From Lachnospiraceae bacterium (GTDB lineage: Bacteria; Bacillota; Clostridia; Lachnospirales; Lachnospiraceae), in assembly GCA_017621815.1 (NCBI GenBank), contig JAGASK010000052.1, positions 186,001 through 250,000 of the forward strand: a stretch of 64,000 bases of DNA, given 5' to 3'. Below the pieces are notes generated by a model, which had not been told where the DNA came from, did not search any database, and saw only the letters and a list, made by a program, of their open reading frames with translations. Shown one piece after another: positions 1-64,000 of the stretch (the first letter of the stretch is position 1; each line of letters opens with the position of its first letter). The translations under genes and the position numbers were made by a program.

Positions 1-1148
1 TAGGGGCAAATGACCGCAGGCACGCAAAAACTATACTTGCAGACAGCTTCAGTATGCTTTTATTATTTTCAGCATTTCTGACCGTTTTCTTTCTCTTAAT
101 AAAGCAGCAGCTTCTTCACTGGTTCGGCGCAAGCACAGCCACCTTTCCCTACGCTGACACCTACCTGACTATTTATACTCTGGGTACATTTTTTGCCCTG
201 CTTTCCATGGGTATGAATTATTTTATTACCGCCCAGGGATTTCCCGGGCTCGGAATGATGACCACGTTAATCGGAGCCGTTATTAATACGCTGCTGGATC
301 CCATTTTCATTTTCCTTTTTCACATGGGAATTGCAGGAGCTGCCCTGGCAACGGTTATTGCCCAATTCTGCTCCTGCCTTTTCGTTCTTATGACCCTGAA
401 AAGCAAAAAGATGCCGATTCCTCTCAGCCTTTGCAAACCGGAATGGCATCTTTCACTGCGTATTATACAAATGGGGCTTTCCCCTTTTTTAATTCTGGCC
501 ACAGACAGCATCATTATAATTGCTTTAAATGCTGTTTTACAGCATTTCGGAGGGCCTAAAGACGGAGATACCCTGATTACCTGTGCAACCATTGTCCAAA
601 GCTATATGCTGCTCATCACTTCTCCCATGCTGGGACTTACAGGCGGTTCCCAGCCTTTAATCAGCTATAATTACGGAGCCTCCAGGCCGGACCGGATTCG
701 CAAAACGGTCTTTTATGTGCTGCTGCTCTGCATTTTGTTTACCTCATTCATGTTCCTTGTTTCAAGAGCCCTGCCCCTTTACTTTGTAAAAATCTTTACA
801 GATAATCCGGAACATATAGAATTATCTGTCTGGGGAATCAGGGTATTCACTCTTATGATTATTCCCTTAAGCTTCCAGTATGTGCTTGTGGATGCCCTGA
901 CTGCTTTATCCTTAACCAGATTATCCTTATGCCTTTCCTTGTTCCGAAAAATCAATTATTTTGCTGCAACCTGCATTTTTCCGATACTTATGACTCCCAA
1001 AGCCGCCTTCTATGCAGAACCCTGGGCAGACGGAATTGCCGCCGTCTGTTCCTCAGCTGCATTTTATCATATTTACAAGCGCTATTTAAAAGGCAGCGGA
1101 AACCTTTCCCAAATGCACCGTAGGAAAAAACGGCAGACTTCCGCCTGA
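1..1148 (+). CDS. MATE-family multidrug/cation antiporter, 3' part (5' end outside window)
   Basis: Multidrug and toxin extrusion transporter, an inner-membrane protein that usually exports cationic compounds in exchange for Na+ or H+. The reading frame is open from base 3, so the true start lies upstream; the first ATG at 54 is internal. The residues before it (GANDRRHA...SFSMLLLFS) match the helix-linking region of MATE proteins. About eight membrane helices follow, with the typical second-repeat segments GLTGGSQPLISYNYGA and DALTALSLTRLSL. It ends in a basic tail. It converges on the anti-sigma-like gene, leaving only 15 bases between stops. The substrate cannot be read from sequence. Confidence 0.9.
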   Translation, partial: GANDRRHAKTILADSFSMLLLFSAFLTVFFLLIKQQLLHWFGASTATFPYADTYLTIYTLGTFFALLSMGMNYFITAQGFPGLGMMTTLIGAVINTLLDPIFIFLFHMGIAGAALATVIAQFCSCLFVLMTLKSKKMPIPLSLCKPEWHLSLRIIQMGLSPFLILATDSIIIIALNAVLQHFGGPKDGDTLITCATIVQSYMLLITSPMLGLTGGSQPLISYNYGASRPDRIRKTVFYVLLLCILFTSFMFLVSRALPLYFVKIFTDNPEHIELSVWGIRVFTLMIIPLSFQYVLVDALTALSLTRLSLCLSLFRKINYFAATCIFPILMTPKAAFYAEPWADGIAAVCSSAAFYHIYKRYLKGSGNLSQMHRRKKRQTSA

Positions 1149-1163
1149 AACATCGTCAATCAA

Positions 1164-1931
1164 TTATTGTTCAATCAGCTCTTTTGCCATACCGAACAGT
1201 TCTTCCGCCGGCGTAGCCTCACGGATATTCATAATACTGTATTTGACACCGTCCTGATACCATATAACATAGGAATGCTGATTTACTGAAATTTCATCTG
1301 CGCCTTCTGAAATATAATAGTCACTGCGCTTCAAATTCTCCTCATCCTCCGGCGTCAGCTCATATCCGGCAGGTACATTTTTGTAAGTATCTACATAATA
1401 CCTGACTTCAACCCCGTTAATTCCCATTGTTTTGTCTGCCGGCCTTTTATTCTCTTCATGGGCGTGAAAAGCCTCCATTGCATAGAAATACAAATTACTT
1501 TCTCCTGCTTTTGAATAACTGATGTCAATTTGTTTATATGTCTCTACAATATTTCCGTTTTCATCCAGCGCCTTTGTGTCATCCACGCACATATCAGAAA
1601 AGACATAACCGTTTTGAAAGCTTTCCATAGCCTTTATGCGGAAACCTGCGCTTGATTCTGCCGCTGACAGCTGTGCCAGGCTGCTAAATTCCTTATGATA
1701 AAAACCACTGACCAGTAAAGCTATCCTGCCCGAGGACGCCACACCAACCGTTCCGATTAAAAGACAGCATGCTGCCGCTAAAATTGCCGCTCTTTTTACG
1801 TTTAAAAATCTCTTTTTCATTTTCTTTTCCTCCATTTGCCTCTTTAAATTCCTATTCAAATTCTCATCAGGAACATCCGGAGCAAGGGTCTGCCGCAAAA
1901 TCTGTTCTACTCTTTCATCTGTCATATCCAT
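1164..1931 (-). CDS. Single-pass membrane protein, probable anti-sigma partner of the ECF sigma factor
   Basis: 255 residues: a charged cytoplasmic N-terminus (about 1-45), one hydrophobic helix (about 46-66, AAILAAACCLLIGTVGVASSG), then an extracytoplasmic region of about 190 residues without cysteines. The first 17 bases overlap the 3' end of the sigma gene, so the two are translationally linked. Position and topology are those of an ECF anti-sigma factor or of the DUF4179-like proteins encoded beside ECF sigmas. I see no zinc-binding HxxxCxxC motif, so it is not a ZAS-type anti-sigma. The anti-sigma role is inference from context. Confidence 0.7.
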   Translation of the reverse strand: MDMTDERVEQILRQTLAPDVPDENLNRNLKRQMEEKKMKKRFLNVKRAAILAAACCLLIGTVGVASSGRIALLVSGFYHKEFSSLAQLSAAESSAGFRIKAMESFQNGYVFSDMCVDDTKALDENGNIVETYKQIDISYSKAGESNLYFYAMEAFHAHEENKRPADKTMGINGVEVRYYVDTYKNVPAGYELTPEDEENLKRSDYYISEGADEISVNQHSYVIWYQDGVKYSIMNIREATPAEELFGMAKELIEQ

Positions 1932-2451
1932 TGGCCTCCAATTTTTCCTTAATTATTGTTCTTGCTTTATGCAGCCGGCTTTTTACAGTTCCCTCCGGCA
2001 GCTTCAGGCAGCCGGCTATTTCTTTTACGGAAAGCTCTGCGGAATAATACATACAGATTGGAATCCTGTATTTTTCCTCTAATTCCGATATACATTTCTG
2101 CACAAAAGCAGCCTGTTCACGAATCAGCAGTTCCTCTTCCGGCGCCGCCTGATTTATGCCGGGCAGCGTTTTCCCCGCTTCTTCTGCTTCATCCATGCTC
2201 TCCATGCCTGCAATTCTCTGTCTCCATGCATATTTACGCCGCCTGTTCTTCCACAGTCTGACAGCAATGGATATAAGATAGCTTTTAGGATTCTGATTCA
2301 TATCTATCTTTTCAGACAATTCCACGGCTTTCATAAAGGTGTCCTGATATAGATCCTCACCATCCTGGATGCCTCCTGTTATCTGTCTGCAAAAGCCGTA
2401 AATATCCTTTCCATAACTGTCTATGCACCGTTCCAGTTCCGTAATTGTCAT
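1915..2451 (-). CDS. ECF-type RNA polymerase sigma factor
   Basis: 178 residues, the usual length of an extracytoplasmic-function sigma factor. Region 2 occupies roughly residues 8-75 (DGEDLYQDTFMKA, then SYLISIAVRLWKNRRRK). Region 4 occupies roughly 115-172, with a helix-turn-helix around LSVKEIAGCLKLPEGTVKSRL. It directs polymerase to a small stress or envelope regulon. The ATG follows an AAGGA site at 2461-2465. It overlaps the downstream membrane protein gene, its likely inhibitor, and the upstream region carries an ECF-like promoter that would give autoregulation. Confidence 0.92.
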   Translation of the reverse strand: MTITELERCIDSYGKDIYGFCRQITGGIQDGEDLYQDTFMKAVELSEKIDMNQNPKSYLISIAVRLWKNRRRKYAWRQRIAGMESMDEAEEAGKTLPGINQAAPEEELLIREQAAFVQKCISELEEKYRIPICMYYSAELSVKEIAGCLKLPEGTVKSRLHKARTIIKEKLEANGYDR

Positions 2452-2486
2452 TTCTGCTGCTCCTTTTGCCTGACTGCGTTTCTTCT

Positions 2487-2513
2487 TAGACGTCTAAGGT
2501 TTTAACCCTTTCA
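2487..2513 (-). promoter_or_regulatory. Putative ECF-type autoregulatory promoter of the sigma/anti-sigma pair
   Basis: On the minus strand TGAAAG (2513-2508) and CGTCTA (2492-2487) are separated by 15 bases. This resembles the TGAAAC / CGTA-type promoters of SigW-like ECF factors. The -10 lies inside a perfect 14-base palindrome, CTTAGACGTCTAAG (2485-2498). The start point would fall near 2480, just before the sigma gene's ribosome site. Confidence 0.45.
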
Positions 2514-2545
2514 TTCATACATTGTAATAAAAACTCCATTGGTTC

Positions 2546-2590
2546 AAAAATGCCACCGACAACCGGAAACTTTCCTGTCTGTCGATGGCA
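2546..2590 (-). terminator. Intrinsic terminator of tadA
   Basis: On the minus strand, arms TGCCA-CGACA and TGTCG-TGGCA pair across one mismatch with a small inner stem, followed directly by TTTTTG. It lies 15 bases after the tadA stop. Confidence 0.75.
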
Positions 2591-2604
2591 CCGCAGTCCT
2601 AAAT

Positions 2605-3099
2605 TTATTTCATTGACATTTTTCTTTCTTCCTTCTCCTTTTTTACCCTGACCCTCAATTCTTTAAAGAAATCGGTAAGCATGGAAGAACATTCCTCCTG
2701 CAGAACGCCGCGGGTTACTTTTACCTGATGGTTAAATTCAGGCATCTCCAGAATATTCAATATCGAACCGCCGCAGCCCGCCTTCGGATTCATGCTTCCC
2801 ATTACCACTTCATCAATCCTTGCCTGGACAATGGCACCTGCACACATCTGGCAGGGCTCCAGAGTCACATAAAGCGTGCAGCCCTCAAGCCGCCAGTCCC
2901 CTATTTTTTTGCTGGCTTTATTAATCGCTGTGATTTCCGCATGAGCCAGTGTATTTTTATCCGTATTTCTGCGGTTATATCCTCTTCCGATAATCTTTCC
3001 TTCATAAACAATGACACAACCGATGGGCACCTCGCCCAAAGCATATGCTTTACGTGCCTGCCTGATAGCTTCCTTCATATACTTTTCCTGTTCAGTCAT
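2605..3099 (-). CDS. tadA: tRNA-specific adenosine deaminase
   Basis: Converts adenosine 34 of tRNA-Arg(ACG) to inosine in the anticodon wobble position. It is a 164-residue zinc-dependent cytidine-deaminase-fold enzyme. The zinc and catalytic residues are visible: HAE at 53-55 (His ligand, Glu proton shuttle) and PCQMC with Cys83 and Cys86. The start is preceded by GGAGG. A lysine-rich tail of about 20 residues follows the conserved domain. It is divergent from the SRP RNA gene and shares a short regulatory gap with it; tadA next to SRP RNA is a common Firmicutes arrangement. Confidence 0.96.
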   Translation of the reverse strand: MTEQEKYMKEAIRQARKAYALGEVPIGCVIVYEGKIIGRGYNRRNTDKNTLAHAEITAINKASKKIGDWRLEGCTLYVTLEPCQMCAGAIVQARIDEVVMGSMNPKAGCGGSILNILEMPEFNHQVKVTRGVLQEECSSMLTDFFKELRVRVKKEKEERKMSMK

Positions 3100-3111
3100 A
3101 GCTTCCTCCGG

Positions 3112-3140
3112 TTGACAAATTATAAAAAAAACAATATACT
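3112..3140 (+). promoter_or_regulatory. Consensus sigma-A promoter of the SRP RNA
   Basis: TTGACA (3112-3117), 17-base spacer, TATACT (3135-3140). The expected start is near 3147. A near-perfect promoter suits an abundant structural RNA. Confidence 0.85.
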
Positions 3141-3189
3141 ACTAAGGAGCGTTTCGGTAAACGTTATAACCATGCAGTTTTATTTCTAA

Positions 3190-3358
3190 GGAAGCTGCTA
3201 TGGCTGCCCTTTATAAGTGGCGTTGACGGATGGGTCTTACGCAATAGAAATCTGCGAACCGTGTCAGGTTGGGAACAAAGCAGCACTAAGCGGAATCTTC
3301 TATGTGCCGTAAGGGCGCCTGTCCCAAGTTAACTGTAAAGGTAACGCATGGCAGTTTC
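3190..3358 (+). ncRNA. ffs: Signal recognition particle RNA (SRP/4.5S-type)
   Basis: RNA scaffold of the signal recognition particle, which with Ffh targets nascent membrane and secreted proteins. The Ffh-binding hairpin is recognisable: GTCAGG (3263-3268), a GGAA tetraloop (3272-3275), then AAGCAGC. The pairs closing the tetraloop differ from the usual C-G pairs but are compensated (U-A and G-C), which supports a real structure. The ends pair over about 11 bp (3192-3202 with 3347-3357, including G-U pairs). The segment TGTGCCGTAAGGGCGCCTG is also typical. Exact ends are inferred; the primary transcript probably runs from about 3147 to the terminator. Confidence 0.9.
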
Positions 3359-3369
3359 CTTCGGAATAA

Positions 3370-3395
3370 AAAGCATGGTTTTTTCATGCTTTCTA
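3370..3395. terminator. Bidirectional terminator between SRP RNA and the GGDEF gene
   Basis: A perfect 8-bp stem AAAGCATG / CATGCTTT (3370-3377 with 3385-3392) with a T-rich loop. On the minus strand it is followed by TTTTTATTCC. It overlaps the last codon of the minus-strand gene and serves both converging transcripts. Confidence 0.75.
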
Positions 3396-5342
3396 TTCCT
3401 TTATCTCCCTCTTATTATCCTTATAATCAGCGGCTCTGCCGCGCTTCTTTTGTTTTTTAACCTTATACATTTCTTTATCGGCAGACTCGATCAACTCTTC
3501 CAGATTATGAATCTCATCGGGACCGACAATGTTATAACCCATGCTTGCCTCCAGCTTATACGGCTTATTTGACGATGCATTATACTTATCTATTCCATCC
3601 TGTATTCTTTCAATATACTTTCCGGCATCCTCATCTGTATATCCCTGTGCCATAACTACAAACTCATCTCCGCCATAACGCATCAAAAGCTCTCCGTGTC
3701 CTCTTACCTGGCTGAGCACATTTCCCATGGCTTTGATAAATGCATCACCTTCGTCATGACCATACTTGTCATTAATGTCTTTTAATCCGTCTAAATCCAG
3801 GAAAAGAACAAACAGTTTATTTCCTTTTCTGACAGCCTCATCAATAACGCTGTTTGCAAATTTAAAGAAACCTGCCCTGTTAAAAATTCCGGTCAGTGTA
3901 TCATAAATCCACATTCTGTTCAGTTTCTGCACCATGGAATTCAGCATATTCTGCTTGCGTATATTTTCAATGGCATTGTTGATATTCATTATAAACAAGT
4001 GAAATAATTCACTGTCTATCATTAGCCTGCTGTTTCCAAGTACACAGTATCCGTAACATCTGTCCTGATAATGAACCGGAATTACTGTATAAAACTTCCC
4101 TTTATTTCCTTCTGTCACTTCTTCAGGAAGAAGCTTATGCACATCAAACCGGCCATATCTGCAATATTCTCCCTTCCTGTAGGCAGCGGGAATACAAATC
4201 TGGGAAGAATATCCCGTTAAATCCGTTGTTCTTTCTTTTTCCTCTATATCGGAAATTCCGTCTACGGAAAGCGGTTCTGCCACCACACACATACATAAAT
4301 AAAATTCTTCGGGATTAATAATCTTTATGTATCTTTTAATTTCAACCAGAAGCTGCTCAAAAGTAGGCACTCCTGTAAAATCAGCCGAAGAGGATTTAAT
4401 AATTTCCGAATATGAGGTAACATGCAGCTTGTCCCTGACCGCCTCAGACCGGAAACTCCTCTCATCCTCTGCCAGATGGTCGATGCAGCCGCAGCTCTCT
4501 GTAAAAATCGGAATGATTTTCAGCGCTTCCTCATCCCCGGCCTTCCCATCTTTAATATATGCTTTCAGCTTTTCATATGCCCTCCGTCCCAATTCCGTTT
4601 CAGGACGTTTTACACTGGTAATTTTCGGATGATGGTTTCTGCCCACAAAAGCATAGTCATATCCTGATAAAAGCACCTGCCCCGGCACATCCAGCCCTTT
4701 ATCCCGAAGTCCGTAATATGCGCCCAGCGCCATCTCATCATTGGCAGCTATCACAGCATCCGGAAATTCATCTGAAAGGTCATAAAAGTATTCTATAGCC
4801 TCCCTGCCGCTTTCCGGATGATAATCTCCATAGAACACATATTTTTTATCCGCCTTTATTCCATTATCGGAAAGAGCCTTTTTAAAGCTTTTCAATCTTC
4901 CGTCCGCATCTTTATTTTCTTCCGGTCCTGAAATAAATGCCAGTTTTCCTGCGCCATGAACCTGTATCATATGCCTTGTTATTTCATAAATTCCCTCTCC
5001 GTTTTCCATGCTGATATGCAGCATTCCCGGATACTTGACATTGAGACTGATACAGGGCACTTTAGACTTCTTTATTTTATTTACCACTTTATCCATGGCA
5101 TCTTTATCATAAATGGTATCCCCGTGCAATATAATTCCATCATAACTGCTGAAATCAGGAAGCGTAAAAATTGCAGATTCCCCCTGATTATAATATGAAG
5201 TAGAATAAGTCCAGGCATCACAGGTAAAGATATATATGTTCGTATCATCTTCAGAAGCTTTTTCCAAAATTCCGTTCATAATTCTGCGCTGGCTGTCAAA
5301 CCGTAATCCACCCATTAATACAGCTATTTTCATATCACTCAT
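3393..5342 (-). CDS. LacI-type sensor domain fused to a GGDEF diguanylate cyclase
   Basis: 649-residue soluble protein predicted to make cyclic di-GMP. Residues 1-280 look like the effector-binding (periplasmic-binding-protein) part of LacI/GalR regulators, with the typical endings AANDEMALGAYYGL and SVKRPETELGRRAYEKL, but without the N-terminal DNA-binding helix-turn-helix. Residues about 310-465 form an unassigned, possibly GAF-like, region. A GGDEF domain (about 480-640) carries the intact YGGDEF active site at 556-561. The inhibitory I-site RxxD is not conserved: the aligned positions read G and E. No membrane helix is seen, so it probably senses a cytoplasmic small molecule, perhaps a sugar (inference). 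Confidence 0.9.
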   Translation of the reverse strand: MSDMKIAVLMGGLRFDSQRRIMNGILEKASEDDTNIYIFTCDAWTYSTSYYNQGESAIFTLPDFSSYDGIILHGDTIYDKDAMDKVVNKIKKSKVPCISLNVKYPGMLHISMENGEGIYEITRHMIQVHGAGKLAFISGPEENKDADGRLKSFKKALSDNGIKADKKYVFYGDYHPESGREAIEYFYDLSDEFPDAVIAANDEMALGAYYGLRDKGLDVPGQVLLSGYDYAFVGRNHHPKITSVKRPETELGRRAYEKLKAYIKDGKAGDEEALKIIPIFTESCGCIDHLAEDERSFRSEAVRDKLHVTSYSEIIKSSSADFTGVPTFEQLLVEIKRYIKIINPEEFYLCMCVVAEPLSVDGISDIEEKERTTDLTGYSSQICIPAAYRKGEYCRYGRFDVHKLLPEEVTEGNKGKFYTVIPVHYQDRCYGYCVLGNSRLMIDSELFHLFIMNINNAIENIRKQNMLNSMVQKLNRMWIYDTLTGIFNRAGFFKFANSVIDEAVRKGNKLFVLFLDLDGLKDINDKYGHDEGDAFIKAMGNVLSQVRGHGELLMRYGGDEFVVMAQGYTDEDAGKYIERIQDGIDKYNASSNKPYKLEASMGYNIVGPDEIHNLEELIESADKEMYKVKKQKKRGRAADYKDNKREIKE

Positions 5343-5395
5343 TGACCTCTCGACTGCTTATCAATATCCCTCATCTGTTCATCAATATCTGACAT
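5339..5395 (-). CDS. Possible 18-codon leader ORF overlapping the GGDEF gene start
   Basis: ATG at 5395 opens an 18-residue frame (MSDIDEQMRDIDKQSRGQ) whose TGA overlaps the ATG of the downstream gene as ATGA. It lies between a good promoter and the main gene. It contains a 21-base direct repeat (ATCAATATC at 5360 and 5381 on the plus strand), read as a seven-residue repeat. The ribosome site is weak (GAG about 8 bases upstream), so translation is uncertain. Confidence 0.3.
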   Translation of the reverse strand: MSDIDEQMRDIDKQSRGQ

Positions 5396-5415
5396 TCATC
5401 TCAATAACTGTTTTT

Positions 5416-5444
5416 ATTTTATATCAGTTCCTGTTAAATGTCAC
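5416..5444 (-). promoter_or_regulatory. Promoter of the LacI-GGDEF gene
   Basis: On the minus strand GTGACA (5444-5439), a 17-base spacer and TAAAAT (5421-5416). It lies about 75 bases upstream of the coding start. Confidence 0.5.
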
Positions 5445-5483
5445 TATTTTTATAGTATGCCGGCCGTGCCTTTTCACTCTTTT

Positions 5484-6365
5484 TCAGATTTCGACCTGCC
5501 GTAAATAATAACCAAACTTTCCGATTTCAACAGGCCCTGCGCATTCAAAGCCTTCAAATCCAAACATAACGGCAACCATTTTTTCCCTCTCAAAAAATAC
5601 GCCCGGCACCCCCAAATAGAAGCAAATATCAGTACTTTCACCGATTTTATAATCCCTTCCCAATATCAAATGCCTGTAATTATAAAAGCCGTGGAGCAGA
5701 AAGCTGTTATTTACAAGCTTCTGATATTTTTCCCTGAGCACCACAAAATCCTTCAGTTCTATGGAAATGAATTCTCTTTCATCGCCAAAAGGATGCAGAC
5801 TTTTAAACTGCCTTTTAAGCTGCTCCCACTTATCAGCCGGTATATTTTCCTGGAAGAAAAAAGCCGGCTCCCGGGTTTCTTTCCCGGCAGCTTCCAGTAC
5901 GATATCCTCCTGCATTTCTTTCTTATCTGCCTGTGCATCTTTTTCACCGGCACACTTTTCATCCTCTGGCTGTTCGATATCGGAAAAACTATTTCCAGTT
6001 TCAGACGATGCTTTCAGCATTCCCTTTATCTGACTGTTTTCACTCAGTTCGATCCTGATTCCGCAGATATCTTCCGCTTCTACGCAAAAACTCCCCACGG
6101 TCATTCTGTTTCTGTCTGCATAAAAGATTTTTTCAAAGCAACCTCTTCCCTCTTCTAACACAATATCCCCCAAAAGGATATCATGCCGGTACGCAATCAG
6201 ATATACCGGATATCTGCCTTTTTTCTCTTTACCTGCATTTTGAACCTGCACATGAATACGGACATTTTCCCTTCCGCCATAAAAGCCTGCAAAACCGCCC
6301 GGCTTTAATCTTTCCCCTTGTTCATACAATGATAAATATACTATCTTTTTTGCACAAAAAAACAA
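5484..6365 (-). CDS. Lachnospiraceae-type hypothetical protein (possibly DUF6128), TTG start
   Basis: 293 residues of unknown function. The N-terminal half (1-120) looks like a beta-rich domain. A low-complexity acidic linker (about 125-175) leads to a C-terminal domain (about 180-293) ending in CFYLGVPGVFFEREKMVAVMFGFEGFE and GKFGYYLRQVEI. I recall this pattern from clostridial proteins grouped as DUF6128, but the family name is uncertain. No signal peptide or membrane helix is seen. The start is TTG at 6365, chosen because GGAGGG lies 7 bases upstream (6373-6378) and no ATG is available. The start and ribosome site lie inside a terminator-like stem. Confidence 0.75.
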   Translation of the reverse strand: MFFCAKKIVYLSLYEQGERLKPGGFAGFYGGRENVRIHVQVQNAGKEKKGRYPVYLIAYRHDILLGDIVLEEGRGCFEKIFYADRNRMTVGSFCVEAEDICGIRIELSENSQIKGMLKASSETGNSFSDIEQPEDEKCAGEKDAQADKKEMQEDIVLEAAGKETREPAFFFQENIPADKWEQLKRQFKSLHPFGDEREFISIELKDFVVLREKYQKLVNNSFLLHGFYNYRHLILGRDYKIGESTDICFYLGVPGVFFEREKMVAVMFGFEGFECAGPVEIGKFGYYLRQVEI

Positions 6366-6460
6366 CCTTTATCCCTCCATATTTTCATCAGGTGAAATCA
6401 AATGCCGCTTCGCACCGCTTGATTTCCTTCTGATTAATCATATTCGGAGATAAGGTTGTT
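6361..6460 (-). promoter_or_regulatory. Large terminator-like hairpin covering the ribosome site and TTG start
   Basis: Plus-strand 6361-6375 (AACAACCTTTATCCC) pairs with 6446-6460 (GGAGATAAGGTTGTT): 9 bp, a bulge, then about 5 more. A nested perfect 8-bp stem (GAAATCAA 6394-6401 with TTGATTTC 6419-6426) lies inside. Read on the minus strand the closing arm is followed by a run of T, as in an intrinsic terminator. That arm also contains the GGAGGG ribosome site and the TTG start of the next gene. Confidence 0.5.
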
Positions 6461-6480
6461 CATTACCGGTCGCTGAATGA

Positions 6481-7569
6481 TTAATAATTCAGTGAATCCA
6501 GATATTTCATATAATTTACTACCATCATGGCAATTTTAAATGTTAATGCATCGTCAAAGGTTCTGACATCAAGGCCTGTACTTTTTTCCAGTTTTTCGAT
6601 ACGGTACACTAATGTATTTCTGTGCACGAAAAGCTGTCTTGAAGTCTCTGATACGTTCAGATTATTTTCAAAAAATTTATTTACCGTAGTCAGAGTTTCT
6701 TCATCGAAATCCACGATTCCGTCTTCACCGAAAATTTCCTCTATATACATTTTGCATAAATTTACGGGAAGCTGGTAAATCAACCGTCCGATTCCCAGAC
6801 GTCCATAGGCATTAACTTTCTTCTCAACATAAAAGATTTTGCCTACATCAAGTGCCATGGATGCTTCTTTATAAGATTTTGAAACATCCTTCAGTTCCGG
6901 AACAATAGTTCCGTATGCAACACGGACATTCATCATTGCTTCCGTGTTCATCATATCCACTATAGTATTGGCAGTCTTCTCCACTTCCTCATAGCCCTCG
7001 TCTGGAGCCAGGGACTTAATAAGAATCACATTGCTCTCATCCACCGCAGTAATAAAATCACCGGATTGAGGCGAAAATAATCCGCCGAGATACTCTGCTG
7101 CATTATTATCCTTCCCCATATCGGTTTCTATAATTAACACTACTCTTGGAACTGCCACTTCAATGTGAAGCTTCTTGGCACGGTTATAAATATCCACCAA
7201 AAGCAGATTATCCATAATCAGATTCTGGAAAAAATTATTACGGTCAAAACGCTCCTTATAGGCCGTCATCAACTGTTGTATCTGGCTTACGGCAATTTTT
7301 CCTATAATATATGTGTCATCGCTGCTGCCTCTGGCAACCAACACATAAGCTAATTCGCCTTCATCCATTATTTTCAAAAGATGATCTATCCCGATGACCT
7401 GACTGTCTGCAGGAGAATCCACAAAATTTCTTATCAATGCTGTTTTAATATCTTTACCGTCAAAAGTAGAAGCCACTATCGTACCGTCCGGATCAAACAC
7501 ACACAAATCAACCCTTGTTATGGCACGTAATTCTTCAATACTTGTTGTTATCACCTGTGCAGATATCAT
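6481..7569 (-). CDS. CdaR/PucR-type transcriptional regulator
   Basis: 362 residues from the ATG at 7569, which has GGAAAGG upstream. A longer frame (to 7647) would run through the terminator of the preceding gene and is rejected. The N-terminal region (about 1-130) resembles the sugar-diacid-recognition sensor (IEELRAITRVDLCVFDPDGTIVAST). The middle is GGDEF-like but has no catalytic motif. The C-terminus (about 300-360) has the PucR-type helix-turn-helix (FFENNLNVSETSRQLFVHRNTLVYRIEKL). It probably senses a small acid or sugar and controls carbon-use genes. It directly follows the sugar-ABC ATPase gene. Confidence 0.85.
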   Translation of the reverse strand: MISAQVITTSIEELRAITRVDLCVFDPDGTIVASTFDGKDIKTALIRNFVDSPADSQVIGIDHLLKIMDEGELAYVLVARGSSDDTYIIGKIAVSQIQQLMTAYKERFDRNNFFQNLIMDNLLLVDIYNRAKKLHIEVAVPRVVLIIETDMGKDNNAAEYLGGLFSPQSGDFITAVDESNVILIKSLAPDEGYEEVEKTANTIVDMMNTEAMMNVRVAYGTIVPELKDVSKSYKEASMALDVGKIFYVEKKVNAYGRLGIGRLIYQLPVNLCKMYIEEIFGEDGIVDFDEETLTTVNKFFENNLNVSETSRQLFVHRNTLVYRIEKLEKSTGLDVRTFDDALTFKIAMMVVNYMKYLDSLNY

Positions 7570-7625
7570 CTGTTCCCATCCTTTCCCACCGAACGCTGCT
7601 CCGCTTTGCCAGCGCCTTATCAGAC

Positions 7626-7652
7626 AAAAAGAGGGATGCAAATGCATCCCTC
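7626..7652 (-). terminator. Intrinsic terminator of the MsmX/UgpC ATPase gene
   Basis: GAGGGATGCA (7631-7640) pairs perfectly with TGCATCCCTC (7643-7652). On the minus strand it is followed by TTTTTGTC. It sits 14 bases after the stop. Confidence 0.85.
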
Positions 7653-7665
7653 AATTAGATTACTC

Positions 7666-8775
7666 CTAGTTTGTAATAACCTGTTCTGTTTCTTTGTCGA
7701 ATACGTGAATCTTTTCAACATCGAAAGCAAACTTAACTGTATCACCAGGTCTTGCTGTTGTTCTGGAATCAACTCTGGCGGTGATAGGGAACTCAGCCAA
7801 ATCAAAGTATAAGTAAACTTCTGCACCAAGTAATTCATAAACCTTGATAGTAGATTCAAATACACACTTAGCTGTTTCGATGAACATTTCTGAATCATAT
7901 ACATCTTCAGGACGGATACCGAATGTAACTGTCTTTCCTGCATAACCGCCTTCGATTAATTTCTTGGATTTAGCAGGAGGAAGAGGAATACTGCTTCCTG
8001 CAACCTTTAAGCTTGCTACATCACCCTGTACCTCTACAACAGCATCAAGGAAGTTCATCTGAGGTGAACCCATGAATCCTGCTACGAACAGGTTAGCGGG
8101 TTTCTCATACAGGTTCTGAGGTGTATCTACCTGCTGAACAACACCATCCTTCATAACTACGATTCTGTCACCAAGTGTCATAGCTTCTGTCTGGTCATGT
8201 GTTACATAGATAATAGTAGTACCTAATCTCTGATGTAATTTTGCAATTTCGATACGCATCTGTACACGCAGCTTAGCATCCAGGTTTGAAAGAGGCTCGT
8301 CCATAAGGAATACCTTAGGATTACGAACGATAGCACGACCCATAGCAACACGCTGTCTCTGACCACCTGACAAAGCCTTGGGCTTACGATCAAGAAGGGG
8401 AGTTAAGTCAAGAATCTTAGCTGCTTCTTTAACCATTTTATCAATTTCATCCTTCGGTACTTTTCTTAACTTAAGACCGAAAGCCATGTTATCATAAACT
8501 GACATATGAGGATACAAAGCGTAGTTCTGGAATACCATCGCAATATCTCTGTCTTTAGGTTCTACATCGTTAACTACTCTGTCACCGATTTTTAATTCAC
8601 CGGAAGAAATATCTTCCAGACCTGCAATCATACGAAGTGTAGTAGATTTACCACAACCTGAAGGTCCAACGAAGATAATGAATTCCTGGTCTGCGATTTC
8701 AAGATTGAAATCTTTTACTGCTTCGAATCCGTTAGGATATACTTTGCAGATATTTTTTAATGATAAACTTGCCAT
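7666..8775 (-). CDS. ugpC: Carbohydrate ABC transporter ATP-binding protein (MsmX/UgpC type)
   Basis: 369-residue ATPase that powers import of oligosaccharides or glycerol-phosphate by CUT1-type ABC transporters. Walker A GPSGCGKST (about 38-46), signature LSGGQRQRVAMGRA, Walker B VFLMDEPLSNLD and the switch His in YVTHDQTEA are all intact. A C-terminal TOBE/OB regulatory domain follows (about 240-369). No permease or binding-protein genes are adjacent, so like B. subtilis MsmX it probably serves several sugar transporters. A strong AAGGAGG site precedes the ATG. Codon use looks optimised, suggesting high expression. Confidence 0.95.
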   Translation of the reverse strand: MASLSLKNICKVYPNGFEAVKDFNLEIADQEFIIFVGPSGCGKSTTLRMIAGLEDISSGELKIGDRVVNDVEPKDRDIAMVFQNYALYPHMSVYDNMAFGLKLRKVPKDEIDKMVKEAAKILDLTPLLDRKPKALSGGQRQRVAMGRAIVRNPKVFLMDEPLSNLDAKLRVQMRIEIAKLHQRLGTTIIYVTHDQTEAMTLGDRIVVMKDGVVQQVDTPQNLYEKPANLFVAGFMGSPQMNFLDAVVEVQGDVASLKVAGSSIPLPPAKSKKLIEGGYAGKTVTFGIRPEDVYDSEMFIETAKCVFESTIKVYELLGAEVYLYFDLAEFPITARVDSRTTARPGDTVKFAFDVEKIHVFDKETEQVITN

Positions 8776-8825
8776 TTTTTAATTTGCCTCCTTAAATAAT
8801 TTGATTCGCACTCAAGTCTGAAATT

Positions 8826-8854
8826 AGTATACCGAACTTTGCCCTCATTGGCTA
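8826..8854 (-). promoter_or_regulatory. Promoter of the MsmX/UgpC ATPase gene
   Basis: Minus-strand TAGCCA (8854-8849), a 17-base spacer and TATACT (8831-8826), about 50 bases upstream of the ATG. Confidence 0.55.
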
Positions 8855-8940
8855 TACCACTATTCCACAAAGATTTTTATTTACATTGTAGAAAATGCTT
8901 ATAAACTTTTTATATTTTAATTTCCTCCGACAAATTGACC

Positions 8941-8982
8941 AACATTTTTTCATTTTCATGTACATGTTGTACAAAAAATGTT
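8941..8982 (-). terminator. A+T-rich inverted repeat directly after the membrane cyclase gene, possible terminator
   Basis: AACATTTTTT (8941-8950) and AAAAAATGTT (8973-8982) are perfect 10-bp arms. A smaller GTACA/TGTAC-type palindrome lies within. It abuts the stop codon of the minus-strand gene. Low stem stability makes terminator function uncertain. Confidence 0.4.
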
Positions 8983-10476
8983 TTAAGCCAGTTCTGTTTT
9001 TTCCGCAGCCCTGTCTCTGTCGTCAACAAACGCCAGCTGGTTTTTGCCCCTCTTCTTAGCCTTATATAACGCCTTATCCGCGGATTTATACAACGTCTCA
9101 AAATCGCTTCCGTGAGTTGGAAATACAGCGGCACCTATACTTGCAGTGGCGGAATATTTAACATATTCCCCTGTGGTAAAATCTTTAAAGAAATTTACAA
9201 GCTTCTCCGCTTCTTTTAAAGTATTCGCGTCACTTTTCATGAACTTCAGAAATATAGTAAATTCGTCGCCTCCGGTACGTCCGATAATATCGGTCACACG
9301 AAATACGGAGCTGATGGATTTTCCAAAGCTGCGGAGCACTTCGTCGCCGAAAGCATGTCCCATGGTATCATTTATCTTTTTAAAATTATCAATGTCCAGC
9401 ACAAACATCATAGCAAGGGACTCAGGATATTCCTCCATATATTCCTTGATTTTCCTCTCCGTTGCCAGCTTATTGCTCAGTCCTGTAAGAAGGTCTGTAT
9501 CTGCTTTTTCACGAAGCAGCCTGTCATGCTCTTTATTTTTCTTTTTATTGCTTATATTAATAACTGCAAAGATAAGCAAACAGATAAAAACAATGGCAAG
9601 TAACTGATACACCATGGCAACGGCATCCTGCCAGTAACGCTTCTCCTTCTTATCCACAAAGCTCTGGTCAGCGCCGATAACCACTATCCAGTCATTTATG
9701 CTGAGCGGAGCATAAATAACCGTCTTTTCCTCGTCCGCTGCCCTGGCTTCAAAGCAGCCCGGCAGCTGTCCCATAATCTGCACCTTTGCCTTGTTTACAC
9801 TGGTGCGGTATTCAACGGATATATTTGCCCAGAAATTAGGCCCTGAAAGAAACTCGCTTTGGTAATCACCGCTTTCTATAATATTTCCGTCCAAATCTAT
9901 CAATGCCGCAAATGCATCAGAATCAAATTCCGAATTAACCCTGAGCATCTTTCCGATTCTTTCCATAGGATAATAAACAAGAAGATTTTCCTCAATACTG
10001 TCTCCTATGGGAATAACAAACAGGACAGCCTCCTGTCCTCCTATTCCGTCATCCTTTACAAAAGTGTACTTAACATCTGAAGCCCGGAATATTAACCTGT
10101 AATATGTACATTGGGTCAAATCCAGTTTTTTCCCCTCATGGTTGATTCCTGCTCCATTGCCCTTATGATAAATAACCTCATAAGCTTCCGTACAGTCAAA
10201 TACGGCAGCCATCACATTCATTATTTCTTTCTCATCAGTCGCTTTTTCAAGTGCAATTATCTGTGCCGCTGTCTTTCCTGCTGCCGTGACCTGCATTAAT
10301 TCGCTGTTTATCTGATCAGCATGATTATCAGCAATTTCCGTCATATCACTTTCATAAAATGCTGCTCCGTCACGTTTGATTTTCGTTAAAAAGTTATACA
10401 GCATGAAGATGATAACAACAGTCATACAAACTGCCAGAACCAGCCACTGTCCCCATTTTCTGTGTTCTTCTTTCAT
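8983..10476 (-). CDS. Membrane diguanylate cyclase with extracytoplasmic sensor domain
   Basis: About 497 residues from the ATG at 10476, which has GGGAG 5 bases upstream; an ATG 45 bases earlier has a poorer site. One helix near the N-terminus (WLVLAVCMTVVIIFMLYNFL) and one in the middle (about 285-310) flank an extracytoplasmic region of about 240 residues, probably PDC/Cache-like. The C-terminal GGDEF domain has the active TGGDEF motif. Eight residues upstream of the GGDEF it keeps an inhibitory I-site, RVTD. It should make cyclic di-GMP in response to an external signal and be product-inhibited, unlike the soluble GGDEF protein at 3.4-5.3 kb. Confidence 0.93.
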   Translation of the reverse strand: MKEEHRKWGQWLVLAVCMTVVIIFMLYNFLTKIKRDGAAFYESDMTEIADNHADQINSELMQVTAAGKTAAQIIALEKATDEKEIMNVMAAVFDCTEAYEVIYHKGNGAGINHEGKKLDLTQCTYYRLIFRASDVKYTFVKDDGIGGQEAVLFVIPIGDSIEENLLVYYPMERIGKMLRVNSEFDSDAFAALIDLDGNIIESGDYQSEFLSGPNFWANISVEYRTSVNKAKVQIMGQLPGCFEARAADEEKTVIYAPLSINDWIVVIGADQSFVDKKEKRYWQDAVAMVYQLLAIVFICLLIFAVINISNKKKNKEHDRLLREKADTDLLTGLSNKLATERKIKEYMEEYPESLAMMFVLDIDNFKKINDTMGHAFGDEVLRSFGKSISSVFRVTDIIGRTGGDEFTIFLKFMKSDANTLKEAEKLVNFFKDFTTGEYVKYSATASIGAAVFPTHGSDFETLYKSADKALYKAKKRGKNQLAFVDDRDRAAEKTELA

Positions 10477-10540
10477 ACCCTCTCCCGAAATCTGCTTATA
10501 ACCATACCTCACATATTTCATGCAGTCTTTGTCTTTCCGG

Positions 10541-11299
10541 TTACTCTGCCGCTTCAGGCTTTTCCTCCTGTACCTGCTGTCCGCTTCCGTCCACTTCTAC
10601 TGCTTCCGGTGCATCTGTCATCTCCTGCGCATCCGCATCAGACTCTTCTGCTTCTATGGTCCATTCATCCGGTTCCTTTTCTTCTTCCTGCGGTTCAAAC
10701 CTTTTAAAAGTACCGTTATAAAGCAGTGCATTCAAAAATACCGGTCCGGATATGCCCAGCGCAAAATTAACAGGAAGAATCCGCGGTATAAATACGGCTA
10801 TAATAATCGGAATCACCCAGCACACCATCATTAAAACAGTTTTGGGAAATGTTAAAATACCCATAAAAAGCGAATTTTTAAATGTATGTACTATTGTATT
10901 CTCAAACCGGGACAAAACCGGAAACAAATATACGATTGCGAAAAGCACTACTATTCCCACCGCCAGAAGCGCGACCCGCATCCACTGCGGGAAAGAAATT
11001 CCCGAGTATCTGAAAGCCATGAAATCCAGTCCGAACAGCGCAAATACAAGCAAAAGTATCAGCCATATTATTGTTGCCTGCCTGAAATTCTCCTTAAAGG
11101 ATTTAAAAAAAGCCTTTGTAATATATCCTTCTTCATTTCTTACTAATTTTAATACTACATAATTAAGCGCCGTCATCGACGCGCCTATTGTAATGATGGG
11201 AATGCAGCAGATAAGAGTCAGTATATTTAACCAGATCAAATCTGCCAGCTTATTCAAAACATTCATGAACGGACTGTCAAGATCAAAAATTTTACCCAT
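10541..11299 (-). CDS. YesL-family (DUF624) membrane protein
   Basis: 252 residues with about five membrane helices. The family start is recognisable: FMNVLNKLADLIWLNILTLICCIPIITIG. YesL-type proteins often lie beside carbohydrate ABC transporters and two-component systems, but their function is unknown. The last 50 or so residues form a very acidic, probably disordered cytoplasmic tail that is longer than in most relatives. An AAAGGAG site precedes the ATG. The gene lies 64 bases upstream of the membrane cyclase gene on the same strand and may be co-transcribed. Confidence 0.88.
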   Translation of the reverse strand: MGKIFDLDSPFMNVLNKLADLIWLNILTLICCIPIITIGASMTALNYVVLKLVRNEEGYITKAFFKSFKENFRQATIIWLILLLVFALFGLDFMAFRYSGISFPQWMRVALLAVGIVVLFAIVYLFPVLSRFENTIVHTFKNSLFMGILTFPKTVLMMVCWVIPIIIAVFIPRILPVNFALGISGPVFLNALLYNGTFKRFEPQEEEKEPDEWTIEAEESDADAQEMTDAPEAVEVDGSGQQVQEEKPEAAE

Positions 11300-11338
11300 T
11301 TGTATGCTCTCCTTTGTTTCGCTTGTTTACAATTCACC

Positions 11339-11815
11339 TTATATATTTAAAAACATAGGTGTGAAAATAATTCCGTCCTGCTGTCTTTCTGGACCCAGGT
11401 CCTGAAAACCGAGACGGTGATAGAAGCCGACTCCATACGGAGATGCATTCACCGTAAGCCTTTTCTTGCCGATTTCCGTCTTTACATATTCAGCCAACGC
11501 CAAAATCAAGGCTCTCCCTATCCCTCTTCTATGGTAATGTCCGTCAACAAACAAAAGAGAAATATGCGTTTCATTTCTGAGGCTGATGACGCCTACCATT
11601 CTGCCGTCCGAAAAGGCTGCCATCACCTGATATGTTCCCATTATGAACATTCTCTTAAGCCCTGAATTCGTAATAAAATCTTCAAAGCTCCTGACGCCTT
11701 CAGGTGAATAATCATCCCCTTCAAACTCCAGAAAGGTTTTCCATGTAAGCCCCATTGCCTCTTCCCATTCATCACGATTCATAAATCGTATCTCGTATGG
11801 TAATTCTCCGCTCAT
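11339..11815 (-). CDS. GNAT-family N-acetyltransferase
   Basis: 158 residues from the ATG at 11815, which has AAGGA 7 bases upstream; the ATG 15 bases earlier has none. Motif A for acetyl-CoA binding is visible as VDGHYHRRGIGRALILAL, followed by LTVNASPYGVGFYHRLGF, the usual GNAT end. It acetylates an unknown amine substrate. Single-domain enzyme of normal length. Confidence 0.88.
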   Translation of the reverse strand: MSGELPYEIRFMNRDEWEEAMGLTWKTFLEFEGDDYSPEGVRSFEDFITNSGLKRMFIMGTYQVMAAFSDGRMVGVISLRNETHISLLFVDGHYHRRGIGRALILALAEYVKTEIGKKRLTVNASPYGVGFYHRLGFQDLGPERQQDGIIFTPMFLNI

Positions 11816-11869
11816 TTGTTTGTCCTTCATACATTATCAATGTTTTATTATAGCAAATATTTTGTCGTT

Positions 11870-12862
11870 TTACAATGCCATTTCCTTGCCCACCTGGTTC
11901 ACAAGAGGAAGTCCGTTTTCCACTGCATAGGCATTTTCCAATGTAGTATGAGCAATCGCCTGCATAGCCTCTTTTGTAAAAAATCCCATGTGTGAAGTCA
12001 CAAGTGCATTGGGTATCGTCATCAGCCTTGCCAGATTATCATCGGTAATGATTTCATTGGAGCGGTCTTCATAAAAAACACCTTCCTCTTCCTCATAAAC
12101 ATCAAGGCCGACTCCCCCGAATTTGCCTTCCAGCATTGCCTCTATTAACGCATCCGTATCTATCAGACCTCCTCTTGAGGTATTGATAAGATAAACGCCG
12201 TCCTTCATAGCCGCAATGGTATCTTTATTAATCAGATGTTTTGTATCCGATGTGAGGGGACAATGCAGGGAAATAATATCGGAATATTTAAAAAGCTCCT
12301 CAAGGGAAACATATTCTGCGTCCAGTCCTTTTGCCGGATATGGGTCATAGCACAATACACGCATCTGAAATCCGTTCAATATTTTTATCATAGCCTGCCC
12401 TATTTTTCCTGTGCCGATAACGCCTGCTGTCTTTTCAAATAAATCCATTCCCATCAGTCCGTTCAGAGTCATATTAAACTCTCTTGTCCTGTTATAAGCT
12501 TTGTGGGTCTTTCTGTTCACTGTAAGTAAAAGAGCCATGGCAAATTCCGCAACGGACTCAGGTGAATATCCGGGCACACGGAGAATCACTATCTTATCTT
12601 CTGCCGCCTTGACATCCACATGATTGTAACCGGCGCTTCTGAGCAGAATCGCCTTGACATTCATCTCATAAAGCTTGTCAATCATTTCAGCATTTACATA
12701 ATCATTGACAAAAATGCAGATAGCATCATAGCCCTGCGCCATAAATACAGTTTCCTGATTGCACGCCGCTTCAATAAAATGAATATCGAAGCCGTATTCT
12801 TTGCCTAAAGGCTCAAACCAAATCTTATCGTAGGGTTTTGTACTGTAAAATGCAATTTTCAT
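11870..12862 (-). CDS. ldhA: D-lactate dehydrogenase (2-hydroxyacid dehydrogenase family)
   Basis: Reduces pyruvate to D-lactate with NADH at the end of fermentation. 330 residues from the ATG at 12862, preceded by AGAGGA; an upstream ATG lacks a site. The NAD-binding motif is GTGKIG. The catalytic Arg (NTSRGG), Glu (DVYEEEEG) and His (TSHMGFFT) are present. The sequence pattern (LLRSAGYNHVD, VPGYSPESVAEFA) fits D-lactate dehydrogenase better than phosphoglycerate dehydrogenase, but a related hydroxyacid substrate is possible. It has its own promoter. Confidence 0.92.
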   Translation of the reverse strand: MKIAFYSTKPYDKIWFEPLGKEYGFDIHFIEAACNQETVFMAQGYDAICIFVNDYVNAEMIDKLYEMNVKAILLRSAGYNHVDVKAAEDKIVILRVPGYSPESVAEFAMALLLTVNRKTHKAYNRTREFNMTLNGLMGMDLFEKTAGVIGTGKIGQAMIKILNGFQMRVLCYDPYPAKGLDAEYVSLEELFKYSDIISLHCPLTSDTKHLINKDTIAAMKDGVYLINTSRGGLIDTDALIEAMLEGKFGGVGLDVYEEEEGVFYEDRSNEIITDDNLARLMTIPNALVTSHMGFFTKEAMQAIAHTTLENAYAVENGLPLVNQVGKEMAL

Positions 12863-12919
12863 AAACTCATTCCTCTTTTCTGCAAACAATAGACTGCACT
12901 CTTTACAGGCAGTACTATT

Positions 12920-12947
12920 ATCATAATCTAGCCTATAGTATTCTCAA
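12920..12947 (-). promoter_or_regulatory. Promoter of ldhA
   Basis: Minus-strand TTGAGA (12947-12942), a 16-base spacer and TATGAT (12925-12920), about 58 bases upstream of the start. Confidence 0.6.
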
Positions 12948-12958
12948 AAACACCGCAT

Positions 12959-13495
12959 TTAACCCCTGGTGAATAAACTTTTCACAAAAGTTTTGGTGGA
13001 ATTCCAGATATTTTTAAAAAAGCTGTCGGCAGCATCCGCAACGGCCTCCTGTACCGCACTTGCAACCACCTCGTCCACATGCTCTACAAAGTCTGCTCCG
13101 TACTTATCATAAAGTTCTTCTGTCTTCTCCATGATATGTTCTCCGGAAAATCCCAGTTCCTCCAGCTTCTCCATGGTGTCCACCACTTTCTGCGCATCCG
13201 CTTTATCTATGGTAACGCCAAATTCTTTTTCACCTTCCGCAATAGCGTCGTTAAGCCCTTTTTCGGTTTTAAGACTTCCGTCCGCTACCTTCTCCTTTAC
13301 AAAGCTCAATATTTCTTTAACCGTTTCCTCATCCATTTCGGAAAATGCATCCGACAGTTCTTCTTTTACATTTCCGAGCAGTCCGCTGACATCCACGTCA
13401 TTTTTTTCCGCTGCCCTTACATTCATTCCCGAAATCCCGGAAAATAGACATCCTCCAATCAGGACAGCTGCCATAAAAGCTAATATTTTTTTCAT
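12959..13495 (-). CDS. Exported small helical protein of unknown function
   Basis: 178 residues from the ATG at 13495. That start overlaps the stop of the upstream hydrolase gene as ATGA and has AAGGAGT 10 bases before it. A signal peptide (about 1-29, MKKILAFMAAVLIGGC...VRAA) is followed by an acidic, alpha-helical region of about 130 residues rich in E, D and K with no cysteines, then a basic C-terminal stretch (FFKNIWNSTKTFVKSLFTRG). I do not recognise the family. Tight coupling to a lipase-like hydrolase suggests a shared envelope role (inference). Confidence 0.7.
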   Translation of the reverse strand: MKKILAFMAAVLIGGCLFSGISGMNVRAAEKNDVDVSGLLGNVKEELSDAFSEMDEETVKEILSFVKEKVADGSLKTEKGLNDAIAEGEKEFGVTIDKADAQKVVDTMEKLEELGFSGEHIMEKTEELYDKYGADFVEHVDEVVASAVQEAVADAADSFFKNIWNSTKTFVKSLFTRG

Positions 13496-14439
13496 ATAAT
13501 CTGATACTCCTTTACCCGTTCCATAATCCATGGATACAAGTCTTCATAAATCTTCTGCTTGTCAAGTTCATTTAAAAGCTCATGCCTGTCTTCCGGATAC
13601 AGCTTAAGCTTAAGCCGCTTCATTCCTGCCTGCTCAAAGCTTTCGTACGCTTTCTTTACTCCTTCGCCGTAATTTCCTACCGGATCTTTATCTCCTGCCA
13701 CAAAAAATACCGGCAAATCCTCAGGCATATTTTTCAAATTAGCGGTTTGATTCAGTCTGTACAAAAGTGTAAACAGGGTTCTGAATCCGTTAACCGTAAA
13801 AGTAAAACCGCATAAGGGATCCTTCATATAAGCGTCCACAACCTTTTCATCACGGCACAGCCAGTCAAAGGCAGTTTTCGGATTGGAAATCCTTTTATTA
13901 TAATTTCCAAATGCCAGCTTATCAATCATCCTGGCCACATGCTTCTGACCCAGGAAAAATCCCTGCACTGCCGCAATCGCCCTGCATAGATAAACAAGAC
14001 CCTGGGGCTGCGAACCGGTACCGCATATGATAGCTCCCTGAATTCCCGTTCCATAACGGAACAAATAATTTCTGGTAATAAATGACCCCATGCTATGTCC
14101 CAAAATGACATACGGCACTCCGGGATAATCCTCCTGTGTCATCTTCTTCAGACGGTGCACATCCCTGACAACTACCGTTGCCGGGTCCTGCTCACAAAAA
14201 TATCCGTAAGTTCCGCCCTCCGGTACGCTTTTTCCATGTCCCAGATGGTCATCTCCCGTCACCAGAATTCCCTTAGCTCCCAAAAACTGCGCCAAATCCT
14301 CGTAACGCTCAATATATTCTGCCATGCCGTGGACAATCTGGACAATACAGACAACCTTTCCTTCCGGCACCCAGCGCACAGCATGGATTTTTGTTTTTCC
14401 GTCTCTTGAATCAAAAGTAAATTCCTCTTTTTTTACCAT
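13492..14439 (-). CDS. Alpha/beta hydrolase, lysophospholipase/monoacylglycerol-lipase type
   Basis: 315 residues, cytoplasmic. The nucleophile motif GHSMGS places Ser116; the acid is in FFVAGDKDPVG and the His in PEDRHELLNE, completing the triad. The oxyanion-hole segment VHGMAEYIERYE is typical of the monoacylglycerol lipase group (Hydrolase_4, PldB-like). It hydrolyses lysophospholipids or monoglycerides by family resemblance; the substrate is not proven. It is followed with a 4-base overlap by the exported protein gene. Confidence 0.88.
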   Translation of the reverse strand: MVKKEEFTFDSRDGKTKIHAVRWVPEGKVVCIVQIVHGMAEYIERYEDLAQFLGAKGILVTGDDHLGHGKSVPEGGTYGYFCEQDPATVVVRDVHRLKKMTQEDYPGVPYVILGHSMGSFITRNYLFRYGTGIQGAIICGTGSQPQGLVYLCRAIAAVQGFFLGQKHVARMIDKLAFGNYNKRISNPKTAFDWLCRDEKVVDAYMKDPLCGFTFTVNGFRTLFTLLYRLNQTANLKNMPEDLPVFFVAGDKDPVGNYGEGVKKAYESFEQAGMKRLKLKLYPEDRHELLNELDKQKIYEDLYPWIMERVKEYQII

Positions 14440-14467
14440 TTGTAACCCTCTCCCAACCGATTTAATA

Positions 14468-16453
14468 CTAACAGATTTCTGCTCCTGCAGGCATTTCCTT
14501 TTCCGGTGTCATAAGCGCCAGATTTCCTTCCGCATCCTCAGCGCAAAGAAGCATTCCTTCCGATACTACGCCGGCAAGAGTGGCAGGCTTTAAATTTACC
14601 AGTACCATTACTTTTTTACCTACCATTTCCTGCGGGGTGTAATGCTGCTTAATGCCGGATACAATCTGCTTTACCTGACTTCCGATTTTCACCTGTGAGC
14701 AAAGCAGTTTTTTTGATTTCGGCACTTCTTCACAGGCAATAATTTCTCCTACCTGGAACTGCATTTTTGCAAAATCATCATAGGTAATTTCTTCCTTGGG
14801 CTCAATATCTATCACATTTTCTTCTTCAGCTTCTTTTTCCGCTGCTTCACTGCCTCCGGCCTGGGCTGCTGCTTTTCTCTCAGCAAACATTGCTTCCGCC
14901 TTTTCCACCACTTCTTTGGCATCCAGTCTGGCAAACAGAATTTCCGGCTTATCCGTCACCTTGTTTCCCGAAGGATAATTTCCGAATTTTCCGCATTCCT
15001 CAAAACTGCGGAGTTTCGTATTTAACTGGGATGCAATCTTCTGTGCTGTGGAGGGCATAAAGGGCTCAAGCAATGAAGCTCCTGTCACAATGCTCTCTAC
15101 CAGATTATAAAGCACGGTAGCCAGCCTGTCTTTCTTTGCTTCCTCCTTGGCAAGCACCCAGGGCTCGGTTTCATCAATATATTTATTGCAACGTTTAAAC
15201 AGCGCAAAAATTTCTGTCAGCGCATCTGCCACACGGAGCTCATCCATTTTCGCGCTTACCCTGGACAAAGTACCTGTTACCACTGCCTTTAAGTCCTCAT
15301 CCACTGCCTCACAAACACCCTTATCAGCAACCACTCCGCCGAAATATTTGTTGCTCATGGAAATCGTCCTGTTTACCAGATTGCCCAGGGTATTGGCAAG
15401 GTCGGAATTAATTCTTTCCACCAAAAGCTCCCAGGAAATAGTTCCGTCGTTATCAAAAGGCATCTCATGAAGCACAAAATAGCGCACCGCATCCACGCCG
15501 AAGAAATCCACCAAATCATCGGCATAAATTACATTTCCTTTGGACTTGCTCATCTTACCGTCCCCCTGCAGAAGCCATGGGTGCCCGAATACCTGCTTCG
15601 GCAGCGGCTCGCCCAGCGCCATTAAAAAGATAGGCCAGTAAATAGTATGGAACCTGATGATATCCTTTCCGATTAAATGCAGGTCTGCAGGCCAGAGTTT
15701 ATGATACTGCTCCGTACTGTTGCCGTCACAGTCATAACCAATACCTGTAATATAGTTGGTCAGTGCATCCAGCCATACATAAACCACATGCTTATCATCA
15801 AAATCCACCGGTATTCCCCATTTAAAGGAAGTTCTGGATACACATAAATCCTGAAGCCCCGGAAGCAGGAAATTATTCATCATTTCATTTTTACGTGATA
15901 CGGGCTGTATAAATTCCGGATGATTATTAATATGCTCAATCAGTCTGTCTGCATACTTACTCATTCTGAAGAAATATGCTTCTTCCTTCGCAGGCTTCAC
16001 CTCCCTGCCGCAATCGGGACATTTTCCGTCCACAAGCTGGGATTCTGTCCAGAAAGACTCACAGGGCGTACAGTAGAGACCCTCATAAGCGCCCTTATAA
16101 ATGTCTCCCTGGTCATAGAGCTTTTTGAAAATTTTCTGCACCTGCTTTTCATGGTAGTCATCTGTTGTACGGATAAAGTGGTCATAAGAGGTATCCATCA
16201 GATTCCACAGTTTTTTGATGACTCCTGCCACATTATCCACATACTCCTTAGGCGTAATGCCTGCTTCCTGTGCCTTCAGCTCGATTTTCTGCCCGTGTTC
16301 ATCAGTTCCTGTCTGGAAATAAACATCATAGCCGTCTTTTCTTTTAAAACGCGCGATGCTGTCTGCCAGTACGATTTCATAGCTGTTGCCGATATGAGGC
16401 TTCCCTGATGTATAGGCAATTGCCGTTGTAATGTAATATTTTCCTTTGTTCAT
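14468..16453 (-). CDS. metG: Methionyl-tRNA synthetase
   Basis: Charges tRNA-Met for initiation and elongation. 661 residues from the ATG at 16453, which has AAGGAG upstream. A longer frame to 16546 runs through the leader terminator and is rejected. It shows the HIGN motif (20-23), a four-Cys zinc knuckle (Cys128, 131, 145, 148) and KMSKS (300-304). A linker of charged residues (about 530-560) joins a C-terminal tRNA-binding OB domain (about 565-661, FQVGEIIACEEVPKSKKLLCSQV) used for dimerisation. Expression is controlled by a Met T-box. Confidence 0.98.
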   Translation of the reverse strand: MNKGKYYITTAIAYTSGKPHIGNSYEIVLADSIARFKRKDGYDVYFQTGTDEHGQKIELKAQEAGITPKEYVDNVAGVIKKLWNLMDTSYDHFIRTTDDYHEKQVQKIFKKLYDQGDIYKGAYEGLYCTPCESFWTESQLVDGKCPDCGREVKPAKEEAYFFRMSKYADRLIEHINNHPEFIQPVSRKNEMMNNFLLPGLQDLCVSRTSFKWGIPVDFDDKHVVYVWLDALTNYITGIGYDCDGNSTEQYHKLWPADLHLIGKDIIRFHTIYWPIFLMALGEPLPKQVFGHPWLLQGDGKMSKSKGNVIYADDLVDFFGVDAVRYFVLHEMPFDNDGTISWELLVERINSDLANTLGNLVNRTISMSNKYFGGVVADKGVCEAVDEDLKAVVTGTLSRVSAKMDELRVADALTEIFALFKRCNKYIDETEPWVLAKEEAKKDRLATVLYNLVESIVTGASLLEPFMPSTAQKIASQLNTKLRSFEECGKFGNYPSGNKVTDKPEILFARLDAKEVVEKAEAMFAERKAAAQAGGSEAAEKEAEEENVIDIEPKEEITYDDFAKMQFQVGEIIACEEVPKSKKLLCSQVKIGSQVKQIVSGIKQHYTPQEMVGKKVMVLVNLKPATLAGVVSEGMLLCAEDAEGNLALMTPEKEMPAGAEIC

Positions 16454-16489
16454 CTTGATTGAACTCCTTTCTTTAACGATGTCCCTGTT

Positions 16490-16527
16490 AAAAAAGCTGC
16501 CTTCTATCGTTAATGACAGAAGACAGC
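16490..16527 (-). terminator. T-box regulated terminator before metG
   Basis: Minus-strand GCTGTCTTCTGTC pairs with GATAGAAGGCAGC and is followed by TTTTTTAAC. It lies 18 bases after the T-box element, as expected for the regulated terminator. Confidence 0.9.
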
Positions 16528-16797
16528 TGTTAAACCGTGGTACCACTTCTTTTTATTCTCTCCTTACAGAAAGAACCTCATGGGTACAAATATCCGCTGC
16601 TCACAGAAAATATCCTATACCCTGCCGCTGTAACAGGCGGAACCTGTTGCAATCTAACCGCTTACATAAGCGGCTCGGTGCACTGCTCAGAAGCCATCTT
16701 CAGTCCATTTTGGCCCGGTTCCTCTCAGCCACAGCTACGCTGTGGGAACTTTCTCTGTAAAGCTTTCCTGTACTTACTCTCTTCGTCATTGCGTTTC
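16490..16797 (-). ncRNA. T-box leader of metG with Met (AUG) specifier
   Basis: Minus-strand RNA upstream of metG that senses uncharged tRNA-Met. The conserved T-box element reads GTGGTACCACGG (16546-16535). Stem I elements are visible (GACGAAGAGAGTAAGTAC near the 5' end). The specifier sits in CTGAAG-ATG-GCTTC, with ATG at 16697-16695, which matches methionine. The terminator follows the T-box sequence. Uncharged tRNA would favour the antiterminator and raise metG expression (known for the class). Confidence 0.93.
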
Positions 16798-16821
16798 GTA
16801 TATAACCATAAACTTAGTATT

Positions 16822-16850
16822 AGCCTATCACAAAGGTATTATGTTGTCAA
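16822..16850 (-). promoter_or_regulatory. Promoter of the metG T-box transcript
   Basis: Minus-strand TTGACA (16850-16845), a 17-base spacer and TAGGCT (16827-16822). The -35 is perfect and the -10 weak. It lies just after the stop of the PAP2 gene. Confidence 0.55.
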
Positions 16851-16864
16851 ATTGAAACACAGAA

Positions 16865-17383
16865 TCATTTTTGCCGGGAAATCCCCTTCCTGCAGGCAAT
16901 GCTGTATACAATTACTGCTGCCGCCACGCCGATTATCAATCCCCCCAGTATATCCGTGGGAAAATGCACAAACAAATACATTCTGCTGAAAGCAATCACC
17001 GCCGCAAACAGCAGGGCGGCAATTCCCGCCTTCCTGTTATGCAAGAAAATTATAGTGGCCGCCGTAAATCCGTGCATGGTATGACCTGAAGGAAATGAAT
17101 ATTCGCCCGGAGGTGGAATTAGCAGGGAAACAGAAGCATCTACCTGGAAAGGCCGGGGCCTCTGCACCAGATTTTTAATGCATAAATTACCTGCAATAAA
17201 ACAGACTGCCATGGAAAGCAGCATCAATATGCCGCAGTTTCTGGTCCTCTTAAAGAAAAGAAGAACCACTGCAATTAAAATCCAGATAAGCCCGCTGTCT
17301 CCCAGCGTGGTAACGCCTATCATCAGCGGATTTAAAAAAGCATTATGCATTTCCTGTAATTTATAAAGTATTTCAAATTCCAT
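16865..17383 (-). CDS. PAP2-family membrane phosphatase, probably undecaprenyl-diphosphatase (BcrC-like)
   Basis: 172 residues with five to six membrane helices. The three PAP2 motifs are complete: KX6RP (Lys70, Arg77-Pro78), PSGHT (98-102) and SRX5HX3D (Ser133, Arg134, His140, Asp144). Length and motif context (QRPRPFQ, SFPSGHTMHGF) suit bacterial lipid-diphosphate phosphatases that recycle undecaprenyl diphosphate for peptidoglycan synthesis. Another lipid phosphate is possible. It lies upstream of metG on the same strand. Confidence 0.88.
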   Translation of the reverse strand: MEFEILYKLQEMHNAFLNPLMIGVTTLGDSGLIWILIAVVLLFFKRTRNCGILMLLSMAVCFIAGNLCIKNLVQRPRPFQVDASVSLLIPPPGEYSFPSGHTMHGFTAATIIFLHNRKAGIAALLFAAVIAFSRMYLFVHFPTDILGGLIIGVAAAVIVYSIACRKGISRQK

Positions 17384-17425
17384 TTTTCTTCTCCTTTGTA
17401 TTTATGCGCGCCTGCATCAGAAAAT

Positions 17426-18292
17426 TTACAGCCGTTTTATCATCAAACGATATTCCCGGTTATCTTCCATAACGTTTTTTTCATACGTAAATCCCAGTTT
17501 TGCAAGCAGCTTACGTGACGGAGCATTTTGCTCCTGTACCAATGCCTGTACCCTGTCAAAAAGCAGTTCTTCCTTTGCATAGTCCAGAACAGCGCTGCAC
17601 ACTTCAAAAGCATAGCCCCTTCCCTGAAAGGGAACAGCAATTACGAAACCAAGCTCCGGCAATTCATATCCTTCCCTGACACTTAACCCTGCCCTGCCGA
17701 TTATCTGCCCCGTTTCCTTCAACACCACCGTCCACATTCCAAAACCGTAAAAGCCATATACCTGCCTGATATAAGATTCCATATAGGCACGCTCTTCATC
17801 AGGATCCTGAAATAAATCTTCCATATAATAAGTAACGGAAGGTTCTTCATAAATTCTGTAAAAATCCTGCACATCCGCAACAGTGCTTTCCCTTACCTTC
17901 AGGCGTCCTGTTTCCAGAATATTCCACGGCAGACCTGCAAGCCGTCTGTAGACTTCATCATAAGACTTAAGATTAAGCTGCTGCGCATCTTCTACCGCAT
18001 ATAAAGCCTCTTTAAATGAAACCTGCCTGTTTTGTTCATGATAAAGGGCAATTACATAATATCCTTCCTCATATAAATAAAGAAATACTTCCCGGCTGTC
18101 GGCAATAAACAAAAGTTCTTCCTTCTTGTATAATTGTGCTGCCGCCTGCAGACCGGCTTCCGGATTCTCCTCAGCTTCCATAATCTTCAGTTCTATTCCT
18201 CCGGCGGTTAATTCATCCTCTATCTTCCCTCTTCTTTCAAGAAGATATTTATAATAATATGAAGTTACAGCAAATACTACACATTTAAGCAT
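17426..18292 (-). CDS. GNAT acetyltransferase with an N-terminal degenerate HAD-like region
   Basis: 288 residues. The C-terminal half (about 128-288) is a GNAT domain of the RimJ/RimL type (LKVRESTVADVQDFYRIYEEPSV, LPELGFVIAVPFQGRGYAFEV, NAPSRKLLAKLGF). The first 127 residues resemble a HAD-like phosphatase fold (LLFIADSREVFLYLYEEGYYVIALYHE) but lack the catalytic DxD, so this part is probably structural or sensory. I recall similar fusions in Lachnospiraceae. Substrate unknown. Divergent from the cyclophilin gene. Confidence 0.8.
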   Translation of the reverse strand: MLKCVVFAVTSYYYKYLLERRGKIEDELTAGGIELKIMEAEENPEAGLQAAAQLYKKEELLFIADSREVFLYLYEEGYYVIALYHEQNRQVSFKEALYAVEDAQQLNLKSYDEVYRRLAGLPWNILETGRLKVRESTVADVQDFYRIYEEPSVTYYMEDLFQDPDEERAYMESYIRQVYGFYGFGMWTVVLKETGQIIGRAGLSVREGYELPELGFVIAVPFQGRGYAFEVCSAVLDYAKEELLFDRVQALVQEQNAPSRKLLAKLGFTYEKNVMEDNREYRLMIKRL

Positions 18293-18389
18293 TGAAATGT
18301 TCCTTCACTTCCGATACAATAAACAGGCACGAGTATGTTATGATTATAATATACAACCATAAAATTGAAAAGAAGGGAAGTATACTACT

Positions 18390-18911
18390 ATGGCACAAAA
18401 TCCTGTTGTTACTTTTACCATGGAAAACGGAGATGTAATCAAAGCTGAACTTTATCCTGATATTGCCCCGATTTCCGTGAACAACTTTATCAGCTTAATC
18501 AACAAGCATTTCTATGACGGATTAATTTTTCACCGCGTTATCCGCGGCTTTATGATTCAGGGCGGCGACCCGGAAGGTACCGGCATGGGCGGTCCCGGCT
18601 ACAGCATTAAAGGTGAATTTGCCGCAAACGGCGTGGAAAATAATTTAAAACACACAGAAGGCGTGCTTTCCATGGCAAGAAGCATGATGCCCAATTCCGC
18701 AGGCTCACAGTTCTTTATTATGCATAAGAACGCCCCTCACCTTGACGGTTCCTATGCTGCTTTCGGAAAAGTCATTGAAGGCATGGAGAATGTTAACAAA
18801 ATTGCTGAAACGGCTACTGATTACTCTGACCGTCCTTTGGAAGACCAGGTTATGAAAACCGTTACGGTAGAAACCTTCGGCGAAACTTATCCTGAGCCGG
18901 AAAAATATTAG
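18390..18911 (+). CDS. Cyclophilin-type peptidyl-prolyl cis-trans isomerase
   Basis: 173-residue cytoplasmic foldase that speeds prolyl bond isomerisation. The cyclophilin signature is clear: FHRVIRGFMIQGGDPEGTG with the catalytic Arg, then SMARSMMPNSAGSQFFI and LDGSYAAFGKVIEGM. No signal peptide is present. GAAGGGAAG precedes the ATG. Monocistronic by layout, divergent from the GNAT fusion gene, and followed by 454 bases without a gene that hold a 13-bp palindrome and the symporter leader. Confidence 0.95.
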   Translation: MAQNPVVTFTMENGDVIKAELYPDIAPISVNNFISLINKHFYDGLIFHRVIRGFMIQGGDPEGTGMGGPGYSIKGEFAANGVENNLKHTEGVLSMARSMMPNSAGSQFFIMHKNAPHLDGSYAAFGKVIEGMENVNKIAETATDYSDRPLEDQVMKTVTVETFGETYPEPEKY

Positions 18912-19095
18912 GAAATGAAAAAGCAAAGCAGTGGGACATAGGTACCATGTTGTTCATATTTTGTTCACATTTAATTTAAAAAATCTTAAATTACACAACA
19001 TTCTTTAGACATTTCTGTACCTTATACTAACATCATAAGATACAAAACGGTCAACAACAAAGTAATTGATTTTTTAAATAACTTTTTCATAATAA

Positions 19096-19125
19096 ATGCC
19101 AAGTAAGCATGAGCTTACTTGGCAT
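19096..19125. repeat. Perfect 13-bp inverted repeat, possible cyclophilin terminator
   Basis: ATGCCAAGTAAGC (19096-19108) pairs with GCTTACTTGGCAT (19113-19125) around an ATGA loop. It is 185 bases after the cyclophilin stop. The T-rich stretch after it (CCTCCCTTTT) is delayed, so terminator function is likely but not certain. Confidence 0.5.
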
Positions 19126-19158
19126 CCTCCCTTTTATGAGTCTTTTATCAATTTTCTC

Positions 19159-19187
19159 TTGTGCTTTTGCACATTTTACTGTATATT
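19159..19187 (+). promoter_or_regulatory. Candidate promoter of the symporter leader
   Basis: TTGTGC (19159-19164), a 17-base spacer and TATATT (19182-19187). Weak match; it would place the start near 19194, about 45 bases before the first leader stem. Confidence 0.3.
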
Positions 19188-19237
19188 TAGAAATAGTTAA
19201 TAAAATTTTTACTGATTTTTCATTCTATGATATCCAA

Positions 19238-19327
19238 TGGGGGATGCATCATAGATGATTTTTTATTGTAAATCCCCCAATAGAAAAAATCATTCGGAGG
19301 ATTTACTGGAACGGTAAATTCTTTTTT
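19238..19327 (+). promoter_or_regulatory. Switch-like leader RNA upstream of the AGCS symporter, class not recognised
   Basis: Four pairings compete. Stem A: TGGGGGAT (19238-19245) with ATCCCCCA (19272-19279). Stem B: ATGATTTTTT (19255-19264) with AAAAAATCAT (19284-19293), which crosses stem A like a pseudoknot. Terminator: GGATTTAC (19299-19306) with GTAAATTC (19314-19321), then TTTTTT. Antiterminator: GTAAATCC (19268-19275) with the same GGATTTAC, perfect over 8 bp. Stem A shares four bases with the antiterminator, so forming stem A should favour termination. I see no glycine, lysine or T-box consensus. Confidence 0.6.
19299..19327 (+). terminator. Regulated terminator before the AGCS symporter
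   Basis: An 8-bp stem (one G-U) with a 7-base loop and a run of six T, ending 38 bases before the ATG. Its 5' arm is the target of an alternative upstream pairing. Confidence 0.65.
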
Positions 19328-19365
19328 ATTAGCCAAATATAATACAGGAACAAAGGAGAACTTTT

Positions 19366-20877
19366 ATGGAAAATGTAATGAACGCTATTGCAAACGTCAA
19401 CTCCGCCATAAACGGAGTGGTATGGGGAATTCCGATGCTGATACTGATTATCGGCACAGGTATCTACATGACTGTAGGTATGAAATTCTTCCAGATTACA
19501 AGAATTAAACATTGGATGAATGAAACCTTTCTTGCAATCTTCAAAAAGAAACACGTAACTGCCCACACAGGAAAAGGAGAATCTTCCATTTCCCAGTTCC
19601 AGGCGCTTTCCACTGCACTTGCCGCTACCATTGGCGTAGGTAATATTGCCGGCGTTGCAGGCGCAATTATTACAGGAGGAGCCGGCGCCGTATTCTGGAT
19701 GTGGCTTTCCGCCCTGTTTGGAATGATGACAAACTATTCCGAAAATGTGCTTGGTATTTTTTACCGCCGCAAAAACGCAAAAGATGAATGGTCAGGCGGC
19801 GCCATGTATTACTTGCAGGACGGTCTTAAGAATAAAAAAGTAATCGGCGTTTTGGCGAAGCCCCTGGCAATTTTATTTGCTGTTTTCTGTGTACTTGCTT
19901 CTTTTGGTATCGGCAACATGACACAGGTTCATGAAATTGCAAGCTCCCTGCAGGATACCTTCAGCATTCCGCCCCTTGCAACCGGAATTATCATTGCAGT
20001 AGTTGCAGCTCTTGTTATCTTAGGCGGAATTAAGGCAATCGGCAACGTGGCAGAAAAAATTGTTCCTTTTATGGCATGTGCTTACATACTTGGCACTATT
20101 ATCGTATTGATATTGAATTTCAAGTCCATTCCTTCTGTGTTCGGAGCAATTTTCTCCAATGCTTTCGGTCTTCGTCCCATTGCAGGCGCTACCGTAGGTA
20201 TGATGATCAAACAGGCAATGACCATGGGCTTTAAGCGCGGTGTATTCTCCAACGAAGCGGGCCTTGGTTCCTCCGTTATGGTACATTCCGCTTCCAATGT
20301 AAAGGAGCCTATTGTCCAGGGCATGTGGGGAATTTTTGAAGTATTCTTTGATACAATTGTAGTCTGCACACTGACAGCATTTACCGTACTCTGCTCCGGT
20401 CTTGTAGATTTGGAAACAGGCGAAATTCTCACCGCTTCCACCGGCGCTTCCTTAGTAAGCGAAGCCTTATCTGAGGGACTTGGTTCTCTTGCAGGCGGCT
20501 TTGTTGCAATTGCTGTCTGCTTATTTGCCTTTACTACAGTGCTTGGATGGTCCTTCTATGGCACCAAATCCTGTGAGTACCTGTTCGGAACAAAAGCTAC
20601 CATTGTTTACAAAGTTATCTTTGTTGTCTGCATTATATTCGGCGCCACAATGAGCTTTGACCTTGCATGGGCAATCGCGGATACATTAAATGCATTAATG
20701 GCTATTCCTAACTTAATCGGCGTTCTGTGCCTGTCCGGTACGGTATTTGCCATTACAAGGAATTATACGGAACGTAAAATTACCAAAACCAATCCAAATG
20801 CGAAACCCATGCTTTCCTTCGACCCTGCTATTCAGGAAATGCAGGAAAAGGCTATGGCAGAAGAAGAACAGCAATAA
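19366..20877 (+). CDS. Sodium:alanine/glycine symporter (AGCS family)
   Basis: 503-residue inner-membrane transporter with about eleven helices, importing alanine or glycine with Na+. Family signatures are clear: NSAINGVVWGIPMLILIIGTGIYM at the start, SISQFQALSTALAATIGVGNIAGVA, then FKRGVFSNEAGLGSS and GWSFYGTKSCEYLFG. AAAGGAG precedes the ATG. The leader upstream suggests control by transcription termination. The amino acid cannot be fixed from sequence, since relatives carry alanine, glycine or glutamine. Confidence 0.95.
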   Translation: MENVMNAIANVNSAINGVVWGIPMLILIIGTGIYMTVGMKFFQITRIKHWMNETFLAIFKKKHVTAHTGKGESSISQFQALSTALAATIGVGNIAGVAGAIITGGAGAVFWMWLSALFGMMTNYSENVLGIFYRRKNAKDEWSGGAMYYLQDGLKNKKVIGVLAKPLAILFAVFCVLASFGIGNMTQVHEIASSLQDTFSIPPLATGIIIAVVAALVILGGIKAIGNVAEKIVPFMACAYILGTIIVLILNFKSIPSVFGAIFSNAFGLRPIAGATVGMMIKQAMTMGFKRGVFSNEAGLGSSVMVHSASNVKEPIVQGMWGIFEVFFDTIVVCTLTAFTVLCSGLVDLETGEILTASTGASLVSEALSEGLGSLAGGFVAIAVCLFAFTTVLGWSFYGTKSCEYLFGTKATIVYKVIFVVCIIFGATMSFDLAWAIADTLNALMAIPNLIGVLCLSGTVFAITRNYTERKITKTNPNAKPMLSFDPAIQEMQEKAMAEEEQQ

Positions 20878-20883
20878 ATTAAC

Positions 20884-20919
20884 AAAGAAGGGTTCCCTGA
20901 AAACAAGGAACCCTTCTTT
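20884..20919. terminator. Strong bidirectional terminator after the AGCS symporter
   Basis: AAAGAAGGGTTCC (20884-20896) pairs perfectly over 13 bp with GGAACCCTTCTTT (20907-20919). It lies between converging genes and can serve both. Confidence 0.88.
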
Positions 20920-20950
20920 AATACATTTGCTTTATATCATTTCTTATTAT

Positions 20951-21778
20951 TTACTTCATCCATGTAAAATCATTATTGCCGCTGTTATCAGAAGTAAACT
21001 GAAGGGGCTGCTGCAGCTGCTGTTCCTTCATCTTCTGTATTGCACATCCGATAATCAGCAAAGAAAGCCCGAAATTAATAACAAAGAAAAACGGAATATC
21101 AAAAGGCAGGAAAGATACAGCTGCCTTTATAATAAGCGGCAGCGTTCTGCTGTAAACTCCGAGAAGATACAACTGCCCGAAGGTAAGCTGATATTTCATG
21201 CAGGATGCCACTATCATTCCAATCAATGCCACAAATAAAACTCCGAAGAAAAACAGCGCTGTCATCCAGATAAACATAAATACCATAACTACTGCAACGC
21301 CTACATAAATAAACGGTATCCAGCCCATTACATCTTCTTTGCTCAGTTCGAAATCTATGTCTGAAAAGTAAAGTTCTTGCACCTGTCCATTACTCTTCGC
21401 AATCATTTTCTCTGAATCCATTAAAATAACCGTAGAATAATCATACAGATACGGCTTCATTTCTTCTGCACTGTAGAAGAAATACTGGGGGTCTGTATCA
21501 ATATAAACATATTTATCATCCTGTTCAAATTCAATAACATCGTCCACCCACAAATAGCCGTCTGATAATTCAAAGTCCGGTATTCCTTCTTCAAACACTT
21601 CCTTTATATTTTCTGAGCCCAGCTGGGACACCACAAAGGGTGCTAATATTGTAATTACAAAATAAATCAGCATGAGCAAAACGGCAAATCCGAATACTTT
21701 AGATTTTCTGTTTTTTAAAAACTCTTTATAGCTTTGAAAACTGTAAACGGATAAAGCCATCTCCTTAAATACATTCAT
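20951..21778 (-). CDS. DUF1189-family membrane protein
   Basis: 275 residues. The N-terminus (VYSFQSYKEFLKNRKSKVFGFAVLLMLIYFV) and the C-terminal block of four helices with FGQLYLLGVYSRTLPLIIKA match DUF1189 membrane proteins. An extracytoplasmic loop of about 100 residues follows the first helix. Function unknown. Twelve bases separate it from the upstream 164-residue membrane protein gene, so the two form an operon. Confidence 0.75.
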   Translation of the reverse strand: MNVFKEMALSVYSFQSYKEFLKNRKSKVFGFAVLLMLIYFVITILAPFVVSQLGSENIKEVFEEGIPDFELSDGYLWVDDVIEFEQDDKYVYIDTDPQYFFYSAEEMKPYLYDYSTVILMDSEKMIAKSNGQVQELYFSDIDFELSKEDVMGWIPFIYVGVAVVMVFMFIWMTALFFFGVLFVALIGMIVASCMKYQLTFGQLYLLGVYSRTLPLIIKAAVSFLPFDIPFFFVINFGLSLLIIGCAIQKMKEQQLQQPLQFTSDNSGNNDFTWMK

Positions 21779-21790
21779 ATGCTTTCCTCC

Positions 21791-22285
21791 TTAAAGGCCT
21801 GCTGCCATAAATGCCAAAGCGAATATCAGCGCCCAGAAAAGAATAAGAACCACTAAGTTAAGAATTACTCTGACAGCTATATTCATCTTTTTATTGCATG
21901 ATAAAGATGTTGTAATGGTAACACCTGCAGCTGCCAGAAATACTCCCAGAACGCCGTTGAGGATATTAATACAATGCAGCACTATAAATATGTAAGCCCA
22001 TACAGGCAGTTTAACCGGTACATAATCTTCTCCTGTAGCACAGTCCTTATTATCAATTACCAACTGCGGAGTTCCCATACTGCGGACAATCAGAAGAGCT
22101 GTCTTTGTTCCCACCGGAACTTCATATTCCGTATGAACCAATCCTGTTTTCTTCTTGTACTTTCTCAGTTTCAGTTCCTCTCCGTTGACCAGCAGCTTAT
22201 AGCTGCCTTTCAATGCCACATCATATGACTGTTCATCAATTTTTACATTCCATTGTTTACTCACTGTCTTTTCCTCCCTTGACAC
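21791..22285 (-). CDS. Hypothetical membrane protein with N-terminal beta-rich domain
   Basis: 164 residues. Residues 1-90 look like a small soluble beta domain (WNVKIDEQSYDVALKGSYKLLVNGEELKL), somewhat like sequences that hold a hydrophobic ligand or bind phosphopeptides. Two or three helices follow (about 92-160). I do not recognise the family. It is co-directional with and 12 bases before the DUF1189 gene, so the two may work together at the membrane. Confidence 0.65.
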   Translation of the reverse strand: MSREEKTVSKQWNVKIDEQSYDVALKGSYKLLVNGEELKLRKYKKKTGLVHTEYEVPVGTKTALLIVRSMGTPQLVIDNKDCATGEDYVPVKLPVWAYIFIVLHCINILNGVLGVFLAAAGVTITTSLSCNKKMNIAVRVILNLVVLILFWALIFALAFMAAGL

Positions 22286-22395
22286 AATTTTTTGTATAGA
22301 TTGGGCTGATTCCCAACGATTTTTATTATAACTTATTTTATCCGAAAAAGAAACCGTAATTACAAATATCTTTCATACCGATTTTCAATGCTTTT

Positions 22396-23301
22396 TCATT
22401 CTTCCACTGACGGTATCCTTATTTCCAGGGCCTGCCTGCAATTTTGAATCATAACCTCTTTATGCCTGCCGCCAAACTCTCCGTCTAAAGTCCATGCCAC
22501 TTCTTCTCCTGAAGTAATTCTAAGAGAAGAGGTTTTAAAGCAATACATTAAATCCGTATTAATATTTCTGTTTAGAAGCGCTGCCATAATCGTATTCAGT
22601 TCAACCGGATTGGCGGGCCGCTTTATCAGGGTTACTTCAAATTCACCGTCATCCAGCTGCACATACTTCCCCGTAATTTTTTTAAAGCCGCCTACGGAAA
22701 TGGAATTGGTAATCATGCCGAATATAAAGTCCCCTTCTATCTCCTGACCATCATATTCTATCTTGACCGGATATGACTTGATATTGGAAATACGCTTCAT
22801 TCCCTCCAATATGTATGCCAGGTGTCCCAGAACATTTTTGATATCCTGCCTGGTTTCATAGGAAACATCCGTAAACAGCCCGAATGCAGCAATATAAACA
22901 AAATAATCGTCATTAAAGCGTCCTACATCACAGGCAAAGTTCCTGCCATCTACAACAACTCTTGCCGCCTGCGCCATATTCCCCGGAATATGCAGGCTGC
23001 CTGCAAAATCATTGGTACTTCCCGCCGGTACATAACCGATAGGAAGCCTCTTTTCGCATTGCATCATGCCGGTTACCACTTCATCTAAAGTCCCGTCACC
23101 TCCGCTGCAGGCAATAATATCATAATACCCAAGCTTTCTTTCTGTCACAGCCTTAATGCCGTCGCCTCTTGCCTGGGTGGGATACGCCGTCACCTCATAT
23201 CCCGCTTTTACAAAAATATCTATCATATCCAGAAGGTTACTCCTGATTTGCGCTTTACCTGCCCTTGGATTATAAATAAAAAGCATTTTCTTTTTTTCCA
23301 T
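22396..23301 (-). CDS. Diacylglycerol kinase-family lipid kinase (DgkB/YegS type)
   Basis: 301 residues from the ATG at 23301, which has GGAG 7 bases upstream; the earlier ATG falls in the preceding terminator. Phosphorylates diacylglycerol or a related lipid. The kinase motifs are IYNPRAGKA at the start, CSGGDGTLDEVVTGM (nucleotide-binding GGDGT) and GYVPAGSTNDFAGSL. The C-terminus ends with WTLDGEFGGRHKEV, the conserved LDGE element. Likely returns diacylglycerol from teichoic-acid synthesis to phospholipid. Directly downstream of the crh gene. Confidence 0.92.
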   Translation of the reverse strand: MEKKKMLFIYNPRAGKAQIRSNLLDMIDIFVKAGYEVTAYPTQARGDGIKAVTERKLGYYDIIACSGGDGTLDEVVTGMMQCEKRLPIGYVPAGSTNDFAGSLHIPGNMAQAARVVVDGRNFACDVGRFNDDYFVYIAAFGLFTDVSYETRQDIKNVLGHLAYILEGMKRISNIKSYPVKIEYDGQEIEGDFIFGMITNSISVGGFKKITGKYVQLDDGEFEVTLIKRPANPVELNTIMAALLNRNINTDLMYCFKTSSLRITSGEEVAWTLDGEFGGRHKEVMIQNCRQALEIRIPSVEE

Positions 23302-23314
23302 ATTTTTCTCCACT

Positions 23315-23341
23315 AAAAAGCGCCCCACAAAAGTGCGGCGC
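23315..23341 (-). terminator. Intrinsic terminator of the crh-like gene
   Basis: Minus-strand GCGCCGCAC pairs with GTGGGGCGC (one mismatch) around TTTT and is followed by TTTTTAG. It ends the hprK-to-crh cluster. Confidence 0.8.
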
Positions 23342-23350
23342 CCGATATTC

Positions 23351-23611
23351 TTATTCAGTTTTACCGCTCAGATAATCACTGATATGCGCAACCGCTTCCT
23401 GCTCATCCTGTCCATCCGCAACTACTGTAACGGTTTCCCCCGGATTCAGCACCAGGCTCATCATACCCATGATGCTTTTGGCATTTACCTTTTTACCTTC
23501 AGCCATAAGATATATGCTGCTCTCATGTCTGCTTGCTATCTGCACCAGCATGGCAATCGGCCTTGCATCCAAATCTCCTGCCATCTTAATCGCAACCGGC
23601 TTTTCTATCAT
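23351..23611 (-). CDS. crh: HPr-like protein of Crh type (position 15 is Asp, Ser46 kept)
   Basis: 86 residues from the ATG at 23611 with GGAGGAG just upstream; an in-frame ATG 42 bases earlier lies in whiA. The fold is HPr, but the phosphotransfer His15 is Asp (DLDARP, with Arg17 kept), so it cannot carry sugar-PTS phosphate. Ser46 is intact in NAKSIMGMMSL, the site phosphorylated by HPr kinase. This is the pattern of Crh in Bacillus, which has Gln at 15, a co-regulator of carbon catabolite control with CcpA. whiA next door matches the Bacillus order. Confidence 0.88.
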   Translation of the reverse strand: MIEKPVAIKMAGDLDARPIAMLVQIASRHESSIYLMAEGKKVNAKSIMGMMSLVLNPGETVTVVADGQDEQEAVAHISDYLSGKTE

Positions 23612-23624
23612 AATATCTCCTCCT

Positions 23625-24497
23625 TTAGGCTCTGATTTTATCAGCCATTTCACTCAACTTTCGCAATCTATGGTTTACACCGGATTTTCCTACCGGTGGA
23701 TTTAAGTAACCACCCAATTCCTGAAGGGAGCTTTCCGGATGAGACAGTCTGACTAAAGCCATTTCCCGAAGATTATCGGGAAGACCCGAAAGTCCCAAAT
23801 GCTTTTGCAGCAAACGAATATCCTCTATCTGCTTGCTTGCCGCATTTACTGTCTTTGTAATATTAGCAGTTTCGCAGTTCACCTGTCTGTTAATTGAATT
23901 GCGCATTTCCTTCTCTATCCTTAGATTTTCCAAATTCATCAAGGATAAATGCGCCCCCATTACATTCAATAAATCAACAATTCCTGCGCCTTCCTTCAGA
24001 TACACAACATGATACTTCTTACGCCTAACTATTTTAGCTTCCAATTCAAAACTACGCAGAACTTCTTTTATTTGTAATGCCTGTTTCTCAAATTCGCATA
24101 CAAACTCAAGATGATATCCCTTCTGCGGGTCACTCATAGAACCGACGCATAAAAAAGCGCCTCTTAAATAAGCACGCCTGCAGCAGCTGTTTTTAATCAG
24201 TAAGGGACTCACTCCCTCCTGAAGCATTTTAACCTGTTTGTCCCCGTCAAACACCTTAACTGCCTGAAGCACTTTTTCTATATCAGTACTTATAATAAAG
24301 GTTTTTTTCAATAATGTAAAGTACTTTCTGTGTGCGGCTTCATTTTCCGCATGCAGGATAATTTCATTTTCCCCGTTTTCATTTTTGGAAATCCTGCATC
24401 CGAAATGTATAATCGCTGCCATTTCTGCCAGCTGGCAATGCCTTGAGCCCGGAATTACTCTCTCCAGCTCACTCTTTACTTCCATTGAAAATGACAT
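23625..24497 (-). CDS. whiA: WhiA-family DNA-binding protein
   Basis: 290 residues, slightly short for the family (about 310). It combines a LAGLIDADG-endonuclease-like N-terminal region without nuclease function (about 1-200, CCRRAYLRGAFLCVGSMSDPQKGYHLEF) and a C-terminal helix-turn-helix (about 210-285, RLSHPESSLQELGGYLNPPVGKSGVNHRLRKL). In other Gram-positive bacteria WhiA affects cell division and chromosome segregation. It sits between rapZ and crh as in Bacillus, but the usual yvcK (glmR) gene is absent from the cluster. Confidence 0.95.
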   Translation of the reverse strand: MSFSMEVKSELERVIPGSRHCQLAEMAAIIHFGCRISKNENGENEIILHAENEAAHRKYFTLLKKTFIISTDIEKVLQAVKVFDGDKQVKMLQEGVSPLLIKNSCCRRAYLRGAFLCVGSMSDPQKGYHLEFVCEFEKQALQIKEVLRSFELEAKIVRRKKYHVVYLKEGAGIVDLLNVMGAHLSLMNLENLRIEKEMRNSINRQVNCETANITKTVNAASKQIEDIRLLQKHLGLSGLPDNLREMALVRLSHPESSLQELGGYLNPPVGKSGVNHRLRKLSEMADKIRA

Positions 24498-24523
24498 AAT
24501 ACCTACCTTTTATTCTTCTGCGC

Positions 24524-25387
24524 CTAAACGCCTTGTCCCACATCCCTGTGGGCAATTTTAAGGCCGTAATTTCCTTTATTCTTCAGCCGGGCATAAAGCC
24601 TGTTCGCCAGTGTAACACTCCTGTGCTTTCCTCCGGTACAGCCGATTCCGACTACCAGCTGATATTTCCCTTCCTTCACATAATTGGGAATTAAAAATTC
24701 CAGCATGTCAGAAAGCTTGTCAATAAAAATTTCCGCCTCAGGAAAGCTCATCACATAATCCTGAACCTCTGAATCATTTCCTGTTTTATATTTTAAATCT
24801 TCTATATAAAAAGGATTCGGAAGAAATCTGACATCAAACACCAGGTCCGCATCTGCCGGAATCCCATGCTTAAATCCAAAGGACAAAATAGTAACCATCA
24901 GACTGTTGTACTCTTCATTCTGAACAAAAATACGGTCTATTTCTTCCTTTAATTCCCTGGTCAGAAGCTTCGTAGTGTCAATTACATAATCCGCTTTATG
25001 CCGTATATCATCCAGTATCTTTCTTTCCTTAAGAATTCCGTCCTCCACTCTTCCTTCCGGAGATAAAGGATGCATTCTTCTTGTTTCCTTATACCTCTTT
25101 AAAAGAGTCTGGTCACTTGCTTCCATAAACAGAATTTCAAAATTATAACCGTTTTCCTTCAGCTTTTCAAGAACCTTCTGGGCATCCTCAAAAGGCTGGT
25201 CAACACGCACATCCAGTCCCAGGGCAACCTTGCTGACTTCACTGTTAGGCATGGCAATCAATTCCACAAATTTTTCAATCAGGGGAACCGGCAGATTATC
25301 AACGCAGTAAAATCCGGCGTCCTCCAGCATTCTGAGAGCCGTACTTTTTCCTCCGCCGCTCATTCCCGTAACAACAACAAAACGCAT
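24524..25387 (-). CDS. rapZ: RapZ/YvcJ-family nucleotide-binding protein
   Basis: 287 residues. An N-terminal P-loop GMSGGGKST (8-16) and a C-terminal domain with GIGCTGGKHRSV (about 248-259) define the family. In Gammaproteobacteria RapZ guides RNase E to the GlmZ small RNA; in Firmicutes YvcJ is a GTPase affecting competence and its RNA role is unclear. The gene lies 11 bases after murB and 26 before whiA, so it is in the same operon. Confidence 0.95.
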   Translation of the reverse strand: MRFVVVTGMSGGGKSTALRMLEDAGFYCVDNLPVPLIEKFVELIAMPNSEVSKVALGLDVRVDQPFEDAQKVLEKLKENGYNFEILFMEASDQTLLKRYKETRRMHPLSPEGRVEDGILKERKILDDIRHKADYVIDTTKLLTRELKEEIDRIFVQNEEYNSLMVTILSFGFKHGIPADADLVFDVRFLPNPFYIEDLKYKTGNDSEVQDYVMSFPEAEIFIDKLSDMLEFLIPNYVKEGKYQLVVGIGCTGGKHRSVTLANRLYARLKNKGNYGLKIAHRDVGQGV

Positions 25388-25398
25388 GATGCTCCTTT

Positions 25399-26319
25399 CT
25401 AAAAGCGCCCCAGATAAATGATTTCCCGTTCCAACGAAACTCCGAATTTATCTTTTACCCTTTCCTGCACTTCCTTTATCACGTCTGCAACGTCTGTAGC
25501 AGTTGCCTTACCTGTATTTATCACAAATCCGCAATGCTTTTCGGATACTTTTGCTCCTCCCACAAAATATCCCCTAAGCCCTGCATCCATAATCAGTTTT
25601 CCGGCAAAATATCCTTCCGGTCTTTTAAAAGTGCTGCCTGCACAGGGAAATTCAAGAGGCTGTTTGGCTCTTCTTCTTGCCGCCAGCTCTTCCATTTTCT
25701 GCTGAATTTCTTCTTTATTGCCTGAAGCTAACTGCAATGTTACCTGCAGCACCGTAAAATGCCGGTTCTTAATGATGCTTGTGCGGTATCCAAACTCCAT
25801 GGTAGCATTATCAAGCTGAAAAATTTCACCCTTATTATCAAGCACCGTAACGCTCTGTACCACCTGCTTCATTTCCCCGCCATAGGCACCTGCATTCATA
25901 ACAACACCGCCGCCCATAGTGCCGGGTATTCCGGATGCAAACTCCAGCCCTGTAAGTCCGTTTTCCAGAGCGCATTTTGATACCTGGGATAAAAGGGCAC
26001 CTGCCTGCACCTTCATGATGTTTTCCTGTACTTCAATCTTATTAAAACAATTCCCAAGCTGGAGAATCACCCCATGATACCCGTCATCGCTTACCAGCAG
26101 ATTACTGCCGTTGCCAAGGATAAAATAGGGCACTTCCACCTGATTAAAATAGGGAATCAGCTTTTCCAGCTGCGTTTCGCTGCTTATTCTTACAAAGCAT
26201 TCCGCCTCACCGCCGATGCGGAAGGTAGTATGCCTGCACATAGGTTCATTCTCCAGAATATCGCTTTCCGGCACATAAGCCCTGATAGTTTCAAAAACTG
26301 CCTCACTCAATTCTCGCAC
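25399..26319 (-). CDS. murB: UDP-N-acetylenolpyruvoylglucosamine reductase
   Basis: FAD enzyme that makes UDP-MurNAc in the cytoplasm for peptidoglycan. 306 residues of the type II form: FAD-binding motifs HTTFRIGGEAECFV and LGNGSNLLVSDDGY, EFASGIPGTMGGGVVMNAGAYGGE, and the catalytic serine in AGSTFKRP. The start is GTG at 26319; no ATG is available in frame and the ribosome site is weak, so the exact start is less sure. Operon with glcK upstream and rapZ downstream. Confidence 0.95.
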   Translation of the reverse strand: MRELSEAVFETIRAYVPESDILENEPMCRHTTFRIGGEAECFVRISSETQLEKLIPYFNQVEVPYFILGNGSNLLVSDDGYHGVILQLGNCFNKIEVQENIMKVQAGALLSQVSKCALENGLTGLEFASGIPGTMGGGVVMNAGAYGGEMKQVVQSVTVLDNKGEIFQLDNATMEFGYRTSIIKNRHFTVLQVTLQLASGNKEEIQQKMEELAARRRAKQPLEFPCAGSTFKRPEGYFAGKLIMDAGLRGYFVGGAKVSEKHCGFVINTGKATATDVADVIKEVQERVKDKFGVSLEREIIYLGRF

Positions 26320-26348
26320 TTTTACACCTGCTGTTTCTAAATAATCAC

Positions 26349-27290
26349 TTAATTGTTTTCCATATCCAGTACTAATTTGGCTGCACCGTAAATACCTGCA
26401 TCATTGCCGAGGGTAGCCAGTGAAAACTTCACCTGCCTGCTGCCATGGAAGACATTCTTTTCATAATGAGGTCTGATAAAATCAATCAAAATCTCTCCTG
26501 CCTTGGACACACCGCCGCCGATAACAATGGCTTCGGGATTTACCACACAGGCAATACCTGCCAATGCATCGCCTAAATATTTACCGAATTTCCCTGCCAC
26601 TTCCAAAGCCAGCGCATCTCTGTTTTTTACAGCATCAAATACCGTTTTTGCCGATACTTCACCGTTTCTTAAAACGCTGTCCTTATCGCTTGCTGCAAGC
26701 AGCTGATTGGCAAGTCTGGTAATGCCTGTCGCAGAGGAATATTGTTCAAGGCAGCCTTTGTTTCCGCAGCCGCAAATCTCTTCTTCACTGTCTTCAACAT
26801 GAATATGACCGATTTCTCCGCCTGCTCCGGTGGCACCTGTAAGCATCTTTCCGTTAATGATAATGCCGCCGCCTACACCGGTACCGAGAGTAACCACTAC
26901 CAAATCCCTGCAGCCCTGACCGCCGCCCATCCACATTTCACCAAGGGCAGCTACATTGGCATCATTTCCTGCCATTACAGGCATATTCAGCAAGTCCTCC
27001 AGGGTATCCTTAATGCTGAAGGTTCCCCAACCCAGATTAACAGCTCTGTGTACCACGCCTTCGCTGTCCACAGGTCCCGGCGCTCCTACACCTACGCCGG
27101 CAACGGATTCCCTGTCTATCTGCTTCATTTTTTCCCTGATACTGTCTGCAATATCGGGAAGGATAAGGGAACCGCTTTCTTCTGTTCTTGTGGGAATCTC
27201 CCACTTATCAAGGACATTGCCTTCCACATCAAATAATCCAAGCTTAACTGTAGTTCCTCCGATATCCACTCCAAATACATATTTTTTCAT
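26349..27290 (-). CDS. glcK: ROK-family glucokinase
   Basis: 313 residues. Phosphorylates free glucose with ATP at the entry to glycolysis. ROK features are the phosphate loop DIGGTTVKLG, the catalytic Asp in AGNDANVAALGE, GEIGHIHV with the zinc His, and the Cys cluster CGCGNKGCLEQ. Glucose as substrate is inferred from similarity to Bacillus GlcK; other hexoses are possible. Lies between hprK and murB, linking sugar phosphorylation and carbon control with wall synthesis. Confidence 0.93.
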   Translation of the reverse strand: MKKYVFGVDIGGTTVKLGLFDVEGNVLDKWEIPTRTEESGSLILPDIADSIREKMKQIDRESVAGVGVGAPGPVDSEGVVHRAVNLGWGTFSIKDTLEDLLNMPVMAGNDANVAALGEMWMGGGQGCRDLVVVTLGTGVGGGIIINGKMLTGATGAGGEIGHIHVEDSEEEICGCGNKGCLEQYSSATGITRLANQLLAASDKDSVLRNGEVSAKTVFDAVKNRDALALEVAGKFGKYLGDALAGIACVVNPEAIVIGGGVSKAGEILIDFIRPHYEKNVFHGSRQVKFSLATLGNDAGIYGAAKLVLDMENN

Positions 27291-27393
27291 TTACGTACGC
27301 TCCCTGTTTTATTTTTATTTTAAAATCCCTTAAATATTCCTGTTTATGTATAAAATTATTTGTAACTGTCCGACTCTTGGCCGATTGCCGCAA

Positions 27394-28338
27394 TTATTCG
27401 TCCTCGTCTTCGTCTCTTCTTCTTGTCAGCGATTCCTGCACACGCCTGTATAATTCCTGCGCTGCATTGTAGCCCATCTTCTTCTGACGGTGATTAATTG
27501 CCGCTGATTCACAGATAACTGCAAGGTTACGTCCCGGACGGATAGGGATATTATGGCATACTACTTTATTGCCAAGGTATTCCGTATACTCTTCTTCAAG
27601 CCCCAGCCTGTCATATTCCTTTTCTTTATCCCAGTCTTCAAGCCGGATAACAAGGTCAATATTCTGGGTATCCTTTACACTGGACACACCAAACAGTGTC
27701 TTAACATCAATAATTCCGATACCCCGGAGTTCTATAAAATGCTTGGTAATATCAGGCGCAGAGCCTACAAGCGTATCATCACTTACCTTGCGGATTTCCA
27801 CCGCGTCATCGGTTACAAGACGGTGTCCTCTCTTTATCAGCTCAAGGGCCGCTTCCGATTTACCGATACCGCTTTCACCGGTAATCAGGACACCTTCACC
27901 GAAAACATCCACAAGCACACCGTGAACAGAGATACAGGGTGCCAGCATAACATTCATCCATCTGATGATTTCCGCCATAAATGCAGAAGTTGCTTTCTTG
28001 GTCATCAGCACCGGAACCTTATATTCAATCGCTGTTTTTAAGAAAAGTTCATCTGGCTTTAATTCACGGCAAAATACAATCGCGGGAATCTCACAGGAAA
28101 GAAGCCTTGTATAAATTTCTTTCTTTCTTGCTTCAGGCAATCCTTCAATGTAAGAATATTCCACAAATCCTACCACCTGCAGCCTGGTTGCCTCAAAATG
28201 TTCAAAGTAACCTGCCAGCTGCAGCGCCGGTCTGTTGATATCGGGCTGTGTTACTTTAATCTTGGAAATATCCAGCTCCGGAGTCAGATTTTCCAACTTC
28301 ATTTTTTCAATAATTCTCTCCAACTTTACGCTTGTCAT
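27394..28338 (-). CDS. hprK: HPr kinase/phosphorylase
   Basis: Phosphorylates and dephosphorylates Ser46 of HPr and Crh in response to glycolytic state, the trigger of CcpA-dependent catabolite control. 314 residues. The N-terminal domain covers about 1-130. The kinase core has P-loop GESGIGKS (about 154-161), LVTDDAVEI and the K/R-rich region IRPGRNLAVICESAAINHRQKKMGY. Its two targets are encoded in this window at 23.4 and 48.7 kb. The stop is preceded by an acidic tail. Confidence 0.97.
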   Translation of the reverse strand: MTSVKLERIIEKMKLENLTPELDISKIKVTQPDINRPALQLAGYFEHFEATRLQVVGFVEYSYIEGLPEARKKEIYTRLLSCEIPAIVFCRELKPDELFLKTAIEYKVPVLMTKKATSAFMAEIIRWMNVMLAPCISVHGVLVDVFGEGVLITGESGIGKSEAALELIKRGHRLVTDDAVEIRKVSDDTLVGSAPDITKHFIELRGIGIIDVKTLFGVSSVKDTQNIDLVIRLEDWDKEKEYDRLGLEEEYTEYLGNKVVCHNIPIRPGRNLAVICESAAINHRQKKMGYNAAQELYRRVQESLTRRRDEDEDE

Positions 28339-28389
28339 ACCCTGCTCCTTTTTTTACCATATTTAGCGTTCGACACTAACATCAGTTTA

Positions 28390-30249
28390 CTATTTCCTGA
28401 AAAAATTGTAAATATCCTCTGCCACATTAGCAGGAATTTCTTCCACCTGCGCCAGGGTTTCCACATCCGCGTTTTTTATTTCCTCTATGGATTTAAAATG
28501 ACGCATCAGGGCTTTTCTTCTTGCCGGCCCTATCCCCGGGATTTCATCCAGCACTGACTTCACCTGGGATTTGCTTCTTAACGAACGATGGTATTCAATG
28601 GCAAACCGGTGCGCCTCATCCTGTATCCTGGTAATCAGCTTAAATCCCTCACTGTCTTTGTCTATGGGAATTTCTTCATTATTATAATACAGGCCTCTGG
28701 TACGGTGGTTATCATCTTTAACCATGCCGCATACGGGAATATTGATATGCAGCTCCTCAAGTACTCCCAATGCAATATTTACCTGTCCCTTTCCGCCATC
28801 CATCATAATAATGTCGGGAAATTTGGTAAAGCTTCCGAATTCATTGTCAATCTGCTTGCCTGCCAGCTCCTTCTTTTCCTCCATGCCATGCACAAATCTC
28901 CTTGTAAGAACCTCCTTCATGCAGGCATAATCATCCGGTCCTGATACTGACTTAATCCTGAATTTTCTGTAATCACTGCGTTTGGGCCTGCCCTTCTCAT
29001 AAACCACCATGGAGCCTACGTTGGCAAATCCGCTGATATTGGAAATGTCATAGGCCTCCATACGGCTCACATTTTCAAGCCCTAAAAGCTTCCCTATCTC
29101 CTTTGCGGCACCGATGGTTCTTCCTTCTTCCCTTCTGATACGTTCCTTGTCCTGGCTGAGGACAAGCTGGGCATTTTTTGCCGCCAGTTCCACCAGCTTT
29201 TCCTTGGTACCGATTTTAGGCACTCTGATATAAACCCTGGCGCCTTTTCTTTTCGTCAGCCACTGCTCCAGAACTTCGATATCCTCTATTTCCTCCTGAA
29301 GCATCAGTTCCCTGGGAATAAAAGGCGTTCCCGCATAAAACTGTTTTACAAAATCAAGAAGAATCTGAGACCGGGGTGTCTGGGCCACATGAATCATGTA
29401 AAAATGTTCTCTTCCCATCAGCTTGCCGCTCCTGACAAAAAACACCTGCACGACCGCATCCTTATCATCACTGGCAAGTGCAATAATATCCTTATCCTCT
29501 CCGTCACTGTCGGTAATTTTCTGTTTCTGCGCAATCTGTTTGACACTGTTATATAAATCACGGTATCTTATGGCCTCTTCAAACTCCAGTTCCTCAGATG
29601 CCTGCTTCATCTTCTGTTCCAGTTCCTTTAATATTTCCTGATAGCTGCCGTTTAAGAAATCAAGGGCTTTTTTTACTCTTTCCCTGTATACCTCCTCCGG
29701 AATATTTCCCTGGCACGGCGCCATACATTGCTTAATATGATAATTCAGGCACGCCCTGTCATTCCCGCAGTCCTTCGGGAGATTTTTATTGCAGGTACGG
29801 AGCTGATACAGCTTATTAATCAATTCAATCGTGTCCTTAACTGCAGACGCACTGGTGTAAGGACCGAAATATTTGGAATGGTCTTTCTTCATCATTCTGG
29901 AAAAAAGCACCCTGGGATATGTCTCGCCTACCGTAACTTTAATATAAGGATAAGTTTTATCATCCTTAAGCATGGTATTATACTTGGGCCGGTGCTCTTT
30001 AATCAGATTATTTTCCAGCACCAGAGCTTCAAGCTCCGAATCGGTTACTATATATTCAAACCGGCTGATTAATGTAACCATCTTGTCAATCTGGGGACCT
30101 CTGCCTATATTTTTCCTGAAATAAGACCTGACACGGTTATAAAGGTTAATAGCTTTTCCTACATAAATAATGGTGTCGGCTTCGTCATGCATGATGTAGA
30201 CGCCGGGACATTTGGGGAGTTTTTTCAACTCTTCCTGTATATCAAACAT
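28390..30249 (-). CDS. uvrC: UvrABC excinuclease subunit C
   Basis: 619 residues. Makes both incisions in nucleotide excision repair. A GIY-YIG nuclease domain (about 11-90, [19 protein letters not shown]) cuts 3', a UVR domain (about 200-235) binds UvrB, an RNase H-like domain (about 380-530, [11 protein letters not shown]...[15 protein letters not shown]) cuts 5', and helix-hairpin-helix motifs end the protein ([16 protein letters not shown]). A perfect small hairpin (CCGGGA/TCCCGG, 30270-30284) lies just upstream of the AAGGAG site. First gene of the hprK cluster. Confidence 0.97.
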
Positions 30250-30287
30250 AATTTCACTGTCTCCTTTGTCCGGGAAACTCCCGGCAT

Positions 30288-30331
30288 AAAAAAAGAATTC
30301 TTAATTATTATAGCATAAGAATTCTTTTTTT
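30288..30331. terminator. Perfect 16-bp terminator hairpin between ftsH and uvrC
   Basis: 30288-30303 (seven A, GAATTCTTA) pairs perfectly with 30316-30331 (TAAGAATTC, seven T). It lies just after the ftsH stop and gives U-runs on both strands. Confidence 0.85.
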
Positions 30332-30334
30332 ATC

Positions 30335-32566
30335 TTATAAATCTGAACGTGTTCCGGAGAAAAGACCTGTAGGCCGGTCATCTGCCGGAGGTTCATTTTC
30401 TGAGCCTTCCGCCTTCTTTTCCGGTTCAGGGCTTTCAGCTCCGTTTACTTTCGATTCCGGTATTTTTGTTTCTGTTTCGGGCATTTTGGTTTCCGGTATT
30501 TTTGTTTCCATTTCCGGCAGTTTTATTTCCGTATTAAAGAAGGAGTCCTTTTTTTCTCCGGCAGTTTTTTCCGTCTCCTGCCCTTCCTTCTCATCCTTCT
30601 TTTCCTCAGGCTCCGGGATTCCCTTTTCCTGACGGTAAATCTTCATAAATTCCTTGCCGCTGATGGTTTCTTTTTCTATCAGATGTGCTGCCAGCTTATC
30701 CATCAGTTCACGGTTTCCTGACAGAAGAGCCTTTGCTTCATCATAACATTCCTTTAAGGTTTCCATCACTTCAGTATCCACATCCGCAGCAGTCCTGTCA
30801 CTGCAGGTCAGGCGGGCACCGCCGCCCAGGTATTCGCTTTCCACGGTAGCAAGGCCCATTAAACCGAAGCGCTTGCTCATACCGAACCTTGTAATCATAT
30901 TGGTAACGATATTCGTTGCCTGCTCGATATCATTTGCCGCACCTGTGGTAACATTTCCGAATACAATTTCTTCAGCAGCCCTGCCGCCAAGCAAACTCAC
31001 CAGCCTGTCATGAAGCTCATCTTTAGTCTGAAGGTATTTTTCCTCCTCAGGAACATGCATTACATATCCTAAGGCACCCATGGTTCTGGGTACAATCGTA
31101 ATTTTCTGCACCGGTTCGGAATTCTTCTGCAATGCACTGATTAAAGCATGCCCCACTTCATGATAGGAAACAATTTTTCTTTCCTCCTGGCTCATGATAC
31201 GGTCTTTCTTTTCTTTGCCCACAAGCACCTGCTCGACTGCATCAAACAAATCCTTTTGATTGACATATTCCCGTCCATGCTGTACGGCGTTAATGGCTGC
31301 CTCGTTAATCATATTGGCAAGGTCTGCACCCACAGCACCGCTGGTAGCAAGGGCAATGGCATCCAAATCCACGCTGTCATCCAGATGCACATCCTTGGCA
31401 TGAACCTTAAGGATGGCTACTCTTCCCTTTAAATCAGGCTTATCTACAATAATTCTTCTGTCAAAACGCCCCGGACGAAGCAATGCCTTATCCAGGATTT
31501 CAGGACGATTGGTAGCGCCGAGCACCAGAATCCCCTTGGAGGTATCAAAGCCGTCCATTTCAGAAAGCAGCTGGTTTAAGGTCTGTTCTCTTTCCTCATT
31601 GCCACCGCCGTATTTATTGTCACGGCTCCTGCCGATTGCATCAATTTCATCTATAAAAATAATGCAGGGAGCATTTTTCGTTGCTTCCTTAAATAAGTCC
31701 CTGACACGGGAAGCTCCCACACCAACATACAGTTCTATAAAATCCGAACCCGATAAAGAAAAGAAAGGAACCTTCGCTTCTCCTGCAACAGCCTTAGCAA
31801 GTAAGGTTTTACCTGTACCGGGAGGCCCCACAAGCAAAGCGCCCTTGGGAAGCTTCGCACCGATTTTGGCATATTTCCCGGGATTATGGAGAAAATCCAC
31901 CACTTCCTGTAAGGATTCCTTTGCTTCATCCTCACCTGCCACATCCCTGAAGGTAATGCCTGTTTCCTTCTGTACATAAACCTTGGCGTTGCTCTTTCCC
32001 ACACCCATAGGCCCGCCGCCCTTTGACATCTTGCGGAAAAGAAAGCTTAAAAGCACCCACATCAGCAAAATAGGCACCACATAGGTCAGCAGAAAGCTGA
32101 TAATTACACTGGAGCGGTCAGCCACCTGTCCCTTTACGGGAACATTATATTCCAGCAGACGCTGTGTAAGCGTATCATCATCTTCTATTTTACCTGTGTA
32201 ATAGGTAATGGAAGGCATGCCGCCGTACATATAAAAGCCCATGGTCTGAGTTTTTTCTTCGGCCTTAGGAGTAATGATTACTCTGTCAGAAGCAATTTCC
32301 ACAGACTCAACATCCCCTGCTTCCATCATCTGAATAAACTCATTGTAGCTGATTTCCTTTTCAGTTTCCCCGGACATCATCTTCATGAAGCTGCTCATCA
32401 TGAGCAATGTAATCAGTGCCGCTATCAAAAACAGAATAATGCTCTGTTTCTTTGGGTCCCTGCCGTTCCCGGAACCGTTTCCGTTTCCATTGCCGCCGTT
32501 ATTGCCCTGATTATTATTCCCGTTTCCCGGTCCGCCGTCGAATTGATTCAAATTATTATCGCTCAT
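30335..32566 (-). CDS. ftsH: ATP-dependent zinc metalloprotease FtsH
   Basis: 743 residues, a membrane AAA+ protease that removes misfolded membrane proteins and some regulators. An unusual Asn/Gly-rich N-terminal tail (about 1-37) precedes helix one (about 41-61). An extracytoplasmic domain and helix two (about 153-178) follow. Walker A GPPGTGKT (247-254), Walker B (301-310), the second region of homology (351-370) and zinc site HEVGH (469-473) are intact. The C-terminus (about 680-743) is a disordered tail with repeated KIPE/KMPE units. The start directly abuts the stop of the DUF1846 gene. Confidence 0.97.
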   Translation of the reverse strand: MSDNNLNQFDGGPGNGNNNQGNNGGNGNGNGSGNGRDPKKQSIILFLIAALITLLMMSSFMKMMSGETEKEISYNEFIQMMEAGDVESVEIASDRVIITPKAEEKTQTMGFYMYGGMPSITYYTGKIEDDDTLTQRLLEYNVPVKGQVADRSSVIISFLLTYVVPILLMWVLLSFLFRKMSKGGGPMGVGKSNAKVYVQKETGITFRDVAGEDEAKESLQEVVDFLHNPGKYAKIGAKLPKGALLVGPPGTGKTLLAKAVAGEAKVPFFSLSGSDFIELYVGVGASRVRDLFKEATKNAPCIIFIDEIDAIGRSRDNKYGGGNEEREQTLNQLLSEMDGFDTSKGILVLGATNRPEILDKALLRPGRFDRRIIVDKPDLKGRVAILKVHAKDVHLDDSVDLDAIALATSGAVGADLANMINEAAINAVQHGREYVNQKDLFDAVEQVLVGKEKKDRIMSQEERKIVSYHEVGHALISALQKNSEPVQKITIVPRTMGALGYVMHVPEEEKYLQTKDELHDRLVSLLGGRAAEEIVFGNVTTGAANDIEQATNIVTNMITRFGMSKRFGLMGLATVESEYLGGGARLTCSDRTAADVDTEVMETLKECYDEAKALLSGNRELMDKLAAHLIEKETISGKEFMKIYRQEKGIPEPEEKKDEKEGQETEKTAGEKKDSFFNTEIKLPEMETKIPETKMPETETKIPESKVNGAESPEPEKKAEGSENEPPADDRPTGLFSGTRSDL

Positions 32567-34039
32567 TTAATTACTCTTTCCTTTTATAATTGGCTCACTG
32601 GTCAAATCTACTCCCAGTTTTTTAAATATTTTTATATCAACATCAGAAAGCATTACTGAGGTATGTACCTGACATCCCTTCAGCTTCGGGAGCTGCTCTA
32701 AGGCCTTTTTGGCATTTTTATCATTCAGGGCAGAAACGGAAAGGGCTATCAGCACCTCATCCGTATGCAGACGGGGATTTTTCCCTCCCAGATATTTGGT
32801 TTTCAATTCCTGAATAGGTTCAATCGCCTCAGGAGAAATCAGATGAATATCATCATCCACTTCACCCAGATATTTCAATGCATTCAGCAATAAAGCCGCT
32901 GATGCTCCCAGTAAATCAGTTGTCTTGGAAGTAATTATGGTACCGTCAGAAAGTTCAATGGCTGCGGTAGGCACTCCCAGTTTTTCTTCACGTTCCTTAG
33001 CTGCAACCGTTACCTTTCTGTCATCGGTTGTAATTTTAGCCTGCTTCATCAGCAGTTCTATCTTATAGACATCATTTTCCTTTGCTTTTCCCTTTATGAC
33101 GTCATTCATCGCCGTATAGTAACGACGGATAATTTCCATGTGGGAAGCCTGCCTGCACACTTCGTCATCCACAATACAGTTTCCCGCCATATTTACACCC
33201 ATATCGGTAGGCGATTTATAAGGATTCTCCCCGTAAATGCCTTCAAAAATAGCATTCAGGACAGGGAAAATTTCAATATCCCTGTTATAATTAACCGTTG
33301 TTTCCCCATATGCTTCCAAATGGAAAGGGTCAATCATATTAATATCGTTTAAATCCGCCGTTGCCGCTTCATAAGCAAGGTTTATGGGATGCTTTAACGG
33401 AATATTCCAAATAGGGAAGGTTTCATACTTGGCATAGCCTGCTTTAATTCCCCTTTTATTATCATGATAAAGCTGGGACAGACAGGTTGCCATTTTTCCG
33501 CTTCCGGGTCCCGGAGCAGTAACTACAACCAGAGGTCTTGTGGTTTCAATATATTCATTTTTCCCATATCCTTCATCACTGACAATAAGCGGAATATTGG
33601 ACGGATAGCCTTCTATGGCATAATGCAGGTATACCTTCACGTTTTTCTTTTCCAGCTTTTCTTTGAATTCTGCGGCTCGCACCTGACCTGCATAATGAGT
33701 CAGCACCACGCTTCCCACATAAAGCCCCCGGCTTTCAAATTCCTTCATCAGTCTCTGGACATCTTCATCATAAGTAATTCCCAAATCGCCTCTTATTTTA
33801 TTCTTTTCAATATCGGCTGCATTTATTACAATGACAATTTCCGCCCTGTCGGAAAGCTTCATCAGCATGCGGAGCTTGCTGTCAGGCTCGAATCCCGGCA
33901 ATACCCTTGACGCATGATAATCATCAAACAGCTTGCCGCCGAATTCCAGATATAATTTATCCCCAAATTTACTGATTCTTTCTTCAATATGCTCAGACTG
34001 CATCTTTAAATATTTTTCATTATCGAATCCCACTCTCAT
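32567..34039 (-). CDS. DUF1846-family protein
   Basis: 490-residue cytoplasmic protein conserved in Firmicutes with unknown role. Family segments visible: VGFDNEKYLKMQSEHIEERISKFG at the start, VTAPGPGSGKMATCLSQLYHD (about 173-193, P-loop-like), and FHLEAYGETTVNYNRDIEIFPVL. Some nucleotide-dependent activity is plausible from the P-loop-like segment, but this is inference. The stop touches the ftsH start with no gap, so the two genes are translationally linked. Confidence 0.9.
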   Translation of the reverse strand: MRVGFDNEKYLKMQSEHIEERISKFGDKLYLEFGGKLFDDYHASRVLPGFEPDSKLRMLMKLSDRAEIVIVINAADIEKNKIRGDLGITYDEDVQRLMKEFESRGLYVGSVVLTHYAGQVRAAEFKEKLEKKNVKVYLHYAIEGYPSNIPLIVSDEGYGKNEYIETTRPLVVVTAPGPGSGKMATCLSQLYHDNKRGIKAGYAKYETFPIWNIPLKHPINLAYEAATADLNDINMIDPFHLEAYGETTVNYNRDIEIFPVLNAIFEGIYGENPYKSPTDMGVNMAGNCIVDDEVCRQASHMEIIRRYYTAMNDVIKGKAKENDVYKIELLMKQAKITTDDRKVTVAAKEREEKLGVPTAAIELSDGTIITSKTTDLLGASAALLLNALKYLGEVDDDIHLISPEAIEPIQELKTKYLGGKNPRLHTDEVLIALSVSALNDKNAKKALEQLPKLKGCQVHTSVMLSDVDIKIFKKLGVDLTSEPIIKGKSN

Positions 34040-34176
34040 AATTTCCCCGTCCGTTTTTCCTTTGTAATACTCGGTATATATTTTTTTACATATCGTTTTT
34101 TATTGTAGCACAACTCTGTTAATTATTCCATAAAAAAGAAATTAACGATTATCAATTTTTTCTAAAGAAAATAGTA

Positions 34177-34205
34177 TTGACATCAAAAACAACCGGTGCT
34201 AGAAT
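34177..34205 (+). promoter_or_regulatory. Promoter of pyrG
   Basis: TTGACA (34177-34182), exact 17-base spacer, TAGAAT (34200-34205), followed by a run of T (34205-34211). The start would be near 34211-34212, only about 9 bases before a terminator hairpin. Confidence 0.8.
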
Positions 34206-34219
34206 TTTTTTATCAAAGC

Positions 34220-34254
34220 AAAGGCGCTGTGAGCAAGGCTCATAGTGCCTTTTT
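34220..34254 (+). terminator. Promoter-proximal attenuator terminator of pyrG
   Basis: A 15-bp stem with two G-U pairs (AAAGGCGCTGTGAGC, 34220-34234, with 34238-34252), loop AAG, then TTTTT. Its position immediately after the promoter means most transcripts would end unless antitermination occurs, as in the CTP-controlled pyrG leaders of Firmicutes. Confidence 0.85.
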
Positions 34255-34270
34255 ATTCATGACATGTTTA

Positions 34271-34289
34271 TGACAACAGAAAGTTTGCA
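34271..34289 (+). repeat. Half copy of a dispersed Lachnospiraceae-like repeat in the pyrG leader
   Basis: TGACAACAGAAAGTTTGCA matches 18 of 19 bases of the copy at 57533-57551. The second arm of the palindrome is not found here. Confidence 0.5.
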
Positions 34290-34320
34290 ACGGAAAATCA
34301 TACTAAACTAAGGAGTTATT

Positions 34321-35925
34321 ATGGCAGTAAAATACGTTTTTGTAACCGGCGGCGTTGTTTCAGGCTTAGGCAAAGGAATCACAGCCGCTTCTTTAGGTAG
34401 ACTGTTAAAAGCCCGCGGCTATAAGGTCACTATGCAGAAATTTGATCCTTATATTAATATTGACCCGGGCACTATGAATCCTATTCAGCACGGCGAGGTT
34501 TTTGTTACTGATGACGGGACGGAAACCGACCTTGATTTAGGTCACTATGAAAGATTTATCGACGAAAATCTGGACAAGAATTCCAATGTCACTACAGGAA
34601 AGGTCTATTGGTCAGTTCTGCAGAAGGAACGCCGGGGTGATTACGGCGGTGGCACCGTGCAGGTAATCCCCCACATTACAAATGAAATCAAAAGCCGCTT
34701 TTACCGTAATTTCACTGATGAGGATACCCGGATTGCCATTATTGAGGTGGGCGGAACGGTAGGTGATATCGAAAGCCAGCCTTTTCTGGAATCCATCCGC
34801 CAGTTCCAGCATGAAGTCGGGAAAGAAAATGCAATTTTGATTCATGTTACCTTAATTCCCTATTTGAAGGCCTCTCAGGAGATGAAAACAAAACCTACCC
34901 AGGCAAGCGTAAAGGAACTGCAGGGAATGGGTATCCAGCCGGATATTATTGTATGCAGAAGCGAGCATCCTTTAGACCAGGGCATTAAAGATAAAATTGC
35001 ATTGTTCTGCAACGTGCCCTGCAGTCATGTGCTCCAGAATCTTGATGTGGAATATTTATATGAAGCGCCCCTTGCCATGGAAAATGAACATCTGGCACAG
35101 GTTGCCTGTGAATGTCTGAATCTTGACTGTCCCGAGCCTGATTTAACAGATTGGAAAGCCATGGTAAAGGACTTAAGAACCCCCATCCATGAAGTGACTA
35201 TTGCTCTTGTGGGCAAATATGTCCAACTCCACGATGCTTATATCAGCGTAGTGGAAGCCTTAAAGCATGGCGGCATTACCAACCACACCACTGTCAATAT
35301 TAAATGGATTGATTCCGAAACAGTAACAGATGAAAATGCAAAGGAATTATTGGGAGATGTCAACGGTATTCTGGTTCCCGGAGGTTTCGGTCCCAGGGGC
35401 ATCGACGGAAAAATCAAAGCCATTACTTATGCCAGAACCCATTCCATTCCCTTCCTGGGTCTGTGTCTCGGCATGCAGCTTTCCATTGTGGAATACGCAA
35501 GGAATGTGATAGGCTTCAATGACGCTCACAGCATTGAACTGGATCCTTCCACTACTCATCCCGTAATTGCGCTGATGCCTGACCAAAACGGTGTGGAAGA
35601 TATCGGCGGCACCTTAAGGCTCGGTTCTTATCCCTGCGTACTGGACAAAACCTCCAGAGCTTATGAATTATATGGTGAAGAAGTCATTCATGAACGGCAC
35701 AGACACCGCTATGAGGTAAATAATGATTTCCGCGCTGCATTAACCGAGCACGGCATGAAGCTTTCCGGCTTATCTCCCGACGGACGCATTGTAGAAATGT
35801 GCGAACTGCCTGAACATCCTTTCTTCATTGCTACCCAGGGACATCCGGAATTGAAGTCAAGGCCCAACAGACCCCATCCTTTGTTTAAAGGCTTTGTAAA
35901 AGCGGCGGTTGAAAATAAAAAATAA
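34321..35925 (+). CDS. pyrG: CTP synthase
   Basis: 534 residues. Converts UTP to CTP with ATP and glutamine, the last step of pyrimidine nucleotide synthesis. The N-terminal synthase domain begins [23 protein letters not shown] (ATP site) and includes [15 protein letters not shown]. The C-terminal class I glutaminase has the oxyanion GGFG and nucleophile Cys in [10 protein letters not shown], and ends with the catalytic His/Glu region HPELKSRPN. An AAGGAG site precedes the ATG. Expression is probably controlled by the leader terminator. Confidence 0.98.
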
Positions 35926-35943
35926 TAGTTTAGGTTATGATAA

Positions 35944-35970
35944 GGGGGCTGCCTGACCGGCAGCCCTCTT
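35944..35970 (+). terminator. Terminator of pyrG
   Basis: GGGCTGCC (35946-35953) pairs with GGCAGCCC (35959-35966) around TGACC, followed by TCTTATATA. Eighteen bases after the stop. Confidence 0.75.
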
Positions 35971-36000
35971 ATATAAATCCTCAGATATTATTTTATATTA

Positions 36001-36207
36001 TTAAATATTATTTTTTATGGCTTCTAATCCTTTCATTAATGCATCTTGAATGAGACTGACATTATTCTCATATTGAGGATTTTCTGTTCTGATTACATTC
36101 AAAACTTCTCTAAACACTCCATCCACCATAATGGTAATTCCTTCAACTTTTTCACCTGTTTTTTCATTTTCAAATTCTTCTGATATTATTGATATAGTCT
36201 TTTTCAT
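36001..36207 (-). CDS. Small acidic cytoplasmic protein of unknown function
   Basis: 68 residues (KKTISIISEEFENEKTGEKVEGI..., ending EAIKNNI). Mixed beta then alpha pattern, no membrane segment or cysteine. A good CGGAG site 8 bases before the ATG supports translation. A 6-bp GCCGCC/GGCGGC hairpin (36223-36241) stands just upstream of that site. I do not recognise it. It is last in line after the three membrane protein genes and may belong to the same island. Confidence 0.55.
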   Translation of the reverse strand: MKKTISIISEEFENEKTGEKVEGITIMVDGVFREVLNVIRTENPQYENNVSLIQDALMKGLEAIKNNI

Positions 36208-36333
36208 TCTAATCTCCGTTCCGCCGCCTCAGGCTGGCGGCTCAAATAGTATTTCTCAAGGGATTCATTATTCATTCACTTAGTGCAACAGCCCAGTTTC
36301 TGATATTATTTGCACTTTCTAAAATGATATTAT

Positions 36334-36675
36334 CTAGCAGCCTTTATCCTGTCCGTCTTTTATTTCTTTCCATCGTATATAACTCTGATGGTCCACATAT
36401 ATGAAAAAAATCAACAATCCTATAATTATAATATACCCCAATAATGTTCCGCCCGACCTGCTCGTAAACAATGAAATGCGATTTATAAAAAACAGTACAG
36501 TATACGCTATTCCATACGCCGGGTGCTTCCTTATTAAGAACAGAATACTTAACGCCAGGGGAATGACAAAAAGCATAATAAGCGCCCCCAGACTTGATGT
36601 TAACAATCCTGCCACCGAAAAAATAATTCCAATTATACTCATCACTATAATTTTTTTGTTTGTTGTATCCTGCAT
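36334..36675 (-). CDS. Small membrane protein A of the TCS-linked island
   Basis: 113 residues with three to four helices and a short polar C-terminus (YIRWKEIKDGQDKGC). Family not recognised. The last two helices and the tail have the same layout as in the two neighbouring membrane proteins: a Lys/His turn, helix, short loop, helix, then an aromatic and basic tail. The shared layout suggests gene duplication. Transcribed after the other two and probably part of one operon downstream of the two-component genes. Confidence 0.6.
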   Translation of the reverse strand: MQDTTNKKIIVMSIIGIIFSVAGLLTSSLGALIMLFVIPLALSILFLIRKHPAYGIAYTVLFFINRISLFTSRSGGTLLGYIIIIGLLIFFIYVDHQSYIRWKEIKDGQDKGC

Positions 36676-36723
36676 GTCTCTCTCCTTCTATATTTAGAAT
36701 TTACTTAATGACTCCTGTGTGTC

Positions 36724-37107
36724 CTATTTTGATTTTAAGTATTCTTTACAGCCTTTATCCAATAATACAATTAACAACATTATTACTGCAAGCATTAATC
36801 CCAAAGGTGCTGACACAGCCCACAATATCTGTACAACCAGTAAGGCAATTACTGCCACATATTTTCTTTTACACATTACGATAATCAAAGCTGCCATTAC
36901 CACCTCAGCAAGCAATGCCTGCCCCCACAATTCACCCAACAATTCTGCCGTGATACTCCCGCCAAGTCCACTCTCCACTCCCTGTCGAAATGCATTTCCT
37001 TCCGACAGAAAAGTCACACCTGTCAGCATCAGAGCAGGCAGTACAGTCACCGCCATTTTTAATATATTAATTATTATTACCACTATAAATCCTATCGGTT
37101 TCTTCAC
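36724..37107 (-). CDS. Small membrane protein B of the TCS-linked island
   Basis: 127 residues, about four helices, ending LLIVLLDKGCKEYLKSK. The region KRKYVAVIALLVVQILWAV...LLLDKGCKEYLKSK can be aligned by eye with the end of the upstream 261-residue protein (KKHFVLAVILILVQIVCAF...RKSRQYFIKS). This indicates a common origin. No catalytic residues stand out. Lies 18 bases after the upstream gene, so it is co-transcribed. Confidence 0.62.
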   Translation of the reverse strand: MKKPIGFIVVIIINILKMAVTVLPALMLTGVTFLSEGNAFRQGVESGLGGSITAELLGELWGQALLAEVVMAALIIVMCKRKYVAVIALLVVQILWAVSAPLGLMLAVIMLLIVLLDKGCKEYLKSK

Positions 37108-37125
37108 TACTTTTCCTCTGCTTTC

Positions 37126-37911
37126 TTATACTTCACTTTTTATAAAATACTGACGGCTTTTTCTGCTGACAGTCAGCAAAAGAAGCATTATAAAATAAAC
37201 CGTCAGTTCCAATGGACTCTCTCTTATAAATGCGCATACTATTTGAACTAAAATTAAAATAACAGCTAATACAAAATGCTTTTTTAAAATTGCCAGCACA
37301 ATCCCTACCAAAATCGCACATACGACTATCATCTCAAGCAGCACATATACTATTGCGTCTCCTCCTGATGAAGTGCCATTCCCAGCTGCCTGTTCCGATT
37401 GAATCCCACTAAATATCTTCAGAATTAATGTAATCAACGAAGATTCCGATACTGCTTTTAAAGCAAGGGCACCAAGAACAATATTCGCCGTAATACCAAT
37501 AGGACATCTATCTGCTTTAGATATCTCCGTAACTTCTGTTTTACCGGTAAATTCTATTTCTGTTTCTGAATCTGTCTCTTTAAGCAGGTTTCTTTTCATA
37601 TACACAACAATAGCCAATATTACTGCCGCAATCACAATAAGAATCGGCATATTCCATGAAAATATGATTGCAAATACTGCAACCGATACCATTTCATGAG
37701 CTTTTTTACGCGCTGCCATACTAACTAACAGGCTTCCCAAAAGCATTTTTATAAGAAAAGCCCCTATTGCATAAAATGCTGCTTGATCACTTGCCATTAA
37801 CAAGGCGCCAAAAAAATCATTCAGAAACAATAGCATTACAATACTCAAATAACTAATGCTTAAAATCAGTATTGCAAGTTCACAGTTTGCTTTCTTCTTT
37901 TTTTTATCCAT
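37126..37911 (-). CDS. Membrane protein C of the TCS-linked island
   Basis: 261 residues with about eight helices in two blocks, separated by a charged cytoplasmic stretch (about 110-135, KETDSETEIEFTGKTEVTEISKADRC). The C-terminal block matches protein B by eye. Unknown family; could be a transport or immunity component of a peptide-signalling or bacteriocin island, but nothing proves it. AGAGGA precedes the ATG. It is the first gene after a promoter carrying a 21-bp-spaced direct repeat. Confidence 0.65.
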   Translation of the reverse strand: MDKKKKKANCELAILILSISYLSIVMLLFLNDFFGALLMASDQAAFYAIGAFLIKMLLGSLLVSMAARKKAHEMVSVAVFAIIFSWNMPILIVIAAVILAIVVYMKRNLLKETDSETEIEFTGKTEVTEISKADRCPIGITANIVLGALALKAVSESSLITLILKIFSGIQSEQAAGNGTSSGGDAIVYVLLEMIVVCAILVGIVLAILKKHFVLAVILILVQIVCAFIRESPLELTVYFIMLLLLTVSRKSRQYFIKSEV

Positions 37912-37957
37912 TATATCCTCTCCCTCTTTATTACCTTAAGGCAAATTATTTTATTGC

Positions 37958-38021
37958 ATTATACTACCTCCAAATTCAAAATTATTTTTTTGATTCCGAA
38001 TCCTATGTATTTATGTCCGAA
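37958..38021 (-). promoter_or_regulatory. Promoter with candidate LytTR-type direct repeats
   Basis: Minus-strand -10 TATAAT (37963-37958) with no good -35. Upstream lie two copies of TTCGGA (38021-38016 and 38000-37995), 21 bases apart start to start, two helical turns. This spacing and a position just upstream of the -35 are typical of AgrA-like LytTR activator sites. The regulator encoded 1.4 kb upstream is the likely binder. Confidence 0.5.
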
Positions 38022-38091
38022 GATAAGATTTTGCAGTTTTTCAGTCATTTTTTTTGCTTTGGGAAATAATTTCATATACTTTAGTCATACC

Positions 38092-38123
38092 AAAAAAGAA
38101 GCAGCTTTAGGCAGCTGCTTTTT
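38092..38123 (-). terminator. Terminator after the two-component genes
   Basis: AAGCAGC (38099-38105) pairs with GCTGCTT (38114-38120). The minus strand is followed by TTTTTT. It separates the two-component pair from the membrane protein operon. Confidence 0.7.
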
Positions 38124-38142
38124 CCTATCTTCTTATTTAATA

Positions 38143-39411
38143 TTAATGCAAGGGTAATCTGACAGTTATATAAAACCAGTTTTGACCGTTCCTTTCCCTA
38201 TTGTCAGTGTAAATTTGACCATGCCGCTTTCTTACTATGTTTTTTACACTGTATAATCCCAAACCCCGTTCATCGCCTTTTCCTGAAGTTCCCTTTTCAA
38301 AAAACCTGACTACCTCTTCGCTTTTAATAAAACGGCAAACATTTCCTACATTAATAATTAATTCATTTTCTTCGGCTATTTCAATTTCTATTTTCTTATC
38401 AATGTATCTGTCCTGCTTTACTTCTTCTATTGCATTATCAATTAAGACTCCAAGAATTTTAACTACATCTGCTTCAAATAAGCTGTCCTTTAGTTTTCCA
38501 ATATGTAAGACGCAGGATTTCTCTACTCCTTTTACTTCCTTACTGCACAACTTCAAATATAAAAATCCCGCAATTACAGGGTCGCCATTTCCACTGATAA
38601 TTTGCGCATATATATCATCCTGCATCATATCATTACAGTACTTTTCCTGTTCTGCCTTTAATTCCTCAAGACTTCCCGCCGTATAGACCATCCCCTGAAT
38701 TGCAGTCAGCTGATTCCTGTAATTGTGCTGGTTAACCCTTACCTGTTCAATTAATTCTATTACTGCACCGCTGTATAAAGAATTCAGGTTCTTCTCTGCT
38801 TCTAACTGTTTATTTAACAATCTTTCTTTTTGCAATGACAGCAGGAATGCAAATAATAAAACAATACTTACAATAAGTATAAAGTAATCCCATTGCTGCA
38901 ATTCTTTATATGCTTCAAAACGATACATCGAAACAACAAGAAACAGCACAGCTGCAATCAGAAAAGCTGTTACCATCTTCCCTCTTTGGCGCATATATGC
39001 CGATATAGCCTTCCATACTTTAAGCTTGTACAAAGCAAAAACCACACAAAGCAGCAGGGTATTCACCAACTGATTGATAATACCTGCAAGCTTCGGATAC
39101 CAGAACACCATCGGAAGATAACAAATCATCTGCAATACAGCTGTGGATACCATGCATAAAATATAATTTATCAGACTATCCCGCCACGATTCCTTAAATT
39201 GCACCTTTGAATACAGGAATAAAAGCAAATATAGAACAATCTCCCAATATTTCATGGGTCGACTGCATATATATTCAATCTGATATGATGCAAGTTCAAT
39301 TCCCATAAATAAAAGAGTATAAATATTCCATTTAAATTTTTGACCATATAAGCCGTGCAGACACAATAAAACCGCCAGTATTTCAAATACAAGATAAAAT
39401 CTTTCAGCCAT
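38143..39411 (-). CDS. AgrC/ComD-like sensor histidine kinase
   Basis: 422 residues. Six N-terminal membrane helices (about 5-190) followed by a HPK10-type kinase. The phospho-acceptor His is in VRVNQHNYRNQLTAI. The N box is LGVLIDNAIEEV and the G box RGLGLYSVKNIV, so the GHKL ATPase is complete. The class usually senses small peptides, as AgrC does in staphylococci, but I find no agrB or agrD gene nearby. It overlaps the regulator gene by 8 bases. Confidence 0.9.
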   Translation of the reverse strand: MAERFYLVFEILAVLLCLHGLYGQKFKWNIYTLLFMGIELASYQIEYICSRPMKYWEIVLYLLLFLYSKVQFKESWRDSLINYILCMVSTAVLQMICYLPMVFWYPKLAGIINQLVNTLLLCVVFALYKLKVWKAISAYMRQRGKMVTAFLIAAVLFLVVSMYRFEAYKELQQWDYFILIVSIVLLFAFLLSLQKERLLNKQLEAEKNLNSLYSGAVIELIEQVRVNQHNYRNQLTAIQGMVYTAGSLEELKAEQEKYCNDMMQDDIYAQIISGNGDPVIAGFLYLKLCSKEVKGVEKSCVLHIGKLKDSLFEADVVKILGVLIDNAIEEVKQDRYIDKKIEIEIAEENELIINVGNVCRFIKSEEVVRFFEKGTSGKGDERGLGLYSVKNIVRKRHGQIYTDNRERNGQNWFYITVRLPLH

Positions 39412-40132
39412 CTTTCATCTCACTCACTAAATTTTTCCCATATACTTCTCCTAAAGATAATTGCCTGTCTATACATTTCATTTTGAGAAGTTTATTGACT
39501 ATATCTATAGCATCAATATAATCTTTATTTACCAATGTACTTCTATTACATAAAGTAAAAGCATCAGAGTTCAATTTTTCTATGATTTTCCTCAATGGCT
39601 GATAAGCAATTTCCAGAGTATCATTTACCGTATAAATCCTTGTATAAGGTTTTTCGCACATTATATATATGATATTGCTGACTTTAACAGGAAATAACAG
39701 CCCATCCTTTCTAAAACAGACGCGTCTGTCCGCTTCATTTCTATCCTCAATTCCAAGGGCTTCCTTTACTTTATTAACCACCCTTTCATTATTGAAGGGC
39801 TTTTCAATATACTGAAAACAATGAAGCTCACTGTATGTAAACAGTTTAGGGTCTTCTAATGATGAAATAAAAATAATGGGTGTACACTTATATTTGCGGA
39901 TTTCTCTTATATTACTTGCAAATGTTATTCCGGAGGTATCCCCCCTGGATGATGTGTCTATAATAATATCAAGCACAAACAAATGAATCATATACTGCAT
40001 GGCATAACCATAAGCCGAATTAATATTATCCGCTTGCAACACACTTATTTCAGAATCGATTCCCTTCAGGAGCAATGTTAACATTTTTCTTGCTTTTTCA
40101 TTATCTTCAAGAAGTAAGATATTTCGTTTCAC
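39404..40132 (-). CDS. LytTR-family response regulator
   Basis: 242 residues. A receiver domain (about 1-125) with the phospho-acceptor Asp in FVLDIIIDTSSRGD and the conserved Lys in IEKPFNNE, then a LytTR DNA-binding domain (about 140-242, SNIIYIMCEKPYTRIYTVND, FTLCNRSTLVNKDYI). The start is GTG at 40132, supported by AGAGGA. It pairs with the kinase gene that follows. Predicted target: the direct-repeat promoter at about 38.0 kb. Confidence 0.9.
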   Translation of the reverse strand: MKRNILLLEDNEKARKMLTLLLKGIDSEISVLQADNINSAYGYAMQYMIHLFVLDIIIDTSSRGDTSGITFASNIREIRKYKCTPIIFISSLEDPKLFTYSELHCFQYIEKPFNNERVVNKVKEALGIEDRNEADRRVCFRKDGLLFPVKVSNIIYIMCEKPYTRIYTVNDTLEIAYQPLRKIIEKLNSDAFTLCNRSTLVNKDYIDAIDIVNKLLKMKCIDRQLSLGEVYGKNLVSEMKDG

Positions 40133-40175
40133 TAGTATTCCTCTAACCCCATTTATTTTTCCCTAAAATATTACA

Positions 40176-41129
40176 CTACATCCTTGCGCCGCCTGCGTTA
40201 TCCTTAAACCACTGATAAGCCAGCTCCACGCCTTCCTCAAGTTCCACCTTATGCGTCCAGCCCAGTTCATGAAGCTTGTCTACATTGGTAAGCTTTCTGG
40301 GGGTTCCGTCCGGCATGTCCTTATTCCAGATAATTTCTCCTTCAAATCCCACTGTCTTTTTCACGGTTTCCGCCAGCTGCTTAATGGTTACTTCCTTGCC
40401 CGTACCGATATTTACGTGCTGCTCTCCGCTGTAGTTTTCAAGCAAAAATACACAGGCATCCGCCATATCATCCACATAAAGGAACTCACGCAGGGGTGTA
40501 CCTGTTCCCCAAAGCTCCACAGAAGGCGCTCCCGAAACCTTTGCTTCGTGGAATTTACGAATCATGGCAGGCATTACATGGGAACCTGACAGGTCATAAT
40601 TGTCATGAGGTCCGTATAAGTTAGTGGGCATGCAGCTGATAAAGTCATCCCCGTACTGTCTCTTATAAAACTTGCACATTTCAAGCCCTGCAATCTTGGC
40701 AATCGCATAGGCTTCGTTGGTTACCTCCAAAGGACCTGTTAAAAGAGCATCCTCGGGAATCGGTTGAGGAGCCATTCTGGGATAAATACAGGTGCTTCCC
40801 AGGAACAACAGCTTTTTCACCTTATATCTGTGGCAGCACTCAATCACATTGCACTGAATCTGCATATTTTCATATGCAAAATCTGCAGGAGTGGTATTAT
40901 TTGCATTGATGCCTCCCACCTTGGCTGCCGCTAAAACAACTGCATCAGGCCTTTCCGCTTCAAAAAATTCCCTTACTGCCGCCTGATTTGTCAAATCCAG
41001 CTCCTTATGAGTTTTGCCGATAATATTCTCATATCCTTTTGCCTGCAGATTTCTGACAATGGCGCTTCCTACAAGTCCCCTGTGCCCTGCTACATATATT
41101 TTGTCCTCTTTCTTCAACATCCCACTCAA
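40176..41129 (-). CDS. fcl: GDP-L-fucose synthase
   Basis: 317 residues. Epimerises and reduces GDP-4-keto-6-deoxymannose to GDP-L-fucose with NADPH. Short-chain dehydrogenase family: NADP motif [14 protein letters not shown], catalytic Ser in [10 protein letters not shown] and the YxxxK pair in [11 protein letters not shown]. Last gene of a three-gene set with gmd. The product feeds fucosylated surface polysaccharide or glycoprotein. Confidence 0.96.
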
Positions 41130-41156
41130 CCTCTTTCTTTTTTATTATCCTTATTT

Positions 41157-42818
41157 TTAATGAATTACATCCCGAAAGCCTTCCTCAACAGTCTCTCCTC
41201 TGAAAATATCCTCCGCCTTTACAGGAGATGCGGGGAAATCCTTATATCCTGTCCTGTCCCCCGAAGCCGGATAGTAAAAGGTATACCCGTGAAGCTCATA
41301 AGAAACAGTTTCAAAATTTTCATAATCCTTCTGATGTATCAAATACTCAGCAGAGGCGCTGCGCGCTGTCTCATATACGAATGCCCCCGCCTTATAACAT
41401 CCAAGCACTGCCAGCAGCACCCAAAAAAGCTTATATCTGTCAAGCCGGGGACTGATTTTCAGATAGATAAATCCCCATACCAACACAGGAAATACCCATA
41501 AATACACACAGCCGTATCTGATCAGCGGAGCGCTTGTAAGCCAGAACAAAAAGCTTACTGCCATGGTTCCCGACACAACCAGAAAATCCGCCGTTTCTTT
41601 ACTTCTTTTTATAACAAAATACACACATAAGATAATAAATATGATAAGCCCCGATAACGCCAGCAGCAAAAAGACCTTATTAATACTGTCCAGCGATGCT
41701 GCCCACTCAGGCAGCCACTGCCCGATGGGTTCATCATATCTTGTCACATCCGAAAAGCCCCTGCCCCATACCTGAATTTCTTTGGCATCATAATCCGCCA
41801 TTCCCTTCGGAATCTTAAAATCAAAGGAAAACAAATCAACAGAGGTAAAGGGATATACCAGCCAGCCGGATAAAATTACATTCCTGATAAAAAAGGGAAG
41901 TGCCATAAGCAGCCCCAGACTCAAAAACAGCGCGATTTCCTTTCCCTTCTTATCTTTTATCATCATAATTGCCGGTTTTATGGTCAGCAGTAAAATCAAC
42001 GCTCCCGACAGTTTAACCGTTACTGTAAATACACCGAAAAGGCATAAAAGCCCATAGGGCAGATAAGTGCTTTCCTTCCACTCCAGCAAATCCAGCCATC
42101 TGATTATAATGTAAAATACACTGAGCACCATAAAATAATCGGAAGCCGGTGAAACCATTTCATCAAATATAATCAGAAGATAATAAACCGCCATAACCCT
42201 CACGAAATCGGAAAGCTGCGGCCTTTTTGACTTTCTGTCAAGAATCCCTTCCGCACAGACTAAGGAAAGCAAAAATGCCATAAATCCCGCGCAGCAATGG
42301 TAGGACTGACCGCCGAGAAACGCAAAGCTGTAAAGGGCTGAAAGACAAAAGGAAGAACTGTTATAAGCCAGCCGGCTATGTAAATTGCCGAGCCCCGGCA
42401 CAACGCCATATTCTTCTATCCACCGGATGCTCTGTGCATGATACAATCCCGTATCATAATGTATGATTCCGGCAGAAGTTCCATAAGCAAAAATGAGAAA
42501 TAATACCACAATAGCCCCTGCTTTTACAGGAGTAATTGTCAATAAAAAACTGCGGAACTGCTCCTTTAATTCTTTTCTCAAAATAAAGGTACAGACCATA
42601 CAAATAACAATAAGAAGAACATTCGCCCAAAGTCCGACCTTACTAAAAATACTGAAAAACTGTGCATAAACCGTTACAAATGCAAGACCCGCATACAAAT
42701 AGCTGCTTTGCTTTTTTATGCCGCAGCCGCCCGTCTTCAAAATAAGCCGAAGAGCAGTATATCCGCAGATATAACAGGTTGCAGTCATATAAATCCATAT
42801 AAGTATTACTGATATCAT
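41157..42818 (-). CDS. Large polytopic membrane protein, possible surface-glycan glycosyltransferase (LIC_10190-like)
   Basis: 553 residues with about twelve helices. The first large loop carries IHYDTGLYHAQSIRWIEEYGVVPGLGNLHSRLAYNSSSF, a pattern I recall from LIC_10190-type membrane proteins and similar to GT-C fold glycosyltransferases, which use lipid-linked sugars and an acidic residue in the first loop. The C-terminal 70 or so residues are extracytoplasmic. Family name and enzymatic role are uncertain. Being between gmd and fcl suggests work on a fucosylated glycan. Confidence 0.75.
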   Translation of the reverse strand: MISVILIWIYMTATCYICGYTALRLILKTGGCGIKKQSSYLYAGLAFVTVYAQFFSIFSKVGLWANVLLIVICMVCTFILRKELKEQFRSFLLTITPVKAGAIVVLFLIFAYGTSAGIIHYDTGLYHAQSIRWIEEYGVVPGLGNLHSRLAYNSSSFCLSALYSFAFLGGQSYHCCAGFMAFLLSLVCAEGILDRKSKRPQLSDFVRVMAVYYLLIIFDEMVSPASDYFMVLSVFYIIIRWLDLLEWKESTYLPYGLLCLFGVFTVTVKLSGALILLLTIKPAIMMIKDKKGKEIALFLSLGLLMALPFFIRNVILSGWLVYPFTSVDLFSFDFKIPKGMADYDAKEIQVWGRGFSDVTRYDEPIGQWLPEWAASLDSINKVFLLLALSGLIIFIILCVYFVIKRSKETADFLVVSGTMAVSFLFWLTSAPLIRYGCVYLWVFPVLVWGFIYLKISPRLDRYKLFWVLLAVLGCYKAGAFVYETARSASAEYLIHQKDYENFETVSYELHGYTFYYPASGDRTGYKDFPASPVKAEDIFRGETVEEGFRDVIH

Positions 42819-42857
42819 TTTTCCAAGCCTCCGGCCGTCTGTCTCAGCCTTTGCCGC

Positions 42858-43931
42858 TTACTTCTGCTTTCTGCTTTCCTTATATTCCTCGCAGCTGATG
42901 CCGGCAATCTCACGCAAATCAGCATCCATCATCATGGCAACAAGACCTTTAAAATCCACGTCACGCTTCCATCCCAGCTCTTTTTCCGCTTTGGAAGAAT
43001 TTCCCCACAGATATTCCACCTCTGCCGGACGGTAAAATTCAGGATTCACATCCACAAGCAGCCTGCCTGTTTCCGCATCATATCCCTTTTCGTTGACACC
43101 TGTTCCTTCAAAACGGATGGTTATTCCTATTTCCTTAAAGGCAGCCTCCACGAATTCTCTGACGGTATGTGTCTCATTAGTGGCCAACACATAATCTCCA
43201 GGCTTATCCTGCTGAAGCATCAGCCACATTCCTTTTACATAATCACCTGCAAATCCCCAGTCACGCTTTGCATTCATATTGCCCAAAGAAAGCTTATCCT
43301 GTCTGCCTGCAATAATATTGGCAATGGCAAGTGTAATTTTTCTGGTTACAAAATTCTCTCCTCTTCTGGGAGACTCATGGTTGAAAAGAATACCGTTGCA
43401 GGTGAACATATTGTAGGATTCCCTGTAGTTTACGGTAATCCAGTAAGAATACAGCTTTGCTACTCCGTAAGGGCTCTTAGGATAAAAAGGTGTAGCTTCG
43501 CTCTGAGGCGCTGTTTCCGGAAGACCGCCGAAAAGCTCGGAAGTGGATGCCTGGTAGTAGCGGCAGTTGCCGCCGTTGACACGAAGGGCTTCCAAAAGCT
43601 TCAAGGTGCTTACTCCGGTTGCTTCAGCCGTATACTCCGGAACCTCAAAGGACACTCCTACATGGGACTGGGCAGCGAGATTATAAACCTCAGTAGGTCT
43701 GATTTCCGCAATCAAACGCATCAGATTGCTGGAATCCGTGGTATCCGAAAAATGAAGGAAAAACTTTACCTTATTGTAATCCGAATGAATGATATGGTCA
43801 ATCCGTGAAGTATTGCTGATACTGTGCCTTCTCACAAGGCCATGCACCTCATAACCTTTTTCCAATAAAAACTCTGCAAGATAAGAACCATCCTGCCCTG
43901 TAATACCTGTTATCAATGCTATATTCTGCAT
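42858..43931 (-). CDS. gmd: GDP-mannose 4,6-dehydratase
   Basis: 357 residues from the ATG at 43931, with AAAGGAG upstream; an earlier in-frame ATG at 43973 has no site. First step from GDP-mannose to GDP-fucose (or GDP-rhamnose or perosamine). Motifs: NAD loop [52 protein letters not shown] (Tyr-Lys pair) and [17 protein letters not shown]. With fcl downstream, GDP-fucose is the likely product. Divergent from the AraC-type regulator. Confidence 0.97.
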
Positions 43932-44063
43932 AAATTTCTCCTTTAAATAATTTGTCTTTTTTTGCTGTATCATTAGGGAGTATACTATTGTATAATATAA
44001 GTATCAATCAAATATATTGCGTAAAAATGGTAAAATATTGCTATTGTAAAAGGAGCAGCAAAA

Positions 44064-44900
44064 ATGGCAAAATCCTCGTCCAACAGAATTCTTGTAACAC
44101 CGTCCGCTTATGCCAGAAAACACTACCTTTATGTACAGGAGGCAGGCACCCTGCAAAGCCTGGAACCCCATGTCAGCAGACGTCAGAACCTGAATTCCTT
44201 CCTGCTTTTCGTTGTATTGGAAGGAGAAGGCATTCTGTTTTACAATGGAATCCGTCATAATATCTCAGCAGGTGACTGTGTCTGGATTGACTGTACCAAA
44301 CCTTATTTTCATGAAAGCAGTGCGGAACATCCATGGAGTTTAAAATGGGTGCATTTTAACGGCACGGAAGCAGGAAATTTTTATGATGCTTTTTTATCCC
44401 GGGGAAATTCATACCTTTTTCACCCCCGAAGCATCCTTCCCTTTACAGAAACATTAGACCAGCTTTATCTCTGTCACCAGAATAAAACTTCCCTGATGGA
44501 GCTTTCTTCAAATAAACTTATTACAGATATTATTACCCTTTGTTTTACCGAAAATGAATCTTTAAAGCAGGGAGAATATTCCATTCCCATAAAACTGCAG
44601 GAAATCCATACTTATCTTATGGAAAATTATCACCGGAAAATCACCCTGGAGGATTTATCCTCCCGCTTTTTTATCAGCAAATTTCACCTTTCACGGGAAT
44701 ATAAAAAAATCTACGGTACCACTATTTTAAATGATTTGACCTATCAGCGCATTTCCCATGCAAAATCAATGCTGCGGTTCAGCGATGATTCTATTGATAC
44801 AATAGCGCTCAGCTGCGGCTTTCAGGATTCCGGCTATTTTATCAAGGTTTTTAAAAAAGCGGAAAGCATGACTCCCCTGGAATACAGAAAAAAGTGGTAA
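44064..44900 (+). CDS. AraC-family transcriptional regulator
   Basis: 278 residues. A cupin-like sensing domain (about 25-140, LFVVLEGEGILFYNGIRHNISAGDCVWIDC) and a C-terminal double helix-turn-helix (about 180-275, ITLEDLSSRFFISKFHLSREYKKIYG and DSIDTIALSCGFQDSGYFIKVFKKAESMTPLEYRK). An AAAGGAG site precedes the ATG. It is divergent from gmd with 132 bases between, so control of the fucose genes is possible but unproven. Members of this type often sense sugars. Confidence 0.93.
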   Translation: MAKSSSNRILVTPSAYARKHYLYVQEAGTLQSLEPHVSRRQNLNSFLLFVVLEGEGILFYNGIRHNISAGDCVWIDCTKPYFHESSAEHPWSLKWVHFNGTEAGNFYDAFLSRGNSYLFHPRSILPFTETLDQLYLCHQNKTSLMELSSNKLITDIITLCFTENESLKQGEYSIPIKLQEIHTYLMENYHRKITLEDLSSRFFISKFHLSREYKKIYGTTILNDLTYQRISHAKSMLRFSDDSIDTIALSCGFQDSGYFIKVFKKAESMTPLEYRKKW

Positions 44901-44927
44901 GATTTATCTTCCACTTTTCGTGTTCCT

Positions 44928-45386
44928 TTAGAAAATATTGCCTATCACTGCTGCAATTATAATACCAAGAACAGCTCCTGCCAGAACCTGAAGAGGCGTA
45001 TGTCCTACAAATTCCTTTAACTTATCCTCCACAGTCATCTCTTTACCCATCTTGGTAAACATTTCCATCATCTCATTAAGCACTCTTGCCTGTATACCGG
45101 TTTCCCTGCGCACCCCCATAGCATCATACATAACTATAATGGCAAAAATAACTGCTATGGCAAATTCAAAGCTTCCTCCTCCGTATTTCATTCCTGTGGC
45201 TGTAGCCAGCGCGCAAACCGTAGCGGAATGGGAACTGGGCATACCGCCGCTTCCCACCATTCTCTCCGCAACAAACTTTTTATTGATAATCAGGTGTATA
45301 ATTGTCTTTAAAACCTGGGCTATAAACCACCCTAATATTGCTGATATCAGAACTACATTGTTAAAAACTTCTGCCAGAAAATCCAT
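44928..45386 (-). CDS. Divergent PAP2-family membrane protein (DUF212 type)
   Basis: 152 residues, about four helices. Recognised by GWFIAQVLKTIIHLI, GSGGMPSSHSATVCALATATG and AVIFAIIVMYDAMGVRRETG, ending with HTPLQVLAGAVLGIIIA. The PSSHS and later HTP segments are relics of the PAP2 phosphatase motifs. Family function unknown; lipid phosphate hydrolysis is plausible. Its stop lies 28 bases from the convergent AraC gene. Confidence 0.9.
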   Translation of the reverse strand: MDFLAEVFNNVVLISAILGWFIAQVLKTIIHLIINKKFVAERMVGSGGMPSSHSATVCALATATGMKYGGGSFEFAIAVIFAIIVMYDAMGVRRETGIQARVLNEMMEMFTKMGKEMTVEDKLKEFVGHTPLQVLAGAVLGIIIAAVIGNIF

Positions 45387-45537
45387 TGCTTCCTCTTCCC
45401 TGATAAATCTTTTTGTCTTTGGTTATAAATTTACCCAACCAGTTATATCTTACCCTTAATTTGCAGTTTGTACAAGTCATAGCATTATTTGTAACAAAAT
45501 TTTAATATTTTTGTATAACATTTTACACATTTTTCTA

Positions 45538-45566
45538 GTGACGGTAGATTTCATCTGTGTTATAAT
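45538..45566 (+). promoter_or_regulatory. Promoter of the DUF3048 lipoprotein gene
   Basis: GTGACG (45538-45543), 17-base spacer, TATAAT (45561-45566). The start near 45573 gives a 5' leader of about 54 bases and rules out the upstream ATG at 45576. Confidence 0.65.
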
Positions 45567-45626
45567 ATCAGCTGTATGGATTTGCGCCGGCAAATCCCCA
45601 TTTACTATGAAAGTGAGGAAATTTCG

Positions 45627-46781
45627 ATGAAAAGATTACAAGTTCTTTTTCTTGTAGCCTTGTCTTCATCTCTTTTATTGTTTGGCTGTGGAAAAAGCGA
45701 AGAAACATCTTCTCCTGTTGTTGACCCTATTGTAGAGGCACAGCCGCAGGCAACCGAAAGTGCTGCTTCTGAAGAAGAGACTGAAGAAGAGGATACGGAA
45801 ACCCCTCCCGCGGAAGGCATGGTTAGAAGCCGCCTGACCAATGAATGGGTTGATGAAGAAATTGCCAAGACTCGTCCTATTGCTGTTATGGTACCTAACT
45901 CAAAAACAGCAAGCCAGTATGGTTTATCTGATGCTTCTGTTTTATATGAATGCAATGTAGAAGGCAGCATGACCAGACTTATGGCTCTCTGGGAAGACTG
46001 GAGCAACATGGACAAGATTGGTAATATCAGAAGCTGCCGTGATTATTACTTATACTGGGCGTTTGAATGGGATGCTATTTATATTCACTACGGCGGACCT
46101 TTCTACATAGACACCCTGATTGAAAGAGCCGATACCCAGAATATCAACTGTATTGATTACAGTAAAGCATCTTACAGGGACAGTGCTAAAAACTCAACAG
46201 ATAATGCTTTTACCAGCACTTCAAATATTGAAGATGCAATCGCACATTACGGATATCCTACCAAATACAGGGACGGTTATGCTGACGAGCATCATTATCA
46301 GTTTGCATCTTCTTCAGAACCCAATACACTGGAACAGTACAGCGATGCAATTACTGCAAATAAAATTGATATGTCTCCTGCTTATCCTGTTACCAACTGC
46401 TACTTCATTTATAATGAAGAAACAGGATTGTATGACAGATACCAGCACTTATCAGGTGACAGCGACGGTCCCCATATAGACCTTGCCAATAACAAGCAGC
46501 TGGCTTTCAAAAATATTCTGATTCAGAATACTTACTTTGAAGTAAGAGACCAGAAAGGTTACCTGGCATTCCAGTGCCACGATACCACAAGAGATGGCTG
46601 GTTCTTTACAAACGGAAAAGGCATCCATGTAACATGGGAAAAGACTTCTGACTATGGCGCTACCAGATATTACGATGATAACGGAAACGAAATCAAATTG
46701 AATACCGGCAAGACCATGGTTTGTATCGTTGAAGATGGTGATACATTTAATGTAGATGATAAAACCATTGAATCTAATTAA
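45627..46781 (+). CDS. DUF3048-family lipoprotein (YerB-like)
   Basis: 385 residues from the ATG at 45627, with GAGGA upstream. A lipoprotein signal (KRLQVLFLVALSSSLLLFGC) gives a lipid-anchored Cys near residue 21. An acidic Glu/Thr-rich spacer (about 28-65) precedes the folded domain, which carries RPIAVMVPNSKTASQYGLSDASVLYE and GNIRSCRDYYLYWAFEWDAIYIHYGG, typical of DUF3048. Surface-anchored, function unknown. Monocistronic. Confidence 0.92.
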   Translation: MKRLQVLFLVALSSSLLLFGCGKSEETSSPVVDPIVEAQPQATESAASEEETEEEDTETPPAEGMVRSRLTNEWVDEEIAKTRPIAVMVPNSKTASQYGLSDASVLYECNVEGSMTRLMALWEDWSNMDKIGNIRSCRDYYLYWAFEWDAIYIHYGGPFYIDTLIERADTQNINCIDYSKASYRDSAKNSTDNAFTSTSNIEDAIAHYGYPTKYRDGYADEHHYQFASSSEPNTLEQYSDAITANKIDMSPAYPVTNCYFIYNEETGLYDRYQHLSGDSDGPHIDLANNKQLAFKNILIQNTYFEVRDQKGYLAFQCHDTTRDGWFFTNGKGIHVTWEKTSDYGATRYYDDNGNEIKLNTGKTMVCIVEDGDTFNVDDKTIESN

Positions 46782-46811
46782 TGAATGAAATGGATGCGTG
46801 GTTTGCACCTC

Positions 46812-46848
46812 TAAAAATACCGCCGGGAATTTTCATTCCCGGCGGTAT
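46812..46848. terminator. Strong hairpin between DUF3048 and sigma-factor genes
   Basis: ATACCGCCGGGAAT (46817-46830) pairs perfectly over 14 bp with 46835-46848. The minus strand is followed by TTTTTAG, so it clearly terminates the sigma-factor transcript; termination on the plus strand is plausible. Confidence 0.8.
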
Positions 46849-46851
46849 AAA

Positions 46852-46890
46852 TTATTCATATTAATAAAGTTTGCAAAGTGTACTTTCTAT
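46852..46890. repeat. Diverged copy of the dispersed palindromic repeat
   Basis: ATTATTCATATTAATAAAG...TTTGCAAAGTGTACTTTCTATTATTTC aligns with the copy at about 57527-57572, with most of both arms kept. Confidence 0.45.
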
Positions 46891-48515
46891 TATTTCATAA
46901 CACTCATCCAGCAGCCTTCTGCGCCAATACCGTTTTCAGGCGGTATGAGAATTCCTTTTTCAATAAGAGCTTCAACAACAGAATCAAGAACCGGCATATT
47001 CGCAAGCGTATTTGCAAGCCGCCATTCACCGAGCAGATAGTCAGGAACGACTTTTTTGATCAATACCGCAATCTTTTCGGCAACAACCTGAGCATCTTCC
47101 TCAAAGAAGCCTTTGTAAAGACCCTTGCTGATGTCAAAGAGTCTGCCCATGTCCTGCACTGCACTCACGAGAATCTTTGTATAAAGCATATCTCCTTCAC
47201 GGTACAAATACCCACTCTCTATTGCCTTTGCTGCATGTTCCTTTCCCGCTTCAGACAAAGAAGATACTTCCAATCCGTTGATTGCCCGAAGTGCCAGCTG
47301 AATCTGAGGATCATTGGAGACATTCCATCCACAGCTGAAATGTTTCCTGATACGTGTGATATAAATATTGCTCAGATAAATCTCGGAAAAACCGCATACA
47401 TTTTCTGCTTCGATTTCATCCCAGCCTCCGCCGTAGCATTTATTGTTATCAACATAACCGAATACGCTGAAAGGACGGTCAGCTTTTTCTGTCTGTGAGA
47501 AGTATTTTTCAGCCAGGATGCTGTCAACATTATCAGAAAAAGCCCTCGACATTGTAAACACCTGCTGCCAAATGATCAGATTCAAATCAACCTTCTTGTT
47601 AAGATACGGAAACGAAAGGTATTCTTCTTTATGTCTTTCAATATACTCCGAAATAATGCCGCAAATTTTCGGAATCTGCTCAACATATAAGGAGTGAGCT
47701 TTTTCGATTACATCTTTATCCAACAGAATGAAATTGATAGCATATTTGCCACTGTCCATTTGGCGAAGAAGACCATATTTACCGTTTTCACCTTTCGTAA
47801 GGATTTCAAGTTCTTCCTCTACATAGACAGTAGGAACATTCAGTTCTTCTGCAATCTCAGATGCGCTCATAGGCTTTTTATGGCAAAGCCATACGATATG
47901 CTTTGAAAATAATCTGGAGCAAACATCCCTCGGATCCCCCCAACAGGGATTACCGGTTCCCCAAATAACATAATTAATTTTGTCAAGAGATAGCGGTCTA
48001 TCATAGGTTTCTGCCATTTCTTCTACCTCGCTTTTAATTTTTTGTCTGGCTGAAAACAATCTCTGACGTACAGCACCATCGCTGGTATTTTGCTGCTTTG
48101 CTATTTCCGCAGTGGATAAACCGTCTATGTAGTACATAATCATTACTTCACGGTAGGCTTTGGTAAGGAATGCAATGCGCCGATAGACTTTTCCAAGTAA
48201 CTCGCTGCCATCATCCTCTTGTTCTTTGCCAGGAATATATTGCAGGACATCATCAGCATCACCATCATAAAATGTATCTGCATATTTTCTTCTGTTGCTT
48301 GAAAAATCAGCATACACATTCCGGGCAACTCTCCAAATAAATGAATACAAACTTATGATTTCTCCATCTGTATTAGCCGCCTTGACCAGGGCAAAAATTA
48401 TGTCCGAACACAGTTCCTGGGCTTCGTAACTGTCATTAGTGCGCACATAACAAAATCCAAATAGTTTGTCCAACAGGTCACCGTCAAGATATTTCAGCAG
48501 TTCTTGTTTTTTCAT
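46890..48515 (-). CDS. Sigma-70 family factor with a long C-terminal extension
   Basis: 541 residues, three times the ECF norm. Residues 1-165 are a complete ECF-like sigma: region 2 (AQELCSDIIFALVKA, YSFIWRVARNVYADF) and region 4 (YREVMIMYYIDGLSTAEIAKQQNTSDGAVRQRLFSARQKI). Then a winged-helix-like segment (about 205-245, HKKPMSASEIAEELNVPTVYVEEELEILTKGE) and some 290 residues with no family I recognise. No membrane helix and no anti-sigma gene beside it. The extension may hold a sensor that replaces a separate anti-sigma (inference). Confidence 0.82.
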   Translation of the reverse strand: MKKQELLKYLDGDLLDKLFGFCYVRTNDSYEAQELCSDIIFALVKAANTDGEIISLYSFIWRVARNVYADFSSNRRKYADTFYDGDADDVLQYIPGKEQEDDGSELLGKVYRRIAFLTKAYREVMIMYYIDGLSTAEIAKQQNTSDGAVRQRLFSARQKIKSEVEEMAETYDRPLSLDKINYVIWGTGNPCWGDPRDVCSRLFSKHIVWLCHKKPMSASEIAEELNVPTVYVEEELEILTKGENGKYGLLRQMDSGKYAINFILLDKDVIEKAHSLYVEQIPKICGIISEYIERHKEEYLSFPYLNKKVDLNLIIWQQVFTMSRAFSDNVDSILAEKYFSQTEKADRPFSVFGYVDNNKCYGGGWDEIEAENVCGFSEIYLSNIYITRIRKHFSCGWNVSNDPQIQLALRAINGLEVSSLSEAGKEHAAKAIESGYLYREGDMLYTKILVSAVQDMGRLFDISKGLYKGFFEEDAQVVAEKIAVLIKKVVPDYLLGEWRLANTLANMPVLDSVVEALIEKGILIPPENGIGAEGCWMSVMK

Positions 48516-48657
48516 GGTTTCACTCCAGGCGATTGATCAATGCTTTCACCTATATAGTCTGTGGAAACAGCAATTTGTTAGGTAAGATTAGGATATTATT
48601 ATACTTTGCTTTTATATTCTTAATAACATTGAAGCCTTGATTCCTGTTCTTTATAGT

Positions 48658-48684
48658 ATAAAAGTGCTGCCTGCCGGCAGCACT
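48658..48684 (-). terminator. Terminator of ptsH
   Basis: AGTGCTGCC (48663-48671) pairs perfectly over 9 bp with GGCAGCACT (48676-48684) around a TGCC loop. The minus strand continues TTTTATAC. Confidence 0.8.
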
Positions 48685-48690
48685 CATTAC

Positions 48691-48954
48691 TTATTCTCCT
48701 AATCCGTTTTCAATTGCATTAACCAATGTCTGCAGGGCCTGCGACTCATCTGCTCCTTCACAGACAATCTCAATCTCGTCACCGCATTTCACACATGCCC
48801 CCAGCACACTCAGTACGCTTTTGGCATTTGCTGTATTGCCCCTGAACGTAAAGGTTATTAACGACTTAAACTGCATCGCTTCCTTACACAAAATTCCAGC
48901 CGGTCTAAGATGCAGACCCGTCGGGTTCTTAATAACCACCTTTTGGCTTACCAT
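48691..48954 (-). CDS. ptsH: Phosphocarrier protein HPr
   Basis: 87 residues. Carries phosphate from enzyme I to sugar-specific PTS enzymes via His15, visible in GLHLRP (Ala16 of the consensus is Leu here). Regulatory Ser46 is present in NAKSVLSVLG, the HPr kinase target. No ptsI gene follows. It lies downstream of glmM, 72 bases after that gene's stop, and has its own terminator. The second HPr homologue in the window (23.4 kb) lacks His15. Confidence 0.93.
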   Translation of the reverse strand: MVSQKVVIKNPTGLHLRPAGILCKEAMQFKSLITFTFRGNTANAKSVLSVLGACVKCGDEIEIVCEGADESQALQTLVNAIENGLGE

Positions 48955-49026
48955 TCTCTGTTTCCCTCCAATTCATTTGCTTCCCACTACCCTAACTATA
49001 TCATTTTCCCCCATGTTTCACAAGTG

Positions 49027-50376
49027 TTACAACATGATATTTTGAATCAGTTCAGCCAGCTGTCTCGCCTCTTTTTCTATCATCTGCTGGTCTTTTCCTT
49101 CTATCATAACACGTACAAGAGGTTCTGTTCCCGAAGGGCGGATTAACACTCTTCCTTCACCTGCAAACTTATCGGTGAGCTTCGCAATGGCATCTGCAAT
49201 TTCAGGGTACTCCATATATTTCTCTTTTTTATGATTCGGTACTTTGGCATTAACCAGTGCCTGAGGAAGCACTTCCATAACGGAAGCCAGTTCAGATAAT
49301 TTTTTACCTGTTTCCACCATGACCTGAAGCAGATGAAGTGCGCTTAACAGCCCGTCACCTGTTGTATTTTCTTTCAAAAATATAATATGTCCTGACTGCT
49401 CTCCTCCAAGACTGGCGCCTATTTCTTTCATATGCTCAAGCACATACCTGTCACCCACTTTGGTCTGGTCCACTTTAATTCCTTTTTCCTCAGCCATCAG
49501 GAAAAATCCCAGATTACTCATAACAGTGGCAACAATGGTATCACCGGCAAGTTCGCCTTTTTCTTTCATATGATTGCCGACAATAGCCATAATCTGGTCC
49601 CCGTCAATTACATTGCCAAGCTCGTCAACGGCCATAAGTCTGTCAGCATCCCCGTCGAATGCAAGCCCTACATCGGCTTTTTCATAAACTACACGGGCAC
49701 GGATTTCTTCCATATGGGTAGAGCCGCAATTTGCATTAATATTGGTACCGTCCGGCATATTATGGATGGCAACCACATTGCCGCCCAATTCCTTCAAAGC
49801 TTCTACTGAAGTATAATAGGAAGCTCCTTCCGCACAATCCACCACTATTTTTAAATGCGATAAATCCACATTTACCGACTGAATGGAATGATTAATATAC
49901 TCCTCCCTTGCATCAGTACGGTATTTAATCTTACCTACATTGGCACCAATCGGAAATTTAATTCCGTTCATATTGCTTTTTATCAGCGCTTCTATTTCAT
50001 CTTCCAGGGCATCCGGCAGTTTATATCCGTTTCCGTCGAAAAACTTAATTCCGTTGAATTCCACAGGATTATGGGACGCAGATATAACAACTCCCGCATC
50101 CACCTTATATTTTCTGGTAAGATACGCCACCGCAGGAGTCGGAATCACGCCTACATATACGGCATTGGCTCCCACAGAACAAATTCCTGCCATCAATGCG
50201 TTGGCAAGCATATCGCCTGAAATACGGGTATCACACCCCACCATTATTGTCGGCCTGTGTTCGTTTTCTTTGGTAAGTACGAATGCACCTGCCTGACCGA
50301 GCTGCATGGCAAGAAGCGGTGTTAATTCATCATTTGCCACTCCTCTGACGCCATCAGTACCAAATAATCTGCCCAT
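49027..50376 (-). CDS. glmM: Phosphoglucosamine mutase
   Basis: 449 residues. Converts glucosamine-6-phosphate to glucosamine-1-phosphate for UDP-GlcNAc and wall synthesis. The N-terminus [16 protein letters not shown], phosphoserine loop [16 protein letters not shown] (about 97-112), metal loop [14 protein letters not shown] and phosphate-binding [12 protein letters not shown] are intact. Third gene of the cdaA-cdaR-glmM operon; GlmM binds and inhibits the diadenylate cyclase CdaA in other Firmicutes. Confidence 0.98.
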
Positions 50377-50379
50377 CCT

Positions 50380-51657
50380 TTATTCCTCCATCTTTGATAA
50401 ATGCATAGTCACCATTACAGGTTCAACCATTCTGATATTGTCAGGCAGACCGAAATCAACCTCCACCTGATAATACCCTTCAACCGGCTCTGTCATTTCT
50501 TCTTCTGCCATCCACGCGGTAATATCTACAGTACCTTCTATGTCTCCGGCACGAAGAGCCGAAACATCAGAAGAAAGTCCAATCACTTCAATATCAAAGC
50601 TTTCGCCCAATTCGGAAATCGATGCACGGAAGCCTTCCGGTATATTAGTAACTCTTACTTTCTCGCCGCTTATCTCCAGTTTTCTGGAAATTTCCTGCTG
50701 AATATGAATAGTTACCGTTACTTTGGCCTGGGCGCTGTCTGCCAGATACGTATTTTCAGGCAGATAGTTCCGTATGTCAACTTCTGTGGTATAATCTTCA
50801 TTTTGGCCGGAGATATCTATTGCTTCTGCAGGAATTTCTATGCTGTTTATATTCCGCAGCACACTGCTCTTTCCTGCCAGCGTCACTGATTCAATACTGC
50901 TTTCAATCTCTCCGTATTCCCTGTATCCTGCCTGCGGCGTACCGGTCACATTGAAATGTACGGGTACTTCTGCCGTCTCATAAATATTTATCTTCACGCC
51001 CACCGATTTAATATTCTGGGTTACTCTGCTGTCCTGAATCAGGTTATCGTCAGCATCGTATAAACGAATCTCGGCATTTGTGCCAATATCGCTGGTAAAG
51101 CCTGCAACATCAACTTCAACTGTTGCTTTTGTAATCTGGCTGACTATAGAATCCGGTCCTGATATTCTCACAAGATTCTGCTCTGTGGTAACTTCTCCCA
51201 CCAGATATCCGGTTTCAACCTCGCCAAGCAGAGTTGTCTTAAGGGCAAGTGTCTTGGTCCGCTTATTTTCTATATTTAATTTTACGGTATCGATACTGCC
51301 TTTTATGCTCTCCACATCATTGGTGTATAAGTTGGTTGACAGTTTTATACTGATAGTATCCAGGCTGCTGAGTTCGCTTACATCTGCAGTAGCAACAATA
51401 TTACTGGCATTTAAGGAACTGATAATAGAACGCGGAGCCCATATCGTTACTGTATCAATTACATCCGTATCATCAAGCACCTCATATACCTGCCCGGAAT
51501 CGGTAATCAATTCCGTGTTAAGCAGCTTAACGGGTATATCTCTGAATGTCTTATCAACTGTGGGATTGTTCATATTATTCACAACCATCCAAAGCAAAAA
51601 TGCAAAGAACACGGATATAATTTTCAGGCTGATATTAAATCTAATCTTATTTTTCAC
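50380..51657 (-). CDS. cdaR: YbbR-domain regulator of the diadenylate cyclase
   Basis: 425 residues. One N-terminal helix (about 7-27) anchors an extracytoplasmic chain of about four YbbR repeats (beta-rich, for example SLDTISIKLSTNLYTNDV, SIESVTLAGKSSVLRNINSI). CdaR modulates CdaA activity across the membrane in other Firmicutes. It overlaps cdaA by 11 bases and lies 3 bases before glmM, the conserved order. Confidence 0.95.
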   Translation of the reverse strand: MKNKIRFNISLKIISVFFAFLLWMVVNNMNNPTVDKTFRDIPVKLLNTELITDSGQVYEVLDDTDVIDTVTIWAPRSIISSLNASNIVATADVSELSSLDTISIKLSTNLYTNDVESIKGSIDTVKLNIENKRTKTLALKTTLLGEVETGYLVGEVTTEQNLVRISGPDSIVSQITKATVEVDVAGFTSDIGTNAEIRLYDADDNLIQDSRVTQNIKSVGVKINIYETAEVPVHFNVTGTPQAGYREYGEIESSIESVTLAGKSSVLRNINSIEIPAEAIDISGQNEDYTTEVDIRNYLPENTYLADSAQAKVTVTIHIQQEISRKLEISGEKVRVTNIPEGFRASISELGESFDIEVIGLSSDVSALRAGDIEGTVDITAWMAEEEMTEPVEGYYQVEVDFGLPDNIRMVEPVMVTMHLSKMEE

Positions 51658-52519
51658 CTTTAGACCGCCCTTTCCACAAAATATGCTTCTTCGTATCTTC
51701 CTCGGGCTTATTCTGTATTAACCTGAGCTTCTCCTTGACAGCCTCTCCATCCAGATTCCGTTCCAGACTCCCCTCATAAGCGACACTGATTTTACCTGTT
51801 TCTTCCGAAACAATAATTGTCAGGGAATCCGTTGCCTCTGAGATTCCCACTCCGGCGCGGTGCCTTGTTCCTAATTCCTTACTGAGAGCCATATTATCCG
51901 ACAAAGGCAGATAACAGGTGGCTGAAGTAATTCTGTTACCTCTTACAATCACAGCTCCGTCATGAAGGGGCGTATTTTTTTCAAAAATATTAATAAGCAG
52001 CTGGCTGGTAACAATGCCGTCCACATCAATTCCCGTTCTTTCATATTCAGCCAGAGACTGATTCTGTTCAACGACAATAAGGGCTCCGGTTTTCACCTTG
52101 CCCATTTCCACGCATGCTTTTGCTATTTCATTAATTGTTTTATCAGAGAACCTTCCGTTCTCTGTTGTCCTTATCGTATCAAAAGGAAGTATCGAGGAAA
52201 TAATATTTTTTCGCCCAAGGTCTTCAAGCGCTTTTCTCAGCTCCGGCTGCAGGATAACCACCACTGCCGTTACCGCTACTCCAAAGGCATTTTCCACAAT
52301 CCATAAAATTGTGTTCATTTCAAAAAAAGCCGCCACCAGAATAAAACCTGCAATTACAATAAATCCTTTTAATAATGACCAGGCTCTCGTATTTTTTATC
52401 CACAACAGAATATGGTATACCAAAAATGAAATAATCAGAATCTCAACAATATCCACCCATCTGATATTCCTGGGTATACGTGCCAAATATGTTTCTATAA
52501 ATTCATTTAGCTGAGACAT
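51647..52519 (-). CDS. cdaA: Diadenylate cyclase
   Basis: 290 residues. Makes cyclic di-AMP from two ATP, essential for potassium and wall homeostasis in many Firmicutes. Three N-terminal helices (about 20-95) precede the DAC (DisA_N) domain. Its catalytic motifs DGAVIVRG and GTRHRAGVG are intact. A basic C-terminal tail follows. First of the cdaA-cdaR-glmM set. Confidence 0.97.
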   Translation of the reverse strand: MSQLNEFIETYLARIPRNIRWVDIVEILIISFLVYHILLWIKNTRAWSLLKGFIVIAGFILVAAFFEMNTILWIVENAFGVAVTAVVVILQPELRKALEDLGRKNIISSILPFDTIRTTENGRFSDKTINEIAKACVEMGKVKTGALIVVEQNQSLAEYERTGIDVDGIVTSQLLINIFEKNTPLHDGAVIVRGNRITSATCYLPLSDNMALSKELGTRHRAGVGISEATDSLTIIVSEETGKISVAYEGSLERNLDGEAVKEKLRLIQNKPEEDTKKHILWKGRSKGEK

Positions 52520-52554
52520 TTAAATTTCCCCATTACCCGCATTTTAATTCATTT

Positions 52555-53517
52555 CTATCTTTGAGACTGTGATGAGCCGGACGGCCTCTTTCTGGAGGTA
52601 TTAATTTTCTTTACAGTTCTGGAGGGAACAGCAACCGTAATCTTGGGCACTGCTTTTACATAATAATAGTATTCATCATCCTCAAACTGCACTTTTTCCG
52701 TCCTGCTGTAATCCACATGAAAGGCAAAAAACTCCACTATTTTCGCAATCAATACTGAAAAAACAGTTCCGATAATTAAATTTAAGATGGAAACATTTGT
52801 ATCAAACATCAGATCTCCAACCAGCAGAATCATTACATCCGCAAGTGCACCTGCAATGATTGCAATCGTCCATGCATAATCAACCGCCAGTCTTCTGATA
52901 AGATAAACCAGAATTATGGTTACTGCAAAGGCCGCTATTGTCAGAACCATTGCGCGATTATCCAAAAAGCCGTCAATAATGAACCTGAATCTGGTAGCAA
53001 TGTCTTCCGTTTCCATTCCCGACAATGTAGGCGCGCTGTCAGCAATATAATTAATTAAATATGTTACAATTATGCCGCAGCCTACGGAAATTGCTGAAGC
53101 CGGAGTTCCCAAAAGTCCCATTGTAAGAGGGATTACATAAGGGATTCCTATCATAAAACTGAGCGGAGTCAGCAAAACCACCAGCGTATCTTTCGGCGAA
53201 AACCGAAAATAAAGCAAAAATAAAATTAAAAACAGAACCAGTGTTATTGCGGCACATTCCAATGATAAGGCATACATATGCAGCACTGTAAATGCCGCTG
53301 CCAGAAATACAATAAAATTCATGGGCATAAAAGAACACATAAGTGAAGCTATCAGCACAATCGAAATATTATCCAGCCGATGCATATATCCAATCTTCCC
53401 ATTGATTATCATTAGTGTAACCAGGGCTAAAATCAACTTAAAAAGCGGTTTTAAATAAACTTCATACTTTGAAATAAAATTCTTAACATACTGTTTTGCA
53501 ACAAATAAAGTTGTCAT
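52555..53517 (-). CDS. Polytopic membrane protein of unknown function upstream of cdaA
   Basis: 320 residues with about nine helices, then a cytoplasmic tail of about 60 residues that holds EDDEYYYYVKAVPKI and ends in a basic Ser/Arg-rich segment. Family not recognised, though I think homologues occur at this position in other Lachnospiraceae. It lies 35 bases before cdaA on the same strand, so it may share regulation with cyclic di-AMP synthesis. The tyrosine-rich tail could be a partner-binding site (speculative). Confidence 0.7.
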   Translation of the reverse strand: MTTLFVAKQYVKNFISKYEVYLKPLFKLILALVTLMIINGKIGYMHRLDNISIVLIASLMCSFMPMNFIVFLAAAFTVLHMYALSLECAAITLVLFLILFLLYFRFSPKDTLVVLLTPLSFMIGIPYVIPLTMGLLGTPASAISVGCGIIVTYLINYIADSAPTLSGMETEDIATRFRFIIDGFLDNRAMVLTIAAFAVTIILVYLIRRLAVDYAWTIAIIAGALADVMILLVGDLMFDTNVSILNLIIGTVFSVLIAKIVEFFAFHVDYSRTEKVQFEDDEYYYYVKAVPKITVAVPSRTVKKINTSRKRPSGSSQSQR

Positions 53518-53575
53518 ATTATCTTCCTCGTTATTGTACCCGGTCCTTCAGGCGGATTTGGCCTGCATTACAAAC

Positions 53576-53962
53576 CTATTTGTCATACATTCCTGCCAGT
53601 TTTTTCAAATTGTTATAATATGTTTTCAGGCTTTTCTTTGCCCTGTTATATCTGTTAGCATACACTACATAAGATATTACGCCATATGCGCCGACAGTAC
53701 ATAAATATAAAATAATAACACTCTTTCCGAACGCCAGCAGATCCATTTTGTAAATATCCTGCATCAGCGTTTCAAAGTTATAAAATACATACGCAGCAAA
53801 CACCGCCAAAAAAGAAACAGTTGCGGCAACAACGGATTTTAACACCTGAAATCCGATGTAATCGCCTCTGAAATAATTTAAAATGTTAATATCCTTTTTT
53901 CCTTTACCGGATTCATAGGATGCCATCCTGGTCATTAATATGACCTTATCTTCATTAATCAT
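53576..53962 (-). CDS. Small two-helix membrane protein
   Basis: 128 residues: a polar N-terminus (about 1-38), two helices (about 42-64 and 80-102) and a basic C-terminal amphipathic segment (RYNRAKKSLKTYYNNLKKLAGMYDK). Unknown family. It lies between yvyF (27 bases upstream) and the larger membrane protein (58 bases downstream), all co-directional. Confidence 0.65.
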   Translation of the reverse strand: MINEDKVILMTRMASYESGKGKKDINILNYFRGDYIGFQVLKSVVAATVSFLAVFAAYVFYNFETLMQDIYKMDLLAFGKSVIILYLCTVGAYGVISYVVYANRYNRAKKSLKTYYNNLKKLAGMYDK

Positions 53963-53989
53963 GTCTTTGCCTTTCTGTGCGGCGCTGCT

Positions 53990-54397
53990 TTACAGGAAAC
54001 GCATCCTGTCATGGCTGCTCCTTGGTGTTTCCGGCTTCTTTACAGGTTCGGGAGCCTTATGTCCCATTACCTGCTTAAATCCATTGGTCATTTCCATCTT
54101 GCACTTATCACAAAAACGCCCCGAGCGAATCATTGTTCCGCAGGATTCACAGGCAATCCGAATCGGCGAATCATCGGCAAACTGCAGACGTTCTTCACGA
54201 ATCCACTGATGTATCTGCCCCGGATCCACATCACACTCCCGGGATACTTCAGCTATATCAGCTCCGTGATGCTCCCGCACATACTCTTTCACTTCCTGGA
54301 ATTTTGCTTCCTGCTCATCCTTGCATCTGGGACATATAACAGGCCCCATAACATAATTAAAAATTCTTCCGCATTTTTTACAATTACGTACATTCAT
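53990..54397 (-). CDS. yvyF: YvyF-type flagellar operon protein
   Basis: 135 residues of the TIGR03826-type flagellar protein family. An N-terminal zinc-ribbon-like Cys pair (NCKKCGRIFNYV...PICPRCKDEQ), a central helix-turn-helix-like part (HHGADIAEVSRECDVDPGQIHQWIREERLQF) and a second Cys cluster (CESCGTMI...GRFCDKCK). In Bacillus yvyF lies between comFC and flgM; here comFC is directly upstream (14 bases) but flgM, flgK and flgL are not in the window. Confidence 0.9.
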   Translation of the reverse strand: MNVRNCKKCGRIFNYVMGPVICPRCKDEQEAKFQEVKEYVREHHGADIAEVSRECDVDPGQIHQWIREERLQFADDSPIRIACESCGTMIRSGRFCDKCKMEMTNGFKQVMGHKAPEPVKKPETPRSSHDRMRFL

Positions 54398-54411
54398 ACC
54401 TTCACCCCATT

Positions 54412-55182
54412 TTACATTCCGCGTCCAACCGCAAGTGTCATAAAGTATATTTCCCGTATTCCGGCTTTCTTCAAAACTCCTGCCATCTCATTAATTGTAC
54501 TGCCGGTGGTAAATATGTCATCAATAATTACAATCGTATTTAATTTTACATCATTTTGGCGGATTTTAAAAGCCCTTTTCAAATTATTTTGCCTTTCACG
54601 CTCACTCAGGTTTTTCTGGGGAAGTGTTTTCTTTGTACGGACAACCAGTTTTGTATTTACCGGTATCCCTGACAGCTCTGATAAAGCCCGTGCTATCAGC
54701 TCCGATTGATTATATCCCCTGCTTCTTTTTCTGGACGGATGCACCGGTACCGGTATCAGTGCGTCGGGCTTTATATAAGCAAGCCATTTTCCTCTTTTTT
54801 CATAAAGCTGCTTTCCGTAAAACAACGCATATTCCTGTCTGCCTTCATATTTAAACCTGAAAATGGAATCCGACATGCTTCCATAATCATATAAAGCCGT
54901 TCCCTGAACAAACAAGTGCTTTTTACGCATACATGCTTCACACAATTCTCCCTCCTGCCGATTTAACTGCCTTCCGCACTTCATGCAAAAGGGAGCTTTA
55001 ATGTATATAATTTTATTTTCACAGCTGCTGCACACACCTCTCCCCGGATAATCCGTAATTTCATCGCAGACCGCACATCTTCTGGGATATACTAAATCCA
55101 GTACCCGGTTGAAAAGTCTTTTTCCCCCTTGCAGCATTTCGCCGTTTTGCATTCTTACGCGCTTTTGCATCTTTATCCCCAT
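54412..55182 (-). CDS. comFC: ComFC-type phosphoribosyltransferase-like protein
   Basis: 256 residues. An N-terminal zinc finger region (YPRRCAVCDEI, CSSCENKI, FCMKCGRQL, CEACMRK) and a C-terminal phosphoribosyltransferase fold with the PRPP loop TIVIIDDIFTTGSTINEM. Needed for transformation in competent bacteria. The start is uncertain: the ATG at 55182 lacks a clear ribosome site, and one four codons later has GGGGAT. It lies between recD2 and yvyF. Confidence 0.92.
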   Translation of the reverse strand: MGIKMQKRVRMQNGEMLQGGKRLFNRVLDLVYPRRCAVCDEITDYPGRGVCSSCENKIIYIKAPFCMKCGRQLNRQEGELCEACMRKKHLFVQGTALYDYGSMSDSIFRFKYEGRQEYALFYGKQLYEKRGKWLAYIKPDALIPVPVHPSRKRSRGYNQSELIARALSELSGIPVNTKLVVRTKKTLPQKNLSERERQNNLKRAFKIRQNDVKLNTIVIIDDIFTTGSTINEMAGVLKKAGIREIYFMTLAVGRGM

Positions 55183-55216
55183 ATATACTTTCTTTTCCAG
55201 TTTTAAGATTTCCTCC

Positions 55217-57457
55217 TCAATCCCACTCTTTTTCTTCCAGTTCCTTTATCCTGTCACAAAGACTGGTATACCGCTTGTTTTCTTTTTCATTGTCTATCAT
55301 TTCCTGCACTACCTGACTGCTTCCCAGAATCGTCACGCACTTTCTTGCCCTGGTAACCGCAGTATACAGCAGATTTCTGTTAAACAACATTTTAGGTCCT
55401 GACAGAAGAGGCAGAATAACAGCCGGATATTCGCTTCCCTGGGATTTATGTATGGTAATGGCATAGGCCAGCTCAATTTCATCCAGCTGTACAAAAGGAT
55501 ACTCCACCAGTCTTTGTTCATCATACTCTACGGTAAGACTTTGGGCTGTCTCGTTAATTTCCCTGATAATTCCCATATCACCGTTAAAAATCCCCATCCC
55601 TTTATCAATGGGAATCTGGTATTTGCTCAAAACCTCCCAGGTAATCTGGTAATTGTTTTTTATCTGCATTACCTTATCACCCTCCCGGAAAAGGCGTTCC
55701 CCTGCCAGATGCTCTTTTTTTCCGGCGGAAGGAGGATTCAGGTATTTCTGCAATATACCGTTTAATACTTCCACCCCAAGGCTTCCCTTTCTCATGGGCG
55801 TAAGAACCTGAATATCATAAGGTCTGGCATCCACATAAGGAGGAAGCTTTTCCCTGATTAACTGTATCATATGCTTATAAATAACGTTTGCATCACTTCT
55901 CTCCAGTAAAAAAAAGTCCCTGCTTTTATTATTCAGCGCAATCCTTTCCCCTCTGTTGATTTTGTGTGCATTTACCACAATATCACTTTCTCCCGCCTGT
56001 CTGAATATCTTCTGCAGCACTACTACGGGAAAGCTGCCGCTGTCTATTAAGTCCTGAAGTACCTGTCCGGGACCCACGCTTGGAAGCTGGTTTCTGTCGC
56101 CCACCAGCACCAGTCTTGTACCCACACTGACCGCACTTAAAAATGACTGGAACAGATGAATATCCACCATGGACATCTCATCAATGATAATAACATCCGC
56201 TTCTAATGGATTTTCTTCATTTCTTTCAAACTGCGCCCCTCTTTCCTCCTCTGCAGAACCGTTAATTTCCAGCAGCCTGTGAATTGTTCTTGCTTCATAC
56301 CCTGTGGTCTCCGTCATCCTTTTGGCCGCCCGCCCTGTAGGGGCTGCCAGAAGGATATCCATCTCCTCTGCTTCAAAAAACCTTATAATAGTATTAATAG
56401 TAGTTGTTTTTCCGGTCCCCGGTCCTCCTGACAGTATCATAATACCGTTGCTGATGCTGGTCAGAACCGCTTTCCTCTGCAGTTCATCCAGCTCGATTCC
56501 CTGCTCTGCTTCCATAGCAGCCAGCAGCCCCTCCACTTTTCTTTCTTCGGAAGGAAGCAGCTCCCTGTCCATAACCACATTCAGGTCATGAAGCATCCTG
56601 GCACATTTTAGTTCCGCATAGTAATAAGAAGATGCATAAACACGTTTTTCTTCTCCCTTCAGTTTAATTACCAGCTTCTTATCCATAGCCAGATTATCAA
56701 TCTGCGGCTCTATCGCTTCTCTATGCAGACCAAGCAGCATAGCAGCCCTGTCAGCCAGCAAATCAGCAGGAAGATAAATATGTCCTTCGGAGGAAGCCTG
56801 AAGAAGGGTATACAGAATACCGCTTCTGATCCGGTAATCCGAATCCGTATGGATACCTATCTTAGATGCGATTTCATCAGCAATCCGGAATCCCACTCCT
56901 GTAATATCCTCTGCCAGTTTATATGGATTTTCCTTCATGATTCCATACAGATTCATTCCATATTGATTGTAAATTTTCACGGCAAGGGTATTGGAAATTC
57001 CATACTGCTGCAGGAAAACAAAAGCCTCTCGCATATCCTTTTTTTCTATCATCTGCTGGGCTATTTCCCTTGCTTTTCTTTCACTGATTCCCTTTACTTC
57101 CGAAAGGCGCTCCGGTTCTTCTTCAATAATCCGGAAGGTATCTTCCTTAAATGTCCTGATAATTCTCGCTGCCAAAGCCTCGCCGATTCCCTTAATGGCA
57201 CCGGAGCTTAAGTACCTTTCCATGCTGATTAAGTCATCCGGCGGCACTACCCTGAACTTTTCTGCCTTCAGCTGGTTTCCATATACAGGATGCTCCACAT
57301 AATTTCCGCTGATTTCCAGTGTTTCTCCTGCTTCCACATTTTTAAAGAAGCCTACGCATATTAATTCCTCTCCTTCAATAATAAAGGAAAGCACTGCATA
57401 TCCGTTCTCTTTATTCTGATAAATGATATGGTCTATATAACCTTTTACCTGCTCCAT
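55217..57457 (-). CDS. recD2: RecD2-type ATP-dependent DNA helicase
   Basis: 746 residues from the ATG at 57457, with AGAGGA upstream; the earlier in-frame ATG lies in a hairpin region. SF1B 5'-to-3' helicase in repair and replication-fork maintenance, lacking RecBC partners. An N-terminal OB-like domain (about 1-75) and helix-hairpin-helix region (about 80-190) precede the core: Walker A GGPGTGKTTT (about 346-355), DEE-box-like IIDEMSMVD, and motif VI LLYTAVTRARKCV near the end. Confidence 0.95.
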   Translation of the reverse strand: MEQVKGYIDHIIYQNKENGYAVLSFIIEGEELICVGFFKNVEAGETLEISGNYVEHPVYGNQLKAEKFRVVPPDDLISMERYLSSGAIKGIGEALAARIIRTFKEDTFRIIEEEPERLSEVKGISERKAREIAQQMIEKKDMREAFVFLQQYGISNTLAVKIYNQYGMNLYGIMKENPYKLAEDITGVGFRIADEIASKIGIHTDSDYRIRSGILYTLLQASSEGHIYLPADLLADRAAMLLGLHREAIEPQIDNLAMDKKLVIKLKGEEKRVYASSYYYAELKCARMLHDLNVVMDRELLPSEERKVEGLLAAMEAEQGIELDELQRKAVLTSISNGIMILSGGPGTGKTTTINTIIRFFEAEEMDILLAAPTGRAAKRMTETTGYEARTIHRLLEINGSAEEERGAQFERNEENPLEADVIIIDEMSMVDIHLFQSFLSAVSVGTRLVLVGDRNQLPSVGPGQVLQDLIDSGSFPVVVLQKIFRQAGESDIVVNAHKINRGERIALNNKSRDFFLLERSDANVIYKHMIQLIREKLPPYVDARPYDIQVLTPMRKGSLGVEVLNGILQKYLNPPSAGKKEHLAGERLFREGDKVMQIKNNYQITWEVLSKYQIPIDKGMGIFNGDMGIIREINETAQSLTVEYDEQRLVEYPFVQLDEIELAYAITIHKSQGSEYPAVILPLLSGPKMLFNRNLLYTAVTRARKCVTILGSSQVVQEMIDNEKENKRYTSLCDRIKELEEKEWD

Positions 57458-57478
57458 AAAAATCCTCTTATATGCATG

Positions 57479-57523
57479 AAGGCTGCCAAATAAGACGGTC
57501 ATCCGTCTCAAATCAGCAGCCTT
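57479..57523. terminator. Two-part hairpin upstream of recD2, possible terminator of the flagellar genes
   Basis: Outer arms AAGGCTGC / GCAGCCTT (8 bp) and inner AGACGG / CCGTCT (6 bp) around TCAT. No clear T-run follows on either strand, so the role is uncertain. Confidence 0.4.
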
Positions 57524-57526
57524 TAT

Positions 57527-57572
57527 TATTCATGACAACAGAAAGTTCGCAGAGCGTGCTTTCTATTGTTTC
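57527..57572. repeat. Full copy of the dispersed palindromic repeat
   Basis: TGACAACAGAAAGTTCGCA (57533-57551) followed by the partly complementary GCGTGCTTTCTATTGTTTC. The two halves form an imperfect hairpin. Related copies lie at 34271 and 46852. Confidence 0.55.
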
Positions 57573-57593
57573 TAACAATAGATTTGAATATCT

Positions 57594-57947
57594 TTAAGTC
57601 AGATTATAATTACGCTTCATCTGTTCATAAAGGGTCTGAGCCAGTCCCAATCCCTGAATCTCTGTGGAAGTCTGCGCCAGTTCCTGCACCGCATTACCCT
57701 TAAAATAATCCACTAAATGATTATTGGGGTCGCTGTCCTCATCCTTAAAGCAGTCCACGGTCTTTTCCATTTCCTTAAACACCTGCTCAAGAAAATATGC
57801 CTCGAATTGTTTACAGGCTTCCAGTAATTCGTCTTCATCAGCTTCAGAGTAATCCGTCTTTTTAATTGTATCGCTCATTTGGGTTCCCGAAGTATTCAGA
57901 CTCGTCATGTAATCTGTATATAAAGAGGAAATTCCACTAGTATCCAT
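57594..57947 (-). CDS. Flagellar rod-binding protein (FlgJ N-terminal type)
   Basis: 117 residues matching the rod-binding domain of FlgJ without its muramidase domain. The core LLEACKQFEAYFLEQVFKEMEKTV is the family hallmark, followed by GNAVQELAQ and GLGLAQTLYEQMKRNY. It caps the growing rod. The gene follows the two rod genes, as in other Clostridia. Confidence 0.9.
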   Translation of the reverse strand: MDTSGISSLYTDYMTSLNTSGTQMSDTIKKTDYSEADEDELLEACKQFEAYFLEQVFKEMEKTVDCFKDEDSDPNNHLVDYFKGNAVQELAQTSTEIQGLGLAQTLYEQMKRNYNLT

Positions 57948-57976
57948 TATTCACCCTTTTCCTTCCCGCAGGCTGA

Positions 57977-58795
57977 TTATCGTTTAAGATTGTTAGCCGT
58001 CTGCATCATTTCATCTGTAGTGGTTATTGCTTTTGAATTCATTTCATAAGCACGCTGTGCCACTATCAGGTTAACCATTTCATCTGCCACCTGCACATTG
58101 GAGCCTTCCAGATATCCCTGTACCATCCTGCTGGGTGTAACATTTCTGTTTGTTGCTTCATTCAATGCAACACCGCTTGCCTCCGTCACTTCCCACAGGC
58201 TGTCACCCTTTCTCTTAAGGCCGCCGGGATTATTAAACTGATACATGCCGATTGCAAATCCGAGAGACTGTGCATTATTATTGGCATCCGGATAGCATAC
58301 TGTACCATCCTGGCTGATTGTAACCTTGCTGGTGATGTAATTGGAATTCAGGGTAATTGTACGGCCTGTCGAACTGAGCACGGGAAGTCCGTCTTCATTA
58401 GTAAGAATCATACCTCCGGAAGCATTCACTGCCCACGTAAAGTCACCGTTTCTTGTATAATATGTATTGCCGTCACTGCCCCTGATTGCAAAGAACCCTT
58501 CTCCTTCAATGGCAAATGCAGTGTCATTGCTGGAAGAAAGGAGACTTCCCTGGGTAAAGCTGGAGTTAATGGAAGAATTCCTTACACCAAGACCGACCTG
58601 TGAAGTAGTAGGCTTAGGGTCTCCGTTTGCCGTTGTTGTTGCCGTCTGCAGTGACTGATAAAGCAATGATTTAAACTGTGCTGTCTGGGCTTTGTATCCT
58701 ACCGTATTTACATTGGCAAGATTGTTGGCAATCGTATCTACATTTGTCTGCTGTGCATTCATACCGGTCGCTGCCGACCATAAACTTCTAACCAT
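57977..58795 (-). CDS. flgG: Flagellar basal-body rod protein FlgG (FlhP type)
   Basis: 272 residues. Distal rod protein linking the motor to the hook. It starts with the rod signature MVRSLWSAATGMNAQQTNVDTIANNLANVNTVGYKAQTA and ends with the C-terminal helical signature NVQVADEMVNLIVAQRAYEMNSKAI. The length is typical of FlgG. Second of two rod genes after mbl, the order seen in Bacillus (mbl-flhO-flhP). Confidence 0.93.
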   Translation of the reverse strand: MVRSLWSAATGMNAQQTNVDTIANNLANVNTVGYKAQTAQFKSLLYQSLQTATTTANGDPKPTTSQVGLGVRNSSINSSFTQGSLLSSSNDTAFAIEGEGFFAIRGSDGNTYYTRNGDFTWAVNASGGMILTNEDGLPVLSSTGRTITLNSNYITSKVTISQDGTVCYPDANNNAQSLGFAIGMYQFNNPGGLKRKGDSLWEVTEASGVALNEATNRNVTPSRMVQGYLEGSNVQVADEMVNLIVAQRAYEMNSKAITTTDEMMQTANNLKR

Positions 58796-58808
58796 TTATC
58801 CTGCCTCC

Positions 58809-59585
58809 TTATAACTTACCTAACTGGTTTGCTGATATTTCAAGGGTTGAATCAATTGTGGTAATTACCTTCTGGTTTGATTCATATGCCCTTTGAACAG
58901 CAATCATATTTACCATTTCATCTACTACCGATATATTGGATGTTTCCAGATATCCTGCATAAACTTCCGCTTCCGGTTCCTTTTCCCTGGCTCCCTCTAC
59001 AGGCATAAAATAGTTTTCGCCGTAATGCTCCAGGTAATTGTAATCTTCAAAATCCGTTACCTGAATGGTTGCAACTACGCTTCCATCCTGAATAATCTGC
59101 CCGCTGGTATTAATCTGGGCTTCCAGGAGAGGGTCTATCTTAATCGGTGAACCGTCTTCATCAAGTACGGCATCCCCATCCTGGGTTACCAGCCTTCCGT
59201 CCTGGGTCAGGGTAAAATTACCGTCACGGGTGTATTTTACCGAACTTTCTCCCGCTTTATTGGTGAATTCAACTGCAAAAAAACCGGCATCCGTCAGCGC
59301 CAAATCAAAAGGATTTCCTGTTGATTTTACAGGTCCCTGGGAAAAATCGGTATATCCCTCGCCGATTTTGACACCGGGATTATTCCTGCCTATTCTTCTT
59401 GCCAAATGATATCCTTCTGTTACATCCTTAATTTTGTAAGTAAGAACCGCATCAAAAGACTGGCTGGTAGCGCCTTCTTTTTTATAGCCGTTGGTATTTG
59501 CATTGGCCAGATTGTTCGTCAGCACATCCATCCTGTGCTCCTGATTAATCATACCGGTATAAGCGGTATAAAGTCCTTTAACCAT
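58809..59585 (-). CDS. flhO: Flagellar basal-body rod protein (FlhO/FlgF type)
   Basis: 258 residues. Proximal rod family protein: N-terminal GLYTAYTGMINQEHRMDVLTNNLANANTNGYKKEG and C-terminal SNISVVDEMVNMIAVQRAYESNQKVITTID match the flagellar hook/rod family. A central variable domain has ALTDAGFFAVEF. By position after mbl it corresponds to FlhO; FlgF is the equivalent name in enteric bacteria. Thirteen bases separate it from the next rod gene. Confidence 0.9.
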   Translation of the reverse strand: MVKGLYTAYTGMINQEHRMDVLTNNLANANTNGYKKEGATSQSFDAVLTYKIKDVTEGYHLARRIGRNNPGVKIGEGYTDFSQGPVKSTGNPFDLALTDAGFFAVEFTNKAGESSVKYTRDGNFTLTQDGRLVTQDGDAVLDEDGSPIKIDPLLEAQINTSGQIIQDGSVVATIQVTDFEDYNYLEHYGENYFMPVEGAREKEPEAEVYAGYLETSNISVVDEMVNMIAVQRAYESNQKVITTIDSTLEISANQLGKL

Positions 59586-59647
59586 AAATACACCTTTCTG
59601 CGGGAAAGCCGATGCCGCTTAAAGCGGATCTTTTCCCTTAAGTTTTC

Positions 59648-60640
59648 CTAGTCTTCTCTGTAGCCCGCAAGGAATTCCACATATTTGCCAGTGCCGATGG
59701 CCACAGCTGTCATGGGGTCTTCTGCCGTCATGGTATTGATGCCGGTCTTCTCACAGATTAAATCCTCCAACCCTCTTAAAAGGCTTCCGCCGCCGGTAAG
59801 GACAATACCTCTGTCCGCGATATCCGCTGCAAGCTCCGGAGGCGTTTTTTCCAGTACGCTGTGAATTGTCTCGATAATCTGTGCTGTTGCTTCCCTCAAT
59901 GCCTCTTCCGTTTCCTCTGAAGAAACCTTCACTGTTTTCGGAAGACCTGTTACCAGATTACGGCCCCTGACATCCATATAATCCACCTCAGGACGTTTAA
60001 ATGCGGAACCGATTTTTATTTTAATATCCTCTGCTGTTCTTTCACCAATCAGCAGATTATGTTTCTTTCTCATATACCTTACAAGAGCTTCATCAAAATC
60101 ATCACCGGCTATCTTGATGGAAGCGCTCACTACAGTTCCTCCAAGGGAGATAACTGCAATATCGGAAGTACCGCCTCCGATATCCACAATCATATTACCG
60201 CAGGGCTTGGAAATATCTATTCCCGCACCGATTGCTGCTGCAATAGGCTCCTCAATAATGGAAACCTCTCTTGCACCGGCCTGAAGAGTTGCATCTTCAA
60301 CCGCTTTCTTTTCTACTTCAGTAACACCGCTGGGAACGCAGACCGCAATTCTGGGCTTTCTGAAAGCCTTCTTGCCTAAAGCTTTCTGAATGAAGTACTT
60401 CATCATCTGTTCCGTTACTTTATAATCGGAAATAACACCCTGTCTCAAAGGACGCACTGCCATAATATTGCCGGGAGTCCTTCCCAGCATCAGCCTTGCG
60501 TCTTCACCAATGGCCTTGATTTTATTTGTATCTCTATCATAAGCTACAACCGAGGGCTCCTTTAATACAACGCCCCTCCCTCTGATGTAAACCAAAATAC
60601 TCGCTGTTCCCAAATCAATACCGATATCTGTGTACTGCAT
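59648..60640 (-). CDS. mbl: MreB-family actin homologue (Mbl/MreB-like)
   Basis: 330 residues from the ATG at 60640 with AAAGGGG upstream; an earlier ATG has no site. Forms membrane-bound filaments that guide wall synthesis in rod-shaped cells. The ATPase motifs are GIDLGTASILVYIRGRGVVLKEPSVVA, IVDIGGGTSDIAVISLGG, and TGGGSLLRGLEDLI. Being followed by flagellar rod genes matches the Bacillus mbl locus, so I prefer mbl to mreB, but family membership alone does not separate them. Confidence 0.92.
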   Translation of the reverse strand: MQYTDIGIDLGTASILVYIRGRGVVLKEPSVVAYDRDTNKIKAIGEDARLMLGRTPGNIMAVRPLRQGVISDYKVTEQMMKYFIQKALGKKAFRKPRIAVCVPSGVTEVEKKAVEDATLQAGAREVSIIEEPIAAAIGAGIDISKPCGNMIVDIGGGTSDIAVISLGGTVVSASIKIAGDDFDEALVRYMRKKHNLLIGERTAEDIKIKIGSAFKRPEVDYMDVRGRNLVTGLPKTVKVSSEETEEALREATAQIIETIHSVLEKTPPELAADIADRGIVLTGGGSLLRGLEDLICEKTGINTMTAEDPMTAVAIGTGKYVEFLAGYRED

Positions 60641-60749
60641 GTTACGATACCCCTTTCTATCCTTTTTAAGTTTATTATAACTTTTTATAGTCATGCTTTA
60701 TTGATAAAACAAATATAATACTTTCAATATAAATGGCATATATAAAGTT

Positions 60750-60777
60750 ATTATAACCCATAAAAAAGTATTTTCAA
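60750..60777 (-). promoter_or_regulatory. Promoter of mbl and the rod genes
   Basis: Minus-strand TTGAAA (60777-60772), a 16-base spacer and TATAAT (60755-60750), about 110 bases before the ATG. I see no flagellar SigD-type promoter here. Confidence 0.65.
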
Positions 60778-60808
60778 AGGGATTTAACAAAAAATTAATA
60801 AAGAACAA

Positions 60809-60854
60809 GGACGCAATTCCAAAAACGTATCCTCACGTTTCCTTAATCGCGTCC
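60809..60854 (-). terminator. Terminator of uvrA
   Basis: Minus-strand GGACGC pairs with GCGTCC, with inner AAACG / CGTTT, followed by TTGTTCTTTATT. Twelve bases after the uvrA stop. Confidence 0.6.
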
Positions 60855-60866
60855 ATGCTGATTATA

Positions 60867-63758
60867 TTATCGGTTCTTTTCCTGATTATCTTTATACCTT
60901 TTCAACATTTTTTTCACATATTGACCGGTATATGACAAAGGATTTTCCGCTACCTCCTCGGGAGTTCCCCGGGCAATGACCTGACCTCCCTTGTCTCCGC
61001 CTTCCGGCCCCATATCAATGATATAGTCAGCCGTTTTAATTACATCCAGATTGTGTTCAATAACCACTACCGTATTGCCGCCGTCAGCCAGCCTGTGCAG
61101 GATTTCCACCAGCTTATGGACATCCGCAAAATGCAGTCCTGTGGTAGGCTCATCCAGAATGTAAATGGTTTTGCCGGTACTGCGCCTGCTAAGCTCTGTT
61201 GCCAGCTTAATTCTCTGCGCTTCACCGCCTGAAAGCGTAGTTGACGGCTGCCCCAGCTTCACATAAGAAAGTCCCACATCATTCAGGGTTTCTATTTTTC
61301 TTCTTATGGAAGGGAGATTGTCAAAAAAGGGAACTGCTTCCTCCACTGTCATATCAAGCACATCATAAATACTTTTTCCCTTATACTTTACATCCAGGGT
61401 TTCCCTGTTATAGCGTTTGCCGCCGCAGACCTCGCAGGGTACATAAACATCCGGCAGAAAATGCATTTCTATTTTGATTATGCCGTCACCGCCGCAGGCT
61501 TCACATCTTCCTCCCTTTACATTAAAACTGAAACGTCCCTTCTTGTAGCCCTTTGCCTTGGCATCCTGTGTGCTGGCAAATAAGTCCCTGATTTGGTCAA
61601 ACACACCGGTATAGGTAGCCGGATTGGAGCGGGGAGTCCTTCCGATAGGGGACTGGTCAATATCTATAACTTTATCCAGCTGCTCAATTCCTTTTATTCC
61701 CTTATGCTTACCCGGAATGGTTCTCGCACGGTTCAGCTCCTTTGCCAGATGCTTATACAGTATTTCATTTACCATAGAGCTTTTTCCTGAGCCGGAAACG
61801 CCGGTCACGCAGGTCATAACCCCCAGAGGAATGTCCACTGTAATATTCTTAAGATTGTTCTCCTGTGCACCTGTTATCTTAAGCCATCCTGCAGGTTTTC
61901 TCCTTTTCTCCGGTACGGGAATCTGTTTTCTTCCGCTTAAATACTGCCCGGTAACGGATTCTTCCACTTTCATGATTTCTTCCGCAGTTCCCTGTGCCAC
62001 TACTTTTCCACCATGAGAGCCTGCACCGGGTCCGATATCCACAATATAATCCGCCTCCAGCATGGTATCTTCATCGTGCTCTACCACAATAAGGCTGTTG
62101 CCTAAATCACGCAGGTTTTTCAGGGTATTCAGGAGCTTATCGTTATCCCTCTGGTGCAGGCCGATGCTTGGCTCATCCAGAATATAGCATACTCCTACAA
62201 GTCCGGAGCCTATCTGTGTAGCCAGACGAATCCTCTGTGCTTCTCCTCCCGACAAAGTGCCGGTAGCACGGGAAAGGGACAAATACTCAAGTCCTACATC
62301 TATTAAAAATCCCACTCTTGCCCTGATTTCCTTAAGAACCTGTTCTCCAATCAGTTGCTGCTGCTTTGTCAGCTGCATATCCTGAAGGAAATCAAACAGA
62401 TTTCTGATAGACATAGAGGTAATTTCATAAATATTTTTGTCACAGACGGTAACTGCCAGGGATTCCTTTTTAAGCCTCATACCCTTACATTCCGTACAGG
62501 GAGTGATTCTCATAAAGGTTTCATACTCCTGCTTCATGATATCCGATGCTGTTTCACGGTATTTTCTTTCCACACTCCTGACAAGTCCCTCGAAGGTAAT
62601 GGGGTAAACCCCTTCTCCTCTCTGCCCTATATAATGTACCTTTACCTCTTTGAAACCGCCATATATCAGCTTATGCTGAATATCTTCAGGCAGTTCTCCG
62701 AAAGGCGTGTCCAGGCTGAATCCATATTCCTTCGCCAACGCCTTTAAAATGGAATTGGTAAAGCTGCCGTCATCCGTGCTGGACTGCCAGCCCATAACCT
62801 GAATCGCACCTTCCCGGATGCTCAGCCGCCTGTCAGGAATCATCAAATCAGGGTCGAATTCCATTTTATATCCCAACCCGAAGCAGACCGGGCAGGCGCC
62901 AAAAGGATTGTTAAATGAAAAGCTTCTTGGCTCAATTTCACTGATGCTGATACCGCAGTCAGGGCAGGCAAAGCTCTGGCTGAAAGTAATGGTTTCTTTA
63001 TCTATCACATCCACCATAAGAAGGCCGTCAGCCAGGGCAAGCACATTCTCAATAGAATCTGTCAGACGCCTTTCGATTCCCGGTTTTACCACAAGTCTGT
63101 CCACGATAATTTCTATATTATGTTTGATATTTTTATCCAGCTTTATTTCTTCGGATAATTCGTACATATTGCCGTCTACACGAACTCTCACGTATCCGCT
63201 TCTCTTGGCCCGGTCAAAAATCTTGGCATGTTCTCCCTTTCTTCCCCGGACTACAGGCGCCATCAGCTGAATCCTGCTTCCTTCAGGAAGTCCCATAATC
63301 TGGTCTACCATCTGGTCCACGCTCTGCTTTTTAATTTCCCTTCCGCAGCCCGTACAGTGAGGAATACCGATTCTGGCATACAAAAGCCTGAAATAGTCAT
63401 AGATTTCCGTTACGGTTCCTACTGTGGAACGGGGATTCCTGTTGGTGGATTTCTGGTCGATGGAAATAGCCGGAGAAAGTCCTTCTATTTTTTCCACATT
63501 GGGCTTTTCCATCTGCCCCAGGAACTGTCTCGCATAGGATGACAGAGATTCCATATATCTTCTCTGTCCCTCTGCATAAATCGTATCAAATGCAAGGGAG
63601 GATTTTCCGGAGCCGGACAAGCCGGTTAATACTACCAGTTCATTTCTCGGAATATCCACGTCCAGATTTTTAAGATTGTGCTCATTTGCCCCCCTGATTT
63701 TAATAAACTCCCTGGGACGCATCTTCGGTTTTTCTATATGCTTATCAGCTAAACTCAT
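60867..63758 (-). CDS. uvrA: UvrABC excinuclease subunit A
   Basis: 963 residues, the damage-sensing ABC ATPase of nucleotide excision repair. Two ABC modules: first Walker [10 protein letters not shown], zinc-binding Cys in [10 protein letters not shown]...[10 protein letters not shown], signature [19 protein letters not shown]; second Walker [10 protein letters not shown], zinc module RCEACGGDG...CEVCGGKR and signature [14 protein letters not shown]. The start overlaps the uvrB stop as ATGA, so the genes are translationally coupled. Confidence 0.98.
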
Positions 63759-64000
63759 TTTTCATCTTCCTCCAAATCCCTGAGCTTTGTTTTAAGTTCT
63801 ATCATCTTATCACGCATTTCCGCTGCCATTTCAAAATTCAAATCCGCCGCAGCCTGCTTCATCTGCTTCTGCACCTTGGCAATCAGTTTTTCCAGTTCTC
63901 CCCTGTCCATGGACTCGGGATCCTTTTCAAACCTTAATTCTTCATTGGCAATTACCTTGGAAACGCTGATTAAATCCCTCACAGCCTTCTTAATCGTCTG
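63755..64000 (-). CDS. uvrB: UvrABC excinuclease subunit B, C-terminal end (5' part outside window)
   Basis: The reading frame is open to the window edge; visible residues read [14 protein letters not shown] and then the UVR domain ([35 protein letters not shown]) that binds UvrC. The helicase part lies beyond base 64000. The stop overlaps the uvrA start. Confidence 0.95.

Follow-up and report, generated by a model that had tools for sequence, protein, structure and literature searches.

We analysed a 64,000-nucleotide stretch of a Lachnospiraceae bacterium genome (the window), in which a leader is located between a peptidylprolyl isomerase gene and the gene for an AGCS symporter, its proposed target (Table 1). 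Transcription is expected to start at ~19191–19195 from the position of a promoter-like site. The initial annotation of the element began at 19238, leaving out the 5' half of stem A. Its account of an AGCS leader under termination control, with helices that exclude one another, was borne out. The fold of 19190–19365 was unusually stable (z-score −3.07; 1 of 200 shuffles was at least as stable). Rfam 15 gave no gathering-level match in the leader, in agreement with its placement outside known riboswitch classes, and an E-value search of 18912–19400 returned five matches, all far under gathering scores. The window's only gathering-level Rfam match was a bacterial large SRP RNA at 3170–3378 (+ strand).

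Table 1. Features of the AGCS leader and its neighbours (window positions; pairs are given 5' arm with 3' arm).
Feature	Position	Strand	Sequence or pairing	Energy (kcal/mol)	Basis or remark
Peptidylprolyl isomerase gene	18390–18911				sub-threshold isomerase models only
Sigma-70-type promoter-like site	19159–19187	+	TTGTGC-17-TATATT		by position
Whole element	~19191 to 19327				after the promoter-like site
Stem A	19224–19231 with 19248–19255	+	TCTATGAT with ATCATAGA, 8 bp	−11.0	
Hexaloop hairpin	19232–19245	+	ATCC-AATGGG-GGAT		proposed ANTAR protein binding site
Stem B	19238–19245 with 19272–19279	+	TGGGGGAT with ATCCCCCA, 8 contiguous bp	−14.6	energy computed for 19239–19278
Antiterminator	19268–19275 with 19299–19306	+	GTAAATCC with GGATTTAC, 8 bp perfect	−11.0	
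Terminator-side hairpin counterpart	19287–19304	+	AAATC/GATTT stem, 8-nt loop ATTCGGAG		by eye against relatives
Intrinsic terminator	19296–19327	+	GGAGGATTTAC...GGTAAATTC then TTTTTT	−10.9	
AGCS sodium:alanine-type symporter gene	19366–20877	+			TIGR00835, PF01235; proposed target

We also observed an intergenic element of ~80 nt 3' of the isomerase gene (19058–19137, + strand), a possible small RNA. It occurred in 44 of 90 distinct AGCS loci at 81–100% identity, including loci near AGCS genes of only about 60% identity. Two blocks, AACTTTTTCATAAT and CATCCTCCCTTTT, were invariant in 14 aligned copies, and the hairpin between them carried compensatory changes (by eye, 14 copies). The element matched no Rfam family.

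The hexaloop hairpin sits at the tip of stem A, ~50 nt 5' of the terminator. Its loop (AAUGGG in RNA; 19236–19241) has A at position 1 and G at position 4, and its 4-bp ATCC/GGAT stem, lengthened by stem A, exceeds the minimum of 3 bp expected of ANTAR targets. The other pairings of the initial annotation are real for stem A, the antiterminator and the terminator with its T run, and had to be corrected for stem B. Stem B does cross stem A, as read from the pairs in the sequence, and its formation destroys the hexaloop hairpin; it had been given 10 exact pairs and has seven at 19239–19245/19272–19278 and an eighth at 19238–19279, followed by an A·A mismatch. The four antiterminator-arm bases that become hidden (19272–19275) pair in stem B, and not in stem A as first described. 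The terminator pairs 19297–19306 with 19314–19323 (10 pairs, two of them G-U) and runs into T's at 19322–19327. At the terminator-side site, relatives carry a hexaloop and the window has an 8-nt loop instead; a scan found no terminator-overlapping hexaloop in the window leader.

We collected leaders of the same AGCS gene; 23 of the 37 genus genomes (G000 being the one with the window leader) have it at an identity of at least 79%. Together with one further close relative (L032), the genus set gave 24 distinct leaders. Nineteen of these were short, with a hexaloop hairpin at the terminator (15 by scan; L117, L121, L130 and L134 by eye). They run from promoter to hairpin, variable loop, stem end (for example GTAAATTC) and T run, and a related terminator stem recurs among them. 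The short element is a hairpin of ~4 bp whose hexaloop starts with a purine and has G as its fourth base; the 3' side of the hairpin is the 5' arm of the terminator. Examples are GAATC-AAYGAG-GATTTAC and ATCC-AATGGG-GGATTTAC. A TTGnnn-17-TATAnT block precedes the short leaders (seen by eye only in 6 of 15 scan rows of the genus set, those for which the promoter finder picked a different upstream site).

The window's hairpin type, ATCC-AAYGGG-GGAT, lies inside a longer stem in three leaders (G000, G015 and G025) and at the terminator in G031, G027 and G032 (one N). The long form with stems A and B occurred in only 2 of 24 leaders, G000 and G015, and in G015 both stems were mostly paired. There, stem A keeps its pairing with one two-sided and one one-sided change, and stem B has one two-sided change (U-A to C-G) and has lost its last pair, 19245–19272 (both by eye). 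The 8-bp antiterminator was not kept in the window register in G015, with 3 of 8 pairs broken; the predicted fold has a different antiterminator helix in a shifted register.

An exact match to ATCCAAYGGGGGAT was present in 7 of the 37 genus genomes, five times before this AGCS gene and twice inside other coding sequence, and no other leader of its kind was found. With two of seven exact matches in coding sequence, we rejected the hexaloop sequence as a genome-wide marker. A terminator-sequence pattern matched 1 of 299 genomes across the family; it requires a T run too long even for G000, so it is uninformative on spread. We also rejected a leader peptide starting at the ATG of AAUGAG, as the ATG is missing where the loop is AACGAG, AAAGAG or AACGGG (by eye).

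Two leaders have lost the unit in different ways. L114 (G030) has a deletion of the hairpin and the 5' arm of the terminator, leaving the promoter and the 3' half of the terminator (by eye); from this sequence, AGCS expression in G030 is likely unregulated. In L178 (G008), a transposase gene (1–1452, − strand; PF13751, PF05598, PF01609) replaces the usual leader upstream of the AGCS gene.

The initial annotation had proposed a small-ligand sensor of ~90 nt in which stems A and B form a pseudoknot, with Na+ or an amino acid as its possible ligand. The arrangement is indeed H-type pseudoknot-like with a mutually exclusive terminator, and glycine riboswitches (RF00504), which share with this leader the AGCS gene and control by termination, precede AGCS genes at 4 of 20 loci searched (L047, L053, L073 and L098). 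The relatives argue against it, because in 19 of 24 leaders the predicted start lies just 5' of the terminator-overlapping hexaloop hairpin, which leaves no room for an aptamer. The long form is restricted to two leaders, exact copies of ATCCAAYGGGGGAT come without another leader of its kind, and the window leader matches neither RF00504 nor any other Rfam family. We consider a small-ligand riboswitch very improbable. The conserved hexaloop hairpin, found also before glnA and amt, fits published ANTAR targets, which makes a protein a likelier sensor than either ligand. The window leader is probably a rebuilt ANTAR-type hairpin and not a small-molecule riboswitch.

ANTAR targets are described as dual hairpins with A at position 1 and G at position 4 of the hexaloop, the second hairpin (P2) overlapping the terminator (PMC3369931). 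ANTAR proteins are described there as mostly controlling nitrogen genes, including those for ammonium transporters and glutamine synthesis (PMC3369931, PMC8934654, PMC8164766), and matches before genes of these two kinds have already been reported, as dual hairpins (PMC3369931). The leaders studied here resemble the known targets (EutV/eutP, NasR/nasF, AmiR/amiE) in the small hairpin, in a hexaloop that opens with A (or G) and has G as its fourth base, in the overlap of the relatives' hairpin with the 5' arm of the terminator, in the presence of an ANTAR gene in the genome and in the link to nitrogen genes. They differ in that the glnA, amt and relatives' leaders have a single hairpin a few nucleotides from the predicted start, and in that the window hairpin lies far from its terminator and is coupled to it only via stem exchange. 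PyrR, LicT/BglG and similar attenuators likewise have a protein on a small RNA element that decides between terminator and antiterminator; their RNA signatures differ from the window's.

We scanned for units in which a C-G-closed hairpin, its stem 3 bp or longer and its hexaloop carrying a purine first and G fourth, overlaps the 5' arm of a terminator. The scan included 65 leaders of distant AGCS genes (~57–66% identical, mostly labelled Lachnospiraceae or other Clostridia). At a terminator score of at least 8, 14 of the 21 terminators before this AGCS gene carried the unit (14 of 24 leaders), as did 28 of the 51 before distant AGCS genes (28 of 65 leaders); none of the 79 in AGCS 3' flanks did. 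With the score raised to at least 10, the counts were 14/20 and 23/40, and among the other terminator-like sites of these loci 7 of 311 had the unit (these other sites were counted at 10 or more, the flanks at 8 or more and the leaders at both). One of the seven other-site matches (L032) has a promoter and hairpin as in amt leaders, with its gene beyond the locus. The scan found no unit in 37 of the 65 distant leaders, and three of the 28 distant matches (L052, L058, L077) were judged doubtful. No unit was found by scan before the second AGCS gene of G000 (C28), which links the unit to a regulon rather than to AGCS genes as such.

The hairpin sequence varied between groups with pairing kept (AAUC/GAUU, AUCC/GGAU, UGUC/GACA, GAAAC/GUUUC). 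The 55 distinct hairpins comprised 51 from the scan (at least 3 pairs, purine at loop position 1, G at 4) and four added by motif; we assessed covariation in 41 of them, with 14 amt variants excluded. Among the 41, 84.9% of hairpin cells were paired compared to 58.3% after shuffling. The covariation score was 0.743, compared to 0.196 for shuffled hairpins (0 of 500) and no more than 0.222 when slid; these figures are inflated by the selection, which biases pairs 1–3 and loop positions 1 and 4 upwards.

Units were not confined to AGCS genes. We examined glnA leaders from G000 and 19 further genus genomes and found the unit at 17 of 20 loci by scan and at one more by eye; L180 and L186 had none. 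Of 30 amt leaders, 22 carried it, and the scan found two units in six of these; the total may miss some because these leaders were cut at a fixed offset. In G000, the glnA hairpin is GGAC-GAAGGC-GTCC and the amt hairpins are AGC-GAAGGC-GCT and AAGC-AAAGGA-GCTT (the second by eye); the glnA and first amt loops have G, not A, at position 1. In 20 genomes of the distant AGCS loci, a glnA-like gene lay upstream of the ANTAR gene in 20 of 20. Eight of these glnA leaders matched by scan, of which L275 and L277 were judged chance, and L274, L276, L282 and L288 were added by eye. This gives 10 of 20 leaders with the unit, half of it judgement and with kinship among the loci not given. Over the whole 2.7-kb distant glnA stretches, there were 11 sense-strand matches compared to 4 antisense. 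The ANTAR-target loop signature in AGCS, glnA and amt leaders suggests that the sensor is likely a protein and the signal nitrogen status.

Six amt leaders (L201, L206, L210, L219, L225 and L228) have tandem hexaloop attenuators, each overlapping its own terminator; the two are 55–59 nt apart in L201, L206, L219 and L228.

Both hairpins are needed in vivo for EutV antitermination, and the eut linkers between hairpins span 5–12 nt. PMC8934654 reports a EutV structure in which one hexaloop is bound at a time, suggests that one is enough for binding, and states that the role of single-hexaloop motifs needs further analysis. In our set, all 17 glnA units had the hairpin starting 2–6 nt downstream of the −10 box; the spacing was mostly 9–12 nt for the first amt hairpin and 7–9 nt before this AGCS gene (in the 9 of 15 rows for which the near promoter was chosen). 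These short distances place the predicted transcript start at or just before the hairpin. In distant AGCS leaders, the best promoter-like site was up to ~80 nt away from the hairpin, which would leave space for a partner hairpin.

Under a strict test, none of the 15 units of this gene, the 17 glnA units and the 28 amt units showed an upstream partner hairpin; of the 28 distant AGCS units, one did. A looser test gave 0 of 17 for glnA (2.7 expected), 3 of 28 for amt (4.2 expected) and 7 of 28 for distant AGCS units (2.8 expected), some of which may be real. For this gene it gave 6 of 15 (0.6 expected), all on the −10 box TGTATAGT; these would count against a single-hairpin reading if transcription starts further upstream. 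The data suggest, at the level of sequence, that one hexaloop hairpin can do a job thought to need two. The window leader itself has one hexaloop only, with no second hairpin at a short linker distance, and no P2 hexaloop on the terminator 5' arm (scan; 8-nt loop there). As these two defining features are absent, we did not classify it as a dual-hairpin ANTAR target. In the accessible literature, we came across neither single-hexaloop ANTAR attenuators at transcript starts nor AGCS genes under ANTAR control; the supplement of PMC3369931 may list some of the sites.

ANTAR proteins (PF03861) were encoded in 35 of 37 genus genomes, as a single copy in 33; none of 14 control genomes had one. In G000, the sole ANTAR gene adjoins glnA on the same strand and encodes a protein of 185 aa (PF03861, E = 4.2e-18) in which Pfam recognised the ANTAR domain only. 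Solved chains matching this protein were 6wsh (a response regulator, which we take to be EutV), 1s8n (a putative antiterminator, presumably Rv1626) and 4akk (the nitrate regulatory protein NasR). Three positions were constant in all 30 genus ANTAR loci fetched: a Cys in the REC-like part at the phospho-acceptor Asp position of 6wsh, a Met matching the loop-plugging Met172 of EutV, and a His at the position of EutV Tyr164, the Tyr that stacks on G4. A REC-like domain lacking the phospho-acceptor Asp would probably be switched by a partner or metabolite, so the signal is probably something other than phosphorylation; a link to glutamine synthetase or PII would be our guess.

Among genomes of distant AGCS loci, ANTAR matches were found in 46 of 49 and 15 of 16; at 61 of 65 they are nearly universal, so their co-occurrence with hexaloop leaders is weak evidence. 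The four AGCS genomes that carry the gene and have no ANTAR match could point to a different RNA-binding protein, or a small RNA such as the conserved 19058–19137 element, whose CCUCCC could pair with GGAGGAU (by eye), as the factor that reads the hexaloop. None of these four genomes has a hexaloop leader, which speaks against such a factor, as do the loop signature and terminator overlap, both as described for ANTAR targets, and the position of the ANTAR gene next to glnA, which has a similar unit. We regard another trans-acting factor as improbable.

The reading we favour, and hold to be fairly probable on comparative grounds, is that the window leader derives from a nitrogen-regulon attenuator under ANTAR-protein control and has been rebuilt into a relay. 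When nitrogen is short, the ANTAR protein would bind the hexaloop. In the relatives, the bound hexaloop would directly block the terminator. In the window, the bound protein would hold the tip of stem A so that stem B could not capture GGGGG; the C strand, left free, would pair with the 5' arm of the terminator as the antiterminator, and transcription would continue into the symporter gene. In unbound RNA, stem B would take the C strand and the terminator would form. Several observations count against this reading: the distance of the window hexaloop from its terminator, the need of EutV for two hairpins, the G at position 1 of the glnA and first amt loops of G000, the His at the Tyr164 position of the genus ANTAR proteins and the 37 of 65 distant AGCS leaders without a unit by scan.

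We predicted equilibrium folds at increasing transcript lengths with the hexaloop free or held. For the window leader at 60 nt, the hexaloop hairpin had a probability of 0.97, stem A with its hexaloop being the first to form. In free RNA, stem B reached 0.95–0.97 at 92–110 nt, the antiterminator 0.87–0.92 at 117–130 nt and the terminator 0.99 at full length. With the hexaloop held, the antiterminator reached 1.00 at 117–130 nt, and the terminator was still favoured at full length (0.84); the two helices have nearly equal energies (Table 1). The relay would therefore have to be kinetic, and since free RNA of 117–130 nt favours the antiterminator, the off state would rely on stem B as a kinetic trap. 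The predictions make the relay plausible solely as a kinetic choice, backing its order of events and, weakly, its end state. The long leader of G015 had no equilibrium switch, with a terminator probability of 0.07 both free and held.

In the scanned units, forcing the hexaloop lowered the median terminator probability from 0.99 to 0.00 (15 units of this AGCS gene), from 0.95 to 0.00 (17 glnA units), from 0.96 to 0.00 (28 amt units) and from 0.98 to 0.00 (28 distant AGCS units, one of which stayed above 0.5). This mutual exclusion is partly by construction, as the helices overlap.

Alternatively, the window leader could be a decayed ANTAR attenuator in which the hexaloop beside the terminator has disappeared, the upstream hairpin survives as a relic copy, and the terminator now does no more than keep read-through at a constant low level. 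The 8-nt loop where relatives have a hexaloop, the predominance of termination at equilibrium in held RNA and the fold of G015 agree with decay, as does loss of the unit elsewhere, by deletion in G030 and with a transposase gene in its place in G008. Against decay, stems A and B are mostly paired in G015 with one two-sided change each (by eye), the fold is unusually stable, and the upstream hexaloop is exact and recurs in G025 in another context. We consider decay rather unlikely.

An ANTAR-controlled relay in the window would also fit a wider model, which we put forward tentatively as quite possible: single-hexaloop ANTAR antiterminators at the transcript 5' end would, contrary to the two-hairpin rule, control Lachnospiraceae nitrogen genes, and the window's hexaloop would have been uncoupled from its terminator and wired to it via a riboswitch-like strand-exchange relay, with a protein acting where a riboswitch has its ligand. 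For the question of what single-hexaloop motifs do, raised in PMC8934654, the glnA, amt and AGCS leaders are ready candidates. They are short enough for one-tube transcription tests, with the window as a natural relay version, and together they outline a nitrogen regulon in gut Lachnospiraceae.

Lastly, we observed combined leaders among the loci with glycine riboswitches. In L047 and L053, the glycine aptamer (RF00504) is followed by a terminator with an ANTAR-type hexaloop on its 5' arm, and from this layout two sensors may share one terminator. L049 has the hexaloop and no Rfam match.
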